Source: Natrinema sp. CBA1119 (lineage in GTDB: Archaea; Halobacteriota; Halobacteria; Halobacteriales; Natrialbaceae). Taken from it: a stretch of 64,000 bases of DNA. The position numbers and the translations under genes were made by a program. The notes under the pieces are model-generated. The model saw nothing but the letters and a program-made list of their open reading frames with translations. It had not been told where the DNA came from and did no database searches. The stretch covers positions 124,001 to 188,000 of the forward strand of contig NZ_PDBS01000001.1 of assembly GCF_002572525.1 (NCBI RefSeq), in the 5' to 3' direction. Positions within the stretch are counted from its first letter, which is position 1; the number at the start of each line of letters is the position of its first letter. This document shows, one piece after another, positions 1 to 64,000 of the stretch.

Positions 1-64
1 CGAACCGACCGAAGAATAGATCCGATTCCGAACGGCTTACGGGGATGGCGGCGTACTCCGAGTT

Positions 65-910
65 ATGTACGGCGTCGTCACCCGTAACGCCGAAGAAGTA
101 CGGTGGCCGGAGTTCGACCGCGGCTTCTACGAGGTCAAAGACGTGACCGGCCGGTCCGCCGAACCGATCGCCGACGGGGTGAACATGGTCTCCTGTTTCG
201 GCGACAACGCCGCCGCCGACGCCGATCCGTCGCTGCTCCCCGTCGACGACATGGGCCGACCCGCCGACCGGGAGCGAGCGTACTTCGACTGGGCCTATAT
301 CTGTCCGTCCCGCGAGGACTACCGAGAGGGCCTGTTCGAGATCATCGACGACTGCGTCGCCGAAAACGGAGACGTCCGCCTCGACGACATCGGCTTCCCC
401 CGCGCGGAGTACTGTCACTGCGGCGTCTGCGAGCAGGAGTTCGAGGCGAGCGAATACGATGACCGCACGGAGTGGCGGGCCAGCGTCATCACCGACTTCG
501 TCGCGGAAGCGGTCGAGCACATCCCCGGGACGGTCTACATGACGCTCTATCCCGACCCCTACCCAGGCCACCTCTACGAGCGCGCCGGCATCGACCTCGC
601 GGCCGTCGAGGAGTACGTCGACGAGTTCGTCGTCCCGCTGTACGACACGGCCTACGGAACGACCTACTGGCTCGAGACCATCGCGAAGGGATTTCAGAGC
701 GCGCTCGAGACCCCGTTTAATATCGAGTTGTACGCGGTAAACGTCGATGTCGACAACCTGATTCACGCGACTGAGGTCGCCGAGGAGTACGCCAACGGGG
801 TCTTCTTCGGCTACGAGGCGAGTAACGGACGAGCGGCCCTGCGGCGGATGCAGGCCGACGAACGCGAGGGCGTAACCCACGGCGAACCGGGCGGTGGATC
901 GGAGTCCTGA
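65..910 (+). CDS. Uncharacterised protein, possible TIM-barrel glycosidase-like fold
   Basis: A 281-residue acidic soluble protein with no signal peptide or membrane segment. I do not recognise it with certainty. Residues 105-126 read RLDDIGFP followed by the cysteine cluster CHCGVCEQEF. This resembles the R-x-D-D-I plus CxCxxC stretch of some putative glycoside-hydrolase-like TIM barrels, so a sugar-active or barrel role is a guess. The start is the first ATG after an in-frame stop at 17-19. The C-terminus is a Gly/Glu/Ser tail. Codon use matches its neighbours. Confidence 0.7.
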   Translation: MYGVVTRNAEEVRWPEFDRGFYEVKDVTGRSAEPIADGVNMVSCFGDNAAADADPSLLPVDDMGRPADRERAYFDWAYICPSREDYREGLFEIIDDCVAENGDVRLDDIGFPRAEYCHCGVCEQEFEASEYDDRTEWRASVITDFVAEAVEHIPGTVYMTLYPDPYPGHLYERAGIDLAAVEEYVDEFVVPLYDTAYGTTYWLETIAKGFQSALETPFNIELYAVNVDVDNLIHATEVAEEYANGVFFGYEASNGRAALRRMQADEREGVTHGEPGGGSES

Positions 911-1181
911 CCGCGGTCGGCGTCCACCGTCGGTCCCAAGTGACTATTACTTCCCTCTCTCGGTCGGTATCGGTGTAAAACTCGCCAGACAGCGCGTTCT
1001 CGAAACTGCTCGGCGACATCAGATCCGTCCCGCACGCGTTCAGTTTACTCGCGTTCGCCCAGATTACGAGCGGTTACGTCGCGTTCCGGACGGAACCGAC
1101 GCGACCCTTTATCTGCGTCTCGGTCGCGCTCAGTCGTGACCGAGGATCACGGCGGTGACCGCGAATCCTCGGCTGACTACT

Positions 1182-2573
1182 ATGCGACAGAATCACTCCC
1201 AGCAGTCGGCTGACACGCGGCAGACGGCGGAATCGACGATGGACCAGGGCCAGCAGGCGATGGAGCAACTGATCGAGCTGCAGCGGAACATGGCCCGCAT
1301 GACGCTCAGCGCGCTCGAGTGGCAAGAGACCGCGCAGAAACAGGGCCTCGAGATGACGCGATCGATGCTGCAGAACACACCTGGCCAGCAGTTCACGGAG
1401 TCGATGATGCAGCGCTACCTGCAGGGAATGGAGGCCGTGATGCCCGAGATGGAGCAGGTCATGGAACAGGGCTTCGAGGCCGCGTCTCGACCCCAGCTGA
1501 ATCAGCGAGAGCAAATGGAGGGCCAGCGAGAGCAGACGGGCGGGCAGTTCACTGACCGCGGACGGCAGGGCCAACGGGAGCGCGCTCAGCACGGGACGGG
1601 CGGCCGGATGGAATCCCAGTCGCCCCAGGCTCGAGGAAGCCAGCGGTCGACCCAGAGAATGCAGCACCAGTCGGCCGGAAGCCAGCAGACGGGGCAGTCG
1701 ACGAGCGTGCAGGGAACGACGAATCGACAGGGAACGGGTCAGGCGGCCGGCCCCTCGACAGGGCGACAACAGGGGATGCAGCCGGGCCAGCAACAGGGAG
1801 GGCAACCGGCTCAACGAGACGAGATGCGGACCGTCAGTCAGCAGGGGACGAGCGACCGGTCTCAGTCTCAGCAGCCCCAGCAGTCCCAACAGTACCCACA
1901 GACCGGCGAGTGGATCTCGCCGGGGGAGTACGGCGGTGAATCGGCCGGTGCGACCGGCCCCCAGCAGCAGCCGATGACCGCCGAACCGAGCCACTCGAGA
2001 CAGTCCGAGTTTCAGCAGTCCGGCGGACGGCCCCGAACGGGCGAAACGGATCGGTTGCAACGGGCACACTCGTCGGGGCAGTTCGGACGGGGACAGCAGC
2101 AAGATCGGCAGACGCAGGGACCCCGCCAGCGGACTGAAACGCAGCAACACCAGGGGGCTGAAACGCGGCAGGGACGGGAGCGGGCCCAACACGGTGGCCC
2201 GAACCAACATAGCGAACAGGGACTCCCCGACCGGGAACGCGGACAGTCGGCACAGCAACGGCAGTCGCCGATGCAGACCGGCCAGGGCCGCTTGCGAGAC
2301 CAGTACTCACAGCGGATCGATCCCGACCGGCGGGGACAGGGCGAACGGCACCCCTCGACGGATCGGGGGCAGCAAGACCAGCAGGCCCAGCGCGGACGAC
2401 CGTCTCCGCGAAGTTCCGAAGCGGACGCGGTCCGCGAGCCCGATCGCGGCGAACCGAACCTGACCGACGAGACCGATGAGACGACCGAAACGGATCGCTC
2501 GTCGGACCGATCCGCGCAATCGGCCGCACCCGAGGGGGACGCCGACGAGGAGCACGGTATCGATGAGGAGTAG
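1182..2573 (+). CDS. Glutamine-rich protein with phasin-like N-terminal helix
   Basis: About 463 residues from the ATG at 1182; a GTG at 1155 would add nine. Residues 15-105 form an amphipathic, Met/Gln-rich helical stretch resembling phasin-type granule-associated proteins. Residues 110-400 are low complexity, dominated by Gln, Arg, Gly, Ser and Thr with runs such as GQQQGG. The last 60 residues turn strongly acidic. Such a Gln/Arg-rich disordered tail is unusual in a salt-in proteome. Polyhydroxyalkanoate-granule association is inference from the N-terminus only. A TATA-like CTTTATCT lies near 1108-1115. Confidence 0.7.
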   Translation: MRQNHSQQSADTRQTAESTMDQGQQAMEQLIELQRNMARMTLSALEWQETAQKQGLEMTRSMLQNTPGQQFTESMMQRYLQGMEAVMPEMEQVMEQGFEAASRPQLNQREQMEGQREQTGGQFTDRGRQGQRERAQHGTGGRMESQSPQARGSQRSTQRMQHQSAGSQQTGQSTSVQGTTNRQGTGQAAGPSTGRQQGMQPGQQQGGQPAQRDEMRTVSQQGTSDRSQSQQPQQSQQYPQTGEWISPGEYGGESAGATGPQQQPMTAEPSHSRQSEFQQSGGRPRTGETDRLQRAHSSGQFGRGQQQDRQTQGPRQRTETQQHQGAETRQGRERAQHGGPNQHSEQGLPDRERGQSAQQRQSPMQTGQGRLRDQYSQRIDPDRRGQGERHPSTDRGQQDQQAQRGRPSPRSSEADAVREPDRGEPNLTDETDETTETDRSSDRSAQSAAPEGDADEEHGIDEE

Positions 2574-2729
2574 CGAGGGCAACCGAACCCGGACTCGTCG
2601 GTGACGTGCGGCCCGAGGCGTTTCTCGAGGTGAATCGGAGTCCACGAACTCGGTTTCAGTAACGGGACGAAAAAACGAAAATCGGCTTACAGCTGGGACG
2701 GAAGATCCGAAGGAATCCGAGGAACGGTG

Positions 2730-3170
2730 TTATCGGGTGGTGTCGTTGCCGAGACGCTCGTCGTCGTCATCGCCGCCGAGGAGGTCGTCATCGTCGTCGT
2801 CCCGTATCACGCCCTCGTCATCGCTGCCGCTGATATCGTTTTCGTCCCGATCGATACCGCGACCGTCCGTCGTTCCAGTTCCGGTTCCGGTATTCATATC
2901 GCCGGTCCCGCCGGTCGTGTTGGCACCGGAGAGGTCTCGCTCGAGGCGGATCTCGTCGTCGGTCACGCGACCGATCGCCTCTTCTTGCAGCGGGTACGTA
3001 TCTTCACCGCTATCGCCCCAACCGAGCGTCGCCTTGATCGAATCTGTGATTCCGGGATCCGGTTCGACGTGGGCCGTACCGTGTTGAACATCGACGATCA
3101 TTCCGACCTCGTCACCGTCCGCGTTGACGACGGACTTGCCAACGTCGTCGTCGGTAATCTGTGGGGACAT
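2730..3170 (-). CDS. PRC-barrel-like protein with acidic tail
   Basis: About 146 residues. The first 70 (MSPQITDDDVGKSVVNADGD onward) have the pattern of a PRC-barrel or small beta-barrel domain: GKSVV, then DxxGD, then a VxVxHG strand. The rest is a disordered Gly/Thr then poly-Asp tail. The ATG at 3170 is preferred to one ten codons upstream because the conserved-looking domain begins there. Haloarchaea carry many stand-alone PRC-barrel proteins of unknown role. Confidence 0.75.
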   Translation of the reverse strand: MSPQITDDDVGKSVVNADGDEVGMIVDVQHGTAHVEPDPGITDSIKATLGWGDSGEDTYPLQEEAIGRVTDDEIRLERDLSGANTTGGTGDMNTGTGTGTTDGRGIDRDENDISGSDDEGVIRDDDDDDLLGGDDDDERLGNDTTR

Positions 3171-3284
3171 TGCGCTTTGACGAAGGATAGATTTGCGCAA
3201 GGTCGTGGTGCTTGCGGGCGCTTGCGACCGGACGCGTTGCGGGTTGCGAGACGGCTGGTCGGGACGAATGCGAGTCCGGTTCGA

Positions 3285-4049
3285 TTACTCGAACTCCGGG
3301 TCCCGATCCTCGAGAAAGGCGGTCACGCCCTCCTCGTGAGCGCCCGACGTCCGGGCCTGGGCCTGCAGCAAGTTCTCGTAATCCAGCGCGTCGTCCCACG
3401 ACCGACCCAGGTTCTCGTGCATCGCCTGTTTCATCATCCCGATCGTGGCCGTGGGGCCGTTCGCGAGCCCGTCGACCGTCTCTGCGACCCGGTCGTCGAG
3501 TTCCGTGGCGGGGACCGCCTCGTTAACCAGTTCGAGGTCGGCCGCGCGTTCGGCGTCGAAGAACTCGCCGGTGAACGCGAGTTTCTTCGCGGCTCGAAGT
3601 CCCACGATGTGGGGGAGCATGACGGTCCCGCCGGTGTCGGGGAGCAGGCCGACCCTGACGAACGCACACGAGAACGTCGCGTCGGCGGCGGCGTAGGCGA
3701 TATCCGCGAGCGCGACGATCGAGAGCCCAGCGCCGATGGCGTCGCCGTTGACCTTCGCGACGATCGGGACCGGACACTCGAGCATCGCCTCGACGACGCG
3801 GCCGAAGGTCTCGGTGACCTCCTCGTAGGCGTCCGCAGACGATCCGGGCGTCTCCGCCAGCGACTCGAGGTCGCCACCCGCGCTGAAGGCGTCGCCCGCG
3901 CCGGTGATGACGATCACGTCCTCGGTCTCCGGAGTGGCCCCTTCGATCGCGTCAGCCAGTTCGTCCGCGGTCTCCGTCGTGAGCGCGTTGAGCGCGTCTG
4001 GACGGTCGAACGTCAGTCGCAACACGCCGTCGTCGCTGTCTATCTTCAT
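3285..4049 (-). CDS. Enoyl-CoA hydratase/isomerase family protein
   Basis: 254 residues, the usual crotonase length. The N-terminus reads LRLTFDRPDALNAL. The oxyanion-hole segments are GAGDAFSAGGDLESL (about residues 50-64) and AKVNGDAIGAGLSIVALADI (about 98-117). FEFVRVGL-type strands are matched by CAFVRVGLLPDTGGT. It should act on a CoA thioester in the cytoplasm, hydrating or isomerising an enoyl-CoA during fatty-acid or amino-acid breakdown. The exact substrate cannot be read. It stands alone, between the PRC-barrel gene and an HTH regulator. Confidence 0.9.
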   Translation of the reverse strand: MKIDSDDGVLRLTFDRPDALNALTTETADELADAIEGATPETEDVIVITGAGDAFSAGGDLESLAETPGSSADAYEEVTETFGRVVEAMLECPVPIVAKVNGDAIGAGLSIVALADIAYAAADATFSCAFVRVGLLPDTGGTVMLPHIVGLRAAKKLAFTGEFFDAERAADLELVNEAVPATELDDRVAETVDGLANGPTATIGMMKQAMHENLGRSWDDALDYENLLQAQARTSGAHEEGVTAFLEDRDPEFE

Positions 4050-4224
4050 GCCGTACGTGTCGAGTGCGAGGATAGTAATGGTAGGTGGTCTCCGCGCGAG
4101 TCTTCGTCAATGCTGTGCGCGCCTCGAGGTGCGTATTCACCTCGTGGGCCACTCTCCGTCGGTCGCCAGCCGGTGAAAAACATCGAGTCGGACGTCGGAC
4201 GGGGTCGTCTGGAAACGAACGTGC

Positions 4225-4893
4225 TCAGTTCGTCGGAATCGCCGGTGCGGCGGTGTCCTCTTCGGTCACGTTGAGTTCGGACGTGACGAGCGCGCGGTAG
4301 GCGCGGCGCAGGCGCTCGGAAAGCGCCTGATGGGAGATTCCCAGTTCCTCGGACAGTTCCTGCATCGAGACCTCGCGCGGGATCTCGAAGTAGCCGTGAT
4401 CGATCGCCGCGACCAGCGTCTCGTACTGGCGGGCCGTCAGACCACACTGGGAGTGGCTTTCCTCGGCCAGATCGAAGAGTCGGACGATCGTCGGCGTCAC
4501 ATCGTTGTCGTCGAGACGATCGTACAGCGAACTGACGCTCTCGCGGTCGACTACGCGGACGCTGAGCAGCCACGTGCCGTTGGACGCCGAGGCGCTCAGT
4601 ACCGTTCCGTCCTCTTCGAGAACGATTTCGAAGGGGTCGACGGTGTCGGGTTCGAACTCGATGTCGTAGAGCCAGCGGTCCTCGTCGCTACTGATCTGGG
4701 AGTGATTTCCGATCGCCCCCGCCTCGTCGAGTGCGTCCTCGACCTCCGACTGTGATGGGCCGGAGAGCCAGAGGCCGTGGCCGCTCGAGGCGATCACTCG
4801 CTCCATCTCGCACGTGAGTGAGGGAACGGACTCGAACAGCTCGCCGGTTCCGGTTCCGTCTGCCGGAATCTCGATGTCTGCGATAGATGTCAT
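4225..4893 (-). CDS. Bat-type helix-turn-helix transcriptional regulator (HTH-10)
   Basis: 222 residues from the ATG at 4893; a longer frame exists but starts with non-conserved sequence. The N-terminal 150 residues form a sensor-like alpha/beta domain. The C-terminal 60 carry the bacterio-opsin-activator HTH: LTARQYETLVAAIDHGYFEI then SMQELSEELGISHQALSERL. This domain is widespread and specific to haloarchaea. The ligand and target genes are not visible. Confidence 0.9.
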   Translation of the reverse strand: MTSIADIEIPADGTGTGELFESVPSLTCEMERVIASSGHGLWLSGPSQSEVEDALDEAGAIGNHSQISSDEDRWLYDIEFEPDTVDPFEIVLEEDGTVLSASASNGTWLLSVRVVDRESVSSLYDRLDDNDVTPTIVRLFDLAEESHSQCGLTARQYETLVAAIDHGYFEIPREVSMQELSEELGISHQALSERLRRAYRALVTSELNVTEEDTAAPAIPTN

Positions 4894-5035
4894 GAGTCTC
4901 ACCCGTGAATAGCACGAGGACATCCATAACCCCACTTCCAAAGCACTTAGAGGAGATTAGAGTGACTATCACTCTGTATGACTGGTTCGCGAACTGAGAA
5001 ACGCGACAGTGTCGCAGAGACGGCGGATTACTACG

Positions 5036-5345
5036 TCAGGCCGTTCCGACCAGCAGTTGGACGGTGACGGTGACCGCGATCGTGACCAGAGCGAGCGCGA
5101 TCGGAACATCGCACCGACCTCGCTCGCGAGTACCGAGACGCGGATTTACGGCACCCTGATTCGTGGCGTGTACGCAACCATCAGCACACCGAACTCGCCG
5201 ATCGTCCGCCCCAACGGCAAACCCACGTCAGAACGATCCCGGCGGCGATGGGGTTGCGCGCGAGCGGTGACGACGAGAAACGGTGGGACAACGACCGGCT
5301 GAGCCATGACGGATGGGGCAACGAATGTCCGGCCAGAACGGCGCT
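5036..5345 (-). pseudogene. Decayed ABC permease (molybdate/sulfate type)
   Basis: No intact frame covers this 310-base stretch, but three minus-strand frames give consecutive pieces of an inner-membrane permease. In gene order they are TFVAPSVMAQPVVVPPFLVV, ARNPIAAGIVLTW, GRTIGEFGVLM (the EAA-loop region), KIRVSVLASEVGAMF and PIALALVTIAVTVTVQLLVG before a stop at 5036. This is the C-terminal half of a ModB/WtpB/CysU-type permease with at least three frameshifts and probably a small deletion. No binding protein remains nearby. The rest of 4894-5484 holds no gene I can see. Confidence 0.6.
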
Positions 5346-5484
5346 GACCTGACTGCCCGTGGTGAGCACCGCTCGACGGGTTCTCGGAGCCGACCCGAAC
5401 CGATCGTCGTGGCTGGACAAACGCCCCGTTCGATCACCCGCTCTGTTGGCATTGCTGTTCGAACCGACGAGTCGCTTCGTCAGG

Positions 5485-5609
5485 ATGTAGTAACAACTGC
5501 AACTATTCACACTGATCGCACAGTCCGCGGTTCTCGCTCGCGGTGCTCGCTCCGAACCGCGCTACTGTCGTGCGAGCAGGTGTGGAGTGACTTGCAGTGG
5601 CTCCTATAG
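5485..5609 (+). repeat. MITE-like element, copy 1 (degenerate, enlarged)
   Basis: Left end TGTAGTAACAACTGCAAC, then ATTCACACTGATCGCAC; right end CTTGCAGTGGCTCCTATAG. It matches the 86-bp family also present at 13442, 30047 and 49490, in the + orientation. About 38 bases of extra sequence in the middle contain a hairpin of the form CGCGGTTC...GAACCGCG. The ends have diverged more than in the other copies. Confidence 0.6.
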
Positions 5610-5853
5610 TTCGATGCAGATCCGGTCGACCGCCAGGCCGTCGGCGACGGCTTCGGCGTCGGACTCGAGACGAACGCTCGCGCGACCGGTTCGACCGAAC
5701 GCAAGTCCCTCGCGTGACGGTGTCGGCGGACGGAGTTTCTCGAGCGCACGGTGTGCATCGTCTCCTCCGTCGGTCGTTCGGGACACAGCGACGATCCTCC
5801 GGGCGAGCGAAACTGTTTCGCCTGTCGAGTCAGTCTGTGCAATCGCTTAATTC
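5604..5853 (-). pseudogene. 3'-proximal gene fragment ended by a MITE
   Basis: An open frame from just after a TAA near 5854 to a TAG at 5604 encodes about 82 codons with typical high-GC third positions. It ends VADGLAVDRICIEL. The stop codon and last codon (CTA TAG) belong to the MITE end at 5601-5609, so the original 3' end is lost. There is no ATG; the only possible start is a GTG at 5786. It could be the C-terminal piece of an ABC ATPase TOBE-like domain related to the neighbouring permease remnant, but that is a guess. Confidence 0.4.
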
Positions 5854-6007
5854 GGTGCTAAGGACTCGAGCGGTCGGCGCGCCTATTCCGTTCGTATCCG
5901 CTCGAGAGCCCGTCAGGAACGGCCCTGGCGATCGTTCGTTCATTTCAACGGGTTCGGATTGAATTACCTCGATTATACGTAATAGTCCCCGTTTCCGATG
6001 GGGAGTC

Positions 6008-7516
6008 GTGACTTCAAACGACTCACGAACTATGCGGTTCGGTCGGCGATCGTATCTAAAAGGCTGTGTCGTCGGACTCGGTTCGACGCTCTCAGTTGCC
6101 GGGGTGGCGGGAGCACAGAGCGAGGAACAGAACGAACAGCAATACGGAGATGTCATCGACGTGGTCGAGGCCGGCGCGGACGACGAGGGCGACGAGTCTA
6201 TCACGCCCGTTTTGCGTGAACACGTCGACGACGACACGCTCCTCACATTCCCGCCGGGGCGGTACTACATGGACGAGCAACTGCGGTTCACCGGGTTCGA
6301 AAACGTCGGATTCGTCGGTGAGGACGCGACGCTAGTCCCGGCGACCTACCACGAGTTCGACGGCCCGCAGTATCGCCTGTTCCGGATGGGAACGAGCAAC
6401 ACCCCCGGACGGGAGCTCCGCTTCGAGGGATTCGACATCGACCAGACGGCGTCGGACACGGGGATCCGCGTCCTCAGTGCTGTGGTCGAGGACGGTCTCG
6501 TCGTGCGGAACGTCTTCATCCGCGGCGTCCACGACAGCGGGACGTGGGGGCCGGGGTGGTTCGACATCACCGACCCCGACGGGCGCGGTCTCGTCGAACG
6601 CTTCTGTGCGGCCGACGGCGGCCTTCACGTCGACGATACGCCGAACGCGGGGAACATGTGGCGCGGACCGACCGGTATCGGGGTCGACCCAAATCATCGC
6701 GGAACGCTCGTCTTCGACGACTGCGTGCTCGGCGGCTTTCCGGGCACCGGACTGTACGCCTCGAACGAAACCGGTCGAATCGACGTCGACGGCGGCCGGT
6801 TCCGAAACAGCGGGACCGCCTCGATCCGCCTCGGTGGTGCGACGGGCACGATCAGGGACGCGACCATCGTCGTCGACGAGAATCCGCACGACTCGAACGG
6901 TCAGCACGCGATTCGGCTCGATCACGGGGACCAGTTCGCTATCGAAGGCATCAGTATCGACATCCCCCAACCGAACGGCGACGCGATCAGGATCATGAAC
7001 GGCGTCGACACCACCTCGATCGTGAACTCGGAGATTTCCGTCGCCGACGGGTTGAGCAACGGTATTCGGATCGACCCCGAGGCGGGAGCGACGGCGATCC
7101 AGGACGTCGACATCGAGATCGACGGGAGCGCAAACGCGGTTCAGATCCACGGGCAGGACGCCGGAGCGGTCGACCTGCAAGACGTTCGAATCACCGGCGA
7201 CGCGGACGGTTCGACGATGCGCCACGCGATCCTCTGTAAGCGAAACGGCTGTCGGTTCGACGGACTCTCGGTCGAACAGCACGGCCCCAACAAGCGACGC
7301 GGCATCGAGTTGCGGGGCGACGACGCGACCGTCGTCGACTCGGCGTTCACGACGACGCACACGCCGATCGTCGTCCACGGTGCGGATGCCGTCACGATCG
7401 AGAACTCTTATGCCGACTCCGTGGATGATGTGAGCTCCCTGACTATCATCAGCGACTCCGGTTCCGTCTCCCTCGCGAACAACGAGTTCCCCGACGGGGT
7501 TCGAGACACTCGGTAA
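6008..7516 (+). CDS. TAT-exported right-handed parallel beta-helix protein
   Basis: 502 residues from a GTG; the ATG at 6032 is an alternative. The twin-arginine signal GRRSYLKG is followed by a hydrophobic segment and AGAQ, so it is exported folded. The mature part starts with a pectate-lyase-3-type first coil (VVEAGADDEGDESITPVLRE). It continues as repeating short strands with N-S/N-N ladder positions, typical of a polysaccharide-binding or degrading beta-helix. No catalytic residues can be assigned, so lyase, epimerase or adhesin roles all remain open. A TATA-like GATTATACG lies at about 5969. Confidence 0.8.
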   Translation: MTSNDSRTMRFGRRSYLKGCVVGLGSTLSVAGVAGAQSEEQNEQQYGDVIDVVEAGADDEGDESITPVLREHVDDDTLLTFPPGRYYMDEQLRFTGFENVGFVGEDATLVPATYHEFDGPQYRLFRMGTSNTPGRELRFEGFDIDQTASDTGIRVLSAVVEDGLVVRNVFIRGVHDSGTWGPGWFDITDPDGRGLVERFCAADGGLHVDDTPNAGNMWRGPTGIGVDPNHRGTLVFDDCVLGGFPGTGLYASNETGRIDVDGGRFRNSGTASIRLGGATGTIRDATIVVDENPHDSNGQHAIRLDHGDQFAIEGISIDIPQPNGDAIRIMNGVDTTSIVNSEISVADGLSNGIRIDPEAGATAIQDVDIEIDGSANAVQIHGQDAGAVDLQDVRITGDADGSTMRHAILCKRNGCRFDGLSVEQHGPNKRRGIELRGDDATVVDSAFTTTHTPIVVHGADAVTIENSYADSVDDVSSLTIISDSGSVSLANNEFPDGVRDTR

Positions 7517-7659
7517 GGCAGTGGGGGCGTCGAATCAGACACGGCGCGATTCGTTTCAGGCTCGAGCGTTCGGAGGATTTTTGCACCGACGCTGTCGGAG
7601 ATCCGTCTCCGCCTCGATTCAGGATCGGTTTTGCCACTTGCGAATTTGCTCGCGGCGAG

Positions 7660-7705
7660 AAGCGGGCCGGGCGCGATTATGAACTACGCGAAGACGGTCA
7701 CTCGC
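7660..7705. repeat. Partial duplicate of the tRNA-Lys 3' end
   Basis: AAGCGGGCCGGGCGCGATTA here repeats the start of the minus-strand tRNA region at 7786-7805, and the flanking GAATTTGCTCGCGG also resembles GGATTTGTTCGCGA at 7767. Only the acceptor/T-arm half is present, so it cannot form a tRNA. A copied tRNA 3' end next to the intact gene is the usual footprint of integrase-mediated insertion. No integrase or element lies between the two copies. Confidence 0.65.
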
Positions 7706-7787
7706 TTCGCTCGCGCTGCGACTTCTCTACTTCAAATCGCTTCGGATCCGTTACCTGTCGCTCACGGATTTGTTCGCGACAGGAAAG

Positions 7788-7861
7788 CGGGCCGGGCGCG
7801 ATTTGAACACGCGACCGTCTGATTAAGAGTCAGACGCTCTGCCGGACTGAGCTACCGGCCC
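7788..7861 (-). tRNA. tRNA-Lys (anticodon CUU)
   Basis: On the minus strand the 74 bases fold as a complete cloverleaf. The acceptor is GGGCCGG paired with CCGGCCC, the D-arm GCTC/GAGC, and the anticodon stem TCTGA/TCAGA around loop CTCTTAA (anticodon CTT). The T-arm is GCGTG/CGCGC with loop TTCAAAT. The CCA end is not encoded. No intron is visible. Confidence 0.93.
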
Positions 7862-8029
7862 TGTACCTGCGACTTTCCCTCCGTCGTTCAAATACGTTTC
7901 CCTTGGCGGGCAGCGTGGCAGTGATCCACGGGCGTGACAGTCACTCGGTCTCGAGTCACCCGAACTGAACCATCACTTTGTGCCACTCTTCGGGAGCGTT
8001 AAGTGCGGCCGGTCCGACCACTCGGGCAT

Positions 8030-9490
8030 ATGAGTACGGGGGTTACGATTTCGTCGATCTCTGACTACGCTATCTTGGGCTGTGGGAGCGTGGGCTACGC
8101 CGTCGCGGAGGAACTCGTCGAACAGGGGAAGGACGTCTTCATCGTCGATCAGGACGAGAGCCGCGTCGAATCGCTCCGTGACCAGGACCTGGACGCCCGA
8201 ACGGCCGACATCCGGGAATCCGGCGTCGCCGACCTCGTTGCCGACCGCGATGTCATCCTCATCCTCGCCTCGGACGTCGAGTCCAACAAGCGCGCCGTCG
8301 AACACATCCGCAAGAGTGACGGCGACCAGTTCATCGTCGCCCGCGCGAGCGACCCCGTCTCCGGCGACGAACTCTCCGAACTCGGGGCCGACATCGTCAT
8401 CAACCCCTCCACGGTCATCGCCGAATCCGCCCTGCGTGCCCTCGAGTCGGGCGAACTCGAGTACAATGCGGGAAAGCTCGCGGAGATCGTCGAGCAGACG
8501 TCGACGCGGCTGGCGATCGTCACTCAGGACAGCCCGGATCCGGACTCGATCGCCAGTGCAGCGGCGCTACAGGCGATCGCCGAGCATCTCGGCATCGAAT
8601 CCGATATTATCTATCTCGGGGATGTCGGCCACCAGGAGAACCGAGCGTTCGTCAATCTGCTCGGGATCGACCTCGTCCAGTGGGACGAGATCGAGGACCA
8701 CTCGATCTACGACACCGTGGCCTTAGTCGATCACGCGACCTCGGGCGAGATGGACCTCCCGATCGATATCGTCATCGATCACCATGAATCCGAGACCGAG
8801 AACGGGGTCGAACCCGAGTTCGTCGACATCCGACCGAACATGTCCTCGACGTCGACGATCATGACGAAGTACATTCAGGAGTTCGACATGAACGTCTCCG
8901 AGGAGGTCGCGACGGCCTTACTCTACGGTATCCGCGCGGAGACGCTGGATTTCAAACGCGACACGACCCCCGCCGATCTGACCGCCGCCGCTTACCTCTA
9001 TCCGTTCGCGAACCACGACACCCTCGAGCAAGTGGAGTCGCCGTCGATGTCCCCCGAGACGCTGGACGTGCTCGCGGAGGCCATCACGAACCGGGACGTC
9101 CAAGGGAGTCACCTCGTCTCCAACGCGGGTTTCGTTCGCGACCGCGAGGCGCTGACCCAGGCCGCCAGCCACCTGCTCAATCTCGAGGGGGTCACCACGA
9201 CCGCCGTCTTCGGGATCGCCGACGAGACGATCTTCCTCGCCGGTCGCTCGAAGGACATCCGCATCAACATCGGCAAGGTGCTCGACGACGCCTACGGAGA
9301 GATCGGCGAGACGGCCGGCCACTCCACGCAAGCAAGCGCGGAGATCCCGCTGGGGATCTTCACCGGGATCGAGATCTCGGAGGACACGCGGGAGACGCTG
9401 CTCGAGTTGACCGAAGAAGCGGTCAAGCGGACGCTATTCGACGCGATGGGCGTCGAAGGAGGGGGCAGCGAGGGCTCGAACGGGAGCTGA
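8030..9490 (+). CDS. TrkA-N domain/DHH family phosphoesterase
   Basis: 486 residues from the ATG at 8030. Residues about 8-130 are a Rossmann NAD-binding TrkA-N/RCK domain (YAILGCGSVGYAVAEEL). Residues 150-320 are a DHH phosphoesterase with metal-binding motifs DSPDPDSIAS, VALVDHATSG and IDIVIDHHES. The end is a DHHA1 domain with AGHSTQASAEIPLG as the substrate loop. Such proteins hydrolyse phosphodiester bonds of short nucleotides, and some DHH relatives degrade cyclic di-AMP or nano-RNA; the substrate here is not determined. The protein is cytoplasmic. An RCK sensor joined to a DHH hydrolase suggests ligand control. Confidence 0.88.
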   Translation: MSTGVTISSISDYAILGCGSVGYAVAEELVEQGKDVFIVDQDESRVESLRDQDLDARTADIRESGVADLVADRDVILILASDVESNKRAVEHIRKSDGDQFIVARASDPVSGDELSELGADIVINPSTVIAESALRALESGELEYNAGKLAEIVEQTSTRLAIVTQDSPDPDSIASAAALQAIAEHLGIESDIIYLGDVGHQENRAFVNLLGIDLVQWDEIEDHSIYDTVALVDHATSGEMDLPIDIVIDHHESETENGVEPEFVDIRPNMSSTSTIMTKYIQEFDMNVSEEVATALLYGIRAETLDFKRDTTPADLTAAAYLYPFANHDTLEQVESPSMSPETLDVLAEAITNRDVQGSHLVSNAGFVRDREALTQAASHLLNLEGVTTTAVFGIADETIFLAGRSKDIRINIGKVLDDAYGEIGETAGHSTQASAEIPLGIFTGIEISEDTRETLLELTEEAVKRTLFDAMGVEGGGSEGSNGS

Positions 9491-9508
9491 GACGATCGCA
9501 GAAATCAG

Positions 9509-9802
9509 TTACGCCAGCAGTTCGTCTTCTTCTTCGTCGGGTTCGCGGACGCGTTCGACGACATCGTTGATGAGAATGACGTCGCCGACGGAGCGGACCC
9601 AGCGGTAGGGGACGATGATTCCCTGTCCGCTGCGGGCTTCGTCTGCAAACAGTTCGCTGTTCAGGTTCGCAAGTGCGAGTCCGGTGACGGCTTCGCTGTC
9701 GATATTCAGTCGGAGATCTTCGACTTCGCCGACGAAGACGCCGTTGTTCGAGTAGACCTCGCGGCCGACGAGGGACGTAATTTCTTGGGGAGTGTCGTCC
9801 AT
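9509..9802 (-). CDS. PRC-barrel protein, candidate CdpB-type cell-division factor
   Basis: 97 residues from ATG 9802; an ATG four codons upstream is equally possible. The whole protein is one PRC-barrel: PQEITSLVGREVYSNNGVFV, then a VEDLRLNID strand, then GIIVPYRWVRSVGDVILIND. Haloarchaeal stand-alone PRC-barrels of this size and start include the CdpB proteins that tether FtsZ and SepF at the division site. I place it there from resemblance recalled, not from a search. It is convergent with the DHH gene. Confidence 0.8.
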   Translation of the reverse strand: MDDTPQEITSLVGREVYSNNGVFVGEVEDLRLNIDSEAVTGLALANLNSELFADEARSGQGIIVPYRWVRSVGDVILINDVVERVREPDEEEDELLA

Positions 9803-9929
9803 GTCTGGCCTCATGCGCGGTGGACTCTTAACTTTTAGTCAGACGTGATAGGCCCCATCTATACTGTGCGGCTGGAAAACAGAACGACGGAGTCTATCCA
9901 CATTGCTGAAAATAGCTCTCCGTTGAGAA

Positions 9930-10010
9930 TCACAATGCCCACATAGCCAATCCAATACTGAGGGTGATACCGATAAGTCCGATCACTGTGTAGTATAACG
10001 ATTGGCACAT
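9930..10010 (-). CDS. Possible 26-residue single-span membrane peptide
   Basis: A tiny frame starting MCQSLYYTV and ending in LSIGLAMWAL, with one hydrophobic helix covering residues 8-26. It lies in the 3' region of the Pta-like gene on the same strand, in a more AT-rich 200-base gap. There is no clear ribosome site. It may be a chance frame, but the clean hydrophobic pattern and an AT-rich stretch (GGTAAATCT) about 40 bases upstream justify recording it. Confidence 0.3.
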   Translation of the reverse strand: MCQSLYYTVIGLIGITLSIGLAMWAL

Positions 10011-10047
10011 TTTCTGCACCGAACGGAGAAGCGGAATGCGTGTAGAT

Positions 10048-11190
10048 TTACCCCAGAATCGAGTCGACGGCGGCGTGATCCGATAGCAGTCGTTGCATCC
10101 AGTCGACGGTGTCGGCGTCTCGAGTCCGGCCGCTGCGGACGACGTCCTCGGCGCGTTCGACCGTCGTGAGGGTGTCCGTCTGCACCGCGAGGATCGGGAC
10201 GCCCTTCTCGCTGGCCTGTCCGACGATCGCTCTCGGGGGCCGGTGGCCGCCGGTGAGGATGAGACAGCGGACGCCGGGCGCCTCGAGCGCGGCGGTGTGG
10301 ATCTCGGCGCGGTCGCCCCCGGTGATGACGGCGGCGTCTTTCGTCCGTCGGAAGTGTCGCAGGGCACTGTCCGGCCCCATCGCGCCGACGGTAAAGCGTT
10401 CGACGTAGCCGTCCTGCCCGTCATCGACGAGTATCGACGCCCCGAGCTCGTCCGCGAGTTCGGCGACCGTCACGCCCGACAGCTCCCGTTCGCTCGGGAG
10501 CACCCCGTGGACCGGAATCCCGCGCCCCTCGAGGAAGGGGACGACGTCCGTCTCGAGTCCGTCGTAGGGCGCGTCGGAAACGTCGTTGAAGACGACGCCG
10601 GCGAGTCGGTCGCCGAACCGGTCGGCGGCGGCGATGACGTCGTCGACGTCCGCAGGACGCTCGTAGGGCGCGACCAGCAGCACGCGCGCGTCGAGGAGGT
10701 CGGCGATGTCGGGGTCCGCGAGGTCGACGATGCCGCCGACATCGTACCGGCCGCCGCCCTCGACGAACAGCCGGTCGCGATCGGCCGCGAGCGTCTCGAA
10801 CGCCTCCCGGACGCGGTCGCGCAGCTCGTCCGGATCTTCGCGCCCGCGGATCGCCTGTTCGATAAACGTCGGCGAGTAGACGACCGGCTCGAGGTCGTGC
10901 ATCTCGGCCTCGAGTCCGAGCAGTTCGCGGGCGAGCAGCGGGTCCTCGTCGAGGGTCTTCCCGACGTTGCTCTGCAGCCGGGTGCCCTTCGGTTTCATAT
11001 AGCCGACGCTGTCCCCTTCGTCCCGCGCGAGCCGGGCGAGCGCCAGCGTGATGGCCGTCTTGCCGGTGCTCTCCTCGAGCGAGCTGACGAGCAGCGTCTC
11101 GGCGGTAGTGTGAGGGGACGTGCTGTCGGTTCCGCTATCGGTGTCGGTATCGCTGTCCGCTGATTCGGGTTCTATATCGGTGTCGGTCAT
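10048..11190 (-). CDS. Phosphotransacetylase-like protein with AAA and DRTGG domains
   Basis: 380 residues. After a disordered Asp/Ser/Thr N-terminus, residues 30-245 are a BioD/AAA_26-type P-loop domain (ETLLVSSLEESTGKTAITLA; FVEGGGRYDVGG). The C-terminal 120 residues form a DRTGG domain. This is the N-terminal half of Pta-like proteins without the catalytic acyltransferase domain. Its ATG overlaps the stop of the upstream acetyl-CoA synthetase by four bases, so the two are translationally coupled. A regulatory role in acetate/CoA metabolism is likely but unproven. Confidence 0.88.
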   Translation of the reverse strand: MTDTDIEPESADSDTDTDSGTDSTSPHTTAETLLVSSLEESTGKTAITLALARLARDEGDSVGYMKPKGTRLQSNVGKTLDEDPLLARELLGLEAEMHDLEPVVYSPTFIEQAIRGREDPDELRDRVREAFETLAADRDRLFVEGGGRYDVGGIVDLADPDIADLLDARVLLVAPYERPADVDDVIAAADRFGDRLAGVVFNDVSDAPYDGLETDVVPFLEGRGIPVHGVLPSERELSGVTVAELADELGASILVDDGQDGYVERFTVGAMGPDSALRHFRRTKDAAVITGGDRAEIHTAALEAPGVRCLILTGGHRPPRAIVGQASEKGVPILAVQTDTLTTVERAEDVVRSGRTRDADTVDWMQRLLSDHAAVDSILG

Positions 11191-13298
11191 GGTTTCTCCG
11201 TGTCGAGTTCATCCGGATCGACGGTGAGTCGCAGATCGATCGCCTGTACGCCCTTCGGGCCGGCCACGAGCGGGTTGATATCGAGTTCGAGGATCGACGG
11301 GAAGTCCGTCACCAGCTGGGAGAGTCGCTGGATCGTCTCGACGACGCGCTCGATATCGGCGGGCTCGCGGCCGCGTGCACCCCGCAACAGCGGTGCCGCC
11401 TGAATCTCATCGACCATGTCGCGGGCCTCGCCCTCGCCGATCGGCGCGACGCGGACCGAGGTATCCTCGAGGATCTCGACGAAGATGCCGCCGAGCCCGA
11501 ACAGCAGCAACGGGCCGAACTGCGGGTCGCGGTTCATCCCGACAATGGTCTCGGTCGCGGACTCGAGATCGAGCATCTCCTGGACCTGCACGCCGATGAT
11601 CGTGGCGTCGGGCTGGTAGTTTCGCGCTCGAGCGACCACGTCCTCGTAGGCGTCGTAAACGTCCTCGTCCGCCACGCCGACTTTGACGCCGCCGATGTCG
11701 GACTTGTGCGAGATGTCGGGACTGACGATCTTCAGGACGACGTCGCCGGCGATCGATTCGGCGACCTCGCGGGCGCGGTCGGGGTCGTCGACGATCTCCC
11801 CCTTCGGGGTCGGGATGCCGTAGGCCTCGAGCAGGTCCATCGACTCCACGCCGAGGCGGTTGTCATCCCGCCGCTTGACGCGCGTCAGGATCTTGCGGGC
11901 GCGTTCGCGATCGACGTCGAACGTCGCGGGCTCGTCGACCGTGCGCTCGCGAATATCGCGGAAGCGAGCGAGCGCGTCGAGTCCCGAGACCGCTCGAGCG
12001 GGATCGAAGTAATTCGGAACGCCAGACTCGCGCAGCGTTTCCTCGGCGTCGCGCGCCCGTTTCCCGCCCATAAGACACGTGACAACGGGCGTTTCATGGG
12101 CCTCGAGCGTCTCGACTACTCGCTCGGCGAGGTCGTCGTACGAGAGGACCGCGGTCGGCGCGGCGACGACCACGGCGCTGCCGACGTTCGGATCCTCGAG
12201 CGCGATCTCGAGGGCCTCGCCGAACCTGTCGACGTCGGCGTCGCCGATGGCGTCGATCGGGTTGTAGACGTTGGCCTCGTCGGGCATCGCGTCCGCGAGC
12301 GCGTCGATCGTCTCGTCGGTGAAGGAGGCCATCTCGAGCGACGAGTCGCCGACGGCGTCGGTCGTCAGGACGCCGGGGCCGCCGGCGTTAGTCACGACCG
12401 CAACGCCGTCGGTCTCGGGCTCTGGGAGCCCCGAAAGCGCCCGCGCGTAGTCGAACAGTTCCTGGACCGAGCGGGCGCGCAGGACGCCGGCCTGCTCGAG
12501 ACCCGCCTCGTAGGCCCGTTCGCTGCCGGCTATCGCGCCGGTGTGCGAGGAGGCGGCCTGCGCGCCGGCGTCCGTCCGGCCCGATTTGACGAGCACGATC
12601 GGCGTCTCTGCAGTGACGTCGCGGGCCGCTTCGATGAAGTCCCGACCGTCACCGATGTCCTCGAGGTAGCCGATGATGACGTCGGTGTCCGGGTCGTCGC
12701 CCCACTCGCGGACGAAGTCCGCCTCGTCGAGCACGGTCTTGTTGCCCAGCGAGACGACGTCCCGAAAGCCGATTCCCTGTTCGTTGGCCCAGTCGAGGAC
12801 GGCGGTGATGAACGCACCCGACTGGCTCATGAAGGAGATCGAGCCCTCGAGCGCGCTCTCGGGGCCGAACGTGGCGTTCATGCCGTTCGACGTGGCCATG
12901 ATCCCCAGACTGTTCGGGCCAACGACGTTGAGGTCGCGCTCGTCGGCGAGAGCGCGGAGTTGCCGTTCGCGCTCGGCACCCTCGCCGCCGGTCTCCGCGA
13001 AGCCCGCGGTGATGACGACGACGTTCTCGGTGCCCGCCTCGGCGAGGTCGCGGATCGACTCGATCACGATCTCGGGCGGGACCACGACCACCGCCAGATC
13101 GATCGGCGGGGCGCTCGACGCGTCCGGATAACACTCGAGCCCGAGCACCTCGTCGCGCGACGGGTTGACCGGGACGACCTCGCCCGCGAACTCGTCGCGC
13201 AGGTTCTCGAGGATCGCCCGGCCGACCGCGCCCTCGCGGTCGGTCGCGCCGACTACGGCGACGGTCTCGGGATCGAAGAGTGCGGATAACCGTCCCAT
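11187..13298 (-). CDS. ADP-forming acetyl-CoA synthetase (acetate-CoA ligase), fused subunits
   Basis: 703 residues from ATG 13298; a longer frame to 13421 reads non-conserved sequence. The alpha part has a CoA-binding Rossmann fold (DPETVAVVGATDREGAVG). It also has the ligase segments SFMSQSGAF and SSHTGAIAGS, whose His at about 252 is the phosphorylated residue. The beta part is an ATP-grasp domain (ILTRVKRRDDNRLGV; VVLKIVSPDISHKSDIGGVK; FGLGGIFVEILED). It converts acetyl-CoA, ADP and phosphate to acetate, CoA and ATP, the haloarchaeal route to acetate. The single-chain fusion is the normal haloarchaeal form. Confidence 0.93.
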   Translation of the reverse strand: MGRLSALFDPETVAVVGATDREGAVGRAILENLRDEFAGEVVPVNPSRDEVLGLECYPDASSAPPIDLAVVVVPPEIVIESIRDLAEAGTENVVVITAGFAETGGEGAERERQLRALADERDLNVVGPNSLGIMATSNGMNATFGPESALEGSISFMSQSGAFITAVLDWANEQGIGFRDVVSLGNKTVLDEADFVREWGDDPDTDVIIGYLEDIGDGRDFIEAARDVTAETPIVLVKSGRTDAGAQAASSHTGAIAGSERAYEAGLEQAGVLRARSVQELFDYARALSGLPEPETDGVAVVTNAGGPGVLTTDAVGDSSLEMASFTDETIDALADAMPDEANVYNPIDAIGDADVDRFGEALEIALEDPNVGSAVVVAAPTAVLSYDDLAERVVETLEAHETPVVTCLMGGKRARDAEETLRESGVPNYFDPARAVSGLDALARFRDIRERTVDEPATFDVDRERARKILTRVKRRDDNRLGVESMDLLEAYGIPTPKGEIVDDPDRAREVAESIAGDVVLKIVSPDISHKSDIGGVKVGVADEDVYDAYEDVVARARNYQPDATIIGVQVQEMLDLESATETIVGMNRDPQFGPLLLFGLGGIFVEILEDTSVRVAPIGEGEARDMVDEIQAAPLLRGARGREPADIERVVETIQRLSQLVTDFPSILELDINPLVAGPKGVQAIDLRLTVDPDELDTEKP

Positions 13299-13441
13299 CG
13301 TTCGCAGGTTGGCGAAGTAGCGTGTTAAGTGTGCGGCGTGTTCCAGCCGAATGGAAGTCGGACGGTTCCGGACGGCGGTCGTCGGTCGTCGGTCGTCGTT
13401 CGAGACACCGGGTATCGTCACACGATGCCGAGTGAGCCGAA

Positions 13442-13527
13442 ATATAGTAGCCGCTGAAACGATTCACACACTGATCGCAACGCACTCGTGCGATTAGGTA
13501 TGCAGTGACTTTCAGTGGCTACTATAG
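13442..13527 (+). repeat. MITE-like element, copy 2
   Basis: 86 bases with inverted ends TATAGTAGCCGCTGAAAC and TTTCAGTGGCTACTATAG, and an inner CACACTGATCG. It is in the + orientation, between the acetyl-CoA synthetase start and the next membrane-protein gene. It carries no coding capacity. Confidence 0.8.
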
Positions 13528-13581
13528 ATCCACACCCGTCTGCTGTGACGCGCAACGTTTATCACACATCTATCAGTAGTA

Positions 13582-14049
13582 GTGTATATCTCGTCGACAT
13601 CTCTCCGTCGGTCCGGAACTGTCGCTGCCGGCACCGCAGCGCTGGGTGTGGTCAGCCTCCTGACCGCGGCGTTGCTGTTCGCGGCGATTCCAGAAAACCC
13701 GCCCGGTGACGGGTTCGCGGCCGGCCTTACCGGCATCTTCGTGTTGCTGTCCGTGATCGCGGGCCTCCTCGCGCTCGTGGAATCGGGATCGCTGTATTTC
13801 GTCACGCGTCTGCGGGAGCCATCCGAACGGTCGCAACGGGCGCTCACGATAGGGGCCGTCGCCGGGAGCCTCTCAATTCTTCTGCTGGTCGTCCCCATGC
13901 TGGTCGCACGAGTGTTCAACATACTGGTCCCCGGTCCCGCGTGGGGGCCCGGAATCGGGCTCGTACTCGTCCCGATCGGGATCGGCTGCTCGATGCTCGG
14001 CGTCGTCTTTCAGCACCTCGACGGATCCCGGACTCGAGCCCGCACGTAA
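13582..14049 (+). CDS. Small membrane protein of unknown function, four predicted helices
   Basis: 155 residues from a GTG. Hydrophobic segments lie at about 14-36 (VAAGTAALGVVSLLTAALLF), 46-66, 88-110 and 118-140. The loops are short and a basic tail sits at the C-terminus. A TATA-like GTTTATCA about 25 bases before the GTG fits leaderless transcription. No family is recognised. The MITE just upstream may lie within its regulatory region. Confidence 0.7.
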   Translation: MYISSTSLRRSGTVAAGTAALGVVSLLTAALLFAAIPENPPGDGFAAGLTGIFVLLSVIAGLLALVESGSLYFVTRLREPSERSQRALTIGAVAGSLSILLLVVPMLVARVFNILVPGPAWGPGIGLVLVPIGIGCSMLGVVFQHLDGSRTRART

Positions 14050-14063
14050 CGGTTCGCGGCCCG

Positions 14064-15083
14064 TTAGCGAGTCGAAATGGCTGCCGTCGACCGGCTCGAG
14101 GCGAAAATCGCGAGCAGGTAGCAGGCGATGGCGACGACGACGATCGAGCCGCCGGTGGGCAGTCCCTGGGAAATCGAGAAGACGAAGCCGCCGATGACGG
14201 CCACCTGTCCGAAGAGGATCGAACAGTAGAGCGTCTCGCGAAAGCTGTGGGCGACCTGCGTGGCCGCGGCGACGGGGACGACGAGCATCGCGGCGACGAG
14301 GATCACGCCGAGGATCTGCATCGCGCCGACGACGACGACGGCCGTCATCACGATCAGCAGGGTGTTGTACCACGTCACGTTGAGCCGCGCGACGCGGGCG
14401 GCCTGTTCGTCGAAGGTGATGAACAGGAGCTGCTTGTAGGTCGCGACGGTGACGATCACGACGACCACACTGATGACGGCCATCAACCGCGCACCCGAGG
14501 GAGTGACGACCGAGATGTTCCCGAAGAGGTAGCCCTCGACGTTGAATCCGGTCATCCCGCGGCCGTAGCTGATAATCAGTGTGCCGACGGCGAAGCTGCC
14601 GGTCAACATGATCGCGATCGGCACGTCGCCGTAGGTGTTGGTCCGCTCAGCTAGCCACTGGACCCCGAGCGCGCCCAGAATCCCCACGACCAGCGCGACG
14701 AGCATCAGCGAACCGTCCCAGCCCGTCGTCGCGCTCACGAGGAGGCCGACCGCGACCCCGGCGAAGGCCGTGTGTGCCAGCGTCTCGCCGATCAGCGCCA
14801 TCTCCCGATGGACGAGATAGGTGCCGACCAGCGGCGCGACGACCCCGATGAGGATCCCCGTCGCGATCGAACGCCACATGAACGGATGGTAGAAGACGTT
14901 CGTCCCGAGGTAGTAATCCGCCCACCAGCCCGCAATTCTGGCCTGATCGTACAGTTCGCCAACAACGGGAACCCCGCGCAACGCGTCGATAGCGAGGAGG
15001 CCAACCATCGCGACTGCGAGGATTGCGGTGAGGCCAATTCCGACGTGCTCGAGCCGACGACGGAGAGAGTTGTGCTTCGTCAT
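14064..15083 (-). CDS. Zinc-type ABC transporter permease (ZnuB-like)
   Basis: 339 residues with about nine membrane helices and the ABC-3 family signature region MALIGETLAHTAFAGVAVGL (about 95-114). This domain couples to the ATPase encoded just upstream. GAMQILGVILVAAMLVVPVA matches the conserved late helix. It should form the membrane channel for zinc or manganese uptake. It is the last gene of a three-gene operon, six bases after the ATPase gene. An N-terminal extension of about 70 residues before the core is longer than in bacterial ZnuB. Confidence 0.92.
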   Translation of the reverse strand: MTKHNSLRRRLEHVGIGLTAILAVAMVGLLAIDALRGVPVVGELYDQARIAGWWADYYLGTNVFYHPFMWRSIATGILIGVVAPLVGTYLVHREMALIGETLAHTAFAGVAVGLLVSATTGWDGSLMLVALVVGILGALGVQWLAERTNTYGDVPIAIMLTGSFAVGTLIISYGRGMTGFNVEGYLFGNISVVTPSGARLMAVISVVVVIVTVATYKQLLFITFDEQAARVARLNVTWYNTLLIVMTAVVVVGAMQILGVILVAAMLVVPVAAATQVAHSFRETLYCSILFGQVAVIGGFVFSISQGLPTGGSIVVVAIACYLLAIFASSRSTAAISTR

Positions 15084-15089
15084 CGGATC

Positions 15090-15827
15090 TCAGTGGTGGT
15101 GGTGGACGACCTGTCCCGTCGCGCCGTAGGCCTCGGTCAGCGCGTCGCTCTCGACGAACGATTCAGTGTCGCCGTGGTGGTACAGTTCTGTATTGATGCA
15201 GGCGATCCGGCTCGCCCGGTCCGTGACGACGCCGATGTCGTGTTCGATCAGGATGATCGCGATTCCCGACTCGTTGAGCGACTCGAGCAACTGGTAGAAC
15301 GCGTCGCGGGATTCGGCGTCGACGCCGACGGTCGGTTCGTCGAGCGCCAGCAGGTCGGCCTCGGAGGCCAGCGCGCGTGCGATGTAGGCCCGCTGGCGCT
15401 GACCGCCGGAGAGCTGGTTGACTTGCCGGTCCGCGAGGTTGGCAATTGCGACCGTCTCGAGGGCCTCGTCGACGGTCGCGTGATCCTCGTCGGTCAGTCG
15501 GCTATGGCCCGCGTGGGCGAACCGTCCCATCGTGACGACTTCGCGGACGGTGACCGGCATCGAGCCGCCGCGGTTGGTCGCCTGCTGGGAGACGTAGCCG
15601 ATCCGTTCGCCGTCGTCGAAGTCGTCGACGGGTTCGTCGAACAGTTCGATCGAGCCGCTATCGGGACTGCGAAGTCCGAGCATGAGGTGGAGGAGCGTGG
15701 TCTTCCCCGAACCGTTGGGGCCGATCAGCCCGAGGAAATCGCCCTCTTCGACCCGTAACGAGACGTCCTTCACCGCCGGCTGCGCGCCGTAGGCGAACGT
15801 CACGTTCTCGAGGTCGACGACGGTCAC
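15090..15827 (-). CDS. Zinc-type ABC transporter ATPase (ZnuC-like)
   Basis: 245 residues from the GTG at 15827, which overlaps the stop of the binding-protein gene as GTGA. The Walker A motif GPNGSGKT is at about 36-43, the Q-loop at YVSQQATN, the ABC signature QLSGGQRQRAY, and Walker B DLLALDEPTVG followed by the H-loop IEHD. The C-terminus ends VVHHHH, a metal-binding-like His cluster. It powers the neighbouring permease. The coupling of all three genes shows they work as one importer. Confidence 0.93.
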   Translation of the reverse strand: MTVVDLENVTFAYGAQPAVKDVSLRVEEGDFLGLIGPNGSGKTTLLHLMLGLRSPDSGSIELFDEPVDDFDDGERIGYVSQQATNRGGSMPVTVREVVTMGRFAHAGHSRLTDEDHATVDEALETVAIANLADRQVNQLSGGQRQRAYIARALASEADLLALDEPTVGVDAESRDAFYQLLESLNESGIAIILIEHDIGVVTDRASRIACINTELYHHGDTESFVESDALTEAYGATGQVVHHHH

Positions 15828-16843
15828 TGTGCGTCTAGTGCCTCTCTGAACGCGGGGACGTTTATTTCTTCCATCTGCTCGAGGTAGCCCCAGCCTTCGT
15901 CCTGCCACGTCGCGAGGGTGCCCGAGAGGTGCGTGATCGCCATCGCGTCGGTCGCGTCGGTGTCCCGAAGGATGGTGTTGACGAGCGGCGGGTACTGTCC
16001 GTCGCGCTCTTCGAAGGGACTGTAGAGGATCGTCTCGATTCCCTCCTCGTCGACCAGTTCGGTCGTCGCCGAGATATCGCTCTGACTCGGTTCCTGTGGG
16101 CTGACGCCGGTCGGCGTGTGGATTTCGAACCCGTATCGCTCCTGGAGATAGGTAAACGAGTCATGGCCGGCAAAGACGGCGATCTGACGGTCAGCTGCGT
16201 CGACAAGGTCTTCGAATCGCTGGTCGAGGGCTGCGAGGTCGTCCGTGTACGTGGCGGCGTTTTCCTCGTAGGTCTCGGCGTTGTCCGGGTCGGCATCGGC
16301 GAGTCCCGACGCGATGGTATCGACGATATCCTGCGCGAGCACGGGGTCGAGCCAAACGTGGGGATCCACCGACGACTGGTCGTGATCGTGGCCGTCAGGG
16401 GTCTCGTCGCCGTGGTCGTCCTCGCTGTCGTGAGCATGGATGTCGACCTCGTGGTCCCAGCCGAGCAGTTCCCCCTCGAGTCCCTCGAACCCGTCGATCA
16501 CGGCGACGGTATCGTAGTCGGACTCGAGCGTCGCCGCGATATCTTGGGCCCACGAAAATTCCGGCGTATCGAAGTAGACGAACGCGCCAGCGTCGGCGAC
16601 GTTCCGAGTGAGATCGCCGCTCGGCGACCAGCCGTGGCCGGGCTGGCCGGCTCCGACCGGGTTCTCGAACTCGATCGCGTCGCCGCTCACCTGCTCGGCC
16701 CAGTCCCAGAGGGTGAAGAAGGCGGCGTAGCCGGTCTCGAGGTCCGCGTTCGTCGCGTCGATGTCGTCGAGACAGCCGGCGACGGTGCCGGCCGCGAGCG
16801 CGCCGGCTCCCCCTTTGAGCAGCGCGCGTCGTGTCGGGTTCAT
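15824..16843 (-). CDS. Zinc-type ABC substrate-binding lipoprotein (ZnuA-like)
   Basis: 339 residues. The TAT lipoprotein signal is TRRALLKGGAGALAAGTVAGC, cut before Cys24. The mature protein is a cluster-A-I metal-binding fold. It has a His/Asp-rich loop typical of zinc receptors at about 135-160 (IHAHDSEDDHGDETPDGHDHD), the metal ligand region SVDPHVWLDP and FAGHDSFTYL. It captures the metal outside the cell for the downstream permease and ATPase. The AT-rich upstream bases (TATAAGAGTTATTATCCTAT near 16867) look like a promoter and may hold an operator. Confidence 0.93.
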   Translation of the reverse strand: MNPTRRALLKGGAGALAAGTVAGCLDDIDATNADLETGYAAFFTLWDWAEQVSGDAIEFENPVGAGQPGHGWSPSGDLTRNVADAGAFVYFDTPEFSWAQDIAATLESDYDTVAVIDGFEGLEGELLGWDHEVDIHAHDSEDDHGDETPDGHDHDQSSVDPHVWLDPVLAQDIVDTIASGLADADPDNAETYEENAATYTDDLAALDQRFEDLVDAADRQIAVFAGHDSFTYLQERYGFEIHTPTGVSPQEPSQSDISATTELVDEEGIETILYSPFEERDGQYPPLVNTILRDTDATDAMAITHLSGTLATWQDEGWGYLEQMEEINVPAFREALDAQ

Positions 16844-17028
16844 ACTCGGGACTGGTCCCGCCGGAGTATAAGAGTTATTATCCTATAGGTGGTTTTTGTT
16901 AACTGCACCGCGAGATGGTCGAGTCTATTAACAATAACTGGCGATATAGCGAACTGAGTTAGTAGTCCGGTCGTCTCGAGCGAAGTCGATCCAGTGTCGT
17001 CGACGGGTTGGGATTACCTGCGACACGA

Positions 17029-17451
17029 TCACTCGAGCGAGACCTCGAGTTGCGTCCCGTCCAGTCGACGATAGGCCGACGAGCGGCCCGGATCGGAATC
17101 GCGAACCACCTCGAACGCCTCGAATCGGATCACGAGCCGCCCGGGATCGATCGTCGCCCGGAGGACGGGGCCGCAACTCGTCACGACGACGTAGGGCGGT
17201 CCCGCCACGGGACTCGCCCGGAGGTCGTAGCCAGTAGCCTCGACCGCGTCGGCGAGGACCCCAGGCAGGGCCTCGAGTATTCCGGTTTCCTCGAGGAGTC
17301 GGCGAAGTCCGTCGGCGACCGCGTGGCTGTCCGTCGTTCTCGAGGTATCCCAGGGGTCGGCGACCGCGTCAGCGCAGGCGTCGATCCCGGCGACGATCGG
17401 CGCGTGATCCGTCTGGATCCGTCGCCGAGCGTCACGAACTGGATGGGACAC
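17029..17451 (-). CDS. Uncharacterised haloarchaeal protein
   Basis: 140 residues, soluble, with acidic and basic residues in balance. A helical N-terminal half (DTSRTTDSHAVADGLRRLLE) is followed by a compact beta-rich half (PYVVVTSCGPVLRATIDPGR, LVIRFEAFEVVRD). No family is recognised. It lies upstream of the zinc operon on the same strand but 185 bases away, so it is not clearly part of it. Confidence 0.65.
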   Translation of the reverse strand: MSHPVRDARRRIQTDHAPIVAGIDACADAVADPWDTSRTTDSHAVADGLRRLLEETGILEALPGVLADAVEATGYDLRASPVAGPPYVVVTSCGPVLRATIDPGRLVIRFEAFEVVRDSDPGRSSAYRRLDGTQLEVSLE

Positions 17452-17572
17452 GGCTTTCGGTGGAACGGGGACTTACAAAGATGTCCCGACTCGAATCGCA
17501 TCCATGGCACAGAATCACTCTCACGGGGCTCGTTTCGCTGGATTCTGGTTGAATTATCCGCTGCGTAGCCGT

Positions 17573-17894
17573 GTTTATTGAGCAGGATGCTCGGTGTGAA
17601 TTCGATGAAAGAAATGTCCTGCTATCGTGGCACCAGGGAATCGCCACACCCTCCCCAGCCGATTGGTGCTCACGGGCGCGCAGCGCCCGTCTGCTCACGG
17701 CGGCTCCGCCGCCGTTCGCATGGTATACGGGACCTTTGGTCCCGCACTATTCGCTCATCCACTGTCAGAGCACGCTCTGACAAGCCTTCGTTCACTCCGT
17801 TCACGAAGACCTCGCGCAATATCGTCGGCCACCCTCGCTACCACTCGGATGGCCGACAGCGCACGCCACCGCATGCCGGTTGGCTGGCCCGGAG
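17573..17894. repeat. Dispersed non-coding element, copy A (long form)
   Basis: It starts GTTTATTGAGCAGG, continues with TGTCCTGCTATCGTGGCACC and AGGGAATCGCCACACCCTCC, and ends CACGCCACCGCATGCCGG plus CTGGCCCGGAGT. Both flanks match copy B at 59577-59786. The middle differs: here it holds a row of short perfect hairpins. No frame is convincingly coding. This element fills most of the gene-free stretch 17452-17983. It could be a MITE, an insertion-sequence end or an RNA gene. Confidence 0.65.
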
Positions 17895-17983
17895 TAATAC
17901 GTGGTTCCTCCGTACCGCACCGCAGATAGCAGATCGAGACGAGGAACTCGTTCTCTACCGGTCGATCGCTTACCGGTCCAACG

Positions 17984-19156
17984 CTACTCGTTTCGACTCT
18001 CGACGGACCCAACGGTTAGCGTCCGGACCCGCCGCAAGACGCCGCGTGCCCGCCGTCGCCACGACGACCCCTGACTGGCCGCCAGTTCGCGCCGAAGCCG
18101 CTCGTTTTCGTCCTCGAGCTCCCCCTTGTCCGCCTCGAGGCGATCAATCCGGGCCTCGAGGGCGTCGACGCGATCCTCGAGTCGGTACCGACGGGTTCGC
18201 TGGGCGTCCCGGTCGTTTCGCAACTGATCGCGCTCCCGCCGGAGTTCGGTCAGTCGGGCCTCGAGACGGTCGCGTTCGTACCGGGTCGAATTGACGAAGG
18301 GATCGCGGTCCGCATCTTCGGGAATCGTCTCGAGCGATCCGTCTCCGGCGGCCGTCTCGTCGGAGTCGATCTCGATGTGCCCCGACCGTGTCGCGTTGAC
18401 GACGCCGCCCACGAGCAGTATCAGGCCGCCGAAGTAGAGCCACGTCAGTAAGAGGAGGATCGCCCCGATCGGGCCGGCCGACTCGGAGCTACTCGAGATG
18501 GCGACGTAGATCTGGAAGAGCGCCTGAAGCGCTGCCCAGCCGACGGCGGCGACGATAACGCCCGGGAGTACCTCCCGGGCCGAGACATCGACATCGGGGA
18601 AGAAGTAGTACATCGGGAGAAATGCGATCGTCAGCCCGACCACGAGCAACAGCGGGTTCAACACTCCGAGGAAGGGAATGTTCGGGAAGAACGCGAACGC
18701 AATGGTGGTCATCGCTGCGGCGACCAGCGCGACGCCGATCGTCCCGAAGACGACGGCACCGTCTTGGAGTTGATCGACGAGTGAGTTCTCCTCGGTCGAC
18801 GCGTATATCTCCGAGAAAGCGGTGTCCAATCCCCGAAAGATCTTCAATGATCCCCAGACGAGTGCGACGAGCCCGATGATCGACGTGCCGACGCTGCCGG
18901 TATCGCCTTCGATCCCGTCCTCGAGGATGATCTGCCCACTCTCGGGGAGGAATCCTTCGGTCGTCGAAGAGACCTGCTGGGCGAGCGCCTCGTCGCCGAC
19001 GAACGAGACGAGAAAGAAGACGAGGACGAGCAGCGGAATCAGTGAGATAAACGCCTGATAGGCGATTCCTGCGGCCATGAACGTCACGTTCTTCTCCTGG
19101 ATCCCCGCGACAACCGACTTTCCGAAGGGAACCGCGCTGCGGACGTTGATACCCAT
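17984..19156 (-). CDS. YihY/BrkB family membrane protein with coiled-coil tail
   Basis: 390 residues from ATG 19156. Six membrane helices cover residues 20-270, with YihY/UPF0761 features: KNVTFMAAGIAYQAFISLIP near the N-terminus and LLLLTWLYFGGLILLVGGVV near the last helix. Residues 305-375 form a charged coiled coil (ERDRLEARLTELRRERDQLR and onward). A basic end WRRRARGVLRRVRTL follows. The family's function is not settled. The cytoplasmic coiled-coil tail suggests a partner or self-association. Confidence 0.88.
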   Translation of the reverse strand: MGINVRSAVPFGKSVVAGIQEKNVTFMAAGIAYQAFISLIPLLVLVFFLVSFVGDEALAQQVSSTTEGFLPESGQIILEDGIEGDTGSVGTSIIGLVALVWGSLKIFRGLDTAFSEIYASTEENSLVDQLQDGAVVFGTIGVALVAAAMTTIAFAFFPNIPFLGVLNPLLLVVGLTIAFLPMYYFFPDVDVSAREVLPGVIVAAVGWAALQALFQIYVAISSSSESAGPIGAILLLLTWLYFGGLILLVGGVVNATRSGHIEIDSDETAAGDGSLETIPEDADRDPFVNSTRYERDRLEARLTELRRERDQLRNDRDAQRTRRYRLEDRVDALEARIDRLEADKGELEDENERLRRELAASQGSSWRRRARGVLRRVRTLTVGSVESRNE

Positions 19157-19240
19157 ACCGCAGTCTCCGCCACAAACCCGGATAGGACTCCGGCTTGCAA
19201 CCACGCGGTTCACCTGGTCGGTGCTCTGAACGTCGCCCCA

Positions 19241-20206
19241 TCAATCCGACCTGTCCTCAAGCAACGGGCGCACCGCTTCGCGCGTCGGTAACGCCGCCAT
19301 CGCTCCCCTGCCAGTGGTCGCTGTCGCGGCGACCGCGTTCGCGAACGCCACCGCGTCCGCGAGCGCTCGCCCGTTCCGCAGGGCGGTGATCGCTCCGGCG
19401 ACGAACGCGTCACCGGCCCCCGTCGTATCGACAGTCTCGACATCGAACCCCGGGTGAGCAACTGCGTTCGCGGCCCACGGCGCGCCGTCGTCCGCGACGG
19501 CGACCGCACCCTTGTCACCCCTAGTCACGAAGACGGTGTGGACCGATCCGTCTTCGATCGCTGCCCGCGCGTGTTCGGTCGATGACCCACCATCAAAACC
19601 GAGCGCTTCGAGCTCCGCCGCCGTCGCGAGACAGACGTCGACGTGAGCGAGCGCGTCGCCCACCACGCTCGCGAACGTCTCCAGGTTCGGCCATAGCGCC
19701 GGCCGCAGATTCGGATCGAACGAGACCGTACAGCCCGCGGCCGCGGCTCGCTCGAGCAGGTCCAGCGTTGCCGCGCGCGACGATCCGCTGGAGAGGGTGA
19801 CGCCGCCGGCGTGGACCCACTCGCAGTCGGCCAGCGTGTCGTCGTCGATCCGACCGGGCTCGAGGCGCGTGTCGGCGGTTCCATCCCGGTAGAAGGTGAA
19901 CGCGCGTTCGCCGGTCTCGTCGTGGGTGACGAACGCGAGCGTCGTCTTCGCGCCCGGATCGCGCTCGACGAACCGGATGGGGAGGCCATCGTTCTCGAGG
20001 ACGCGCTCGAGGTACCGGCCGAACGGATCCGCCCCGACGCGAGTCCAGAACAGCGGTGGGCGCTCGAGACGGGCCAGCGCGACGGCGACGTTCGCCGGGG
20101 CCCCGCCGGGGCGGCGTTCGAAGCCGGCGACGTCCTCGAGCGGGCCGGCCTGTTCGGGAACCCAGTCGATGAGCGTTTCGCCGGCGACGAGGACCTCGGA
20201 AGACAT
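19241..20206 (-). CDS. PfkB-family sugar kinase (fructokinase-like)
   Basis: 321 residues from ATG 20206. The fold begins VLVAGETLIDWVPE and continues with the first PfkB signature region RRPGGAPANVAVALARL (about 34-50). The anion-hole/catalytic motif DTTGAGDAFVAG lies near 255-266, with its Asp as base. It phosphorylates a sugar or keto-sugar acid with ATP; fructose or 2-keto-3-deoxygluconate are common haloarchaeal substrates. It stands alone, divergent from the lipoprotein gene at 20290 and convergent with nothing obvious. Confidence 0.88.
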   Translation of the reverse strand: MSSEVLVAGETLIDWVPEQAGPLEDVAGFERRPGGAPANVAVALARLERPPLFWTRVGADPFGRYLERVLENDGLPIRFVERDPGAKTTLAFVTHDETGERAFTFYRDGTADTRLEPGRIDDDTLADCEWVHAGGVTLSSGSSRAATLDLLERAAAAGCTVSFDPNLRPALWPNLETFASVVGDALAHVDVCLATAAELEALGFDGGSSTEHARAAIEDGSVHTVFVTRGDKGAVAVADDGAPWAANAVAHPGFDVETVDTTGAGDAFVAGAITALRNGRALADAVAFANAVAATATTGRGAMAALPTREAVRPLLEDRSD

Positions 20207-20289
20207 GCTCGAGTGTCCGCCACCGACGGCGGTAGTTCTGTCGACAGGTAAGCTATATACAAGGGAGGTTACAAACGGAATATACTCGT

Positions 20290-21420
20290 ATGAAACACAG
20301 TTCACGTCGCAGATTGCTCGCAGCCGGGATGAGCCTCACCGCACTGAGTGCGGGTTGTCTCGACCGCCTTTCAGATGACGAGGCCGCTGACTCGGAGGAA
20401 CCGGACGAGAGCGACGGGAACGATGGGAGCGACCTGTCTCCCCTCGAGCGCTGGGTCCCCGCATCGGGGAGTTCGGAACTCCTATTTCACTACCGGGACC
20501 TCACTGCGGTTCGGCAGTACGAGAACGAACTGCGAGCGGACGTGGTCGAATCCGTTCCAACGCTGCCGGACGGAGAGGGTCGCGAGGTCGTCGAGCAGGT
20601 AACGGACGGCGAGTCGGCAGTAGATTCCGTGTGCAGGTTCGGTTCCGAGGGCGTTGCCGGGAACGTCGTCGTTTCCGGCTCGTTCGATCCCGGTGCAGTC
20701 GACACCGACCTCGAGTCGCCGGCCGGCGATTTCGAGGTCTTCGAGCGCGACGACGTCTCGGTCGCCGTCTCCGCGGAGACGGTCGTCGTCAGCCCTGCCG
20801 ACGGCGCGGATCTCGAGGTGATCCTCGAGGCGGGCGTCGAGGGAACCGATCGCCGAATCGATGCGCACGGGAACTTCGCGCAGTTGACAGAGCGAGTCGG
20901 CGCCGGGACGTTCCTGTGGGGCGAATACGAAGGGAGCGACGACGGTGACGGGGCCGCCGTTTCGTGGACGCTCGGTGCCGATACGACGACATATTCACGT
21001 ATCGCCGTCTATGTCGACGCCGATGGAACGGACGAGTTTGAGGAATCTTTCACGGACCAGCCCGACGATGTGACGGTCGAGACGGACGGCAACGTCGGCA
21101 TCGCGACGCAAACGATCCCGACCGAGGAGTACGAGTATCAGGACATGTTCGCCGAACGCGGTAGCCAACCGACGGAGCCGTATGCAGGGGTGAGCCTCGA
21201 TACCAATCGGAAACCGAACGCGGTCGTCGTGATGTATCACTCGAGTGGCACCGCAGACCGGGTCGAGGTGCGCGACGAGAGCGGGGTCCGCGTCGAGTTG
21301 ACCGAGGTCGGCCAGGCCGAGACGATCGAGTACGAGTCCGGCACGTCGGCGACGATCACCGTCGTCGCCGTCAGAGACGGCGAGGAGAACGTCCTCATAA
21401 CCGAACCCGTCTCGTTCTGA
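20290..21420 (+). CDS. TAT lipoprotein of unknown function
   Basis: 376 residues. The signal SRRRLLAAGMSLTALSAGC gives a lipid-anchored Cys23, followed by an acidic Ser/Asp linker (residues 28-52). The mature part is rich in beta strands and Asp/Glu, ending in a strand region (ATITVVAVRDGEENVLI) like a small Ig-like domain. I recognise no family. It is probably a surface-anchored protein, divergently transcribed from the sugar-kinase gene. Confidence 0.75.
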   Translation: MKHSSRRRLLAAGMSLTALSAGCLDRLSDDEAADSEEPDESDGNDGSDLSPLERWVPASGSSELLFHYRDLTAVRQYENELRADVVESVPTLPDGEGREVVEQVTDGESAVDSVCRFGSEGVAGNVVVSGSFDPGAVDTDLESPAGDFEVFERDDVSVAVSAETVVVSPADGADLEVILEAGVEGTDRRIDAHGNFAQLTERVGAGTFLWGEYEGSDDGDGAAVSWTLGADTTTYSRIAVYVDADGTDEFEESFTDQPDDVTVETDGNVGIATQTIPTEEYEYQDMFAERGSQPTEPYAGVSLDTNRKPNAVVVMYHSSGTADRVEVRDESGVRVELTEVGQAETIEYESGTSATITVVAVRDGEENVLITEPVSF

Positions 21421-21495
21421 GAGAGGCTCAGAGAGCGTTTTCGGGATGGGAACAGCGTGTAGAAACCGATAGCGAATCGATAGCAGTCGGCCGGT

Positions 21496-22965
21496 CTACA
21501 GGATAATGCTCCTCTCGCGCATCATTGCGTGGATCGAGGCGTCGAGGCCTTCGCGGCCGATCCCCGAGTCCTTGTTGCCGCCGAAGGGCACGTCCCCGAG
21601 GCCGTGGCTCGGCGCGCCGTTGATCCGGACCGCACCGGCGTCGATGCGCTCTGCCATCCGCATCGCGCGTTTGTAGTCGCTCGTGAAAACCGCCGCGTCG
21701 AGCGCGAGATCCGAACCGTTCGCGATCTCGAGGGCCTCGGCCTCGTCTTCGAAGGTCGTGATCGCGGCGATGGGGCCGAATTGCTCCTCGTCGACGATGC
21801 GGGCGTCGTGCGGGACGTTCGCGAGCAGCGTCGGTTCGAAGAACTGGGTGGCGAGTTCGTCCGGCACGCCCTCGGGGGCGCGTCGCTCGCCACCGCGGAC
21901 GAGTTCGGCTCCCTTCTCGAGGGCGTCCTCGACAAGCGTTTCGACCCAGTCGGCTTGGTCCTCGCTAATGAGCGGACCGAAGGCGGTGTCCTCGCCGAAG
22001 AGGTCGCCGGCCTGCCAGGCGTCCATCTGGCCGTCGATCAAGTCGACGAGATCGTCGTGGATCGACTCGTGGGCGAGCACGCGCGAGATGGCCGAACAGC
22101 GCTGGCCGGCGTACTTGAAGGATCCTTTGGCACAGTTGCCCGCGACGTCGGTGAGGTCGGCGTCGTCGAAGACGACCGCCGGAGCGTTGCCGCCGAGTTC
22201 CATGTGCAGATTCACCATGCCGCTCTCGCGGGCGACGTGTTTGCCCGCGCCCGAGGAGCCGGTCATGGCGATCGCGTTGACGCGGTCGTCGCCGGCGAGC
22301 ACGTCGCCGATCTCGCTGGCCTGACCGGGGACGAAATTGAACGCGCCGTCTGGAATCCCGTCGACGTCGGTGATAACGTCGGCGAGGATCGCTGCGGAGA
22401 TGGGGGTCTTGCTGGCGGGCTTGAGCAGCACGCTGTTACCGGCCGCGATCGCGGGCGCGACCTGTAACGCCGTCGTCGCCAGGGGATAGTTGTAAGGCGT
22501 GATACAGAGGACGGCACCGATTGGCTCGTGCTTGACGATCGCTTGCCATCCCTCGTGACCCGCCGTCGAGCCCTCGCGGTACTCGCCCGTGCTGACGACG
22601 TTGCGCGCCTCCTCTGCCGCTCGGTCGAAGCGCTCGGCCGCCTGTCCGACCTCGCCGCGAGCCGACGAAATCGGTTTCCCAGCTTCGCGGACGATAACCT
22701 CCGCAATCTCTTCCTCGCGCTCACGGAGTCGGTCAGCGATCGTTTCACACCACTCGGCGCGCTCGACGACCGTGGTCTCCCGCATCTCTGGTTTGATCTC
22801 GTGGGCCGCCGCGAGGGCGGCTCGGGCCTCCGTCGGCCCTGCTGCGGCGATCTGCGCGAAAGTTCCGCCCTCGGCGAGGTCCGAAACCGACAGTACGTTC
22901 TCGGTCTCGAGCCACTCGCCGTCAACGTAGAGCCGCTCTCGCCGCTGTGCGATTCTGGTTGCCAT
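21496..22965 (-). CDS. Aldehyde dehydrogenase, GapN-like
   Basis: 489 residues, typical ALDH length. The cofactor-binding region includes CITPYNYPLATTALQVAPAI and LKPASKTPISA. The catalytic Glu is in MELGGNAPAVVFDDADL and the catalytic Cys in FKYAGQRCSAISRV. The closing motif is FGGNKDSGIGREGL. It oxidises an aldehyde to an acid with NAD(P). Overall similarity is to non-phosphorylating glyceraldehyde-3-phosphate or lactaldehyde dehydrogenases, so the substrate is uncertain. Confidence 0.9.
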   Translation of the reverse strand: MATRIAQRRERLYVDGEWLETENVLSVSDLAEGGTFAQIAAAGPTEARAALAAAHEIKPEMRETTVVERAEWCETIADRLREREEEIAEVIVREAGKPISSARGEVGQAAERFDRAAEEARNVVSTGEYREGSTAGHEGWQAIVKHEPIGAVLCITPYNYPLATTALQVAPAIAAGNSVLLKPASKTPISAAILADVITDVDGIPDGAFNFVPGQASEIGDVLAGDDRVNAIAMTGSSGAGKHVARESGMVNLHMELGGNAPAVVFDDADLTDVAGNCAKGSFKYAGQRCSAISRVLAHESIHDDLVDLIDGQMDAWQAGDLFGEDTAFGPLISEDQADWVETLVEDALEKGAELVRGGERRAPEGVPDELATQFFEPTLLANVPHDARIVDEEQFGPIAAITTFEDEAEALEIANGSDLALDAAVFTSDYKRAMRMAERIDAGAVRINGAPSHGLGDVPFGGNKDSGIGREGLDASIHAMMRERSIIL

Positions 22966-23097
22966 AGTCGTCCCTTGGAGCGCATCACTGAAAATGTTTA
23001 CTCAGACCCGAAAAAATAAAGAATATATTGATGGTGTCGTTCGGTAACACGTTCGGACCTCCCGGGCGAATAAATAGCTGTATATCGAGAAAACAAC

Positions 23098-23113
23098 TTT
23101 AGGTATACCAAAG
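23098..23113 (+). promoter_or_regulatory. Near-palindrome upstream of first dpsA
   Basis: TTTAGGTATACCAAAG contains the perfect palindrome GGTATACC and differs from the iron-box consensus TTAGG-N4-CCTAA at one position of the right arm. It sits about 40 bases upstream of the TATA-like GGCTTTATG near 23134-23142. The position is too far upstream for simple occlusion of the TATA box. A metal-dependent activator or a separate regulator would fit; this is inference. Confidence 0.4.
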
Positions 23114-23168
23114 AAATCTTCACTCAGGGGAAGGCTTTATGTGGAATGCGCGCCTACTGAAGAGTAGG

Positions 23169-23714
23169 ATGAGTACTCAAAAGACCGTCCGCCAATCGGC
23201 AGACAGCGTCGAGGAGAACGAACTTCGCCTCGAGCAGGAAAAGTCCGAGCAGATCGTCGACGCGCTCAACACGGAGCTGGCCAACTCCTACGTCCTCTAC
23301 CACCAACTGAAGAAACACCACTGGGTCGTCGAGGGCGCGGAGTTCCTGCCGCTCCACGAGTTCCTCGAGGAGGCCTACGAACACGTCGAGGAAGGTGCCG
23401 ACGTGATCGCCGAGCGAGCGCAGGCGCTGGGCGGCGTCCCCGTCTCGGGTCCGTCGAACCAGGAGGATCGCGCCACCGTCGAGTTCGAGGGCGAGGACGT
23501 CTACGACGTCCGAACGATGTTCGAGAACGACCTCGAGATGTACGGCGAGATCATCGAGTCGATGCGCGGCAGCATCGAACTCGCCGAGAACCTGGGCGAT
23601 CCCGCGACCGCCGAGATCCTCCGCGAGATCCTCGTCACGCTCGAGGAAGACGGCCACCACTTCGAGCACTACCTCGAGGACGACACGCTGGTGCTCGAGG
23701 AAGCGACTCACTGA
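23169..23714 (+). CDS. dpsA: DpsA-type ferritin (iron storage, DNA protection), copy 1
   Basis: 181 residues from the ATG at 23169. A TTTATG box about 30 bases upstream makes this a leaderless start; the frame extends upstream but not with conserved sequence. Dps four-helix features are YHQLKKHHWVVEGAEF, LHEFLEEAYEHVEEGADVIA and AERAQALGG, supplying His and acidic ferroxidase ligands at the dimer interface. It resembles haloarchaeal DpsA and oxidises and stores iron. A second, more canonical copy lies at 49666. A small iron-boxed gene follows on the opposite strand, and T-rich sequence at 23760 may end transcription. Confidence 0.9.
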   Translation: MSTQKTVRQSADSVEENELRLEQEKSEQIVDALNTELANSYVLYHQLKKHHWVVEGAEFLPLHEFLEEAYEHVEEGADVIAERAQALGGVPVSGPSNQEDRATVEFEGEDVYDVRTMFENDLEMYGEIIESMRGSIELAENLGDPATAEILREILVTLEEDGHHFEHYLEDDTLVLEEATH

Positions 23715-23756
23715 GGATTCGAGCACGAGCCCGCGTCGACGGTCGCTAGCGTCAAC

Positions 23757-23766
23757 CGATTTTTCG
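23757..23766 (+). terminator. T-rich stop site after first dpsA
   Basis: A run of five T (CCGATTTTTCGC) lies about 45 bases after the dpsA stop, in a GC-rich context. Archaeal termination typically uses oligo-T in the non-template strand. The evidence is composition only. Confidence 0.35.
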
Positions 23767-23841
23767 CAAAGCGAGAGAGAGAAGCGGGGCGTTCGCGTCG
23801 CGATACTGTCGCACCGAGCGAGACCTCGAGCGGGGGCGCGC

Positions 23842-24009
23842 TCAGCGTTCGAGGTCGACCGCCAGATCCGTCGCGATCCAGCCGTCGCAGTTGTCTCGTT
23901 CGGTAAAGACGATCTTTCCGGGGCGGGTCTCGTGACTCGTCACGACCGCCGCCGGCTCTTCGACTGTTTCGTCGTGTTCAGGGTCCTCCCTGCGAGCGGG
24001 CACGTCCAT
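23842..24009 (-). CDS. 55-residue iron-boxed small protein, copy 1
   Basis: A 56-codon frame translated by hand: MDVPARREDP, then an acidic linker, then the core RPGKIVFTERDNCDGWIATD. The same core layout (GP/PG, RVVF, E, GW, I, SD/TD) recurs in the 55-residue gene at 50404-50571. Both have a TTAGGC-N3-CCTAA box directly before the ATG, and both lie just after a dpsA gene. It is a cytoplasmic protein of unknown role, likely made when iron is scarce. It is too short for default gene calling but well supported by paralogy and promoter. Confidence 0.75.
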   Translation of the reverse strand: MDVPARREDPEHDETVEEPAAVVTSHETRPGKIVFTERDNCDGWIATDLAVDLER

Positions 24010-24018
24010 CACGTGGAG

Positions 24019-24033
24019 TTAGGCGAGCCTAAA
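24019..24033 (-). promoter_or_regulatory. Iron box upstream of 55-residue gene copy 1
   Basis: TTAGGCGAGCCTAAA is a near-perfect inverted repeat ten bases before the ATG at 24009 and next to the A-rich TATA region AAATCTAAAAAGG. It has the same form as five other sites in this window, all at iron-transport-related promoters. A DtxR/SirR-type repressor is the expected binder. Confidence 0.75.
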
Positions 24034-24181
24034 TCTAAAAAGGTTTTGGTCGACCTAGGATACTGGGAGCTGACGGGTTTCGGAATCGATCCGGTGATTC
24101 GCGCGGGGTAGTGTCGAGCCCGTAGGGTTATCTCGCGCGGAGATAACATCCTTTTTCCCGATGCGACAAAATTCCCATCAT

Positions 24182-24505
24182 ATGAGTTCACACGAGAACC
24201 GCTCACAGGGAGCAATGGGTCTGCGCGGACGGCACCTGATCGCTCACCTGTTCGACGTCGACACCGAACGCGTCGAGTCGCTGAGCTGGCCCCTCGGCAG
24301 CCGCGTGACCGTCGATGCCAGCGCGGAGTCGCTCTTTCGACTCGCACACCGACGTTCCGCTCGAACCGTGACCGCGTTCGAAGTGACCGACTACACGTGC
24401 GTCCTCCGCCTTCGAACGCCCGTCGGGCGCGAGAAGTTTTACGGACTCGCCAACGCCGATATCTCGCCCGGTTCGACCGGAACCGACTGGGTTCGGACGG
24501 ACTGA
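24182..24505 (+). CDS. Uncharacterised small haloarchaeal protein
   Basis: 107 residues from ATG 24182; an upstream in-frame ATG at 24161 is possible. After a polar N-terminus the sequence is a compact alpha/beta unit (RHLIAHLFDVDTERVESLSW; TVTAFEVTDYTCVLRLRTPV). No family is recognised. It is 41 bases ahead of the macro-domain gene on the same strand and could share its transcript. Confidence 0.65.
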   Translation: MSSHENRSQGAMGLRGRHLIAHLFDVDTERVESLSWPLGSRVTVDASAESLFRLAHRRSARTVTAFEVTDYTCVLRLRTPVGREKFYGLANADISPGSTGTDWVRTD

Positions 24506-24546
24506 GACGGTCTGGTTTCATTGCGCTCCACGTGGAACGCTCGCGC

Positions 24547-25050
24547 ATGGAGTACGACGTCGTTCAGGGCGATATCGCCGGACAATCCGCCGACGCGCTC
24601 GTCAACGCCGCCGGTACGAGCCTCCGGATGGGCTCCGGCGTCGCCGGCGCGCTCCGACGCGGTGCTGGCAACGAGATCAACGAAGCGGCGATGGAGCAGG
24701 GTCCCGTCGACCTCGGTGCGGTCGCGGTCACCGACGCCTACGATCTCGAGGCCGAGTACGTCATCCACGCCGCCGCAATGCCCCACTACGATGACGGCGA
24801 AGCGACCGCGTCGAGCATCCGGGAGGCCACGCACAACGCCCTCGAGAACGCCGACGAACTGGACTGTCAGTCGCTCGTGATCCCGGCGCTCGGCTGTGGT
24901 GTCGCCGGGTTCGATCTCGCCGACGGTGCCGCGATCATCGGCGAAGAAATCGCCGCGTACGAGCCCGATTCGCTCGAGGACGTGCGGTTCATCGCCTACA
25001 GCGACGAGGAGGTCGAGACGGTCAGGAAAGCGACGGGCGAAACCGTGTAG
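24547..25050 (+). CDS. Macro domain (ADP-ribose-binding) protein
   Basis: 167 residues forming a single macro domain. It opens MEYDVVQGDIAGQSADALVN. The ribose/phosphate-binding loops are NAAGTSLRMGSGVAGALRRG (about 20-39) and PALGCGVAGFDLADG (about 114-128). Proteins of this type bind or hydrolyse ADP-ribose esters such as O-acetyl-ADP-ribose. The ATG at 24547 begins exactly at the domain. Confidence 0.9.
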   Translation: MEYDVVQGDIAGQSADALVNAAGTSLRMGSGVAGALRRGAGNEINEAAMEQGPVDLGAVAVTDAYDLEAEYVIHAAAMPHYDDGEATASSIREATHNALENADELDCQSLVIPALGCGVAGFDLADGAAIIGEEIAAYEPDSLEDVRFIAYSDEEVETVRKATGETV

Positions 25051-25176
25051 GCACGGACTGGAGACGGAAAACCCCCGTCTGTGACTCGGTTGTGGCTGCG
25101 ATCACCGCTGTAGTATCGTCCCGCCGAACGCGCCTGACCGGAACGCCCTCAGATCGTGCAGCCGCGTTTCCAGGGA

Positions 25177-26172
25177 TCAGGTCAGCGACAGCCCGCGAAT
25201 CTCGACCGAATCCCCGTCCTCGACGCGGCCGATGCGCCGTCCGTCGGTCGTCGCGATCAACTCCTCGGCGCGATCGCCCGGAAGCGCGACGACGAACCCG
25301 GTGCCCATGTTGAACGTCCGGTGCATCTCCTCGTCGGTCACGTTGCCCTCCTCCTGGACGAACTCGAAGACCGGCTGAGCGGGCAGCGGCTTCTCGATCA
25401 CGTACTCGTGCTCGCCCATCCGAAGCAGGTTCGTCCAGCCGCCGCCCGTGACGTGGGCCGCCGCGCGAACCCCGTGCTCGCGCATCGGCTCGAGCAGATC
25501 CGTATAGATCCGGGTCGGCCGCAACAGTTCCTCGCCGATCGTCCGCTCCGGATCGAGCGGGAACTCGTCAGTGTACTCGTGCTCGCGGGTCGTCGCTTCG
25601 CGAGCGAGAGTCAACCCGTTCGAGTGGATCCCGTTCGAGGGGAAGCCGACCAGCGCGTCGCCGACCTCGGCCTCGCCCGCGAAGATTTCGTCTTTGTCGG
25701 CCAGGCCGGCGCAGGTCCCCGCCAGATCGAACCCCTTTACGACCTCCGGCATGACCGCCGTTTCCCCGCCGAGCATCGTGAGATCGGCCTGCTCGAGGCC
25801 GACCGCGAGCCCCTCGCCGATCTGGTTCGTGAGCTCCTCGTCGGGCTCGTCGATCGCGAGGTAGTCGACGAACGCGACGGGTTCGACGCCCGCCGCGACG
25901 AGGTCGTTGACGTTCATCGCGATGCAGTCGATGCCGATCGTCGAGAAGTCCTCGATCGCCTCGGCGACGAGCAGTTTCGTTCCCACGCCGTCGGTCGCCA
26001 GCGCGAGATACCGGTCGCCGATATCGAGCAGTCCGGCGTACTCGGTCCGCAGGTCGCTCCCGAAGGCCTCGAGCAGCGCCGCGGTCGCGTCCTCGCTCGC
26101 GTCGATGTCGACGCCTGTCTCGGCGTACGTGAGTCGGTCCACGTCGGTTTCCTCGTCGTCCGTGTCGGTCAT
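25177..26172 (-). CDS. purM: Phosphoribosylformylglycinamidine cyclo-ligase (PurM)
   Basis: 331 residues from ATG 26172. It converts formylglycinamidine ribonucleotide and ATP to aminoimidazole ribonucleotide in purine synthesis. PurM landmarks are LTYAETGVDIDA, ALATDGVGTKLLVAEA (phosphate/ATP loop), DCIAMNVNDLVAAGVEPVAF, LTMLGGETAVMPEV, GFPSNGIHSNGLTL and AHVTGGGWTNLLRM. Length and motif order are normal. It is followed downstream by no other purine gene. Confidence 0.95.
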   Translation of the reverse strand: MTDTDDEETDVDRLTYAETGVDIDASEDATAALLEAFGSDLRTEYAGLLDIGDRYLALATDGVGTKLLVAEAIEDFSTIGIDCIAMNVNDLVAAGVEPVAFVDYLAIDEPDEELTNQIGEGLAVGLEQADLTMLGGETAVMPEVVKGFDLAGTCAGLADKDEIFAGEAEVGDALVGFPSNGIHSNGLTLAREATTREHEYTDEFPLDPERTIGEELLRPTRIYTDLLEPMREHGVRAAAHVTGGGWTNLLRMGEHEYVIEKPLPAQPVFEFVQEEGNVTDEEMHRTFNMGTGFVVALPGDRAEELIATTDGRRIGRVEDGDSVEIRGLSLT

Positions 26173-26280
26173 ACTCGAAGGACCTCTCGGGGCGAGCAAA
26201 AGGTCACCGGTCCGGCGGAGGGATCGACATTGCCGCGGAGAGCGCTCGAGGCGGTTGTCGGAAACAAGTTCGACCCGGTT

Positions 26281-26910
26281 TCAGAAGAGCCCGACGAAGA
26301 AGACGACGTAACCGGCCAACAACGCGCTCGGAACGAACACCAGCGCGAAGACGCCCTTGTGCCACTTGAGGACGGACTTCCCGTCCAACGGCCCGAAGGG
26401 AATCATGTTGAACGCGGCCAGGAAGAGGTTGATCCAGATCCCCATCTGACCGATCACGCCCAGCATTCCGGGGAGGATCATCAACGGAAGGAAGAGGAGC
26501 GCGAGCAGGAGATTCGTGACCGGTCCCGCGAGCGCGATCAGTCCGTTCTCCCGTTCGGTGATCTGACCGCGATGGTAGACGGCCCCCGGTGCGGCGAAGA
26601 GGAAGCCGACGAGCGCGCCCATAATCGCCAGAAAGAGCATCTGATAATCGGCTCGAAACTCGGCGACCTGGCCGTGTTCGATCGCGACGACTTTGTGTGC
26701 GAGTTCGTGGAGCAAGAACCCCGTGCCGACGGTGACGAGGCTCAACACGACCATCTCTCCGAATAGCGCGACGTTTCCGCCGCGGTGGATCGGCTCGAAC
26801 AGGAGCGCGAACGCGGCGCTGAGCGTGAGCCAGGCGACGGCGAGATCCCGCAGTTCCGTATCGCTGAACGTCAGTTCGGGATCGGGGTCCCGCTCGGTTC
26901 GATAGCTCAT
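26281..26910 (-). CDS. Site-2-protease-type membrane metalloprotease (M50)
   Basis: 209 residues with about six membrane helices. The zinc site HELAHK lies in helix three (GTGFLLHELAHKVVAIEHGQ) and the second conserved motif is FNMIPFGPLDGKSVLKW. These match M50 proteases, which cut membrane proteins within the bilayer. The ATG overlaps the stop codon of the TraB-family gene by one base, so the two are co-translated. Whether it is active or a rhomboid-like chaperone of its partner cannot be told, but all catalytic residues are present. Confidence 0.92.
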   Translation of the reverse strand: MSYRTERDPDPELTFSDTELRDLAVAWLTLSAAFALLFEPIHRGGNVALFGEMVVLSLVTVGTGFLLHELAHKVVAIEHGQVAEFRADYQMLFLAIMGALVGFLFAAPGAVYHRGQITERENGLIALAGPVTNLLLALLFLPLMILPGMLGVIGQMGIWINLFLAAFNMIPFGPLDGKSVLKWHKGVFALVFVPSALLAGYVVFFVGLF

Positions 26911-28679
26911 TACAGCAGCCCCCGAAGCAGTTCGAGACTGTTCTCGGCGCCCTCGAGCAGGAGCCCCATCAGGGCGTCGACGCCGCCGATCTCGGGCGCC
27001 AGCCACGGCAGCACGACGAACGGGAAGAGCCCGGTCGCGATCATGCTCCCGATGTTCGTGAGCGCGACGATCATGATCAGCCGGAACAGCGGCACGTCGA
27101 ACATCGCCGACATGGCCTCGTCGACCGGTCGCTCGGTGTCGTCGATGATCTCGTTGAGCGTCTGGATGTCCCTGACGTTGACCGGTCGGGACTTGAGTTC
27201 GACGTAGCCGGCGAACCAGCCCGGCGCGAGCAGCGGGTTGATGCTCGTCAACCACGCGACCGCACCGCCGACGCCCGCGCTCGTCCAGTGCGCGCCGGCC
27301 AGCCGCGCCAGCGTGAACGCGAAGATTCCGTTGAACAGGAACCAGGCGACGAACACCTTCAGCAGGAACACGTTCCTGACCCCCGCCATGAGCAACAGGA
27401 AGAAGAAGGCGAAGAAGGCGACCATGATCAGGTAGCCCACGACCTTCAGCGGCGAAAACCGGCGGCTCGAGGCGGTGCCGGACAGCGACTCGATCGACGG
27501 GATTCCCTCGGGGTTCAGCAGATGTCGTTCGATGCCGGCTTTGTGACCGGCACCGACGACGGCGAGGACGTCGTACCCCTGCTCGCGGAGTTCGTGGAGA
27601 TTGGACGCGATGTAGGCGTCGCGCTCGTCGATCAGGGCGTTCGCGCCGCCCGGACTGAACTGGCGGAACTCTTCCATCATGGCGTCGACGACGTTGCCGT
27701 CGGTCATCTCCTCGATGTCGACCTCCTCGATGTCCTCGACATCGCCGCCGAACGTGTCGAGCGAGAGGCCGAGGATCGCACCGATCGTCACGCCAATACC
27801 GAGCCCGGCCAGCGTTCCGACCGTCCCGCGAACCGCGTAGACGCCGACGTTCTCGACGCTCGCCGCGGAGAACGGCCCGACGAACGTCCCGGTGGCGACC
27901 AGTGCGAGACAGCCCGCGATACCGATAACGAGGCCGGCGAGCAGTCGCCCCGAAAAGCCAGAGAGGGCGCCGTCCGTATATCGCTCGACGGACTCGAGCG
28001 AGGGGAGAAAGATGAGACCGACGAAGAGACCGGCGAACGCGCCGATGGCGGCGCCGCCGGCGTACTGCAGCGGAGTGGAGGCGAGCCCGCCGAACAACAG
28101 GAGGTCGCCGACGCCGAGTACGGGCGCGAGAAACGCGGCGAATACGAGCCCGATGACCATCCCGGTGACGGCACCGAAGGTGAGGCCGATCGTCCGCGGA
28201 TCGGTCACCCCGAGCGCGAGTCCGCCGACCATCTTCAGCTTCTCGCTGAACGTGAGGCGGCTCCAGAAGCGCTGGATCGTCACCTGAATGTCGCGGTCGA
28301 CCAGGGCGACGCCGCTCCCGTTCGCTTCGGCGGCCTCGATAGCGGCTCGCATGTCGGCTCCGGGCTCGATATCGAACTGGTCGCCCAGTCGGGACTGGAC
28401 GTACGAGAGCATCCAGTAGGCGAGAAACTGAAAGACGGTGTTGCCCGAGAGGAGGTCCTCCGCTTCGATGTCGTCGGGCGTCCCGCCTTTCATCTGCCGG
28501 TAACGACCGTCGTCGAGTTCGACGGCGACGACGTCGGGGTCCTCTCGGTCGATCGTTTCGCGAACTTCGTCGACGCTGGCTTGCGAGACGTGTGCCGTCC
28601 CGAGGACCTCGACGGAGCCGCGCTCGCGGTCGGGAGGGGCTGGCGGCTCCGGCACGTCGGCCTCGCCTGCATCGCTCAT
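26910..28679 (-). CDS. TraB/PrgY-family membrane protein
   Basis: 589 residues. The N-terminal 225 residues are a TraB domain: VEVLGTAHVSQASVDEVRET at about 23-42, VVAVELDDGRYRQMKGG, DRDIQVTIQRFW, and further down VVGAGHKAGIERHL. The rest contains about eight membrane helices in two groups. TraB proteins are metal-dependent peptidase-like proteins; PrgY limits peptide pheromones in enterococci. The gene overlaps the site-2 protease, suggesting a joint membrane proteolysis or quality-control function. Confidence 0.88.
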   Translation of the reverse strand: MSDAGEADVPEPPAPPDRERGSVEVLGTAHVSQASVDEVRETIDREDPDVVAVELDDGRYRQMKGGTPDDIEAEDLLSGNTVFQFLAYWMLSYVQSRLGDQFDIEPGADMRAAIEAAEANGSGVALVDRDIQVTIQRFWSRLTFSEKLKMVGGLALGVTDPRTIGLTFGAVTGMVIGLVFAAFLAPVLGVGDLLLFGGLASTPLQYAGGAAIGAFAGLFVGLIFLPSLESVERYTDGALSGFSGRLLAGLVIGIAGCLALVATGTFVGPFSAASVENVGVYAVRGTVGTLAGLGIGVTIGAILGLSLDTFGGDVEDIEEVDIEEMTDGNVVDAMMEEFRQFSPGGANALIDERDAYIASNLHELREQGYDVLAVVGAGHKAGIERHLLNPEGIPSIESLSGTASSRRFSPLKVVGYLIMVAFFAFFFLLLMAGVRNVFLLKVFVAWFLFNGIFAFTLARLAGAHWTSAGVGGAVAWLTSINPLLAPGWFAGYVELKSRPVNVRDIQTLNEIIDDTERPVDEAMSAMFDVPLFRLIMIVALTNIGSMIATGLFPFVVLPWLAPEIGGVDALMGLLLEGAENSLELLRGLL

Positions 28680-28885
28680 TACCGGCTCAACTCGGCGGCG
28701 ACTTTTACCAGTATCGAACCGCGAAGCGTCCCATCTCGAGACTGTAGCTCCGATTGGACGACCGAGACCCGGATCAACGGGGCGGGACGGTGGGACGGCG
28801 GGTCGACGGTCGCCACCGATTCCCGCGTTCGCTCGGGGTTACGCGTTTAGAGGGCCCATTTGCGGTCTCGAGCCCAACGCCGGCA

Positions 28886-28969
28886 GCGATCACTACTGGC
28901 CGAGGGGCGATCACCGCTTTCCAGAGGGCGATCACCGCTTCCCTGACAGCGATCGCCGGCTACTCATGA
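28886..28969 (+). repeat. Four 21-bp tandem repeats upstream of thioesterase gene
   Basis: GCGATCAC or GCGATCGC recurs at 28886, 28907, 28928 and 28949, with consensus GCGATCACCGCTTTCCAGAG. The spacing is exactly 21 bases, two helical turns. They lie 57-140 bases before the thioesterase start, within the 346-base gap 28680-29025 that otherwise holds no gene. They may be operator repeats; no coding frame is supported. Confidence 0.6.
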
Positions 28970-29025
28970 GGTGTCGCGATCCGGTCAAAGCAAGACTGAT
29001 TGCCGGCGTCGAAAAACGTCGGCTG

Positions 29026-29481
29026 ATGACGGACCTCATCGAGACGGTGATCGAAAACCGGGAGATGGTACAGCCCAACCACGCCAACATGCTGGAGACG
29101 GCCCACGGCGGCCACGTCATGAAGTGGATGGACGAGGTCGGTGCGATGTCGGCGATGCGGTTTTCGGGGGAGACCTGCGTCACCGCCCGCGTCGACCAGA
29201 TGAACTTCGAGCGGTCCATCGCCGTCGGCGACACGGCGTTCATCACCGCCTACGTCTATGATGCGGGCACCTCGAGCGTGAAGGTCAGGCTGATCACAGA
29301 GCGCGAGGACCTGCGGACGCGCGAACGTGAGCAGACAACCGAATCGTACTTCGTCTACGTGGCGATCGACGACGATAGCTCGCCGACGACGGTTCCCGAT
29401 CTGACCGTCACCACCGAGGAGGGCGAGCGGCTGCGGCGGGCGGCGCTCGAGAGCGAGGCGGGGACCGCCGACGGTTCGTGA
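29026..29481 (+). CDS. Acyl-CoA thioesterase, hotdog fold
   Basis: 151 residues from ATG 29026. It begins MTDLIETVIENREMVQPNHA and holds the hotdog active-site stretch NMLETAHGGHVMKWMDEVGA (about 20-39). DQMNFERSIAVGDTAFITAYV then matches cytosolic acyl-CoA hydrolases of the YciA/ACOT class. It cleaves acyl-CoA to free acid and CoA. An earlier start in the frame adds only repeat-derived sequence and is rejected. Confidence 0.9.
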   Translation: MTDLIETVIENREMVQPNHANMLETAHGGHVMKWMDEVGAMSAMRFSGETCVTARVDQMNFERSIAVGDTAFITAYVYDAGTSSVKVRLITEREDLRTREREQTTESYFVYVAIDDDSSPTTVPDLTVTTEEGERLRRAALESEAGTADGS

Positions 29482-29676
29482 GGTGCTGGTCGAACCGCTC
29501 CAGACGTTCGTTCGCCGTCCGGGGTCGTTCGAACGTCTCTCGCAACTCGAGCGCTGGCGATCTGGAACGGATGTCGCGGATTCCGGCCGCAAACCCGAGC
29601 AGTTCCGATCGCCGTGAGGATGGGGACGTTCTAGAGCGAGTTTCGATTCGAATACGATCGGGAGAGTCGAACCCAA

Positions 29677-29904
29677 CTACTCGGTGTCGACCGAATCAGT
29701 TCGCGGGTCGCGCTCTTTGACCTCCTCGAGGGCGCCCTCGAGGGTCCCGCGCGTTTCCGCAACGGTGGCACCGACGAGGCCGCCGATCGCACCGCCGGTG
29801 CTCGCGGCGTTTCGACTGAACAGTCCGCCGATTCCCGCACCGACTGCCGCGCCGATCGCTGCGTACCGTGCGCGAAGCAACACTGCTGTTATACGTTCTC
29901 TCAT
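29677..29904 (-). CDS. Small glycine-zipper protein
   Basis: 75 residues. A basic N-terminus (RERITAVLLRARY) precedes a Gly/Ala-rich amphipathic stretch AAIGAAVGAGIGGLF and GGAIGGLVGATVAET with GxxxG spacing, and a charged end. This looks like a small membrane-associated glycine-zipper peptide; no function is known. The upstream AT-rich ATATGTTCTATATGG holds a promoter-like sequence. Confidence 0.6.
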   Translation of the reverse strand: MRERITAVLLRARYAAIGAAVGAGIGGLFSRNAASTGGAIGGLVGATVAETRGTLEGALEEVKERDPRTDSVDTE

Positions 29905-30046
29905 ATGTTCTATATGGTGACTATGACGGATAAATATGTCTCTTGAATGTGCGGTGAGGCGGTCGATCTACCGAGCACGAGGGCATGCGGACAGTACAAC
30001 CAGAGCATACAACACCGCAAAAACGCGATGGTGGGTGCTCATGGAC

Positions 30047-30132
30047 CTATAGCAGCCACTGGAACGATTCACACACTGATCGTGCAGCTGTCGGTCGATC
30101 AGGCGTACAATGACGTTCAGTGGCTACTATAG
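30047..30132 (+). repeat. MITE-like element, copy 3
   Basis: 86 bases from CTATAGCAGCCACTGGAACG to GTTCAGTGGCTACTATAG, with inner CACACTGATCG and CTGTCGGTCGATCAG. It is in the + orientation. Its right end overlaps the last five codons and stop of the HAD hydrolase gene on the minus strand. Confidence 0.8.
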
Positions 30133-30908
30133 AGGAGCGTCTCGACCGCAGCCAATGACTCGAGGACGTAATCGGGTTCGACGTCGGCCGCGGCGAGGGC
30201 TGCGCGATCGGTGACGCCGGTGAGGACGAGGGCGGTTTCCATGCCAGCACGATTCCCGAGCGCGATATCGGTGTCGAGCCGATCGCCGACGACCAGGGTT
30301 TTCGTGGGATCGGCATCCAGCCGGTTCATGGCCGTCGCGGCCGCGATGGATGACGGTTTTCCCAGGATCGCATCCGGTTCGCGGCCGGCGACGGCTTCCA
30401 TCGCGGCGAGAATCGCACCCGAACCCGGGATCTCTCCCTCGTCGATCGGAATCGTCGCGTCGGGATCGGTGCCGTAGAAGGGAACGTCCCCCTCGAGCGC
30501 CCGCAGCGATTCCCAGAGCGTTCCGTACGAGAAGTCCTTGTCGAACGATCCCAGCACGACCTCGGCCGCGTCGGGGTCGGCCGTCAGTTCGACGGCCGCG
30601 TCGTCAAGGATCGCCTCGAGTCGTTCGCTACCGACGAGATAGACCCGCTCGTCGGGGTGAGTCGCCGCGAGATACTCCGCCGAGACGGTCGCGGAGGTGA
30701 GAACGGTGGCCGGATCGATGTCGATTCCGTGAGGTGCGAGTTGCTCGCCGTAGTGGTCGGCCCCGCGCGTCGGATTGTTCGAGAAGAGAAGCCGCGAACA
30801 GCCCGCCGCCTCGAGTGCGCACAAGCCGTCGGTCGCACCGGGGAGCAACTCCTCGCCTCGAACGATCGTCCCGTCGACGTCGAGGATCACCGCCTCGTAT
30901 GCTGTCAT
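30117..30908 (-). CDS. HAD-superfamily hydrolase (NagD/phosphoglycolate-phosphatase-like)
   Basis: 263 residues from ATG 30908. HAD motif I is VILDVDGTIV, motif II LLFSNNPTRG, motif III the Lys in ILGKPSS, and motif IV VVGDRLDTDIALG. The C2 cap and order match the NagD/PNPase-type IIA subfamily, phosphatases of small sugar or nucleotide phosphates. The last residues, YSSH, and the stop codon come from the MITE end at 30117-30132, so the natural C-terminus was replaced or extended slightly. Confidence 0.9.
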   Translation of the reverse strand: MTAYEAVILDVDGTIVRGEELLPGATDGLCALEAAGCSRLLFSNNPTRGADHYGEQLAPHGIDIDPATVLTSATVSAEYLAATHPDERVYLVGSERLEAILDDAAVELTADPDAAEVVLGSFDKDFSYGTLWESLRALEGDVPFYGTDPDATIPIDEGEIPGSGAILAAMEAVAGREPDAILGKPSSIAAATAMNRLDADPTKTLVVGDRLDTDIALGNRAGMETALVLTGVTDRAALAAADVEPDYVLESLAAVETLLYSSH

Positions 30909-31072
30909 CGTCCGCCGGTACGGTCGGCCGTCGATTGAGTGTTTGGATAGGGGTTGTGCGTCCGCGAATCGTCGGGCCCAGAGTCGACATTTGGTCGCTG
31001 AGTACCGATATACCGGGCGAAGCTGGCTGCTCGACGGGAAAGCCCATACCGCTGCCGACCGAACGGGATGAT

Positions 31073-31516
31073 ATGACACTCGATGTCGAGATTCCCGATC
31101 CGCCGACGCTCAGTGGACCGCAGGACCCAGGCGACTACGACGCCGTCGACGAACCCGAGGAGTGGACGGGCGACGACACTCGCCGCGAAGCCCTGTCCGA
31201 CTTTCTGGAAGCGGGTGCCTGGGAGGACGCCTTCGACGAATGGGCTGCAGACACCTACATGGCTGAGGACGAGTTTCGGACCGTCCTCGAGTTCGGACTG
31301 ATCGAGGAGTTCGACTTCTACTGGAATCAGTCCGCAGAAGACGTCGGCTATCGCGCACCGACGGTTCCGGACGATGCAGCCCACGACGGACTCGACGAAG
31401 ACGACGTCGAGGATATCGAAGAGGAGTTAGATTCGCTCGGTCGGACGGTAAGCGAAGTATTGGAAAATGACTACATCCTTCGCAACGGATCGGAGTTCGG
31501 CTACACCTGGGAGTGA
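31073..31516 (+). CDS. Acidic protein of unknown function, tandem paralogue 1
   Basis: 147 residues starting MTLDVEIPDPPTL. It is very acidic and soluble. It shares with the next gene a start MTL-x-VE-x-P-PP-L, a middle R-E-L-FLE-GAW-AFDEW, and a later FDFFW/FDFYW and VGYHAP/VGYRAP region. The shared body suggests a compact helical domain. No function is recognised. An ATG at the aligned start position is used in both. Confidence 0.75.
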   Translation: MTLDVEIPDPPTLSGPQDPGDYDAVDEPEEWTGDDTRREALSDFLEAGAWEDAFDEWAADTYMAEDEFRTVLEFGLIEEFDFYWNQSAEDVGYRAPTVPDDAAHDGLDEDDVEDIEEELDSLGRTVSEVLENDYILRNGSEFGYTWE

Positions 31517-31651
31517 CGAGCCGAGCAGGGCGACAGCCGTCACTCGAGCGCGTCGTCTCACCATCCACGGAGACGGCATCGCGGGACGACCGGCCGTGAC
31601 TGGCAATGCGACGTGGGAATTCTTATCCGGCGACCCGACCAACGACCGCGT

Positions 31652-32122
31652 ATGACACTCGAGGTCGAACCCCCCGAGCCGCCGGAACTGGAGTTCGTCG
31701 ACCCGAACGAGTACGAGGACGCGACCGTCAGCGCCGACGGGGACGAGGAGATCGACTACCGCCGCGAGGAGCTACAGGGGTTTCTCGAGGAGGGAGCCTG
31801 GACGGAAGCGTTCGACGAGTGGCGCGCGGACACCGATCTCGAGGAGCGGGAGTACGGAATCGCTCGCGATCTCGACCTCTTCGCGGGGTTTGATTTTTTC
31901 TGGGACGACTTCGCCGATCGTGTCGGCTATCACGCGCCCGGCATTCCGGAGGATTGGCAGGCCCGGGAGTATCATCCCGACCTCGATACCTGGGGGACGG
32001 TGTCGTCGATCAACGCCGAACTCACCGAGTTCGGCCAGATCGTTTCGGTCATCCTCAAGGAGGAGTACGTCGACTGGGAGGCCGAGTACGAACCGCCCGA
32101 GGATCTGCCCGACTTCGATTGA
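31652..32122 (+). CDS. Acidic protein of unknown function, tandem paralogue 2
   Basis: 156 residues starting MTLEVEPPEPPELEF. It matches the upstream neighbour along its length: RREELQGFLEEGAWTEAFDE, GFDFFWDDFADRVGYHAPGI, LTEFGQIVSVILKEEYVDW. The two genes are direct, 135 bases apart, and clearly arose by duplication. Divergence is strong, so the duplication is old or selection has differed. Confidence 0.75.
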   Translation: MTLEVEPPEPPELEFVDPNEYEDATVSADGDEEIDYRREELQGFLEEGAWTEAFDEWRADTDLEEREYGIARDLDLFAGFDFFWDDFADRVGYHAPGIPEDWQAREYHPDLDTWGTVSSINAELTEFGQIVSVILKEEYVDWEAEYEPPEDLPDFD

Positions 32123-32241
32123 GTCTGCAGTGGCGTCCTCGAGCGAACGACGAGCGCAGTGGGACCGACGCGAGGACGAACCGCGTCAGCCCCACTGCTC
32201 GTCGGAGGAACTGAACCAGTCGTCAGAGACTGGCCGTGCCG

Positions 32242-32382
32242 TCACTCTCGTGCGACAGCGATGTTTCGGACGCGACCGTGGCACTCCGGACAGGACTCGA
32301 GCGAGTCGGTCGTCTCGCGGTGGCCACAGTCCAGGCATTCGTAGTACGCTCGTTCGGGCGTGTACGGATCGTCGTATACCAT
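32242..32382 (-). CDS. Small zinc-ribbon protein (rubrerythrin-type), copy 1
   Basis: 46 residues. Two cysteine knuckles, CLDCGHR and CPECHGR, sit 15 residues apart after YYE. The end RVRNIAVARE is matched by MRNVELIRE in the small protein at 33663. Such haloarchaeal zinc-finger microproteins are common and of mostly unknown function. The ATG at 32382 follows a TATATATA-like stretch in the upstream bases. Confidence 0.75.
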   Translation of the reverse strand: MVYDDPYTPERAYYECLDCGHRETTDSLESCPECHGRVRNIAVARE

Positions 32383-32500
32383 GGTATATATACACACACT
32401 CTCATGGAAAAGCGTTACGTACAACTAGTTTCTACTGGCATCGGATGACTAGAAGCGGTTAAATTCGATAATATACTGACCGATCGTACAAATATTGTCG

Positions 32501-33091
32501 TCAGCGCGTCGCGACGATCGCGATAGTCGCCGGTCGGTCAGAGGCCAGCTCAATGTCGAAGCCGGCGTTCGCGAGCTGGGTCGTCGCTTCGTCGAGCCCG
32601 AACCGTTCCTCGAGGGGTGGGCCGATCTCCGGATCACCGTCGGCGGACCAGTCGACCGTCACCAGTCGGCCGCCGGGACGGATCACGCGTGCGAGTTCGT
32701 CGAGCGACCCGCGGTCGTCGCTCGCGGTCTCTGCGCCCCCGCTCGTCGTGGGCGCGTACTCGTGGTACGTCATCGTCGAATACGCGCCATCGAGGTGATC
32801 GTCGTCGAACGGCAGTGACGAAACCTCGGCCGTGACGAACTCGACGCTCTCGGGGACGCCCTTCTCCCGGTACCGATCGTGCATCGGAGATTGCACGTCG
32901 ACGGCGTACAGCGTCTCGACGAACGGTGCGATGTCGTCCGCGTAGAATCCCGTTCCCGAGCCGAGGTCGGCCACGACATCGTCGGCCGCCGGCTCGAGCA
33001 TCGCCAGTAATTCCTCGCGAGAACAGTATCGGTAGCGGCCGGGATCCTCGAGCGCGTCCGCGCGATCGACCGGAAACGTGTGATAGCCCAT
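32501..33091 (-). CDS. SAM-dependent methyltransferase
   Basis: 196 residues. Class-I Rossmann methyltransferase: motif I VADLGSGTGFYADDI at about 39-53, acidic motif II LYAVDVQ, a post-I region FVTAEVSSLPFDDDHLDGAY, and RVIRPGGRLVTVDW. The substrate is unknown. It lies between two small zinc-finger genes on the same strand. Confidence 0.88.
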   Translation of the reverse strand: MGYHTFPVDRADALEDPGRYRYCSREELLAMLEPAADDVVADLGSGTGFYADDIAPFVETLYAVDVQSPMHDRYREKGVPESVEFVTAEVSSLPFDDDHLDGAYSTMTYHEYAPTTSGGAETASDDRGSLDELARVIRPGGRLVTVDWSADGDPEIGPPLEERFGLDEATTQLANAGFDIELASDRPATIAIVATR

Positions 33092-33242
33092 ACGACTGGT
33101 CCGGGCCGACTGGACTTCCGCGTTGTGTTATACGAGTACGGGACACGACGTAAACGGGGATAAAACAGTCATCAGCGCTCAGACTGATCGGAGAAAGCAA
33201 GGAAACCGACCCGGCTCGAACGTCGACCGATCGCCTGTCGGC

Positions 33243-33425
33243 TTACCCGGTCCACTCGCCCGCGAGGTCACCGGCGATGTTCTCCCGCCAGTGTTCGAAC
33301 CCGTTCTCACACTCGGCATTGTCGTGAATGTGATCGACGAATCCGGCACCGGGCGAGGCGAGCTCGTCTCCGCAGAACGGACAGGTGATCGGGTCGCTCC
33401 AGTCTGTCGACGTGGTGGCTGTCAT
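33243..33425 (-). CDS. Small zinc-finger protein (CPxCG type)
   Basis: 60 residues. CPFCGDELASPGAGFVDHIH plus a later CENGFEHW gives a C2-H-C set suited to one zinc ion. A TATA-like CTTATATGA about 26 bases upstream on the minus strand makes the ATG at 33425 nearly leaderless. Its function is unknown. Confidence 0.75.
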   Translation of the reverse strand: MTATTSTDWSDPITCPFCGDELASPGAGFVDHIHDNAECENGFEHWRENIAGDLAGEWTG

Positions 33426-33442
33426 CGGTACCGGAATCTATC

Positions 33443-33490
33443 AGGAACTATCATATAAGTCCCGTCCGTTAGGAACTATTATAATTAGTA
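33443..33490. repeat. Direct repeat in AT-rich promoter region
   Basis: AGGAACTATCATATAAG at 33443 recurs as AGGAACTATTATAATTAG at 33471. CCCGTCCGTT at 33461 recurs as CCCGTCCATT at 33516. The stretch 33426-33662 is much lower in GC than its surroundings and holds several TATA-like sequences for the divergent zinc-finger genes. No other gene is visible there. Confidence 0.5.
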
Positions 33491-33662
33491 TGGCATATAA
33501 TGACAATAGTATAGGACCCGTCCATTCGAATCGGTTTAGTCGAGTTCAATTAACTGAACGAGACGAGCGGCAGCGGTCGCGGTCAGGCCATCGGCCTCGC
33601 TGTCCGTTTGGCGCGGATTTACCACAGAAAGAGTTAACTCAAACCAGCATGTATGTTACCAT

Positions 33663-33794
33663 ATGATGCTCGAGGAGCAACGTGAGTACGTGTGCGTCCA
33701 CTGTGGCCGACGGGAAACGGTCGGTGACGAACTCCTCAGCACCTGCCAGCAGTGCGGGGGCGAGATGCGAAACGTCGAGTTGATCCGCGAGTAG
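33663..33794 (+). CDS. Small zinc-ribbon protein (rubrerythrin-type), copy 2
   Basis: 43 residues, translated by hand: MMLEEQREYVCVHCGRRETV, then a second knuckle CQQCGGEMRNVELIRE. It is a paralogue of the 46-residue protein at 32242. Two tandem ATGs start it. It is preceded by the AT-rich region with TATA-like elements. The function is unknown; a zinc-dependent nucleic-acid or protein contact is typical for this size. Confidence 0.75.
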   Translation: MMLEEQREYVCVHCGRRETVGDELLSTCQQCGGEMRNVELIRE

Positions 33795-33909
33795 CCGAGT
33801 CCCCGTGCTGGTTAGCACGATGTGAACTCCCCCGAGCGGTGCCGCCAAAGCAGCCTATTTCACGGTTTCCACGACGCTGCGTCAGCGGTCGGGATCATTG
33901 CACTATCCG

Positions 33910-36498
33910 TCAGCGGGCGAGTCCCACCGCGACGCCGATCAGGACGAGTCCGACGAGGGCGACCCCCGCTCCGATCGCGCCGTCGCCGGCGAGGGCGGTA
34001 GCGCTACCGGCGACGACGCCCGCTCCCCCGCCACCGGCGATAATCGATGACGGGAACGCCGGCGTCGCGGTCGCCTCGCTGCGAACGGCCTCGAGTTCCG
34101 TCCGGAGCGCCTCGATCTCGTCGTCTCGACCGTCGATGGATTCGATCTCTCCGATCCGTGTCCCCATCGTTTCGATCCGTTCCTCGAGACTCGCGTGTCG
34201 CTCGGCGATCGCGGCCATCCGCTCGTTCAGGGAGTCGATCTCGGCGTCGAGCGTCCGCACTTCCTCGAGCGCTTGCACCGCCGATTCGTCCGGACTGGAT
34301 TCGACGGTCCGGACGAGTTCGTCGTGGTCCGTCCGGAGCGACTCGAGGCGGTCGACGATGACCGACACGTCGTCCTCGAGTCCGGTAACGGCAGTTTCGT
34401 TCGCGCCGGCGTCGACATCGTCGATCCGCTCCGCGATCGAGTCGAGGTCGTCGTCGAGAGTCGCGATCTCTCCCTCGAGTGTCGCCCGAACGTCGTCAAT
34501 CCGTCCGTCGACGGTTTCGAGGTCCGCCGCGAGGCCGTCGACCCGCTCCGTCCCGGCCGCGCGCGTCTCGAGATCGTTCAGTTGGGCCGTGGCCGTCGAA
34601 ATCGTCTCGTCGAGATCGCGAACCGTCGTTTCGAGGTTCTCGATCTCCTCGTCGATCGTCGCCTCGACCGCGTCGAAGCGCGCGTCCGTTCGATCGGATC
34701 GCCGCTCGAGGCGGCCCGCAATGTCGTCGAGACGCGTCGATAGTTCCTCGAGACGGCCGGCGACCCCGTCGATGCGCGTCCCGGTTCGCTCGATGCCCGC
34801 CCCGAGGTCGTCAACGTCGTCGCGCAGTTGCGAGGCGATTCCCTCGACGGTCTCGAGGGCCGCCTCGGTCGCGGCAGTCGCCTCGAAGTCTTCCAGGTCC
34901 GTCCGCACCTCGTCGAGCGCCTCGTCGATCGTCGTCGTCCGGTCGGTGACGGCTTCGAGGTCGCCCGCCAGATCGGTGAGCCGGTCGTCGAGATCGGCCC
35001 GTTCGTCTGCAGCGGTCGACTCGACATCCGCGAGCGCATCGTCGGAGTCGTCGATGTCGTCCTCGATCGCTGTGAGCGCGTCCGAGAGCGCCTCGAGTTC
35101 GTCGTCAAGGCGATCGATTTCGGCGTCGAGACTGGCGACGGCCGAATCGCTCGCGTGACTCTCGCTCTCGGCTGTGAGGTCGCTCAGATCGTCGGCGAAC
35201 GACTCGAGGCGCTCGTCGAGTTCGTCCACCTCGTCTGCGGCGGCCGTCCGTTCCTCGACGGACTCGAGGTCCTCGGATAGCGCCTCGAGACGCTCGCGGA
35301 CGGACCGGACCTCGTCGTCGCGGTTTGCGAGCCGGTCGAACAGCTGATCGATGGCATCGTCCTCGCGATCGGAGGCCACGTCGCCGGCTTCGACCTCGTC
35401 GAACGCGAGTTCGGTCCGTTGGGCTCTCTCGGCTCCCGCGGTCACGTCGGCGGCGTTCGGGACGCCGCCAGTCCCGTCGCTGTTTGTGGCGGACTCGGAC
35501 CAGGTGACTGCATCGTCGGCCTCGACATCGTCTCGAGCGGCGGCGAGTGCACCCCTGGCGGCGCTCTCGGCGGGGCCGTCCGCGAGTCGAACGCCCCGAA
35601 CGGAGAACGGCAGTGCCGCCGCGTCGAACCGACCGCCGACGAGAAACTCGACGCCATCGATCGCCCCGTCGCCGCCGATCGCGATGGGAACCGACAGTCC
35701 TTGCTTGACATCGGTCTCGTCGGCTTCCGCTTGGACCGCACCGATCAGTTCGGCGACGAGCGCGTCGTAAGCCCCCGCAAGCGCGTTTTCGATCTCGCCC
35801 GCCGCCGCGTCGGGATCGAGGATGAACTCCTCGAGCACGCCGGCGACCTGTGCCGGCGCGTGCCCGGTCTCCTCGGCCGCGCGCTCGACGATCCACTCGC
35901 GCCCTTTCGCGATCGTCACGGCCATCGCCGGAACGCCGTAGTACGCCAACGTTGCGCTCGTCGTCTGGGACTCGAGACAGATTCCGAGCCCGGTGTAGTT
36001 GTCTGCCGCGAGCTGATCGTAGACGACGGCGAAGCCCTTGCTGATCGGGGTCGCGTCGACTCCGCGATCTGCCAGCGCTGACTCGACGGCCTCGCGGTGT
36101 GCGTCGGTCGGTACCGACGCGTCGGCGAGCGAACCTGGCGTCGTGTAACAGAGTCGCCCGTCCGTCGCGTCCCCCAGCACGTCGTCGAGGAGCGCGTCCA
36201 ACGCGGTCGGCGCGTCCACCGCAGTCTCCGCTGCGAGGACGCCGGCCGCGAACAGCGACTCCGGTTCGGCGTTCGCGGCCGCGACATCGGCGTCGGCGAC
36301 CGCTCGAGCGGCGGCGCCGACCGCGTGCGTCGTTCCGTCCACCCGGACGGTGCTGCCGGCCCTCGAAGGTCCGGCCGCCTCGAGATCTTCCTCGTCGACC
36401 GGTACCACGACCGGCGGGATCGAGTCGATCGTCGGGCCGTCGCCGGCGTCGGTTGCGGCCCGGATTGCCCCCGGTCCGATGTCGAGACCGTAATACAT
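33910..36498 (-). CDS. Actin/Hsp70-like protein with long coiled coil and C-terminal membrane anchor
   Basis: 862 residues from ATG 36498. Residues 1-320 have the order of an actin-fold ATPase: phosphate-1 loop YYGLDIGPGAIRAA, a CYTTPGS strand like the MreB 'VPSG' segment, AVVYDQLAA, a phosphate-2-like GICLESQTTSATLAYYG, and an adenosine-like AIGGDGAIDGVEFLVGG. The phosphate-2 loop lacks the usual Asp and glycines. Residues 395-800 are continuous acidic coiled coil. Residues 815-862 are Gly/Ala-rich with one or two hydrophobic helices. It probably makes membrane-tethered rods or filaments. A longer upstream frame has no conserved character. Confidence 0.8.
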   Translation of the reverse strand: MYYGLDIGPGAIRAATDAGDGPTIDSIPPVVVPVDEEDLEAAGPSRAGSTVRVDGTTHAVGAAARAVADADVAAANAEPESLFAAGVLAAETAVDAPTALDALLDDVLGDATDGRLCYTTPGSLADASVPTDAHREAVESALADRGVDATPISKGFAVVYDQLAADNYTGLGICLESQTTSATLAYYGVPAMAVTIAKGREWIVERAAEETGHAPAQVAGVLEEFILDPDAAAGEIENALAGAYDALVAELIGAVQAEADETDVKQGLSVPIAIGGDGAIDGVEFLVGGRFDAAALPFSVRGVRLADGPAESAARGALAAARDDVEADDAVTWSESATNSDGTGGVPNAADVTAGAERAQRTELAFDEVEAGDVASDREDDAIDQLFDRLANRDDEVRSVRERLEALSEDLESVEERTAAADEVDELDERLESFADDLSDLTAESESHASDSAVASLDAEIDRLDDELEALSDALTAIEDDIDDSDDALADVESTAADERADLDDRLTDLAGDLEAVTDRTTTIDEALDEVRTDLEDFEATAATEAALETVEGIASQLRDDVDDLGAGIERTGTRIDGVAGRLEELSTRLDDIAGRLERRSDRTDARFDAVEATIDEEIENLETTVRDLDETISTATAQLNDLETRAAGTERVDGLAADLETVDGRIDDVRATLEGEIATLDDDLDSIAERIDDVDAGANETAVTGLEDDVSVIVDRLESLRTDHDELVRTVESSPDESAVQALEEVRTLDAEIDSLNERMAAIAERHASLEERIETMGTRIGEIESIDGRDDEIEALRTELEAVRSEATATPAFPSSIIAGGGGAGVVAGSATALAGDGAIGAGVALVGLVLIGVAVGLAR

Positions 36499-36773
36499 GC
36501 CCCCGGTAACTCGAACCACCCTCTTGGAAGTTACCCCCGAAGTACCAGATATGAAAATCGGCTCGGAGCGAGAGATTCTTCCGAGAATTATCTCACATCT
36601 GAATACTTGTGAGCTTCCTGCACACGGGTCGTTTGTCGGGGGGCCTCGAAATCGGGTATCCCGTCCGTTACCGGGGAACAGACAGCGTACGACACATCGT
36701 CCCTGGTGAGACCGTAGCACACGACGAGAGAAATCCTCACGTTTAACTATCAGGATGATGGTGGATCACGTGT

Positions 36774-38285
36774 ATGTCTGAAACCGGGACGGAGTCCCGT
36801 CCACTGGTCCGTCAGCTTCCGGACCCGACCACAGCGTCGAACGTCCGGTACAATCCGTCGCTCGAGGAACTGCGCGAACTCGCCGAGCCCGACGAAACGA
36901 CGACCGAGTTCGGGTCGCCGTCGTACGTCAGCGAGTTCCGCTCTCGAAGCGCCGATCGAACGAAGAACGCTGTCGACGACGAATTCGACGACCGCGACCA
37001 CGGTCTGATCGACGACGCCGTCGACAGCACTGACGACATCGAACTGCTTTGCATCGACCGATTGATGGGACGACATCCGGATGCGACGTTCTGTTGTCGC
37101 CTCTTTATCCCCGTCAAGTATGCTCGAATCGCGTACGCGTGGGCGAATCTGTTCGAGCCGTCCGACGGACGGGATCCCGATCTGTACACCGTCCAGCTGC
37201 CCGACTACGACGAGACCGCGATTCGCATCCTTCCCGACACCGGATTCACCGCAGTACTGGGCAGTGACTACACCGGCGAGGCCAAGAAATCGTTCCTCCG
37301 ACTGTTCATGTATCGAATCAAGCAGCAGGGCGGGCTCGGGCTCCACGCGGGGAGCAAACGCGTCCGCGTCCGCGACGACGAGGGGGAACTCCAGACCGTC
37401 GGGCAGGTGTTCATGGGCCTCTCCGCGACCGGCAAGTCCACGCTGACCTCCCATGGCTGCTGGCTTGAGGAGCCCGAAGACGCGTCCATGCTACAGGACG
37501 ACGTCTGTGGCCTCCTCTCCGACGGCTCCGTCGCCGGCAGCGAGGGCGAGGGACTGTACATCAAGACGATCGGCCTCGGCAAGGACGAGCAACCCGAACT
37601 CTACGAGGCCGCGACCGCCGAGTCGGCGATCCTCGAGAACGTCGCGGTCGACGACGACGGCACCATCCACTTCGACGAGGACCGGTACACCTCTAACTCG
37701 CGAGCGGTCGTTCAGCGCGAAGAACTCGAGAGCGCCGACGACGAGATCGACCTCAGCCGGATGGATCAGCTCTTCTTCATCACCCGAAACCCGCTGATGC
37801 CCCCGGTGGCCAAACTCGACGAGGAACAGGCCGCCGTCGCGTTCATGCTCGGCGAGTCGATCGAAACCAGCGCGGGCGACCCGGCGCGCGCCGGCGAGTC
37901 AATCCGCGTCGTCGGAACCAACCCCTTCATTATCGGCTCGGAAGGCAAAGAGGGGAACATCTTCCACGAGCTCATCGACATTCTCGATATCGACTGTTAC
38001 GTCATCAACACGGGCTATCTCGGCGAGAAATCGAAAGATATCGGCGTCACCGAGTCCGTGACGATCCTCACCGAGGCCGCTCGCGGCACCATCGAGTGGA
38101 CCGACGACGAGCGAACGGACCTGACGATTCCCGACTCGGTCCCGGGGCTCGACATCGAGGACTACTATGTGCCAGATCACGTCGACGACTACGAGGACGC
38201 GCTCGCGGACCTGCGCACCGAGCGTCGCGACTACCTCGCCGAGTTCGACGACCTCCGTGAGGAGATCGAAGACGCCGTCTACTGA
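36774..38285 (+). CDS. pckA: Phosphoenolpyruvate carboxykinase (ATP)
   Basis: 503 residues. It converts oxaloacetate and ATP to PEP, CO2 and ADP for gluconeogenesis. The kinase P-loop GLSATGKST at about 215-223 and the metal site MLQDDVCGLLSDG are characteristic of ATP-PEPCK, as is FFITRNPLMPPVAKLDEEQA. A GTTTAACTA box about 30 bases before the ATG suggests a nearly leaderless message. No partner gene is linked. Confidence 0.9.
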   Translation: MSETGTESRPLVRQLPDPTTASNVRYNPSLEELRELAEPDETTTEFGSPSYVSEFRSRSADRTKNAVDDEFDDRDHGLIDDAVDSTDDIELLCIDRLMGRHPDATFCCRLFIPVKYARIAYAWANLFEPSDGRDPDLYTVQLPDYDETAIRILPDTGFTAVLGSDYTGEAKKSFLRLFMYRIKQQGGLGLHAGSKRVRVRDDEGELQTVGQVFMGLSATGKSTLTSHGCWLEEPEDASMLQDDVCGLLSDGSVAGSEGEGLYIKTIGLGKDEQPELYEAATAESAILENVAVDDDGTIHFDEDRYTSNSRAVVQREELESADDEIDLSRMDQLFFITRNPLMPPVAKLDEEQAAVAFMLGESIETSAGDPARAGESIRVVGTNPFIIGSEGKEGNIFHELIDILDIDCYVINTGYLGEKSKDIGVTESVTILTEAARGTIEWTDDERTDLTIPDSVPGLDIEDYYVPDHVDDYEDALADLRTERRDYLAEFDDLREEIEDAVY

Positions 38286-38420
38286 GCGCTCGATCATCGC
38301 TCGAGAGTCGCCCCAAGAGCGGGGCACCCGGTTTTCAGACTTGATATCGCCCCCGACCGGCGGGGCAGCACTTGCCGCACACGAATACCGTTATATGTGT
38401 CGAGTTCCCACGGTTCGGTA

Positions 38421-38612
38421 ATGAGCGCACAGGTACGAAAACCGACCGCGAGAGTCTGCGAAGAGTGCGGTCGCGGTGAAGTATGGGACGAAACCCTCGG
38501 GGCGTGGCAACTCGCTCGCGAAGACGGGGAGAAACAGGTCGGCAATCCACACTGCATTCACGAGTGGGATATCAACGGCACGTTCAATCCGGTCGATGGT
38601 CCGGATACCTGA
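38421..38612 (+). CDS. HEWD-family small zinc-binding protein
   Basis: 63 residues. CEECGRGEVWDETLGAWQLA is followed by a Cys-His pair in the signature HCIHEWDINGTFNP, giving the name of this haloarchaeal family. The ATG at 38421 is preferred because the TATA-like GTTATATG near 38391 lies 27-30 bases upstream. The function is unknown. Confidence 0.85.
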   Translation: MSAQVRKPTARVCEECGRGEVWDETLGAWQLAREDGEKQVGNPHCIHEWDINGTFNPVDGPDT

Positions 38613-38721
38613 GCGACCCTGACACCCGGTCGCCTCGATACCCGGTCAACCCCGACGCGACGAACGGTCGTCCCCGCACCGTGACAGCACCAGTTTCCCC
38701 GTCTCGAGCGTCGCGTCAACC

Positions 38722-39038
38722 ATGCCGACCGTCTACATCACGGCGCCAACAGCGGCGGCCGACGACATCGCTGAGACGCTGATCGAGGAGCGACTCGCTG
38801 CCTGCGTGAATCGACTCTTGACGAGCTTGACGTATCGGTGGGAAGACGAGATCCACCGCGACGACGAGGCGATTCTCCTCGCGAAGACGACTGACGAGGC
38901 GCACGACGATCTCGTCGCACACGTCTGCGATCTGCATCCCGACGACGTATTTCCGACGACGTATCCTGTCTCGAGCGATTCGACGAGGACGACGCCCTCG
39001 AGTCGTTTGCGACGTGGCGAGCGGAGAGCGTCGAGTAG
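38722..39038 (+). pseudogene. cutA: cutA homologue broken by a 14-bp tandem duplication
   Basis: The first 75 codons encode a CutA divalent-cation-tolerance protein (TVYITAPTAAADDIAETLIE, RLAACVNRL, YRWEDEIHRDDEAILLAKT, then HPDDV). CCGACGACGTAT then occurs twice, at 38939 and 38953, a 14-base period. After the second copy the true reading frame resumes with CLERFDEDDALESFATWR and stops at 39038. Removing one copy gives a normal 100-residue CutA. As it stands, translation runs out of frame to 39117. It is either a recent loss of function or a sequencing error. Confidence 0.85.
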
Positions 39039-39142
39039 CTCTCGCACTCGAGATCCAGTCGACCGGTCGCACGTCAGTCGCTCACAGGCGATGACTGCCC
39101 GAATTAGCAACCCTTAAAACTCGCGCACGGGTTGTGACGGGT

Positions 39143-39631
39143 ATGGCTGGAACCATCGAAGTGCTCGTTCCGGGCGGTCAGGCCAACCCTGGCCCGCCGC
39201 TCGGTCCCGAGCTCGGACCGACCCCCGTCGACGTGCAGGCTGTCGTACAGGAAATCAACGATCAGACCGAAGCGTTCGACGGCACCGAAGTCCCCGTCAC
39301 CGTCGACTACGACGACGACGGCTCCTTCGAGATCGATGTCGGTGTCCCGCCGACGGCGGCGCTCGTCAAGGACGAGGCCGGTTTCGAGACCGGGAGCGGC
39401 GAACCGCAGAAGGATTTCGTCGCGGACCTCTCCGTCGAACAAGTCAAGACGATCGCCGAGCAGAAACACCCCGACCTGCTCGCCTACGACACGATCAACG
39501 CCGCGAAGGAAGTCGTCGGCACCTGCGCGTCGATGGGCGTCACCATCGAGGGCAACGACGCTCGAGAGTTCAAGGAACTCGTCGACGACGGCGAATACGA
39601 CGACGTGCTTGCGGACGAAGCGGCAGCGTAG
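39143..39631 (+). CDS. rpl11p: Ribosomal protein uL11
   Basis: 162 residues from ATG 39143. It begins AGTIEVLVPGGQANPGPPLG, the conserved N-terminal domain, and includes IAEQKHPDLLAYD and KEVVGTCASMGVTIEG of the rRNA-binding domain. It binds 23S rRNA at the GTPase centre. A CTTAAAA box at 39111 gives a nearly leaderless mRNA. It is separated from uL1-P0-P1 by 1.3 kb with a minus-strand membrane gene between. Confidence 0.96.
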   Translation: MAGTIEVLVPGGQANPGPPLGPELGPTPVDVQAVVQEINDQTEAFDGTEVPVTVDYDDDGSFEIDVGVPPTAALVKDEAGFETGSGEPQKDFVADLSVEQVKTIAEQKHPDLLAYDTINAAKEVVGTCASMGVTIEGNDAREFKELVDDGEYDDVLADEAAA

Positions 39632-39643
39632 TCCGGACGCGCT

Positions 39644-39792
39644 CGAAACACGAACGCAGTGAGTGTTTCGTTGTGCTCGCCGCTGAGGCGAGCGCCTGAA
39701 GTAGTACGACGTAGCGAGTTCTTCTTCGTACTTGCGGCCGAAGCGGAAGCGTAGACCGCAAGTGCTCGAAGCGCGAACAGCGTGAGCGCTTC
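39644..39792. terminator. Row of four stem-loops after uL11
   Basis: Inverted repeats occur in series. CGAAACAC (39644) pairs with GTGTTTCG (39663). GCTCGCC (39675) pairs with GGCGAGC (39687). CTTGCGG (39731) pairs with CCGCAAG (39756). GAAGCGC (39768) pairs with GCGCTTC (39786). They start 12 bases after the uL11 stop. They may slow or end transcription, or mark RNA processing. The remaining gap to 40022 shows no gene I can support. Confidence 0.5.
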
Positions 39793-40022
39793 GTTGTCCT
39801 TCTGGACGGCGCGGAAGCGTACCCCGCGGGCCGAAATCGCCGCTTCGTTTTCGCGACTGTCTGTAGTGACGTTCGAGCTGGTCGAATCTCGAGTGCTGAC
39901 TGCGGTCGTCACGGAGCGAATCAGCGACGTGTGGATGACCAGTGACGGCCGAGAAACCGGTGTACGATACGTGTACTGATCGGGATAGCGGCCGGTTCGA
40001 GCACGTCAAAGAGTCAAGAACG

Positions 40023-40607
40023 TCAGATCTTGTTCGCGGGCGGAACGGTTCGGTCGTCCGGCCGCGCCGTCCCGACGCCGCCGAACAGGACGCGAATGCT
40101 CGCACCGAGTCCGAGTGCGCCCGCGAGGCCAGCGAGAATGACGGTCGCCGGAAGCGACAGGCCGGCGAGTCCGCTGCTGAGTGCGCCGACGAGGACGCCG
40201 ACCCACAGCCGATCGGCACCGAACCGTGAGGCGATGGTGCGGCCGATCGCGGTGAAGCCGATCGCCGTCACCACTGGCAGGACCGTCGCACCGAGAATCA
40301 CCATCGGAATTCCGAAGAAGATCCCGACGCTCGTGTCCGCGATGAGATACCCCGTGCTCGCGAGGCCGGCGACGACGAGCAACGCTGGTAACCCGATACA
40401 CCAAGAGATGATCGGGCTGCGCCGCGATTTCGTTACTGAGCGTGCGCCGTACGTCTGGAGCAGTCCGAGTACCATCATCGCGACGAGCACCGTTCCGGCG
40501 AACTGGATTCCCGCCCGGACGATCGGTTCGATCGAACGATACGTCTCGAGAGTCCCCCCATCCCCCGATACCGGGACGGCCGAATCAAGGACCGGCGGCC
40601 CAACCAT
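40023..40607 (-). CDS. Polytopic membrane protein of unknown function
   Basis: About 194 residues from ATG 40607; ATG 40631 would add eight. There are five to six hydrophobic helices (GIQFAGTVLVAMMVLGLLQT; ALLVVAGLASTGYLIA; GATVLPVVTAIGFTAIGRTI; ATVILAGLAGALGLGASI) with small-residue packing and short loops. No family is named. It lies opposite to the ribosomal genes on both sides. Confidence 0.7.
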   Translation of the reverse strand: MVGPPVLDSAVPVSGDGGTLETYRSIEPIVRAGIQFAGTVLVAMMVLGLLQTYGARSVTKSRRSPIISWCIGLPALLVVAGLASTGYLIADTSVGIFFGIPMVILGATVLPVVTAIGFTAIGRTIASRFGADRLWVGVLVGALSSGLAGLSLPATVILAGLAGALGLGASIRVLFGGVGTARPDDRTVPPANKI

Positions 40608-40833
40608 TGTATATAAGTCTAATGGCCACATGGACGTGAGTTACAATATGGCGTCTATTAGATGTTCCGGTTATCATGACTGTCTCTTTTTGAATGTTAT
40701 CGGAACGGTATCGGTTCAGTGGTACACCGGGTCAGTGTGAAATCGGTCGGACGACGAGCACCACCGGCGTCGGGAACGAGAGCGGAAACGACCGCGTTCG
40801 GCCAGCACTCGGGCGTACGCGCAGTTCGACGGG

Positions 40834-40927
40834 TTTAAGTTCGGGATGGCACTTGGTCCAAGGGAGACAGGCATCGCCTGTTTCACTGACCCGTAGGAGC
40901 AAACCCTGCGTACTACGGAGGTGAACG
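40834..40927 (+). promoter_or_regulatory. uL1 operon promoter, structured leader and strong ribosome site
   Basis: A TTTAAG box at 40834 predicts transcription starting near 40861. The leader of about 65 bases contains the perfect hairpin ACAGGC-ATC-GCCTGT (40867-40881) and ends in GGAGGTGA (40917-40924), three bases before the ATG. A strong Shine-Dalgarno site is uncommon in haloarchaea. Archaeal L1 is known to repress its own mRNA by binding a leader that mimics its 23S site; this leader is the natural candidate. The L1 contact itself is inferred. Confidence 0.6.
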
Positions 40928-41560
40928 ATGGCAGATTCGGATATTCAAACAGCAGTAGCCCGCGCACTCGAGGACTCGCCGGACCGGAACTTTACCGAGA
41001 CGGTAGACCTCGCGATTAATCTGCGCGACTTAGACCTGAACGAACCGTCGAACCGCGTTGACGAGTCAATCGTCCTGCCGTCCGGAACCGGCCAGGAAAC
41101 TCGCATCGTCGTCATCGCCGAGGGTGAGACCGCAGTCCGCGCCGAAGAGGCAGCGGACGAGGTCCTCTCGGGCGACGACGTGGCCGATCTGGACGACGAC
41201 GAAGCCAAGGACATGGCCGACGAGACGGACTTCTTCATCGCCGAAGAGTCGATGATGCAAGACATCGCCCGGCACCTGGGTACCATTCTCGGTCCCCGAG
41301 GGAAGATGCCGGACCCGCTCGCGCCCGACGACGACGTCGTCGAAACCGTCAACCGACTCAAAAGTACCGTGCAGCTTCGCTCCGGCGACCGACGAACGTT
41401 CCACACGCTCGTCGGCGCCGAAGATATGGATACGGAAGATATCGGCGACAACATCGACGTCATCCTGCGCCGACTGCACGCCGACCTCGAGAAGGGGCCC
41501 CAGAACATTGACGCCGTCTACGTGAAGACGACGATGGGGCCGTCCGTGGAGGTGGCCTAG
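40928..41560 (+). CDS. rpl1p: Ribosomal protein uL1
   Basis: 210 residues, typical archaeal uL1. Features are [54 protein letters not shown] and the rRNA-binding end [12 protein letters not shown]. It binds the 23S L1 stalk and probably its own mRNA leader. It is the first gene of the uL1-P0-P1 operon; its stop is one base before the P0 ATG. Confidence 0.96.
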
Positions 41561-41561
41561 A

Positions 41562-42608
41562 ATGAGCGCACAGGCCGAACGCAAGACCGAGAACCTTCCC
41601 CAGTGGAAGAAAGAGGAAGTCGACGAGCTCGCACAGATCATCGACGAGTACGAGAGCGTCGGCGTCGTCGGCATCGCCGGCATTCCCTCGAAGCAGCTCC
41701 AGGATATGCGCCGCGACCTGCACGGAACCGCCGTGTTGCGCGTCAGCCGCAACACCCTGCAGACGCGTGCGCTCGAGGACGCCGGACTCGACGACCTCGT
41801 CGAGCACATCGAGGGACAGGTGGGTATCGTCGGAACCGACGAGAACCCGTTCTCGCTCTACAAGGAACTCGAGGCATCCAAGACACCCGCACCGATCAAC
41901 GAGGGCGAAGTCGCCCCGAACGACATCGTCATCCCCGAAGGGGACACCGGTGTCGATCCGGGGCCGTTCGTCGGCGAACTCCAGGGTGTCGGCGCGAACG
42001 CGCGCATCGAAGAGGGTTCGATCCAGGTCATGGAGGACTCGACGGTCCTCGAGGCCGGCGGGACCGTCTCCGCGGACCTGACGAACGTCCTCAACGAGCT
42101 CGGCATCGAGCCCAAGGAGGTCGGTCTCGACCTTCGCGCCGTCATCGCCGACGGTGTGCTCTTCAGCCCGGAAGATCTCGACATCGATATCGAGGCCTAC
42201 CGGAGCGACGTGTCGACGGCCGCCGCCCGTGCTCGGAACCTCTCGCTCAACGCGAGCTTCCCGACCGCGACGACGGCCCCGACGCTCATCGCCAAGGCCA
42301 CGGGCGAGGCCAAGAGCCTCGGCCTGCAGGCTGCGATCGAGGACGAAGCCCTCATGCCAGACCTCGTCAGCAAGGCCGACGCACAGCTGCGTGCGATCGC
42401 GGCCCAGATCGACGACGAGGAGGCGCTTCCTGACGAGCTTCAGGACGTCGCGGCGGCCGCCGAGCCGGCGGCAGCCGAGGACGAAGACGAATCGACAGAC
42501 GACCAGACCGAAGACGAGGCCGAGACCGAGGACGCTGACGCCGACACCGACGATGACGACGAAGACGACGGTGACGGCGCGGCCGGTCTCGGCGAGATGT
42601 TCGGATAA
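41562..42608 (+). CDS. Ribosomal stalk protein uL10/P0
   Basis: 348 residues. The N-terminal rRNA-binding domain includes [20 protein letters not shown] and [12 protein letters not shown]. The spine helices that bind P1 dimers follow, then a long acidic hinge ([18 protein letters not shown]) ending in AGLGEMFG, the factor-recruiting tail shared with P1. It forms the base of the GTPase-associated stalk. Confidence 0.96.
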
Positions 42609-42632
42609 CGACCACCAACAGAGGATCCAACA

Positions 42633-42983
42633 ATGGAATACGTATACGCTGCACTCATCCTGAACGAATCGGGCGAAGAGATCAACGAAGACAACCTGAC
42701 GAACGTGCTCGACGCTGCCGGCGTCGACGTCGAAGAATCCCGCGTGAAGGCGCTCGTCGCCGCGCTCGAGGACGTCGACATCGACGAGGCAGTCTCCGAG
42801 GCCGCCGCCGTTCCCGCTGGCGGAGCCGCCGCAGGCGGCGCCGCTGCCGACGAAGCCGCTGCCGACGAAGGCGGCGACGAGGACGAGGAAGCCGAAGAGA
42901 CCAGCGACGTGCCGGACACGACGGACGACGACGACGAGGACGACGAGGCCGACGGCGAGGGTCTCGGCGAACTCTTCGGATAA
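42633..42983 (+). CDS. rpl12p: Ribosomal stalk protein P1
   Basis: 116 residues. The helical dimerisation domain [20 protein letters not shown] is followed by an Ala/Gly hinge ([19 protein letters not shown]), a long Glu/Asp stretch and the tail EGLGELFG. Multiple copies bind P0 and recruit elongation factors. It is the last gene of the operon, 24 bases after P0. Confidence 0.96.
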
Positions 42984-43145
42984 CGCCCGCTCACGTCGAT
43001 CCGGTTTCGACGAGCTGTTACCATCCATTTTATTTCGGTTCGAGGGGGAGTGGCGACGCTGCGCCGCCTCGAGGCGACTGATTCCGCTCGAGCGGGGCGG
43101 TACTGGTCCGAGACCATATAAACGAGGACGCGGCCAGAGTCGGCG

Positions 43146-44384
43146 ATGCCCGGCCCAGTCGAGGTCGTCGTCGAGCCAGCGCTGGCAGTGCAGTTGCTCG
43201 CGTGGGTGCTCGCCGGCTCGCTGCTGGGAAGTTGCAGCGGGCTCGTACCCGGGCTGCACGCGAACAACTTCGCGTTCTTGCTGGCGGGGATCGCACCCTC
43301 GGTTCCCGGCCCACCGCTGTTCGTCGGCTGTGCGATGCTCGCCGCAGGCGTCGTCCACACCTTCTGTAACGCCGTCCCCGCGATGGCGCTCGGCGTTCCC
43401 GACGCCGAGATGGCCGTCACCGCGCTGCCGGGTCATCGGATGGTACTCGAGGGGCGGGGGTACGAGGCCGTTCGACTGTCCGCGCTCGGCAGTGTTCTCG
43501 CCGTCCTCGCTGCGGTGCCGCTTGCGGTTCCCGTCACGTGGACGGTGACGGCCGCCTATCCCACGATCCGGGCACACCTGTCGCTCCTGCTCGCGATGGT
43601 AGCGGTCGCGCTGATCGCGTCGGAACGCACGTGGCGCGGCCGCCTGGGCGGCCTGCTGTCGTTCGCGCTCGCGACCGGTCTCGGCGCGCTCACGTTGGAT
43701 CTCACCGCGGACGCCCCGCTCGAGGCGGGCGGCACTCTCGCGCCGCTGTTCGCCGGGCTCTTCGGTGCGCCCGTGTTGATCGATGCGATTCGCGGCAGCG
43801 GGATCCCGCCACAGGACGGCAACGAGATTACGACCTCCCGGCGCTTCGTCGGCACGACCGCGGTCGCCGGCGCGCTCGCGGGGGCCGTGGTCGGCTACAT
43901 TCCCGGTATCTCGGCCGCCATCGCGGCCGTCGCAGTGCTGGCGATCGTTCCGAACGGCGCCAGCGACCGCGGGTACATCGTCGCGACCAGCGGCGTCGAC
44001 ACGGCCAACACGATCTTCGCCCTCTTCGCGTTGGTCGCCATCGGGCAGCCCCGAACCGGCGTGCTCGTCGCCTTCGAGGGAACGGCGGCCCCGCTCGAGT
44101 TACCGATCTTGCTCGCGAGCGTGGTCCTCGCGGGGCTGGTCGGCTTCGCGCTCGTTATCGTCGCCGGGGACGCCTATCTCGACCTCGTCGGTCGGCTCGC
44201 GTACTGGAAGATTTCGGGTGCGGTCCTCGCCGTGCTGCTCGGGCTCTCGTACCTGTTTACCGGTCCGGTCGGCATCGCGATCTTCCTCGTCGCGACCGCG
44301 ATCGGAATGGTTCCGGTTCGATTGCGCTGTCGACGCGTGCATCTGATGGGCGTCCTGATCGGACCGCTGATGCTCGGGCTCTGA
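43146..44384 (+). CDS. TctA-family membrane permease
   Basis: 412 residues with about ten membrane helices. The TctA (tripartite tricarboxylate transporter) double motif is present: LLGSCSGLVPGLHANNFAFL near the N-terminus and VVGYIPGISAAIAAVAVLAI in the second half. It lacks neighbouring TctB or TctC genes, as is common for the archaeal stand-alone branch. The substrate is unknown. Transcription is in the same direction as the ribosomal operon but with its own 160-base gap. Confidence 0.85.
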   Translation: MPGPVEVVVEPALAVQLLAWVLAGSLLGSCSGLVPGLHANNFAFLLAGIAPSVPGPPLFVGCAMLAAGVVHTFCNAVPAMALGVPDAEMAVTALPGHRMVLEGRGYEAVRLSALGSVLAVLAAVPLAVPVTWTVTAAYPTIRAHLSLLLAMVAVALIASERTWRGRLGGLLSFALATGLGALTLDLTADAPLEAGGTLAPLFAGLFGAPVLIDAIRGSGIPPQDGNEITTSRRFVGTTAVAGALAGAVVGYIPGISAAIAAVAVLAIVPNGASDRGYIVATSGVDTANTIFALFALVAIGQPRTGVLVAFEGTAAPLELPILLASVVLAGLVGFALVIVAGDAYLDLVGRLAYWKISGAVLAVLLGLSYLFTGPVGIAIFLVATAIGMVPVRLRCRRVHLMGVLIGPLMLGL

Positions 44385-44535
44385 TGCGGAGCACTGGACA
44401 TCGCTTTCGGCACACCCGCAGGACGGTCGCAGTTGCGCCGGTAGCGGTTACAACACTCTGTCTGACCCAGCTGTATGAGCCGCCGTGGATCGATCAGTTA
44501 CTCGGTCAGCTACTGGAGTCCGCCGCTCGAGTCCA

Positions 44536-45384
44536 CTACTCGGATCCGTCACTCGAGCCCGCCGTTCGAGCCGCCGTCACGAGGGCCGCAACGCGCTCCT
44601 GCGAGACGGGATCGGTCGTCACGCCGCCGCGTTTGAGTGCGGTGCCGACGATAACGCCGTCCGCGCCCGCCTCGAGGCAGTCGGCGACCGTCTCGTCCGT
44701 CACGCCGCTGCCGACGAACACCGGCGTTCCTGGATCTTCCCGCTCGGTGAGTGCATCGGTAACGCGCTCGATGGCCGCTACCGGCGTTTCGACACCCGTT
44801 CCGGAGCCGGAGACGATGACGCCGTCGGCGTTCCCGCGTTCGACCGTCTCGAGCGCCGCGCGCCCGATATCCGCCTCGCCGATCGGCGTCGCGTGTTTGA
44901 CGTGGACATCCGCGATGATCGCCACGTCGGTCTCGAGCCGGTCGCGAAGCCGGATCGTCTCGTGAGCGCGTCCCTCGAGGACCCCCTGATCGGTCGCGGC
45001 GGAGCCGACGTGGACGTTGACGCGGACGAAATCCGCATCGACGGCCGCGGCGATCGAAACCGCTGCGGCGGCGTCGTTTCGCAACACGTTGATGCCGACC
45101 GGGACGTCGACGGCGTCGGTCAGGGCCGTCGCGATAGCGGTCAGTTCGGCCACGACGTGTTGCGGGACGGTATCCGGATAGAACGGCACGTCGCCGAAGT
45201 TCTCGAGGATGATGCCGTCGATTCCGCCCGCCTCGAGCCGGCGGGCGTCCTCGAGCGCGTGAGTTCGAATGGCCTCGCGATCACCGTCGAACCCCGGCGC
45301 GCCCGGAAGCGCCGGGAGGTGAACCATCCCGATGACGGGGCGGTCGGCATCGAATCGATCCAGCACGGGGCCGTTCGTGGTCAT
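44536..45384 (-). CDS. BtpA/SgcQ family protein
   Basis: 282 residues forming a TIM-barrel of the BtpA family. It begins PVIGMVHLPALPGAPGFDGD, then has DGIILENFGDVPFYPD, VGINVLRNDAAAAVSIAAAV, FVRVNVHVG and a phosphate-binding end FVGSGVTDETV/ADGVIVGTALK. BtpA was named for photosystem I assembly in cyanobacteria; in archaea the role is unknown, possibly sugar- or nucleoside-phosphate related. Confidence 0.9.
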   Translation of the reverse strand: MTTNGPVLDRFDADRPVIGMVHLPALPGAPGFDGDREAIRTHALEDARRLEAGGIDGIILENFGDVPFYPDTVPQHVVAELTAIATALTDAVDVPVGINVLRNDAAAAVSIAAAVDADFVRVNVHVGSAATDQGVLEGRAHETIRLRDRLETDVAIIADVHVKHATPIGEADIGRAALETVERGNADGVIVSGSGTGVETPVAAIERVTDALTEREDPGTPVFVGSGVTDETVADCLEAGADGVIVGTALKRGGVTTDPVSQERVAALVTAARTAGSSDGSE

Positions 45385-45548
45385 ATCCGTACTGGGCCCG
45401 CTGGCGGAATAAGTGGTCGTGGGGCCCCGTCGGGCGACGGTGAGACTCGACCTCGCTCATGGGAGGGGCCTCCACCTCGCCGTCGCTCGAGGCGGCAATC
45501 CCCGCTCCCTTCACGGCCGTTTTCTCACCGGCGTGGCTACACCGACCG

Positions 45549-46667
45549 ATGACAGACTTGCTCTCTTCGTTGTCGCTACGCGACGTGGAATCTCCGAATC
45601 GAATCGCTGTCTCGCCGATGTGTCAGTACTCCTGTGAAACGGACGGGCTCCCGACCGAGTGGCACCGCGTCCATCTCGGCAGTCGGGCCGTCGGCGGTGC
45701 CGGCATCGTCATGACCGAAGCGACGGCCGTCGATCCCGCCGGCCGGATTACGCCGCACGACCTCGGACTCTGGAGCGACGAGCACGCCGCCGCGCTCGAG
45801 CCGATTACCGAGTTCGTCCGCGACCAGGGCGGCGTGCCGGGGATCCAGCTCGCCCACGCGGGCCACAAGGCGAGTAAGACGCGGCCCTGGGACGGCAACG
45901 TGCCGCTTGCGCCGGACGAGACCGATCCGACCGGCGCGTCGGGCTGGGAGGTACTGTCGCCCTCACCGGACGCGTATCCGCCGTTCGACGGCGACCGACC
46001 GGCGATGCGAAAGGCCGATCAAGACGATATCGAGGGCGTGATCGACGCCTACCGCAAAGCGGCCGAGCGCTCGCTCGAGGCCGGCTTCGAGATCGCCGAG
46101 ATCCACGCGGCCCACGGCTACCTGCTCCACGAGTTTCTCTCGCCGGTGACGAACCGCCGCGAGGACGACTACGGTGGCAGCTTCGAGAACCGAACCCGGC
46201 TGGTCCGCGAGGTCGTCGCGGCCGTCCGCGAGGTCTGGCCGGACGGAAAGCCGGTGTTCGTCCGCATCTCCGGGACGGACTGGCTCGACGACCGCGAGTC
46301 ATGGGACGTCGAGCAGTCGGTGCGGCTGGCGGACGCGCTCGCCGATCTGGGCGTCGATCTGGTCGACGTCAGTTCGGGCGGGATCCACCCCGACCAGTTA
46401 GTCTCCGGTGGGCCAAACTTTCAGGTGCCGCTGGCCGAGCGGGTCCGAGCGGGTGCTGACGTCGCCGTCGGCGCGGTCGGCGGCGTCACCGAACCCGAAC
46501 AGGCCGACGCGCTGGTCCGCAACGGCCGGGCCGACCTCGTCCTCGTCGGTCGGGAGTTCCTGCGCGATCCGTACTTCGGACTCCGCGCGGCCGGCGACCT
46601 CGAGCGCGATCCGGAAGCCGTCGCGAAGCAGTGGCCGGTCCAGTATCGGCGTGCCGTCCAACGATAA
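45549..46667 (+). CDS. Old Yellow Enzyme family NADH:flavin oxidoreductase
   Basis: 372 residues from ATG 45549. YqjM-class features are NRIAVSPMCQYSC (with the FMN-tuning Cys), TEATAVDPAGRIT, IQLAHAGHKAS, IHAAHGYLLHEFLSPVTNRR, DDYGGSFENRTRL and LVGREFLRDPYF. It reduces activated C=C bonds of enones with FMN and NAD(P)H. The physiological substrate is unknown. It is convergent with the aldolase gene, separated by the 32-bp repeats. Confidence 0.9.
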   Translation: MTDLLSSLSLRDVESPNRIAVSPMCQYSCETDGLPTEWHRVHLGSRAVGGAGIVMTEATAVDPAGRITPHDLGLWSDEHAAALEPITEFVRDQGGVPGIQLAHAGHKASKTRPWDGNVPLAPDETDPTGASGWEVLSPSPDAYPPFDGDRPAMRKADQDDIEGVIDAYRKAAERSLEAGFEIAEIHAAHGYLLHEFLSPVTNRREDDYGGSFENRTRLVREVVAAVREVWPDGKPVFVRISGTDWLDDRESWDVEQSVRLADALADLGVDLVDVSSGGIHPDQLVSGGPNFQVPLAERVRAGADVAVGAVGGVTEPEQADALVRNGRADLVLVGREFLRDPYFGLRAAGDLERDPEAVAKQWPVQYRRAVQR

Positions 46668-46677
46668 CGCGACTCGC

Positions 46678-46869
46678 GCCGTCCGGTTCGAGTCGCGTGC
46701 CGATCACTCGCCGTCCGGTTCGAGTCGCGTGCCGATCACTCGCCGTCCGGTTCGAGTCGCGTGCCGATCACTCGCCGTCCGGTTCGAGTCGCGTGCCGAT
46801 CACTCGCCGTCCGGTTCGAGTCGCGTGCCGATCACTCGCCGTCCGGTTCGAGTCGCGTGCCGATCACTC
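46678..46869. repeat. Six perfect 32-bp tandem repeats
   Basis: The unit, GCCGTCCGGTTCGAGTCGCG plus TGCCGATCACTC, occurs six times without change at 46678, 46710, 46742, 46774, 46806 and 46838. A seventh partial unit (GCCGTC) follows. The last copy contains the stop codon (TCA, minus strand) of the HpcH aldolase, so each unit is a copy of that gene's 3' end. The array lies between two convergent genes. Confidence 0.95.
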
Positions 46870-47652
46870 GCCGTCGTAGTCGTCCAGCCAGCCGGTGACC
46901 GAGGACTGCAACGCGCCGGCCGTCGTCCCGATATTCAGCAGTTGATACCCGTTCTGGGCTTTCTCGTTGACATCATCCATGCCGAACCCGAGTCCGCCGA
47001 CCGGTACGTCCGCGTCGACGGCGGCCGACCGGATCGTCTCGACGGCCTCCTCGACCGCTGGATGATTGAATTCGCCCGGATGTCCGAGCGACACTGAGAG
47101 ATCGAGCGGGCCGATGAAGACGAAGCCGAGTTCGGGCACCGCGAGAATGTCGTCGAGGTCGTCGAGGGCTGACTGGGTCTCGATCGTGACGCCGACGACG
47201 ACCGACTCGTCCTCGCTGGCGACGTAGTCGTCGGTCAGCCCCCAGCGACTGGCACGTGGGTTGGCCATGCCGCGCCGCCCGGGTTCGCCGTCGTACTCGA
47301 ACCTGCCCGCTCGGACCGCCGCCTCGAGTTCCTCAGCGCTCCCGACCCGCGGGAGGAAGACGTTCCGGACGCCCGCGTCGAGGGCTTTCCGAACGAGCGA
47401 GGGATCGGTGTCCGGCACGCGGACCAGCAACTCCGTGTCGGTACCGTCCGCCGCGCGAAGCAGTGCTTCCAGCTGGCCGGCGTCTCGCGGACTCGGACCG
47501 CCGTGCTCGAGGTCGATCCAGACGAAATCGACGCCGAGCGCCGCATAGAGTTCGACCACCGTCGGGCTGTACGTGTTCTCGAGGACCCCGAGCGCGACCT
47601 CGCCGGACTCGAGGGTCTCACGGAGGGCGTTACCGCGTGGCTGATGGCTCAC
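46864..47652 (-). CDS. HpcH/HpaI family aldolase
   Basis: About 262 residues from a GTG at 47652; an ATG at 47676 would add eight. TIM-barrel features are VDFVWIDLEHGGPSPRDAGQ (catalytic/metal Glu and His), LVRVPDTDPSLVRKALDAGV, FLPRVGSAEELEAAV, GVTIETQSALDDLDDIL and FIGPLDLSVSLGHPG. It cleaves or forms 2-keto-3-hydroxy acids with a divalent metal. Its stop lies inside the 32-bp repeat array. Confidence 0.9.
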   Translation of the reverse strand: MSHQPRGNALRETLESGEVALGVLENTYSPTVVELYAALGVDFVWIDLEHGGPSPRDAGQLEALLRAADGTDTELLVRVPDTDPSLVRKALDAGVRNVFLPRVGSAEELEAAVRAGRFEYDGEPGRRGMANPRASRWGLTDDYVASEDESVVVGVTIETQSALDDLDDILAVPELGFVFIGPLDLSVSLGHPGEFNHPAVEEAVETIRSAAVDADVPVGGLGFGMDDVNEKAQNGYQLLNIGTTAGALQSSVTGWLDDYDGE

Positions 47653-47730
47653 GACCCACCCTACCACGCCCAGCACTTAAACCAGGGCTCCGACAGCGTC
47701 CCAATCAGATGTTCCGCGTCAAATCAGCCC

Positions 47731-48342
47731 CTACTCGTCTTTCCACTTGATCGAACAGCCTCGAGACGGCTGCCACTCGAGGTCGACGGTCTCGCCCGCC
47801 AGCACGGCGTCGATGGCTTCGCGGATGTGGATCCGGGTCGGTTCGTCGTCGGGGTTCAGCGCGTCGTCGAGGCGCCCCTGGTAGACGAGTTCGAACTCGC
47901 CGTCCTCGGCTCGCGGCTCTGCCGCTCGCCCCTCCGCGGCGCGTTGCGCCGCGCGCCGAGCGAAGAGGAACGGGTCCGGCGTACAGACCGCGCCGTACTC
48001 GCGGGCGACCGCCTGACTCTCGTCGCGCAGGTAGGCGTCGTAGTCGATTTCCCCCTCGGCGACGAACTCCTGCATCTTCTCGAAGGAGTCGTCGGGATAC
48101 TCCTCGGCGTCGTTGGGGTTGATTCCGACCACCGCGACGTCGTCGTACTCGGCGGAGAGTTCGTTCAGCAGGTCGAACTTCGCCTGCGCGTACGGGCAAT
48201 GATTGCAGGTGAAAACGAGCAACAGCGCCTCGGCGTCGGCAAAGGACTCGAGCGTGTACGTCTCGCCGTCGACGCCCTCGAGTTCGAAGTCGGGCGCAGC
48301 GTCGCCGGCCTCGAGTGCGGAGTCGGACTCTTTCATGACCAT
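47731..48342 (-). CDS. Thioredoxin-fold redoxin with a hairpin-encoded insertion
   Basis: 203 residues (or 201 from the second ATG). An AhpC/TSA-type thioredoxin fold with active site FTCNHCPYAQAKFDLL (about 44-59) and VCTPDPFLF as the cis-Pro region. Just after that, residues RRAAQRAAEGRAAEPRA form an Ala/Arg-rich insert. It is encoded by two GC-rich hairpins (GCGGCTCTGCCGC at 47913 and CGCGGCGC/GCGCCGCG at 47935). The protein then resumes with FELVYQGRLDDALNPDD. It probably reduces disulfides or peroxides; the target is unknown. Confidence 0.85.
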   Translation of the reverse strand: MVMKESDSALEAGDAAPDFELEGVDGETYTLESFADAEALLLVFTCNHCPYAQAKFDLLNELSAEYDDVAVVGINPNDAEEYPDDSFEKMQEFVAEGEIDYDAYLRDESQAVAREYGAVCTPDPFLFARRAAQRAAEGRAAEPRAEDGEFELVYQGRLDDALNPDDEPTRIHIREAIDAVLAGETVDLEWQPSRGCSIKWKDE

Positions 48343-48442
48343 ACCGCCGATTCGTCTCGTTCGTCCTTAATCATCACGTTCACTGAACTGACCCGAGCGG
48401 GCGGAGCCGCTCCTCACGGCTGCCGGCTGCCCGGCAAGGACC

Positions 48443-48670
48443 CTAGCCGAAGAGCTCCGCGATCGAGAGGAGAACGTCGGGGGCGATCGCCACCGCGAGC
48501 CCGACGACGATCAGGGCGAGCGGGACGACGAGCAGTCCCATATCAGTCAGCAGCCAGAGACCGAGGCCGGCCAGCACGGCGAGCAGGCCGACGAGGCGGA
48601 GGAACCACACGAACGCGCCCTCGAGTTCCGAATCGGCGATGACATCAACGAAGTCGAGTACGTCGTCCAT
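48443..48670 (-). CDS. Small two-helix membrane protein
   Basis: 75 residues from ATG 48670. A short charged start (MDDVLDFVDVIADSELEGAF) precedes two closely spaced hydrophobic helices (LVGLLAVLAGLGLWLLTDMG; LLVVPLALIVVGLAVAIAPD), ending in an amphipathic LLSIAELFG. No function is recognised. It is a haloarchaeal-looking gene with an intact frame. Confidence 0.65.
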   Translation of the reverse strand: MDDVLDFVDVIADSELEGAFVWFLRLVGLLAVLAGLGLWLLTDMGLLVVPLALIVVGLAVAIAPDVLLSIAELFG

Positions 48671-48788
48671 GATCGCCCGGATCTGGCCGTCGGAGCTCCT
48701 TAATTCCAACGCTCCGAGAGGCGATATCGGTTCGCAGCGCGGCTCGTGACGACTTACATATTAGTACCCCCGGCCGCATCGACAGGGT

Positions 48789-49448
48789 ATGAAGACGCTC
48801 GAGGTCACCGACGAACAGTACGCGTTCATCCAGTACCTCCGCGAGGAGATCTCCGAGTCGGTCGTCGGCAAGTACGGCTTCGTCCGCGAACGCGACGCCG
48901 TCCAGTTCCTGATCGACAATCTCGACGAGGATGTCGAAATCGATGCCGACGAGTTCGACTCGTCGGCCACCGACGACGTCGCCGCGTCCGTCGGTGCCGC
49001 CATCGACGGCGAAACCGATCCGCACGAACTCGAGGAAGTCTCCTACGTCGAAGGCGAGACGCCGTCAGCCGACGAGATCATGGACGAAGACGACGAGGAC
49101 CCGGAGTCCGAGTCGGATGAAACGACCGACGGGGACGCCGACGATGGATCGACCGACGACGGAGCGAGCGAGGTGACCGAGGACGAAGCCGACGCCGACG
49201 ACGAGGACGACGCCGACGCCGAGGCCGCGGACGGAGACGGTTCGGCTGCGGATTCGGACGGAGACGGCTCGGCCGACGACGACGATATGTTGGACGAGAT
49301 GATGAGCCTGCTCGAGACCCACGACGACAAGTGGGAGGAGTCGAGTTCGGCGGACTACCGGTACAGCGTCGAACTCCCGGACGGCTCGAGCGAACAGGTC
49401 CAGACGAAAGACGATGTCCGGGCGCTTTTGTTCAAGAATTATCGCTGA
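48789..49448 (+). CDS. Highly acidic protein of unknown function
   Basis: 219 residues. The N-terminal 50 form a helical segment (YAFIQYLREEISESVVGKYG, FVRERDAVQFLIDNLDED) like a small DNA- or protein-binding domain. Residues 85-165 are almost entirely Asp, Glu, Ser and Gly. The end (YRYSVELPDGSSEQVQTKDD) looks like a beta hairpin. No family is recognised. Confidence 0.7.
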   Translation: MKTLEVTDEQYAFIQYLREEISESVVGKYGFVRERDAVQFLIDNLDEDVEIDADEFDSSATDDVAASVGAAIDGETDPHELEEVSYVEGETPSADEIMDEDDEDPESESDETTDGDADDGSTDDGASEVTEDEADADDEDDADAEAADGDGSAADSDGDGSADDDDMLDEMMSLLETHDDKWEESSSADYRYSVELPDGSSEQVQTKDDVRALLFKNYR

Positions 49449-49489
49449 CTCGTGCCGTTGCGACACTGTTTGCGCAGTTTCTGCTACGC

Positions 49490-49574
49490 CTATAGTAGCC
49501 ACTGAAAGTCATTGCACGCCTGATCGACCGACAGCTGTACGATCAGTGTGTAAATCATTTCAGTGGCTACTATA
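49490..49574 (-). repeat. MITE-like element, copy 4
   Basis: 85 bases, the reverse-complement orientation of copy 3. The ends are CTATAGTAGCCACTGAAAG and TTTCAGTGGCTACTATAT, and the inner segment is TGATCGACCGACAGCTGTAC. It lies between the acidic-protein gene and the second dpsA. Confidence 0.8.
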
Positions 49575-49665
49575 TGACGGGGTGGTACCGATAGTTTAGG
49601 CAGTACGAAAAATAGTTCGTAAATTGAAAAGTTATAAGAGGCTTCCATCCCAAGTATGGGACGTG

Positions 49666-50211
49666 ATGAACACGCAAAAGACCACTCGACAGGCAGCGGA
49701 CACGGTCGAATCGAACGCGCTTCGACTCGACACGGAAAAGGCCGAGCAGATCATCGACGCGCTCAACACGGATCTGGCGGACGCGTACGTCCTCTATCAT
49801 CAACTCCACAAGCACCACTGGAACGTCGAAGGTGCGGAGTTCCTCGACGTCCACGTCTTCCTCCAGGAGGTCTACGAGGACGTCGAAGCCGCGGCCGACG
49901 AACTCGCAGAACGACTTCAGGCGCTCGGCGGCGTTCCGCACGCGAGCATGACGACGCTCGTGGAGAACGCGACGGTCGAAGCCGAAGACGAAGACGTCTA
50001 CGACGTCCGGACCTCGCTCGCCAACGATCTCGAGATGATGGGCGACATCATCGAGAGCTACCGCCAGCACATCGAACTCGCCGAGGGGCTCGGCGACTAC
50101 GCGACGGGAGAGATGCTTCGCGAGCAACTCGAGACCATCGAAGAACACACCCACCACATCGAACACTACCTCGAAGACGACACCCTCGTCCTCGAGTCCG
50201 CGACGCAGTAA
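49666..50211 (+). CDS. dpsA: DpsA-type ferritin, copy 2
   Basis: 181 residues from ATG 49666; a GTTATAAG box near 49630 supports this start. It is closer than copy 1 to the well-studied haloarchaeal DpsA: YHQLHKHHWNVEGAEFLDVH, AADELAERLQALGGVPHAS, EDEDVYDVRTSLANDLEM, HHIEHYLEDDTLV. It stores iron and protects DNA from Fenton damage. It sits at the edge of the iron-uptake island. A half iron-box (TTTAGGCAGTACG) lies near 49594. Confidence 0.92.
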   Translation: MNTQKTTRQAADTVESNALRLDTEKAEQIIDALNTDLADAYVLYHQLHKHHWNVEGAEFLDVHVFLQEVYEDVEAAADELAERLQALGGVPHASMTTLVENATVEAEDEDVYDVRTSLANDLEMMGDIIESYRQHIELAEGLGDYATGEMLREQLETIEEHTHHIEHYLEDDTLVLESATQ

Positions 50212-50280
50212 CTCGGGCGGTCAACCGCAACCGAGTTCCGGGTGGTCTCTCGTCGGTTCGCTCCGAGAGTTTCAGTTCGA

Positions 50281-50286
50281 TTTTTT
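50281..50286 (+). terminator. Oligo-T after second dpsA
   Basis: TTTTTT follows the dpsA stop by 70 bases in a GC-rich context, the usual archaeal terminator form. The evidence is composition only. Confidence 0.4.
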
Positions 50287-50403
50287 GATTCCGATTCCGA
50301 TCGACCGGCGCGGACGGATCTCTCGACAGCTACTGCTCAGAGGACTCGCTGAACGCGATCGTGATAGCTCTCGAGGAGGGAGAAGCGGCCGCCGGAAGAC
50401 GGA

Positions 50404-50571
50404 CTATCGAGTCGATTCGACGACGCGGTCGCTCGAAATCCAGCCCTCAGTGTTCCCCGATTCGATGAAGACGACTCTGTCGGGACCGCTTTCACAGACC
50501 GATATCTCGGGTCCGCGGGTCGCAGCCGGTTCGGAGTCACGTTCGGCGTCCGATTGCGTACCGGTGGTCAT
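50404..50571 (-). CDS. 55-residue iron-boxed small protein, copy 2
   Basis: 56 codons read by hand: MTTGTQSDAERDSEPAATRG then the core GPDRVVFIESGNTEGWISSD. It has exactly the same length as the protein at 23842-24009 and aligns with it over the last 30 residues (P, VF, E, GW, D). An iron box lies ten bases before the ATG. It is soluble and of unknown function, with expression probably tied to iron shortage. It follows the second dpsA on the opposite strand, mirroring copy 1. Confidence 0.75.
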   Translation of the reverse strand: MTTGTQSDAERDSEPAATRGPEISVCESGPDRVVFIESGNTEGWISSDRVVESTR

Positions 50572-50580
50572 TGGCTTTGT

Positions 50581-50595
50581 TTAGGCAGGCCTAAA
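50581..50595 (-). promoter_or_regulatory. Iron box upstream of 55-residue gene copy 2
   Basis: TTAGGCAGGCCTAAA, an inverted repeat directly followed by the A-rich promoter AATAAAAAG. It has the same position relative to the ATG as the site at 24019. A repressor bound here would cover the transcription start. Confidence 0.78.
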
Positions 50596-50655
50596 ATAAA
50601 AAGAGTGCGGTTTCGCTCAGTCGTCGTCGGTCGCGTCCGAGACCGACGGCGCGGC

Positions 50656-51072
50656 TCACCGAGAGTCCGACTGCGCGGAAGAGAGCGATTGCTCCGTGTC
50701 TTCGGACGGGTCGTCAGTATCAGCGAGAAGCGTCGATGCGAGGCGGTCGACGACCGTCGGACTGACCGTTCCCGCCAGTTCCATCGCCTCGCTCTCGTAC
50801 TCCTCGAGTCCGAACACGTCCTGAAAGAACCGCGAAAGGGTATCGTAGGTCTCGGACAGTTCTTCGGCGGTCGCTCGTCCCTCGGCCGTGAGCGTCGCTC
50901 CGTCGTACGGTTCGTACGTCAGGTAGCCGTCGGCTTCGAGCCGCTGAAGCATCTCCGTCGTCGCCGCCGGCGAACGGTCGACCGCGTCGGCCACGTGTCC
51001 GGGCGAAATCGGTGGGGAGCCCCGCTGTTCCGCAAGATAGAGAACAAGAAGGTAGTGGGAGGCCCCGGTCAT
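50656..51072 (-). CDS. DtxR/SirR-type metal-dependent repressor
   Basis: 138 residues. It starts at the winged-helix domain (SHYLLVLYLAEQRGSPPISP, GHVADAVDRSPAATTEMLQR as recognition region, DGYLTYEPYDGATLTAEGRA as wing). The dimerisation/metal helices LSRFFQDVFGLEEYESEAME follow, and the protein ends in a disordered tail. There is no SH3-like third domain. It is the likely reader of the TTAGGC-N3-CCTAA boxes around it, controlling iron uptake. This pairing is inferred from location and family. Confidence 0.85.
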   Translation of the reverse strand: MTGASHYLLVLYLAEQRGSPPISPGHVADAVDRSPAATTEMLQRLEADGYLTYEPYDGATLTAEGRATAEELSETYDTLSRFFQDVFGLEEYESEAMELAGTVSPTVVDRLASTLLADTDDPSEDTEQSLSSAQSDSR

Positions 51073-51235
51073 CGATCAGTGAATCGACGTGTAGTGGATC
51101 GGCGTGTGGACGATCGCTGCGAATCCGAACCCCGACGCACAGACGCAGCGCTTCTTCACGCTCGAGTGCGGCCGTGGGACCGCATCGGCTTCGAGCTGCG
51201 TTCCGCGATCCGCCATCGTCCCGTCGGGGGTGATA

Positions 51236-52159
51236 TCACGACCCTCCGTTCTCGCGTTCGGTTTCGATTTCGCGCGCCGCTTCGACGATCAGGTCGTCGT
51301 CGATGTGCTCGAGCAGTCGTTCGTGTCCGCGTTCGATCCGTCGTTCGATGTCGTCGTCGGCGAGATACGTCTCGAGCCTGCGGTCGATTTCCCGCTCGCG
51401 GATCTCGGCGAGGCGATCCGCCTCGAGGTCGTGATCGGCGGGCACTCGGTCGTCGAAGTACTCCCGCCACCGATCCCGGTCGCGCCATTCGCCGTCCAGT
51501 TCCGCCTCTCGTCGCATCCAGTCGTAGTAGTTCGCCACGGCGTCGGGGTACCCCGCTTCCCGTCGAACGTCCTCGACGACGGTGATCCCGACTCGCGTAC
51601 CGCGTCCGGCGGCCATGCTCGCCTGATAGCCGGTCTCGCCGTACGGCGACGCGACGAAGAGTCCCTCGACCGGCGTCGTCCCGTCGCTCTCGGCGTACCC
51701 CTTGTCGAAGTGCTCGTGTTCCTCGCCGTCGTGTTCGTGCGTCTCGAACATCGCCGTCTCGTCGTCGAGACCGCGCATGTACTCGCCGTCGTAGCGCGTG
51801 GCCGCGATCACTCGACGAGCCGTGACCGGGTCCCCCTCTTGCGGGCTGACGACGAAGCCCTCGCCGTCGACGCGCTCGAGCGATTCGACGAGGTCGGGAA
51901 CGATCTCACAGCCCGCCTCCTCGGCGTGGTCGTGCAACAGCCCGTACAGCGTCTCGATGTCGATCCCCGCGGGGAAGCCGAGGTAGTTCTCGAGGTAGGC
52001 ACATCGCTGAATCGAGGACCGCCCGCGGTCGAAGATCATCGTATCCAGCCCGTACCGCGCGGTAAAGACGCCCGCTGCACAGCCCGCGGGACCGCCACCA
52101 ACGACGACGACATCGTGATCGAACGGTGTCTCCGATCGAGCGGTATCGATTTCACTCAT
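51236..52159 (-). CDS. FAD-dependent pyridine-nucleotide oxidoreductase
   Basis: 307 residues from ATG 52159. The FAD Rossmann motif VVVVGGGPAGCAAGVFTARY is at about 15-34, and a later FVASPYGETGYQASMAAGRG matches the second FAD contact. It resembles thioredoxin reductase but has CAYLENYLGFP where a CxxC would be, so it lacks the redox disulfide. Its place beside siderophore-transport genes makes ferric-siderophore reduction a fair hypothesis. The last 90 residues are charged and helical. Confidence 0.8.
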   Translation of the reverse strand: MSEIDTARSETPFDHDVVVVGGGPAGCAAGVFTARYGLDTMIFDRGRSSIQRCAYLENYLGFPAGIDIETLYGLLHDHAEEAGCEIVPDLVESLERVDGEGFVVSPQEGDPVTARRVIAATRYDGEYMRGLDDETAMFETHEHDGEEHEHFDKGYAESDGTTPVEGLFVASPYGETGYQASMAAGRGTRVGITVVEDVRREAGYPDAVANYYDWMRREAELDGEWRDRDRWREYFDDRVPADHDLEADRLAEIREREIDRRLETYLADDDIERRIERGHERLLEHIDDDLIVEAAREIETERENGGS

Positions 52160-52340
52160 TTTTGGACCTGCTATCCGTAACCTGCTGGTGGTCGAAGCGC
52201 TGTTCGTCTCCGCGAACGTCGAGAGCGACGTCACAGTCCCCTGAAAGGCTCGTGTCGCACACACGAGTAGCGCTACTCGAGACGGAGTTCCCGCGTCTTC
52301 CGTACGTCGTGTCGGTAGTGGCGTGAATCATCGGTCGTCG

Positions 52341-52514
52341 TTACCGTCTGACCGTCACTGGCTGGTCGGCGGCGATGAACGGCTCACCGTCCCCGTCGGC
52401 GAACGCCAGCCCGCCACACTCGCTGCGCCGGACTCGCCACGACGGAAGGACGGGGATGTCGTAGTCTGACGGGTCACGGAAGGCACCCGCGATCGCCCAC
52501 TCTCGAGCACGCAT
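52341..52514 (-). CDS. 57-residue protein downstream of siderophore-binding gene
   Basis: 58 codons read by hand, MRAREWAIAGAFRDPSDYDI then LPSWRVRRSECGGLAFADGD and a short VTVRR end. The ATG directly follows the TGA of the binding-protein gene, so it is co-translated. It is compact and soluble with no metal motif beyond one Cys. The function is unknown. Operon position argues for a role in siderophore handling. Confidence 0.65.
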   Translation of the reverse strand: MRAREWAIAGAFRDPSDYDIPVLPSWRVRRSECGGLAFADGDGEPFIAADQPVTVRR

Positions 52515-53699
52515 TCAGTGGTCCCCCGCGATGATGTCCGCGACCGCCTGCCGGTCGAATAGCTGTTCGTCCTCCGGAATTTCGGGGTACGGACCCTCGG
52601 CGTAGGTCGGCCACTCCCCGAATCTCTCGGGATAGAGCTGTTTGGCGGTCATCTCGAGCTGGAACAGGTTCAGGATCGGCCCTTGGTAGCGCGCCCCCTG
52701 CGCGTAGACGCGATCGTTTTGGACCGCAGAGAGTTCCCGTCCGACGGCGTGGTTCCCCAGTCCCTCCCGTATCTGCAACATATCCGTTTGCGGACTCATA
52801 CCGCCCAGCGCGAAGAGGACATCGGGATCCGCCTCGAGCAGCCCTTCCATGTCGATCGTGTTGTTGGCGGAGATATCGTCGCCTAAGGCACCGATCGGAC
52901 CGAGCGGGCGCATGTGCGCGGTCAGAAATCCGGGCGATTTCAGCGCGTAAACGTATATACTCTCGATGTCGCTCATCCCCGCCAGGACCGCGGTCGGGCG
53001 CTCCCCTTCCGGCGGGAGGTTTTCCTCGATCGTTGCCAGCAGATCCGTGTGAATCGTCTCGAGTGCGTCGTAGCGCGATTCTTCGCGGAACACCGCTGCG
53101 ACCTTCTCGAACAGCTCCCAGAGCGTGTAATACTCGTAGCGGTCGACCCACTCGGTCGGCGGTTCATTGTGTCTATCGCTGAACGTGTTCCCGAACCACG
53201 GGGAAACGGTCTCGCCGATCTCCTCGATATCCGCCACGTCCCAGCTATCGAGGGCGTTCACGCTCGCCGGGTCGGCGAGGTGGATATCGCTGTCGAGATC
53301 GTAGAGCATCTCCTCGCCCGGATCCCAGGAGGAATACAATCCCGACCAGTCCAACGTGACGCCCGGCAGTCGTTCGATAAACTGGTTCCAGAGCCCGTCG
53401 TAGTAGTCGGAAGCGTGCATCGCGTTGACGTCGTTCCCGCGTCCGAGGGCGAACGCCATGCCTGCGTGGTGGGTCAGCCGCGTGAAGATGCTCTCCGGCG
53501 GCGAGTCGAACGAAACCTCGCCCATCGGGGCCATCGTCACCGAGTACGAGCCGTCCGACTCGTCGGACGAACCCGGTTCGCTCTGGCCGGCGAGGTCCGA
53601 ACAGCCCGCGAGCAGTCCGCCACCGACGACCGTTCCGCCGTACTTCATGTAGTCTCGCCGCGTCGGTGCTCCAGTCGCTCCGTCGGTAGTGTCGTTCAT
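52515..53699 (-). CDS. Siderophore-type ABC substrate-binding lipoprotein 1
   Basis: 394 residues. The TAT lipoprotein signal is TRRDYMKYGGTVVGGGLLAG before Cys34. The mature part is a class-III periplasmic-binding fold with a long connecting helix: SVTMAPMGEVSFDSPPE at the start, VLAGMSDIESIYVYAL in the second lobe, and ELSAVQNDRVYAQGARYQGP. It should bind a ferric siderophore or heme-like ligand outside the cell. Its ATG overlaps the stop of the upstream homologue by four bases. Confidence 0.9.
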   Translation of the reverse strand: MNDTTDGATGAPTRRDYMKYGGTVVGGGLLAGCSDLAGQSEPGSSDESDGSYSVTMAPMGEVSFDSPPESIFTRLTHHAGMAFALGRGNDVNAMHASDYYDGLWNQFIERLPGVTLDWSGLYSSWDPGEEMLYDLDSDIHLADPASVNALDSWDVADIEEIGETVSPWFGNTFSDRHNEPPTEWVDRYEYYTLWELFEKVAAVFREESRYDALETIHTDLLATIEENLPPEGERPTAVLAGMSDIESIYVYALKSPGFLTAHMRPLGPIGALGDDISANNTIDMEGLLEADPDVLFALGGMSPQTDMLQIREGLGNHAVGRELSAVQNDRVYAQGARYQGPILNLFQLEMTAKQLYPERFGEWPTYAEGPYPEIPEDEQLFDRQAVADIIAGDH

Positions 53700-54862
53700 C
53701 GGTCGAACTCCCCGTTGATGATGTCCGCGACTTCCTGCCGATCGAATAGTTGGTCGTCGCCGGTCACGTCCCCGAACTCATCGGGGAACAGCTGCTTCGC
53801 CGCTCGCTCGGTCAGGAAGAAGTTGTGAACGGGTCCCTGATTGAGGTAGCCGCCGCGATACACTCGCCCGTTCTGGACTGCGGTGAGCTCGCTCCCGACG
53901 GGATGGCTTTGCATGTAGTCGAGAACGGTGTCACGGAATTCCGCGGCGGATTTGCGCTCGTGGCCACGGACGAGAATCACGTCGGGGTCGATCTCGAGGA
54001 GGTTCTCGTAGTCGAGTTCGCCGCGGTTCGTGGTACTGAGGTTGTCGACGTCCGTCCCCGCCAGCGCGTCGTTGATGCCGAGGTCACGCCACTGTTTCTT
54101 GCTCGTCCCCGCGTCGTCGAGTCGATACGGCGAGAACGTCTCCGGTTCTTCCGTCCCCTCGAACGTGAGGAAGACTTCCGGTCGGTCATCGCTCGGCGGG
54201 AGTCGCTCCTGTATCGACGCGATGAACTCGGTGTGGAGTTCGCTGAACGCCTCGTAGCGTTCCCGCTGCTGGAACACCTCGGCCATTTTTTCGAAGGCCT
54301 CGTACAGCGTGTAGTAGCGATAGTCGTGCCACTCGTCGGATCGTCGGAAGATCAGGTTTCCGACGAACGGCGCGACCGTCGACGCGATTTCCTCAACGTC
54401 CCCCTCGTTCCAGTCGAACCAGTTGATGAGCATCTGGGGGTCGTACAGGTGAACATCGCTCTCGAGCGCGTAGAACTCCTCTTTGGTTCGGACCTCCGGA
54501 TACCGCTCGATGACGTCTCGATCGACCGTCACACCGGGCAGTTCGTCGTAAACATAGGTGTAGTAGCGATCCGCGCCGCCAACGCCAGTCAACCCGTCGG
54601 CCTGTCCCAGTGCGACGGCCATATCGGCGTAGCCGCCGTCGTACGCGGCCCATCGCTCGGGGACCTGGTCGAACGAGACCGTCCCCATCGGCTCCATCGA
54701 CACCGAGTACGATTCGGTCCCGGTCGTCTCGGTTCCCGCGTCCCCCTCCTGTCCGACCAGATCCGAACAGCCAGCGAGGGTAGCGCCGGTTGCAAGCGCT
54801 CCACCGTACTTCAGCGCGTCTCTGCGTGTCGGTACTTCGCGCATCGTCTCTTCCCCTTCCAT
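53696..54862 (-). CDS. Siderophore-type ABC substrate-binding lipoprotein 2
   Basis: 388 residues from ATG 54862; ATG 54844 (MREVPTRRDALKYGG) is an alternative with a more typical TAT start. The lipobox LAGC is followed by an acidic linker, then SYSVSMEPMGTVSFDQVPER, a binding-protein core and NGRVYRGGYLNQGPVHNFFL. It is homologous to the next gene over the whole length, a tandem duplication that has diverged, perhaps for different siderophores. Two iron boxes lie just upstream. Confidence 0.9.
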   Translation of the reverse strand: MEGEETMREVPTRRDALKYGGALATGATLAGCSDLVGQEGDAGTETTGTESYSVSMEPMGTVSFDQVPERWAAYDGGYADMAVALGQADGLTGVGGADRYYTYVYDELPGVTVDRDVIERYPEVRTKEEFYALESDVHLYDPQMLINWFDWNEGDVEEIASTVAPFVGNLIFRRSDEWHDYRYYTLYEAFEKMAEVFQQRERYEAFSELHTEFIASIQERLPPSDDRPEVFLTFEGTEEPETFSPYRLDDAGTSKKQWRDLGINDALAGTDVDNLSTTNRGELDYENLLEIDPDVILVRGHERKSAAEFRDTVLDYMQSHPVGSELTAVQNGRVYRGGYLNQGPVHNFFLTERAAKQLFPDEFGDVTGDDQLFDRQEVADIINGEFDR

Positions 54863-54866
54863 GTTT

Positions 54867-54881
54867 TTAGGCTAACCTAAA
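54867..54881 (-). promoter_or_regulatory. Iron box, proximal, before binding-protein operon
   Basis: TTAGGCTAACCTAAA, a perfect 5+5 inverted repeat five bases before the ATG at 54862 and overlapping the predicted transcription start. A TTTTAATG TATA-like box lies at 54883-54890. Together with the site 36 bases further upstream it forms a double operator. Confidence 0.8.
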
Positions 54882-54902
54882 ACATTAAAACTCCATCGAT
54901 TG

Positions 54903-54917
54903 TTAGGCGGACCTAAA
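54903..54917 (-). promoter_or_regulatory. Iron box, distal, before binding-protein operon
   Basis: TTAGGCGGACCTAAA lies 36 bases upstream (start to start) of the proximal box. The same double arrangement, 35 bases apart, occurs at 56471/56506. The pair brackets the TATA box, so a repressor bound at both could block it cooperatively. Confidence 0.78.
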
Positions 54918-54929
54918 AACTTCCGTCGG

Positions 54930-55095
54930 TCATCGATCGTGCTGTGAGCGTCCCGTCCGAGGTGTGTTTCGGACAGCTCATCTATTTCGCCGGCTTGCAC
55001 GCCCCACAGAGTAGCGCACAGACCGTTCGCTGCGAGCAACTTGTCGTGAGTACCACGCTCGACGACTCGTCCGTCGCCCGTCCATACCGGCGCGT
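54930..55095 (-). pseudogene. C-terminal remnant of an ABC exporter ATPase
   Basis: The minus-strand frame reads GDGRVVERGTHDKLLAANGL then ATLWGVQAGEIDEL and a short tail. This is the standard final segment of ABC exporter-type ATPases (after the H-loop: GRVVERGTHDELL...LWxxQ). Only about 50 codons remain, directly after the permease stop and before the distal iron box. The rest of the gene is absent. It suggests that an exporter-type ATPase/permease gene once lay between permease and binding proteins. Confidence 0.6.
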
Positions 55096-55100
55096 CCCAT

Positions 55101-56231
55101 TCAGATCTCACCCATGCTCTCTTGCTTTCGCATCAGATAAAGGAAGTACGGGCCGCCGATGAGTCCGGTGACGATGCCGACGGGAATTTGCGTGGGACTC
55201 AACGCGAGTCGCGCGCCCACGTCGGCGGCGACCATCAACGCCGGACCGACGAACAGGCAGCCGATGACCAGTTTCTTCGAGTCGCTCCCGACCAGGTTTC
55301 GAACCATGTGCGGGACGATGAGGCCGACGAATCCGACGATGCCGGCGACGGCGATGCTCGCCGCCGCCGCGAGGACCGCGACCCCCGAGAGAGCGAACCG
55401 CACTTTCTCGATCGACATCCCCAACGACTTCGCCGTCTGCTCGCCCAGCAAGAGGACGTTCATCTGTCGCGAGCCGGCGATAGAGAGGAGAACAACCACT
55501 ATTGTCCACGGGAGCACGAGTCGGACTTGTTCCCAGTCGGTCCCGGTAAGCGACCCAGTGGTCCAGGCGATGGCCGACTGGACGACGCCGATATCGTCCG
55601 CGAAGAAAAAGAGCGCCGTCTGCAACGAGCCGAAGACCGTTCCGACGATCACGCCGGCGAGCACCAGTCGGACCGGCGAGGTGCCGTTCTTCCAGGCAAT
55701 GACGTAGACGATGAGAAACGCACCGGCCCCACCGAAGGCCGCGATCAGCGGAAGGAACGCCGTCAAACTCCCGAACACGACGAGGGTCAGCAAGATCATG
55801 AGCCCCGCCCCGGAGGAGACGCCGAGGATGAACGGGCTCGCGAGTTCGTTCCGGGTCACCGCCTGAAAGATGGCTCCCGAGACGGCGAGGTTCATCCCGA
55901 CGAGGACCGCGACGAACACCCGCGGGAGGCGGATGTTCCAAACGATGAGGCTTTCGGTGCTCATCTCGGGCATCGCCTCGCCGAGCAAGAACGCGTCCCA
56001 GGCCTGCGGATTGAACACCACGTTCGGGTTGAAGAGTGCGAGCCACGCCTCCATGTGCGTCATCGAGTACGCACCGTAGCTCACCTGTATCAGTCCGCCG
56101 ACGAACACGATGGCAAGGCTGCTGAGTACCACTGTGGCGAGTTTCGGATCGAGGAGCCACCCGAACCGCGTCTCGTTTCGTCGCGACATCGCGGGCTCTC
56201 CCGTCGCGACGCGTGACTTCCTCCCGCTCAT
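55101..56231 (-). CDS. FecCD/BtuC-family siderophore ABC permease
   Basis: 376 residues with nine or ten helices. Family features: LPRVFVAVLVGMNLAVSGAI, ASPFILGVSSGAGLM, LVLAGVIVGTVFGSLQTAL, GIVGFVGLIVPHMVRNLVGS (the coupling region) and a closing PVGIVTGLIGGPYFLYLM. It forms the membrane pore for ferric siderophores delivered by the two binding proteins. The gene's ATG overlaps the stop of a small upstream frame by four bases. No matching ATPase gene (FecE) is present in this window. Confidence 0.92.
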   Translation of the reverse strand: MSGRKSRVATGEPAMSRRNETRFGWLLDPKLATVVLSSLAIVFVGGLIQVSYGAYSMTHMEAWLALFNPNVVFNPQAWDAFLLGEAMPEMSTESLIVWNIRLPRVFVAVLVGMNLAVSGAIFQAVTRNELASPFILGVSSGAGLMILLTLVVFGSLTAFLPLIAAFGGAGAFLIVYVIAWKNGTSPVRLVLAGVIVGTVFGSLQTALFFFADDIGVVQSAIAWTTGSLTGTDWEQVRLVLPWTIVVVLLSIAGSRQMNVLLLGEQTAKSLGMSIEKVRFALSGVAVLAAAASIAVAGIVGFVGLIVPHMVRNLVGSDSKKLVIGCLFVGPALMVAADVGARLALSPTQIPVGIVTGLIGGPYFLYLMRKQESMGEI

Positions 56232-56464
56232 CGTCGGCGCACACCGGTTGGTTCGATCGGGGTGGTATGCGAGGAACGGCCCGTCGTTCCGTCGAGTGAT
56301 TCGCCACCGATACCGGACAGCGACAACTGTCCGGGAACCGACACGCTACTGATACCGAATACCGTCGACTGTCCCGGAACCGGCACGCCGCCGATGGCCG
56401 TCCCACCGTCCGTCACGCGTTCTCGTCGAGTCGGTACATCGATCTCCCCCGATTCGCCGGTCAT
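56228..56464 (-). pseudogene. Remnant N-terminus of a third siderophore-binding protein
   Basis: A 78-codon frame beginning MTGESGEIDVPTRRERVTDG, then GTAIGG. This lines up with the TAT starts PTRRDYMKYGG and PTRRDALKYGG of the two binding lipoproteins, but the lipobox is lost. The rest is a short internal repeat (VPGQSTVFGISS/VPGQLSLSGIGG). It sits under a complete double iron-box promoter and its stop overlaps the permease ATG. It may survive only as a leader frame for permease translation, or encode a short peptide. Confidence 0.55.
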
Positions 56465-56470
56465 ACTGGT

Positions 56471-56485
56471 TTAGGCCAGCCTAAA
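56471..56485 (-). promoter_or_regulatory. Iron box, proximal, before permease operon
   Basis: TTAGGCCAGCCTAAA overlaps the TATA-like TTTATATTTTAGG on the minus strand, seven bases before the ATG at 56464. Binding here would directly block the TATA-binding protein. Confidence 0.8.
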
Positions 56486-56505
56486 ATATAAAGGCGTTCC
56501 GGTTT

Positions 56506-56519
56506 TTAGGCTGGCCTAA
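56506..56519 (-). promoter_or_regulatory. Iron box, distal, before permease operon
   Basis: TTAGGCTGGCCTAA starts 35 bases upstream of the proximal box, repeating the spacing seen at 54867/54903. It lies 14 bases after the stop of the HEAT-repeat gene on the same strand. Confidence 0.75.
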
Positions 56520-56532
56520 TTAACGCGCCGCG

Positions 56533-57531
56533 TCAGCGGGGGCCACCGCACTGCGGACAGATCGGCGGCCCCGGTTCGGGAAGCGAGAGCCCGCAGTAGG
56601 GACACTCGTCGCCGTCGGGAGCGGTGATCTCATCGACGATTTCGTCGGTTCGGTCACGGAGCCCCGGTATCGTCCCGATTTTCTCGAGAGTGGTATCTCC
56701 CGGCCCGTCGTCCTCATCGGTCGCATAGCGGACTCGATCGACGAGGAACGCCGCGGCATCGTCGTCCGCGGCCGAACGCACGTCGGGTATCGCCACGTCC
56801 GAATCTGACCGAGCCAGCAGGCCCAGCGCCTCGACCGCCCGTCCCCGGACGTAGGGACTCTCGTCGTCCAACCGGTCGCACAGTGGGGCGGTGCTCTCGG
56901 ACAACGCGTCCGGATACGCACAGCCGACCGCGACCAGCGCGGTACAGAGGTGATAGCGAACGAGTTCGTTCGAATTGGTGAGATGGCTGGCCAGCTCCGA
57001 CACGTGATGTCGGAGTCGCTCCTGGTCGCCCAGCGCCACGTACTCGAGCGCTTTCGCCAGCTTCTCTCTCACCTCGGGCTCGTCGAACGACAGTCCGATT
57101 CGCAGGTCGGCCACGACCTCGGGTGAAGCGACCGCCTCCGGGTGATCCCGCGCGACGTAGCCGAGCACCTCCGCCGAACGAGCGCGCACGTAGTAGAACT
57201 CGTCGTCGTCGGCCAACCGGGCAGCGAGGGGCGAGACGACCGACTCGACCGCGTCCGGTTCGGCCTCGGCGACGGCGACGAACAGCTTCGCGGTCGTCAG
57301 CCGACTCGAGCGCTCCTCGTCAGTGAGAAAAAGCGACAGCGTCGTCAGGACGGGCTCGAGCGAAGCCGGTTGTTGTTCGGCGAACTGCCGGAGGGTGCGA
57401 AGCGTCGTCTTCCGCGCTTTCGTCTCGCGCTCCGCGAGCCGTTCGGCCCAGGTCACGAGCCGCTCTCGCGGTTCCGCCTCGAAGCGCGCCTCGAGTTGAT
57501 CGATCGACGGCGGCTGTCTCGAATCGTCCAT
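56533..57531 (-). CDS. HEAT-repeat protein with C-terminal zinc ribbon
   Basis: 332 residues from ATG 57531; the longer frame is rejected because a TATA-like CTTTATACC lies at 57573-57581, about 45 bases upstream. About six helical HEAT-type repeats span residues 20-265 (SSRLTTAKLFVAVAEAEPDA; YYVRARSAEVLGYVARDHPE; ELVRYHLCTALVAVGCAYPD; YVRGRAVEALGLLARSDSD). The end is a zinc ribbon, CPYCGLSLPEPGPPICPQCG. It looks like a protein-interaction scaffold; partners are unknown. Confidence 0.85.
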   Translation of the reverse strand: MDDSRQPPSIDQLEARFEAEPRERLVTWAERLAERETKARKTTLRTLRQFAEQQPASLEPVLTTLSLFLTDEERSSRLTTAKLFVAVAEAEPDAVESVVSPLAARLADDDEFYYVRARSAEVLGYVARDHPEAVASPEVVADLRIGLSFDEPEVREKLAKALEYVALGDQERLRHHVSELASHLTNSNELVRYHLCTALVAVGCAYPDALSESTAPLCDRLDDESPYVRGRAVEALGLLARSDSDVAIPDVRSAADDDAAAFLVDRVRYATDEDDGPGDTTLEKIGTIPGLRDRTDEIVDEITAPDGDECPYCGLSLPEPGPPICPQCGGPR

Positions 57532-57835
57532 AGGTACCTCGAAACGTATCGGTAAATTCCAGTGTACTGGGGTATAAAGCTCGCCATCGAAGCCGGACGT
57601 CTGCGCTCCCACGGCGATCGGCAGCGGACTGGAATCGAAGACGGGACGGGCGAAGGGAGCCCCCGCGACGACGAACGTCGCGTGATCTCGAATTCGAGTG
57701 CCACCGAACGAGGTCACGCGGGAAGACGCCGCGTCACGGAGCCGATCCCAACTGGAGTCGGCGCACTCCGGACCCGCCGCGGTCCGCCGGCCGAACAACG
57801 TTAGAACTTTACTCGCGCTCGCGCTTCCAAGCGGT
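57532..57835. other. Divergent promoter region
   Basis: These 304 bases separate the HEAT-repeat gene (minus) from the Lrp gene (plus). TATA-like CTTTATACC (minus) and GAACTTTACTC near 57804 (plus, 27-30 bases before the Lrp ATG) serve the two sides. An open frame on the plus strand is not supported by composition. Nothing else is seen. Confidence 0.5.
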
Positions 57836-58321
57836 ATGAGCGAACGCGAGGTGCTCGAGTTGCTTCGTGAGAACGCGCGCTACTCCACGGCGGATATCGC
57901 GCGAATGACCGACCTCGAGGAGAACGAGGTCGAGGCAGCCATCGAGGAGCTCGAGGCAGCGGGCCTCGTCCGGGGCTACCAGGCGGTCGTCGACTGGGAC
58001 AAACTGGAAGACGAGCGGGTCCGCGCGGAAGTCGAGTTGAACGTCACGCTCGACCGCGAGACGGGATACGACGACATTGCGGAGCGCCTCGCACGATTCC
58101 CCGAGGTCAAAGCCCTGCGGCTGATCAGCGGCGACTACGACTTCGATATGGAAGTCGAGGGCGACTCGATCCGCGAGGTCTCGCAGTTCATCAGCGAAAA
58201 GGTCGCCCCGGTCCCCGAGATAACCCAGACAGTCACCCACTACGTGATGACATCCTACAAGGAGAACGGGATCGAACTCGGCGACGGAGAGGGCGACGAC
58301 CGCCTCTCCTTTTCACCCTGA
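57836..58321 (+). CDS. Lrp/AsnC-family transcriptional regulator
   Basis: 161 residues from ATG 57836. The N-terminal winged helix (REVLELLRENARYSTADIAR; EENEVEAAIEELEAAGLVRG) precedes a RAM ligand-binding domain (RVRAEVELNVTLDRETGYDD; EVKALRLISGDYDFDMEVEG). Its stop is two bases before the aminotransferase ATG, so the two are co-transcribed and it probably senses an amino acid related to that enzyme. It has a leaderless start. Confidence 0.92.
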   Translation: MSEREVLELLRENARYSTADIARMTDLEENEVEAAIEELEAAGLVRGYQAVVDWDKLEDERVRAEVELNVTLDRETGYDDIAERLARFPEVKALRLISGDYDFDMEVEGDSIREVSQFISEKVAPVPEITQTVTHYVMTSYKENGIELGDGEGDDRLSFSP

Positions 58322-58323
58322 TC

Positions 58324-59481
58324 ATGACGTTCGAACTGTCAGACCGGGTGCAGACGGTCCCGCCATCGGGCATTCGGCGCTTCTTCGAGATCGCTGAGGA
58401 ACGCGACGAGGTCATCTCACTTGGTGTCGGCGAACCCGACTTCGCGGCGCCGTGGGCGGCCCGTGACGCCGCGATCACGTCTCTCGAGCAGGGAAAGACC
58501 TCCTATACGGCCAACCGCGGCAAGCGCGAACTCCGCGACGCGATCGCGGACTACGTCGCCGACCGCTTCGAGCTGGGGTACGATCCCGACGAAGAGATCA
58601 TCGTCACCGCCGGCGCGAGCGAGGCGGTTGATCTTGCCTTCCGGGCGTTCGTCAATCCCGGCGACACGGTCGCGATCGCCCAGCCGTCGTACATTTCGTA
58701 TGAACCCGGCGTCATCTTCGCCGGCGGCGAGGTGCTTCCCGTCCCGACGAGGGAGGAAGACGATTTCCGGCTAACGGTCGAGGGCCTCGAGCGAGCCGGC
58801 GCGGCCGACGCGGACATGCTGGTCCTCTGTTACCCGAACAACCCGACGGGCGCGATCATGCCCGCCGAGGACCTCGAGCCGATCGCCGACTTCGCCCGCG
58901 AAAACGATCTGACGGTCCTCTCCGACGAGATTTACGCCGAGTTGACCTACGACGGCGAGCACACCTCGATCGCGAGTTTCGAGGGAATGCGCGAGCGAAC
59001 CATCGTCTTCAACGGCTTCTCGAAAGCCCACGCGATGACCGGGCTCCGATTGGGGTACGCGCTCGGTCCGGCCGACGCCATCGGCGCGATGAACAAGATC
59101 CACCAGTACACGATGCTCTCGGCCCCGACGACGGCCCAATACGCCGCGATCGAGGCCCTGGACTCCTGTGCGAACGACGTCAGGGAGATGGTCGACCAGT
59201 ACGACCGCCGGCGGCAGTTCGTCCTCTCGCGCTTTCGCGAGATCGGGATGGACGTCTTCGAGGCCAAGGGGGCGTTCTACTGCTTCCCCGAGGTTCCCGA
59301 GGGGTTCACCGCGGAGGAGTTCGCCGAGGCCGTCCTGCGCGAACAGGGCGTCGCCGTCGTCCCCGGCGATGTCTTCGGCGGGAGCGGTGAGGGCCACCTT
59401 CGGGTCTCCTACGCGACCGGGCTCGAGGATCTCCGACGGGCACTCAACCGGATCGAAGCGTTCGTCGACGAACACGCCTGA
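58324..59481 (+). CDS. Class I/II PLP-dependent aminotransferase
   Basis: 385 residues. Fold-type I features: SLGVGEPDFAAPWAARDAAI, the phosphate loop TAGASEAVDLAFRAF, PNNPTGAIMPAEDLEP, LSDEIYAELTYDGEH (Asp/Tyr for PLP), and the catalytic Lys in FNGFSKAHAMTGLRLGY. It transfers amino groups between amino acids and 2-oxo acids; aspartate or aromatic substrates are likely. It is coupled to the upstream Lrp regulator. Confidence 0.93.
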   Translation: MTFELSDRVQTVPPSGIRRFFEIAEERDEVISLGVGEPDFAAPWAARDAAITSLEQGKTSYTANRGKRELRDAIADYVADRFELGYDPDEEIIVTAGASEAVDLAFRAFVNPGDTVAIAQPSYISYEPGVIFAGGEVLPVPTREEDDFRLTVEGLERAGAADADMLVLCYPNNPTGAIMPAEDLEPIADFARENDLTVLSDEIYAELTYDGEHTSIASFEGMRERTIVFNGFSKAHAMTGLRLGYALGPADAIGAMNKIHQYTMLSAPTTAQYAAIEALDSCANDVREMVDQYDRRRQFVLSRFREIGMDVFEAKGAFYCFPEVPEGFTAEEFAEAVLREQGVAVVPGDVFGGSGEGHLRVSYATGLEDLRRALNRIEAFVDEHA

Positions 59482-59576
59482 GTCGAGGTAGGGGCGGCTC
59501 GAGGGATGGCCTCGAGCGCTGGATCGGTTTGAATCGAGTTGCTGACTTCTCACAGTACGTCTGCTCAAGAGAGTCC

Positions 59577-59786
59577 GTTTACTGAGCAGGGTATTCGGTA
59601 GTGAGTTCAATGAAAGAAGTGTCCTGCTATCGTGGCAACAGGGAATCGCCACGCCCTCCCCAACCGATTCGCTCGTTCACTTCGTTCTCTCGCTCATCCC
59701 TCGCGCAGTGTCATCGACCGACCTCACTTTCGTTCGGCCTGTCGACAGCGCGCGCCACCGCACGCCGGATGGTCGGTCTGGAGTGA
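59577..59786. repeat. Dispersed non-coding element, copy B (short form)
   Basis: It starts GTTTACTGAGCAGG, has GTGTCCTGCTATCGTGGCAA and AGGGAATCGCCACGCCCTCC, and ends CGCGCCACCGCACGCCGG plus GGTCTGGAGT. It is colinear with copy A at 17573-17894 on both flanks, but the middle is shorter. It fills most of the gene-free region 59482-59897; the rest of that region shows nothing I can support. Confidence 0.65.
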
Positions 59787-59897
59787 GACATGCCGTTCAA
59801 CAGAGCCAGGGGTGTAGCCAATCGTCAAAGGGGAAGTCGTCGGAGAGGAGAACAGGAGCGACTACGGAAGGGGTCGGAGACGGAAGGGCCGACTCTG

Positions 59898-60650
59898 CTA
59901 GAGGTACGACGCGTCCCACCGGGTCGCCTTGCGCCGGTTGCCACAGTTGTTGCACTCGATCCGACCCATCGCGTCCATCGCGTTGTCGATCGAGTCGCAG
60001 TTCCCGCAAAACCAGGCGTAGCGGTCGTGTCGATCCTCGCTCTTGTAGGTCGTGTAGAACGGCGCCCTCGTTCCGCGAGCGGCCTCCCCGTAGCTCACGT
60101 AGACCGTCTCGCCGTCGGTGGTGACCTCGTCGATCGCCCCCCACTCGTCGTCGCCCTCGAGGTTCGCCTCGACGTAGACGTTTTCCGTGAAGGTTTCGTC
60201 GCCGATCTCGACCTCGCGCTGGCCGGCCTGCTCGAAGCCATGAGATCGGTAGAACTCGTTACCACCTTCGTTGTCCGCGAGAACGAAGCACTGAATTCCG
60301 TCCGCTCCTTCCTCGAGTAACGCTTCGCGAGTGCGGACCAGCAATCGAACGCCCGTCGCGTCACCGCGGTGGTCGGGATGAATGTGCAACCAGAGCAAGT
60401 GGCCGGTGTTCGCCTGCTGACCGACCAGTTCGCTCTGTGAGAAGCCAGCGATCTCGCCGTCACGCTCGATGATCAGAAAGAGCGAGCGGTCGTCGTCGAG
60501 CTCGTCGTCGAGCGAGTCGCCGTACCACTGGTCGATCGCCTCGTCGATGGTCTCTTCCTCGAGAAATGCCGTGTACGTGGAGTTGAGCGAGTCGTGTGCG
60601 ATCGAGCGAATCGCTGCAGCGTCCGAGTCAGTTGCTTCACGAATTTCCAT
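59898..60650 (-). CDS. GNAT acetyltransferase with C-terminal zinc ribbon
   Basis: 250 residues from ATG 60650. Residues 1-165 are a GNAT domain: MEIREATDSDAAAIRSIAHD, then LLWLHIHPDHRGDATGVRLL containing the acetyl-CoA loop, and NEFYRSHGFEQAGQREVEIG. Residues 175-250 form a second module ending in CGNCDSIDNAMDAMGRIECN and CGNRRKATRW, a four-cysteine zinc ribbon. The substrate is unknown. The ribbon may bind nucleic acid or a protein target. Confidence 0.88.
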   Translation of the reverse strand: MEIREATDSDAAAIRSIAHDSLNSTYTAFLEEETIDEAIDQWYGDSLDDELDDDRSLFLIIERDGEIAGFSQSELVGQQANTGHLLWLHIHPDHRGDATGVRLLVRTREALLEEGADGIQCFVLADNEGGNEFYRSHGFEQAGQREVEIGDETFTENVYVEANLEGDDEWGAIDEVTTDGETVYVSYGEAARGTRAPFYTTYKSEDRHDRYAWFCGNCDSIDNAMDAMGRIECNNCGNRRKATRWDASYL

Positions 60651-60836
60651 GGCTGTCTGTAGCACAGCCAGATACAAAACGTATGCCCACAGTCCCAGGG
60701 TCTGCCTGACCGAGTCGGCGGGAAACTGTTTTTTCTCCGGAAAACGAAATATGGAACCGCTCGAGAGGGTATACCACAAACTGGTCGGCAATATTGAAGG
60801 GAGAACATTCACGGTGGTGCCGCCGGAGCACGTCAT

Positions 60837-61922
60837 ATGAGCGACGACGCAACAACGAGCGAGCCACCCGACCAAGCGGACGAATCCGAGACGATGGCCG
60901 AGGCCTTTACCTACAACGGCGGCCGGGTCGATCCCGGTGAATCGGCGAACATTCGCTATGGCATCAGCGAGACGTATCTCGGCGATCCCGTCAGGATCCC
61001 CGTCACGGTGATCAACGGCGAACATCCCGGGCCGACGGTCTTTCTCTCGGCGGCGGCCCACGGGGACGAACTCAACGGGATCGAGGTCGTTCGCGAGGTC
61101 GCCCACGACTGGGACCACTCCGTGCTCCACGGGACGCTGGTCTGCCTGCCGGTGATGAACGTTCCCGGCTTCCTCGCACAGGAGCGGTATCTGCCGATCT
61201 ACGACCGGGACCTGAACCGATCGTTTCCCGGGCGCGAGGGGTCGACGAGTGCCAGACGGATGGCCCACCAGATCTACACGAACTTTATCGAACCGTGTGA
61301 CCTCGGCGTCGACTTCCATACGTCTACGCGGGGGCGGACGAACATGCTTCACGTCCGGGCGAACATGGAGCGCTCCGACGTCGGCAGACTCGCTATGGCG
61401 TTCAGTTCGAACGTCATCATCGCCGGCGAGGGACCGTCGGGGACGCTGCGCCGCGAAGCGACCGAAGCCGATATCCCGACGATCACCGTCGAAATGGGCG
61501 AGGCCCACCGATTCCAGCGGCGGCTGATCGACCGCGCGCTCACCGGCGTCGCGAGCGTCCTCGCCGAGTTCGGCCTGCATCGGGAGTCCTCCGTTCACTG
61601 GCCCGGCTGGCGAACGATCATCGACGACGATAACGAGAAAACCTGGCTCCGCGCGGACGCCGGCGGTATCGTCGACATGAAACGCGGTCGGGGCGCGCTC
61701 GTCGAGGAAGGCGAAGTGATCTGTACGATCACGAACCCGTTCAAAGAGGAAGAAGACATCGTCACGGTCGAGGCCCCCTTCACCGGCCTCATCGTCGGCG
61801 TCCTCGAGAACCCGGTCGTCTACCCGGGGAACCCGCTCTGTCACCTGGTCGGCCTCTCGCCGGACACGCTCACGGCCCTCGAGCGCGAGCGGACGACGGA
61901 GAGTTCGCGCTCGGATCTCTGA
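60837..61922 (+). CDS. Succinylglutamate desuccinylase/aspartoacylase-family zinc hydrolase
   Basis: 361 residues. The M14-like zinc site is seen in [20 protein letters not shown] (HxxE) and [17 protein letters not shown] (His). The catalytic Glu lies in [13 protein letters not shown]. The C-terminal 90 residues form the beta-rich domain with [16 protein letters not shown]. It deacylates an N-acyl amino acid or similar amide; the haloarchaeal substrate is not known. It is cytoplasmic. Confidence 0.9.
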
Positions 61923-62181
61923 GACGGCTCCCTGGACCGGGTTGTCGACGAAACTCCGACCATCCCGCGGGTGCACCGAAACCGACGGACAGCAGTCCGT
62001 ATGGAGGGGACTTCCCGACTGTCGCCGGAAAGTCGGACATCCGAGGGGATGCGACCGAAGTGATTTTGCCTTTGTGAAAAAATCTCCTTTGATTCTTGTG
62101 GTGTTATCGTGCACTAATGGCCGGGTGGAAGAGATAAAAGTAACTTCTATACCCCCGCGGTCTAACGCACCACATGAGCGT

Positions 62182-62613
62182 ATGAGTCAGTCTTACAATC
62201 GCGGTCTCATCGAGGACTTCGGTCGCTGGAAGGAGTTCTCGGCCGGCATGTGGGCGTGGATCTTCCACAAGTTCACCGGATGGGTGCTAATCGGCTACCT
62301 GTTCACTCACATCGCCGTGCTGAGTACCTCTATCGGTGGCGCACAGGGCGAAACGACGATGGTCGACGGAGAAGCGGTTAACGTGTATACCGCGACGCTA
62401 CAGGGGCTCGAGGGCCTGTTTCTCGTCCGTCTGCTCGAGATCGGCCTGCTCGCGGTGGCCGTCTTCCACATCCTGAACGGCCTCCGCCTGCTGATGGTCG
62501 ATCTCGGCGTCGGGCTCGAGGCACAGGACAAGAGTTTCTACGCCTCGCTGGTGCTGACGGGTGCGATCACCGTCGCCAGCGTCCCCACGTTCCTCGCGGG
62601 GGTGTCGATCTAA
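62182..62613 (+). CDS. sdhC: Succinate dehydrogenase cytochrome b subunit SdhC
   Basis: 143 residues with three helices. The start [20 protein letters not shown] precedes [20 protein letters not shown], with His residues suited to heme b and quinone binding, then [17 protein letters not shown]. It anchors the dehydrogenase. It is the first gene of sdhCDBA; its stop overlaps the sdhD ATG by one base. A GATAAAAGTAAC box near 62129 is the likely promoter. Confidence 0.93.
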
Positions 62614-62978
62614 TGGCGGAGCGCTACTCTTCCTTTACGCCCGGCGGCACCGGCTGGTTCCTCCAGCGCGTCACCGCCGCGTTCCTCGTCGTCGTTCTCG
62701 CCTTCCACTTCTTCCTCCTGCACTTCGTCAACCACGCGTACGAGGTAACCTTCTTGGGTACCGAAGCCCGAATGCAAAACATCGGTTACTTCCTCACGAT
62801 GGTGCTGTTCCTGATCACCGCCGCGTTCCACGGCGTCAACGGCGTCTACAACGCGCTAGTCAATCAGGGCCTCGAGGGGACCCAGAAGAAGGTCGTGCTG
62901 GCGGTGCTGGTCATCGCCGGCGTCGCGCTCGTCGCGCAGGGAATCTACGTCGCACTCGCAATGAGAGGGATGATCTAA
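62613..62978 (+). CDS. sdhD: Succinate dehydrogenase membrane subunit SdhD
   Basis: 121 residues with three helices (TAAFLVVVLAFHFFLLHFVN; IGYFLTMVLFLITAAFHGVN; VLAVLVIAGVALVAQGIYVA). Conserved His residues in the first two helices fit heme or quinone sites. It is co-translated with sdhC by a one-base overlap and is followed by sdhB one base after its stop. Confidence 0.92.
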   Translation: MAERYSSFTPGGTGWFLQRVTAAFLVVVLAFHFFLLHFVNHAYEVTFLGTEARMQNIGYFLTMVLFLITAAFHGVNGVYNALVNQGLEGTQKKVVLAVLVIAGVALVAQGIYVALAMRGMI

Positions 62979-62979
62979 T

Positions 62980-63858
62980 ATGAGCACGCAACAGGCCGAA
63001 CCCGAGAGCCAGGAAGCACCGGAAGACCCGGAGATGAAAGGCACGCAGTCGCCCCAGGAGCGGCGACTCGACGACAAAGACGACGGGATGGTCGACGAAC
63101 ACGCCGAAAAGGAGGCCGAACTTCAGGGGGAGACGGTCCTCATCAAGGTGTTCCGCTACGACCCCGAAGTCGAGGGGAAACAGGAACCCCGATTCGACGA
63201 CTTCCACGTCCCCTTCGAGAAGGGGATGACCGTCCTCGACGCGGTCATGTACGCCCGCGACGAGTACGATTCGTCGCTGACGTTCCGACACTCCTGTCGG
63301 CAGGCCGTCTGTGGCTCCGATGCCTTCTTCGTCAACGGGAGGCAGCGACTGGGCTGTAAGACCCAGATCTCCGACCTCGAGCAGCCGGTTCGCATCGAGC
63401 CCCTGCCCCACCAGGAGGTCGTCAAGGACCTGGTCGTCGACATGGACCACTTCTACGACCAGATGCACACGGTCGAGCCGTACTTTCAGGACGAGGACAC
63501 ACCCGCGACCGACGACCTCGAAGAGCAGCGCCAGAGCCCCGAAAACCGCGAGAAGATCAAGATGTCCTCGCGGTGTATCTGGTGTGGTGCGTGCATGTCC
63601 TCCTGTAACATCGCGGCCGGCGACAACGAGTATCTGGGCCCCGCGGCGATCAACAAGGCCTACAAGTTCGCGATGGACGACCGCGAGGGCGAGGAGATCA
63701 AAGAGCACCGACTCCGCATTCTCGAGCAGGAACACGGCGTCTGGCGGTGCCAGACCCAGTTCTCCTGTACCGAGGTGTGTCCGAAAGACATCCCGCTCAC
63801 CGAGCACATTCAGGAGCTCAAGCGGGAGGCAGTCAAGAAGAACCTGAAATTCTGGTAA
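62980..63858 (+). CDS. sdhB: Succinate dehydrogenase iron-sulfur subunit SdhB
   Basis: 292 residues, with an acidic N-terminal extension of about 45. The 2Fe-2S motif is CRQAVCGSDAFFVNGRQRLG followed by Cys. The 4Fe-4S and 3Fe-4S clusters use CIWCGACMSSCNI and CTEVCPKDIP, plus the upstream Cys pattern. It passes electrons from the flavin subunit to the membrane quinone. Confidence 0.95.
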   Translation: MSTQQAEPESQEAPEDPEMKGTQSPQERRLDDKDDGMVDEHAEKEAELQGETVLIKVFRYDPEVEGKQEPRFDDFHVPFEKGMTVLDAVMYARDEYDSSLTFRHSCRQAVCGSDAFFVNGRQRLGCKTQISDLEQPVRIEPLPHQEVVKDLVVDMDHFYDQMHTVEPYFQDEDTPATDDLEEQRQSPENREKIKMSSRCIWCGACMSSCNIAAGDNEYLGPAAINKAYKFAMDDREGEEIKEHRLRILEQEHGVWRCQTQFSCTEVCPKDIPLTEHIQELKREAVKKNLKFW

Positions 63859-63861
63859 TCC

Positions 63862-64000
63862 ATGTACGAACACGACGTTATCGTGGTCGGCGCAGGCGGC
63901 GCTGGCCTCCGAGCCGCGATCGCAGCACACGAAGCGGGAGCCGACGTGGCAATGGTCTCGAAGCTCCACCCCGTCCGCAGCCACACCGGCGCGGCGGAGG
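63862..64000 (+). CDS. sdhA: Succinate dehydrogenase flavoprotein subunit SdhA (partial)
   Basis: The first 46 codons are present: [20 protein letters not shown] then [14 protein letters not shown]. This shows the FAD-binding dinucleotide fold and the His/Ser-His-Thr segment that carries the covalent flavin in succinate dehydrogenases. The gene runs off the window edge. Its ATG is three bases after the sdhB stop. Confidence 0.95.

Follow-up and report, generated by a model that had tools for sequence, protein, structure and literature searches.

A conserved small protein with an iron-box promoter whose presence follows DpsA across the class Halobacteria

The locus investigated in this study is contained in a stretch of 64,000 nucleotides of the genome of Natrinema sp. 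CBA1119, to which we refer as the window and from whose first letter all positions are counted unless a contig is given. It holds two dpsA genes, each of which is faced on the opposite strand by a short gene that carries a palindromic iron box in front of its start codon. The features of both loci are the following:

23099..23112, plus strand: degenerate iron box of dpsA copy 1, TTAGGTATACCAAA, 56 nt from the ATG, located ahead of the TATA element
23169..23714, plus strand: dpsA copy 1, 181 aa, convergent with gene A, NF041388 285.7 bits
23842..24009, minus strand: small gene A, 55 aa, stop codon included in the coordinates, open reading frame with translation MDVPARREDPEHDETVEEPAAVVTSHETRPGKIVFTERDNCDGWIATDLAVDLER, divergent DUF7331
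24019..24032, minus strand: downstream iron box of gene A, TTAGGCGAGCCTAA, TTAGGCTCGCCTAA, directly downstream of the TATA element
24033..24040, minus strand: TATA-like element of gene A, within TTTTTAGATTT, at roughly -24 to -31 relative to the ATG, shared with relatives in a promoter alignment
24045..24058, minus strand: upstream degenerate box of gene A, CTAGGTCGACCAAA, family consensus TTAGGCCGACCAAA, -49 to -36
49596..49609, plus strand: degenerate box of dpsA copy 2, TTAGGCAGTACGAA, 56 nt before the ATG, alike in position and form in relatives
49666..50211, plus strand: dpsA copy 2, 181 aa, convergent with gene B, NF041388 284.5 bits
50404..50571, minus strand: small gene B, 55 aa, MTTGTQSDAERDSEPAATRGPEISVCESGPDRVVFIESGNTEGWISSDRVVESTR, divergent DUF7331
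50581..50594, minus strand: iron box of gene B, TTAGGCAGGCCTAA, TTAGGCCTGCCTAA, 9 nt before the ATG
50656..51072, minus strand: DtxR/MntR-type metal-dependent repressor adjoining gene B, PF01325 42.1 bits, PF02742 30.4 bits

Both DpsA proteins score far above the 170-bit cut-off of the NCBIfam model for haloarchaeal DpsA (NF041388), and the stop-to-stop distance between small gene and dpsA in the two convergent pairs amounts to 127 nt for A and 192 nt for B. A preliminary description of this DNA had proposed two 55-residue genes on the strand opposite dpsA, each with a box ten bases before its ATG. Both genes are present, as is a perfect TTAGGCNNGCCTAA box at either of them, with the spacing corrected to 9 nt. 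Just upstream of the promoter of dpsA copy 2 resides an 84-bp element (49491-49574) with perfect terminal inverted repeats of 17 bp, TATAGTAGCCACTGAAA. Allowing up to one mismatch, the genome contains this repeat 132 times, 69 of them in forward and 63 in reverse orientation, as opposed to 0 in the control. Many copies form inverted pairs about 67 bp apart, and the repeat defines a family of miniature inverted-repeat elements. Outside the window, three tandem DpsA-like genes, the last two of them divergent (NF041388 179-189 bits), are located at G000:C1:504454-506127. No small gene of the iron type was found near this triplet, and tandem DpsA-like triplets are also present in other haloarchaea.

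Genes A and B are real and conserved genes coding for proteins of about 55 residues. Their products align over 53 residues with 36% identity (E 7e-9 in a single comparison) and are thus homologous, and the shared core of VF, E, N, GWI and D is found in both. The small protein is under purifying selection, with pN lower than pS in each of the 702 pairs compared and a median dN/dS of about 0.28 among 38 relatives. The notion that such genes fall below the usual size of gene calling holds in part, with plasmid homologues being missed in some RefSeq records and annotated as 'hypothetical protein' in others. In a set of 51 sequences, M1, E37, N40 and W44 are invariant and PG, DG, I and D nearly so, and the core, which follows the pattern E-x2-PG-x2-VF-x-E-x-x-N-x-DGWI-x-x-D, constitutes a hairpin that succeeds an N-terminal half which is acidic and probably disordered. 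The predicted structure, whose confidence is modest (pLDDT 73, pTM 0.40), contains this single hairpin with the remainder being poorly defined. Searches of the PDB by sequence gave no match to the small protein and a search by fold with the predicted model as query returned nothing meaningful, with no solved fold matched; NCBIfam contained no match to either protein, and a search of viral contigs with protein A found no relative.

The regulatory context of the small genes is reflected in the distribution of the palindrome TTAGGN4CCTAA, of which the window contains six exact copies and one with a single mismatch compared to 0.21 sites expected when allowing for up to one mismatch. The entire genome of 5.06 Mb holds 13 exact sites (reversed control 1), six of them in the window, and other boxes of the genome precede genes of siderophore uptake, encoding a siderophore-binding protein and a permease. 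The palindrome is perfect in 89 of 90 homologues of the small gene in the Natrialbaceae, where it resides exactly 9 nt from the start codon in 84 of 90 cases, and it is found in 78 of 80 homologues outside this family, at a distance of either 7-9 or 28-35 nt. When aligned at the ATG, the Natrialbaceae promoters display a TATA-like element at about -31 to -24, followed by the box from -23 to -10, and further upstream another conserved element, TTAGGCCGACCAAAA, from -49 to -36. The operator of the small gene overlaps the core promoter, as is expected for a member of a DtxR-family regulon. In light of the tight spacing between box and start codon, the transcript is probably leaderless with the repressor bound between TATA element and start, and the position of the operator together with the company of siderophore-uptake genes suggests that the small protein would be made at low iron. 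Boxes are also found in pairs with a distance of 35-36 nt, at 54867-54916 upstream of a siderophore-binding protein gene and at 56471-56519 upstream of an open reading frame of 78 residues preceding a FecCD-type permease, which suggests the presence of tandem operators in this regulon.

The dpsA promoters show a different arrangement. A clear degenerate box upstream of the TATA element is found in only 25 of 83 cases, compared to none expected, and the copies in the window are of this form. Such a position would fit a site of activation or a neutral site but not one where a bound regulator blocks transcription. Taken together with known biology, the positions of the boxes suggest that the small gene and dpsA would be under opposite control, in agreement with the lower level of DpsA reported for iron-deficient cells of Halobacterium, although this is a different organism (review, PMC3600143).

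The preliminary description had made its proposal dependent on homologues being found next to dpsA in other haloarchaea, and such homologues are found throughout the class. In the Natrialbaceae, the small gene has a homologue in each of 81 genomes, and 76 of 91 homologues are located within 3 kb of dpsA, with 74 of these 76 pairs being convergent and gaps extending up to 2.9 kb. Class-wide, both genes are linked in 79 of 97 genomes, with all eight families represented, while in about 18 of the 97 genomes they are unlinked; of the 86 pairs lying no more than 5 kb apart, 83 are convergent. Among 292 genomes, 275 contain both genes, 13 neither of them and four, all from one genus, dpsA alone, whereas the small gene by itself was encountered in none. 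The corresponding Fisher p of 1.7e-19, which ignores relatedness, overstates the association, given that the genomes share ancestry and that one deletion can remove two neighbouring genes. The 13 genomes that contain neither gene span nine genera, with several having sister species that have kept both, and a few are drafts of 91-95% completeness, so that some of the absences may be gaps. In 12 of these 13 genomes the iron-box regulon has been retained, with 6-10 perfect boxes (control 1-4), thus illustrating that the small gene follows DpsA rather than the regulator or its regulon. The four genomes with dpsA alone (G147, G162, G172 and G274) belong to genus g34 of family f6 and contain no detectable small gene of the iron type; in two of them DpsA is more divergent (E 8e-72 and 7e-76). 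It is thus established that haloarchaea contain a small protein which is conserved, has an iron box in front of its gene and accompanies DpsA in its occurrence.

The relationship extends to the paralogues of both proteins. Gene B is part of a cassette containing siderophore-binding proteins, a FAD oxidoreductase, the DtxR-type repressor and the small gene, which is convergent with dpsA and found in whole or in part on plasmids of Natrinema versiforme, Halostagnicola larsenii and Halobellus limi. In a phylogenetic tree, the B-linked DpsA proteins, which originate from four families, form a single clade of 17 members (support 100/99) that is separate from the A-linked DpsA, and this shows that DpsA paralogues match the paralogues of the small protein. 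Within the B clade, the small gene and dpsA appear to travel as a unit. One row of this clade was labelled A2 by the motif rule although its sequence (CES) is B-like, and three DpsA rows labelled B fall outside the main clade, indicating that either the motif rule or the pairing is imperfect. Since neighbouring genes can be lost and transferred together, co-occurrence and paralogue matching both weigh less than their numbers suggest. With these qualifications, the initial proposal is supported in part: the homologues next to dpsA and the conserved box bear it out, co-occurrence and matched paralogues speak for a functional tie to DpsA, and control of iron release or of ferritin activity is a candidate role of the small protein. 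In Halobellus limi, an annotated amphi-Trp-like small gene is located between the B-type gene and dpsA, and a putative counterpart, judged by resemblance in sequence, is placed alike in a further member of this family (L222 1184-1501; L300 4303-4557).

The described properties leave room for an effector of the low-iron response that would not touch DpsA at all, such as an iron-sparing regulator or a modulator of the DtxR-family repressor, with proximity to dpsA resulting from the clustering of iron genes. We regard this scenario as less likely than a partner of DpsA, but as a substantial rival to it. In its favour, the B-type gene adjoins the DtxR gene in the window and in the same order on plasmids of several genera, and unlinked copies outside the Natrialbaceae have kept a box with at most one mismatch in 22 of 24 cases. 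On a Haladaptatus plasmid, moreover, a B-type gene is accompanied by genes for DtxR and an iron ABC transporter, and the portion displayed contains no dpsA, which counts against a strict pairing of the two genes. A general effector would be at odds with the persistence of the box regulon in 12 of the 13 genomes that have neither gene, with the fact that the small gene is never found alone, and with the A-type gene in the window, which has no DtxR neighbour. A second scenario, in which the functional product would be the transcript, with transcription into the convergent dpsA at low iron silencing this gene by an antisense mechanism or by interference, would account for the prevalent convergent orientation and the usually short gaps. 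It is nevertheless improbable in light of the clear purifying selection on the protein sequence, the persistence of unlinked copies with protein and box intact, the gaps of up to 2.9 kb and the lack of any Rfam family in the region between 23 and 24.6 kb.

A third scenario concerns the relationship of the small proteins to the unnamed Pfam family DUF7331 (PF24018), which was detected in all 292 haloarchaeal genomes tested with 1-10 copies per genome. Proteins A (E 7.2e-5, 23.7 bits) and B (E 1.8e-5, 25.6 bits) both match this family below its gathering cut-off of 27 bits. Of 51 proteins sampled from the iron-box group, 46 match it at E <= 0.01, and a profile of 51 relatives aligned to the main DUF7331 copy with hhalign at P 7.7e-5 and a probability of 62%. 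Both groups have in common their size and a hairpin core (VF/VVFYD, N, W, D/E). The iron-box group differs by carrying the box, by tracking DpsA and by the scores of A and B below the cut-off. In contrast, the main copy shows no comparable box, with every site in the scanned stretch of 30 loci containing at least three mismatches, and it has no dpsA neighbour at its locus in this genome, which together define the iron-box proteins as a distinct subfamily of DUF7331 that is distributed across the class Halobacteria. The main copy (L014 1501-1668; G000:C1:381526-381693; core VVFYDAENPLAWVETS) is extremely conserved across haloarchaea and followed downstream by the gene of a putative membrane protein and by a short open reading frame resembling a regulator. 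The recognizable relationship of the subfamily to a family of such general occurrence would be compatible with an ordinary paralogue of housekeeping or structural function that was recruited to the iron regulon but given no task specific to iron. We give little credence to this reading, as the main copies examined lack the box and as the subfamily, distinguished by an invariant core of its own, is missing where dpsA is missing. We found no paper on DUF7331 or on HVO_0537, which, judging by its locus number, may be a small gene between dpsA and idr of Haloferax.

In its proposed role, the small protein would resemble Bfd, a small accessory protein of ferritin that promotes the mobilisation of stored iron (PMC10536872). 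The likeness is confined to this role, as both proteins are unrelated in sequence and as the partner of Bfd is a heme bacterioferritin, whereas that of the small protein would be the 12-mer DpsA. An identity as Bfd-like ferritin ferredoxin was rejected, since the cysteines that hold the [2Fe-2S] cluster in Bfd have no conserved counterpart among the 51 sequences and the small protein is thus not expected to contain such a cluster. The same distinction applies to Nostoc punctiforme, where a ferredoxin, as a protein separate from Dps, was proposed to interact with Dps and release iron from it (PMC10536872), this ferredoxin being a redox protein and the small protein a hairpin devoid of conserved cysteines. 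On the side of regulation, the palindrome TTAGG-N4-CCTAA, found here also before siderophore-uptake genes, recalls the regulons of the haloarchaeal DtxR family. For Haloferax volcanii, three proteins of this family, Idr, SirR and TroR, are named as controlling iron homeostasis (PMC11349517). A small DpsA-linked member of a DtxR regulon was not found in the literature searched, although the comparative work of Leyn and Rodionov (2015) on DtxR regulons in archaea or a study of 2024 on TroR in Haloferax may already list the small gene as a hypothetical member.

Collectively, these features suggest a mechanism where, at sufficient supply of iron, a metal-bound repressor of the DtxR family would occupy the box that directly follows the TATA element and block the probably leaderless promoter of the small gene, in many genomes binding also to the second box upstream of TATA, while the same regulator bound to the degenerate box upstream of the TATA element of dpsA may support the expression of this gene. 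As iron falls, the repressor would leave, the small protein would be made and the expression of dpsA would drop. The small protein might then bind to existing DpsA shells via its Trp-containing hairpin and turn them from stores of iron into donors, be it that loading is blocked, that release is opened or that shells are marked for turnover. We infer both that the small protein binds DpsA and which way it acts, and for a low-iron partner acting on DpsA in one of these ways we consider the chances to be about evenly balanced. Against such a partnership stand the four genomes with dpsA alone, the roughly 18 of 97 genomes where both genes are unlinked, the Haladaptatus plasmid, the three stray B rows, the restriction of the dpsA-promoter box to 25 of 83 cases and the modest structure model with no match to a solved fold. 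Somewhat more tentative is the full proposal of a class-wide, non-redox DpsA binder of about 55 residues that is induced by iron starvation, would switch its target from storage to release or turnover in a manner unlike Bfd or NCOA4, and would be controlled opposite to this target, with one type of operator sitting behind the TATA element of the small gene and ahead of that of dpsA.

The exit of iron from mini-ferritins of the Dps type is poorly understood, and the small protein offers a specific, widespread and genetically tractable candidate for this process, whose presence tracks DpsA across an entire archaeal class and which appears to contain a built-in switch for low iron. Our study also illustrates how one type of box is apparently used on opposite sides of the TATA elements of two adjacent genes, and it offers a hypothesis for the function of part of DUF7331.

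Follow-up and report, generated by a model that had tools for sequence, protein, structure and literature searches.

Archaeal actins have been reported as drivers of cell shape and of multicellular development. The closest described relative of the protein considered here is volactin (VolA, HVO_2015, Pfam PF25216) from Haloferax volcanii, which is given as the only identified actin homolog of that species (PMC7617734). Its filaments are described as crossing the cytoplasm and contacting the membrane by their tips only, and the volactin authors suppose the existence of volactin-binding factors, so far unknown (PMC10869688). Salactin (PF25229), found in Halobacterium salinarum, has a reported role in DNA partitioning. 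For the attachment of volactin to the membrane, the long paralog described below offers a concrete candidate within one large haloarchaeal family. In the openly available parts of the volactin and salactin literature (PMC10869688, PMC7617734, PMC12186497, PMC12050087, PMC10746226), no description of a coiled-coil or membrane-anchored volactin relative was found; this result, which covers openly available papers, is provisional.

The DNA analyzed, referred to as the window, is a stretch of 64,000 nucleotides from Natrinema sp. CBA1119. It contains, on the minus strand, a complete coding sequence for a long, putatively membrane-anchored volactin paralog (33910–36498; 862 amino acids plus stop, ATG at 36498). 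An earlier, sequence-only reading had placed the gene at these coordinates and had named the motifs YYGLDIGPG and CYTTPGS, a phosphate-2-like loop and the motif AIGGDGAIDG; coordinates and strand proved right, with a single 862-codon frame, and every one of these motifs was recovered, the loop as TGLGICLESQTTS. A longer, GTG-started frame of 936 amino acids is not supported, because the orthologs agree in starting at the equivalent methionine (MxxGLDIG) and because a conserved upstream element adjoins that ATG. The element, strongly conserved in an alignment of 15 orthologs (36521–36558, minus strand), reads ATTTTCA(C/T)ATCTGGTACT...AACTTCCAA(G/T)AGGG, or in short ATTTTCACATCTGGTACT ... AACTTCCAATAGGG. 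Lying directly before the start codon, it is probably the promoter region and possibly a regulator site as well.

The head of the protein (residues 1–321; 35536–36498, minus strand) is a complete volactin domain according to both Pfam and hhalign. It matches PF25216 with an E-value of 1.4e-124 and 416 bits (cut-off 35) over profile positions 1–321 of 321, and long heads align with canonical volactin over the full length at 100% hhalign probability, while reversed controls reach 0.1–0.4%. Since the same genome also encodes an ordinary 343-residue volactin (C1:3985678; PF25216 match at 1e-138), the window protein is a second, diverged paralog of it. By sequence it belongs to PF25216, yet it is a paralog rather than an ortholog of VolA. 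The canonical VolA motifs GLDVGTMN, SFGAGMT and TGGTSSP are not reproduced: TMN, SFGAGM and TGGT are lost, and only the GLD-G and TGLG framework is retained in the alignment. Matches to actins at large are weak, both for canonical volactin against Actin PF00022 (E 9e-4) and for the window head against the actin-like N-terminal domain ALP_N (E 0.013). Searches of PDB sequences returned no relative, and the AlphaFold2 model of the head, built from a two-sequence alignment only, has a pLDDT of 36.5. From membership of PF25216, we infer an actin fold for the head. The sole recognizable relationship of the head is with volactin, and Pfam alone would already label it as such. The initial description of an actin/Hsp70-like head is supported as to the actin family but was too generic, as the domain is a full volactin domain with a paralog in the same genome.

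The nucleotide motifs of the head differ in part from those of canonical volactin. The phosphate-1 loop GLDIG (residues 4–8; 36475–36489, minus strand) contains Asp6, which is kept in all aligned long and canonical heads. The phosphate-2 region TGLGICLESQTTS (residues 169–181; 35956–35994, minus strand) is without the usual Asp, and the alignment shows the same for canonical volactin (SFGAGMT) and salactin (NMGSTN). The sequence-only reading had taken the GICLESQ loop at this site as a sign of slow or absent ATP hydrolysis. As it stands, this argument cannot be sustained, since the Asp is equally missing from ordinary volactin and from salactin, whose filaments are reported to be dynamic in cells (PMC10869688 and PMC10746226, respectively). 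The adenosine motif is degenerate in the window protein (IAIGGDGAIDG, residues 272–282; 35653–35685, minus strand), where canonical volactin has VVVTGGTSSPSG. The TGG motif is altered in 23 of 23 aligned long heads, mostly together with the deletion of one residue; VVVTGGTSS is intact in 16 of 16 aligned canonical volactins (one has TGGTAS), and all seven aligned salactins keep TGG, as TGGM. In the alignment, the long forms of family f7, L110 and the Natrinema zhouii protein L001 have also lost the Gly of the phosphate-1 loop. Because TGG is lost in every aligned long head and the phosphate-1 Gly in some, the nucleotide pocket of the long heads is likely degenerate.

The head is followed by an acidic, weakly conserved linker (residues 322–381; 35356–35535, minus strand) and by a coil-start motif, DDAIDQLFDRLANRD (residues 380–394; 35317–35361, minus strand), that is nearly invariant in the family of the window genome, Natrialbaceae (f1). 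The coiled coil spans residues 382–812 (34063–35355, minus strand) and is indicated by heptad score, ortholog comparison and AlphaFold2. The mean heptad score over residues 386–805 is 0.56, compared with 0.28 ± 0.02 for 200 shuffles, and this segment has a single proline in its 420 residues. For residues 382–862, AlphaFold2 gives a nearly continuous helix over 383–808, mostly at pLDDT 60–89 (helices 383–448, 451–569, 576–697, 701–734 and 738–808), with the tail unresolved. The coil of 400 residues claimed from the letters alone is therefore real, but not uninterrupted, as about four short breaks occur near residues 449, 570–575, 698 and 735. Kinship of the coil with SMC, Rad50 or ASRP was considered and rejected, because coil-only matches lie far below the cut-offs (ASRP 71 bits, cut-off 300) and the similarity is driven by composition, so that any acidic coil would match.

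The hydrophobic tail (residues 813–862; 33913–34062, minus strand) is, from hydropathy and orthologs, a probable two-pass membrane hairpin. It consists of a Gly/Ala-rich segment, an acidic turn and a second hydrophobic segment with a terminal Arg; a Kyte–Doolittle 19-residue window value of up to 2.56 confirms the Gly/Ala-rich hydrophobic C-terminus noticed earlier. The tail has no match in Pfam and no second copy elsewhere in the genome. All 36 complete long proteins examined keep both head and tail, the latter being a hydrophobic stretch of about 40–53 residues with a maximum 19-window value above 2.2 in each case. The Natrialbaceae pattern is AGGGGAGVVAG..ALAGD...G.GA...GLVLxGVAVxLAR; the tails of families f7 and f10 use other letters in the same arrangement, two hydrophobic segments with a polar or acidic turn between them. 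The length of the coil, measurable in the 28 proteins where the start motif allowed, ranges from 141 to 852 residues. A variable coil between conserved ends is what would be expected of an anchor plus spacer.

The survey of distribution covered 292 genomes of the class, including 75 Natrialbaceae. A volactin-family match above the cut-off was obtained in 175 of the 292. Using a profile built from long heads only, the long form was found in 54 of the 75 Natrialbaceae genomes, being distinguished by an E-value below 1e-90 (canonical about 1e-74) and an open frame of 649–1361 amino acids (canonical about 350). More diverged long forms were found in families f7 (G033, G141, G243) and f10 (G136, G261), so that the long form spans, on the sequences compared, at least three haloarchaeal families. 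That head and coil are joined in no relative, which the sequence-only reading had named as a refuting outcome, is contradicted by many relatives with the same order. The protein is no lone oddity, since the same tail recurs across these families. Canonical volactin is also present in all 54 Natrialbaceae carriers and in all five f7 and f10 carriers; because it occurs in every sampled Natrialbaceae genome, co-occurrence within this family is uninformative. The sampled genomes of families f4 and f3 yielded no long form. Extra weak PF25216 matches were checked in 12 volactin-bearing genomes from outside Natrialbaceae and turned out to be salactin-type actins, not long forms. A search of the genome contig collection returned a single relative, the Natrinema zhouii (Natrialbaceae) protein, and none was found in the viral contigs searched. 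Matches on plasmids (H1–H4) are partial, covering about 195 residues of volactin. On Haloarcula plasmids (about 410 and 388 kb) and on a Natrinema thermotolerans plasmid (987 kb), a volactin-like stretch is annotated as hypothetical. Genome G106 (genus g30; L094, L076, L084) has two near-identical canonical volactins and a broken third on another contig.

The long gene is absent from 21 of the 75 sampled Natrialbaceae genomes. In seven of the genomes without it, the flanking genes remain, PEP carboxykinase at one edge and W25/W24 at the other, and neither head nor coil nor tail sequence was detected between them. Because these seven syntenic sites are clean, the gene is accessory and dispensable. 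In the maximum-likelihood tree, the canonical volactins (support 99/99) and the long forms of Natrialbaceae (100/99), f7 (95/81) and f10 (100/100) form separate groups. In the unrooted tree, one branch with 99/99 support parts all canonical volactins from all long forms, and because of this branch the data are compatible with a single ancient duplication-plus-fusion followed by many losses, though the fusions may also have arisen independently. Rooting with salactin would make the long forms paraphyletic, but the salactin branch of 3.6 changes per site makes this root untrustworthy.

The preferred reading, to which a probability of about 0.4 is given, is that the long protein is a membrane-tethered volactin paralog working with ordinary volactin filaments. 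Such a protein could tie actin filaments to the cell membrane. In this mechanism, the tail would sit in the membrane as an anchor while the head faces the cytoplasm, and two or more chains would pair in parallel through the coil. The heads would thus be held up to about 64 nm off the membrane (431 residues × 0.1485 nm). Poor in nucleotide turnover, they may bind, cap or nucleate volactin filaments, whose ends would thereby be kept at the membrane or close to it. As a spacer, the coil would be free to evolve in length. A stalked, anchored and nucleotide-degenerate paralog would fit a docking, capping or nucleating factor for filaments that meet the membrane by their tips. In its favor count the co-occurrence with canonical volactin in all carriers, the conserved tail behind a coil of variable length, the altered TGG, and the faster evolution of the long heads, whose mean identity is 0.58 within one family, compared with 0.85 for canonical volactin across the class. 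A more specific version is doubtful: here the protein would be an Arp-like, membrane-anchored pseudo-actin without nucleotide cycling, which nucleates or caps volactin filaments from its long stalk as a dedicated, built-in anchor. The main difficulty for the mechanism is that H. volcanii is reported to have no second identified actin homolog. Because this species has one known actin, and yet its filaments end on the membrane, the long volactin cannot be a universal filament anchor. With one identified actin homolog there and no long form in the sampled f4 and f3 genomes, tip anchoring in H. volcanii must use something else. The absence of the gene from 21 of the 75 Natrialbaceae genomes also counts against the mechanism, and the 71 canonical-invariant residues that are changed in every Natrialbaceae long head may include filament contacts.

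In the alternative that survives best, although unlikely, the head would be a pseudo-actin module for binding, with a role unrelated to volactin filaments, for example EzrA- or FtsA-like at the division site, as a scaffold for envelope proteins, or as a chromosome tether. The strong divergence of the head is consistent with such a role, and so is the gene neighborhood. PEP carboxykinase and a methyltransferase flank the locus, and nearby are CutA and genes that we take, from reading the sequence, to be those of ribosomal L11-L1-L10-L12. No conserved functional partner was found among the neighbors, and the gene stands alone. The resemblance of the coil to SMC and ASRP coils would also agree, though any acidic coil would show it. 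However, no DNA-, FtsZ- or envelope-binding domain was detected among the best 25 of 89 Pfam families, and the head is recognizably related only to volactin, which is always present. Of the initial proposal, the joining of an actin-family head to a coil and a membrane anchor is supported, but nothing specific points to a chromosome tether. Two small acidic protein genes with the pattern MTLxVE.P.PP... (31613–32122 and about 31040–31516) are paralogs of about 43% identity and are syntenic both beside long volactin and beside empty sites; the gene at 31613–32122 has no match in Pfam. A gene with the pattern MxHLERIxVHPIKSLD, presumably MOSC-like, adjoins long volactin in L100, L104, L105, L108 and L110 and was not seen beside the window copy; it has no obvious functional link to long volactin.

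A distinctly unlikely alternative has the long protein assembling into membrane-attached filaments of its own that would not depend on ordinary volactin, with the heads polymerizing in an MreB-like manner and the coil serving as a flexible tether. A full-length, volactin-type head in which Asp6 and most framework glycines are kept would suit this, as would the purifying selection on the head. In close pairs, dN/dS by a counting method is 0.13–0.50 for the head and 0.27–0.43 for the coil, compared with about 0.07 for canonical volactin; the long protein is therefore constrained but evolves faster than its canonical counterpart. Given these values, and since orthologs keep the entire domain order, this order is beyond chance. 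The independent filaments are opposed by the loss of TGG in all aligned long heads and of the phosphate-1 Gly in some, and by the pattern of substitutions. Canonical volactin has 210 invariant positions; at 44 of them the residue is retained in at least 17 of 18 Natrialbaceae long heads, and at 71 it differs in every one of these heads. Highly improbable is a strut that senses length or curvature, its anchored coil gauging the spacing of the membrane or making the cell edge stiffer and its head serving as no more than a weak cap: the widely varying coil with both ends kept and the reported involvement of volactin in rod–disk changes of H. volcanii (PMC10869688) agree with it, but wide differences in coil length between close relatives argue against a precise ruler.

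If the Arp-like version of the preferred reading is true, archaea would have an actin cytoskeleton with its own dedicated membrane anchor. The architecture would also be unusual for the actin family: to our knowledge, no other single chain combines a head of actin type with a long coiled coil and a membrane anchor. EzrA-type regulators are membrane-anchored cytoplasmic coiled coils that act on a cytoskeletal polymer. They are without an actin-family head, and their likeness to the window coil is one of composition only, below the cut-off. MreB and FtsA resemble the long protein by function only, as actin-family proteins at the membrane with no family-level sequence match, and they bind the membrane through an amphipathic helix, where the long protein has a coil of 430 residues and a probable two-pass hairpin. 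The likeness to eukaryotic Arp2/3 and actin-related proteins is likewise functional only, that of a diverged actin paralog possibly regulating a filament; these have no coil or anchor, and the window protein is not a member of their family by sequence. Salactin is a haloarchaeal actin homolog too, and the canonical volactin, f7 and f10 heads match it distantly (hhalign 55–62%). It is nevertheless a separate family without coil or anchor: the window head has no profile match to PF25229, and the Natrialbaceae long heads have no significant one (hhalign 0.5%). Volactin remains the nearest system. The head aligns with it end to end, and both are without the phosphate-2 Asp. Canonical volactin, of about 343 amino acids and about 85% identical across the class, has neither coil nor anchor and keeps TGG, whereas the long form is about 33% identical to it, lacks TGG and carries coil and tail. 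As far as the available literature extends, the long volactins are provisionally a conserved, so far undescribed gene family, and they represent a new architecture within an actin family already known, not a novel type of protein.
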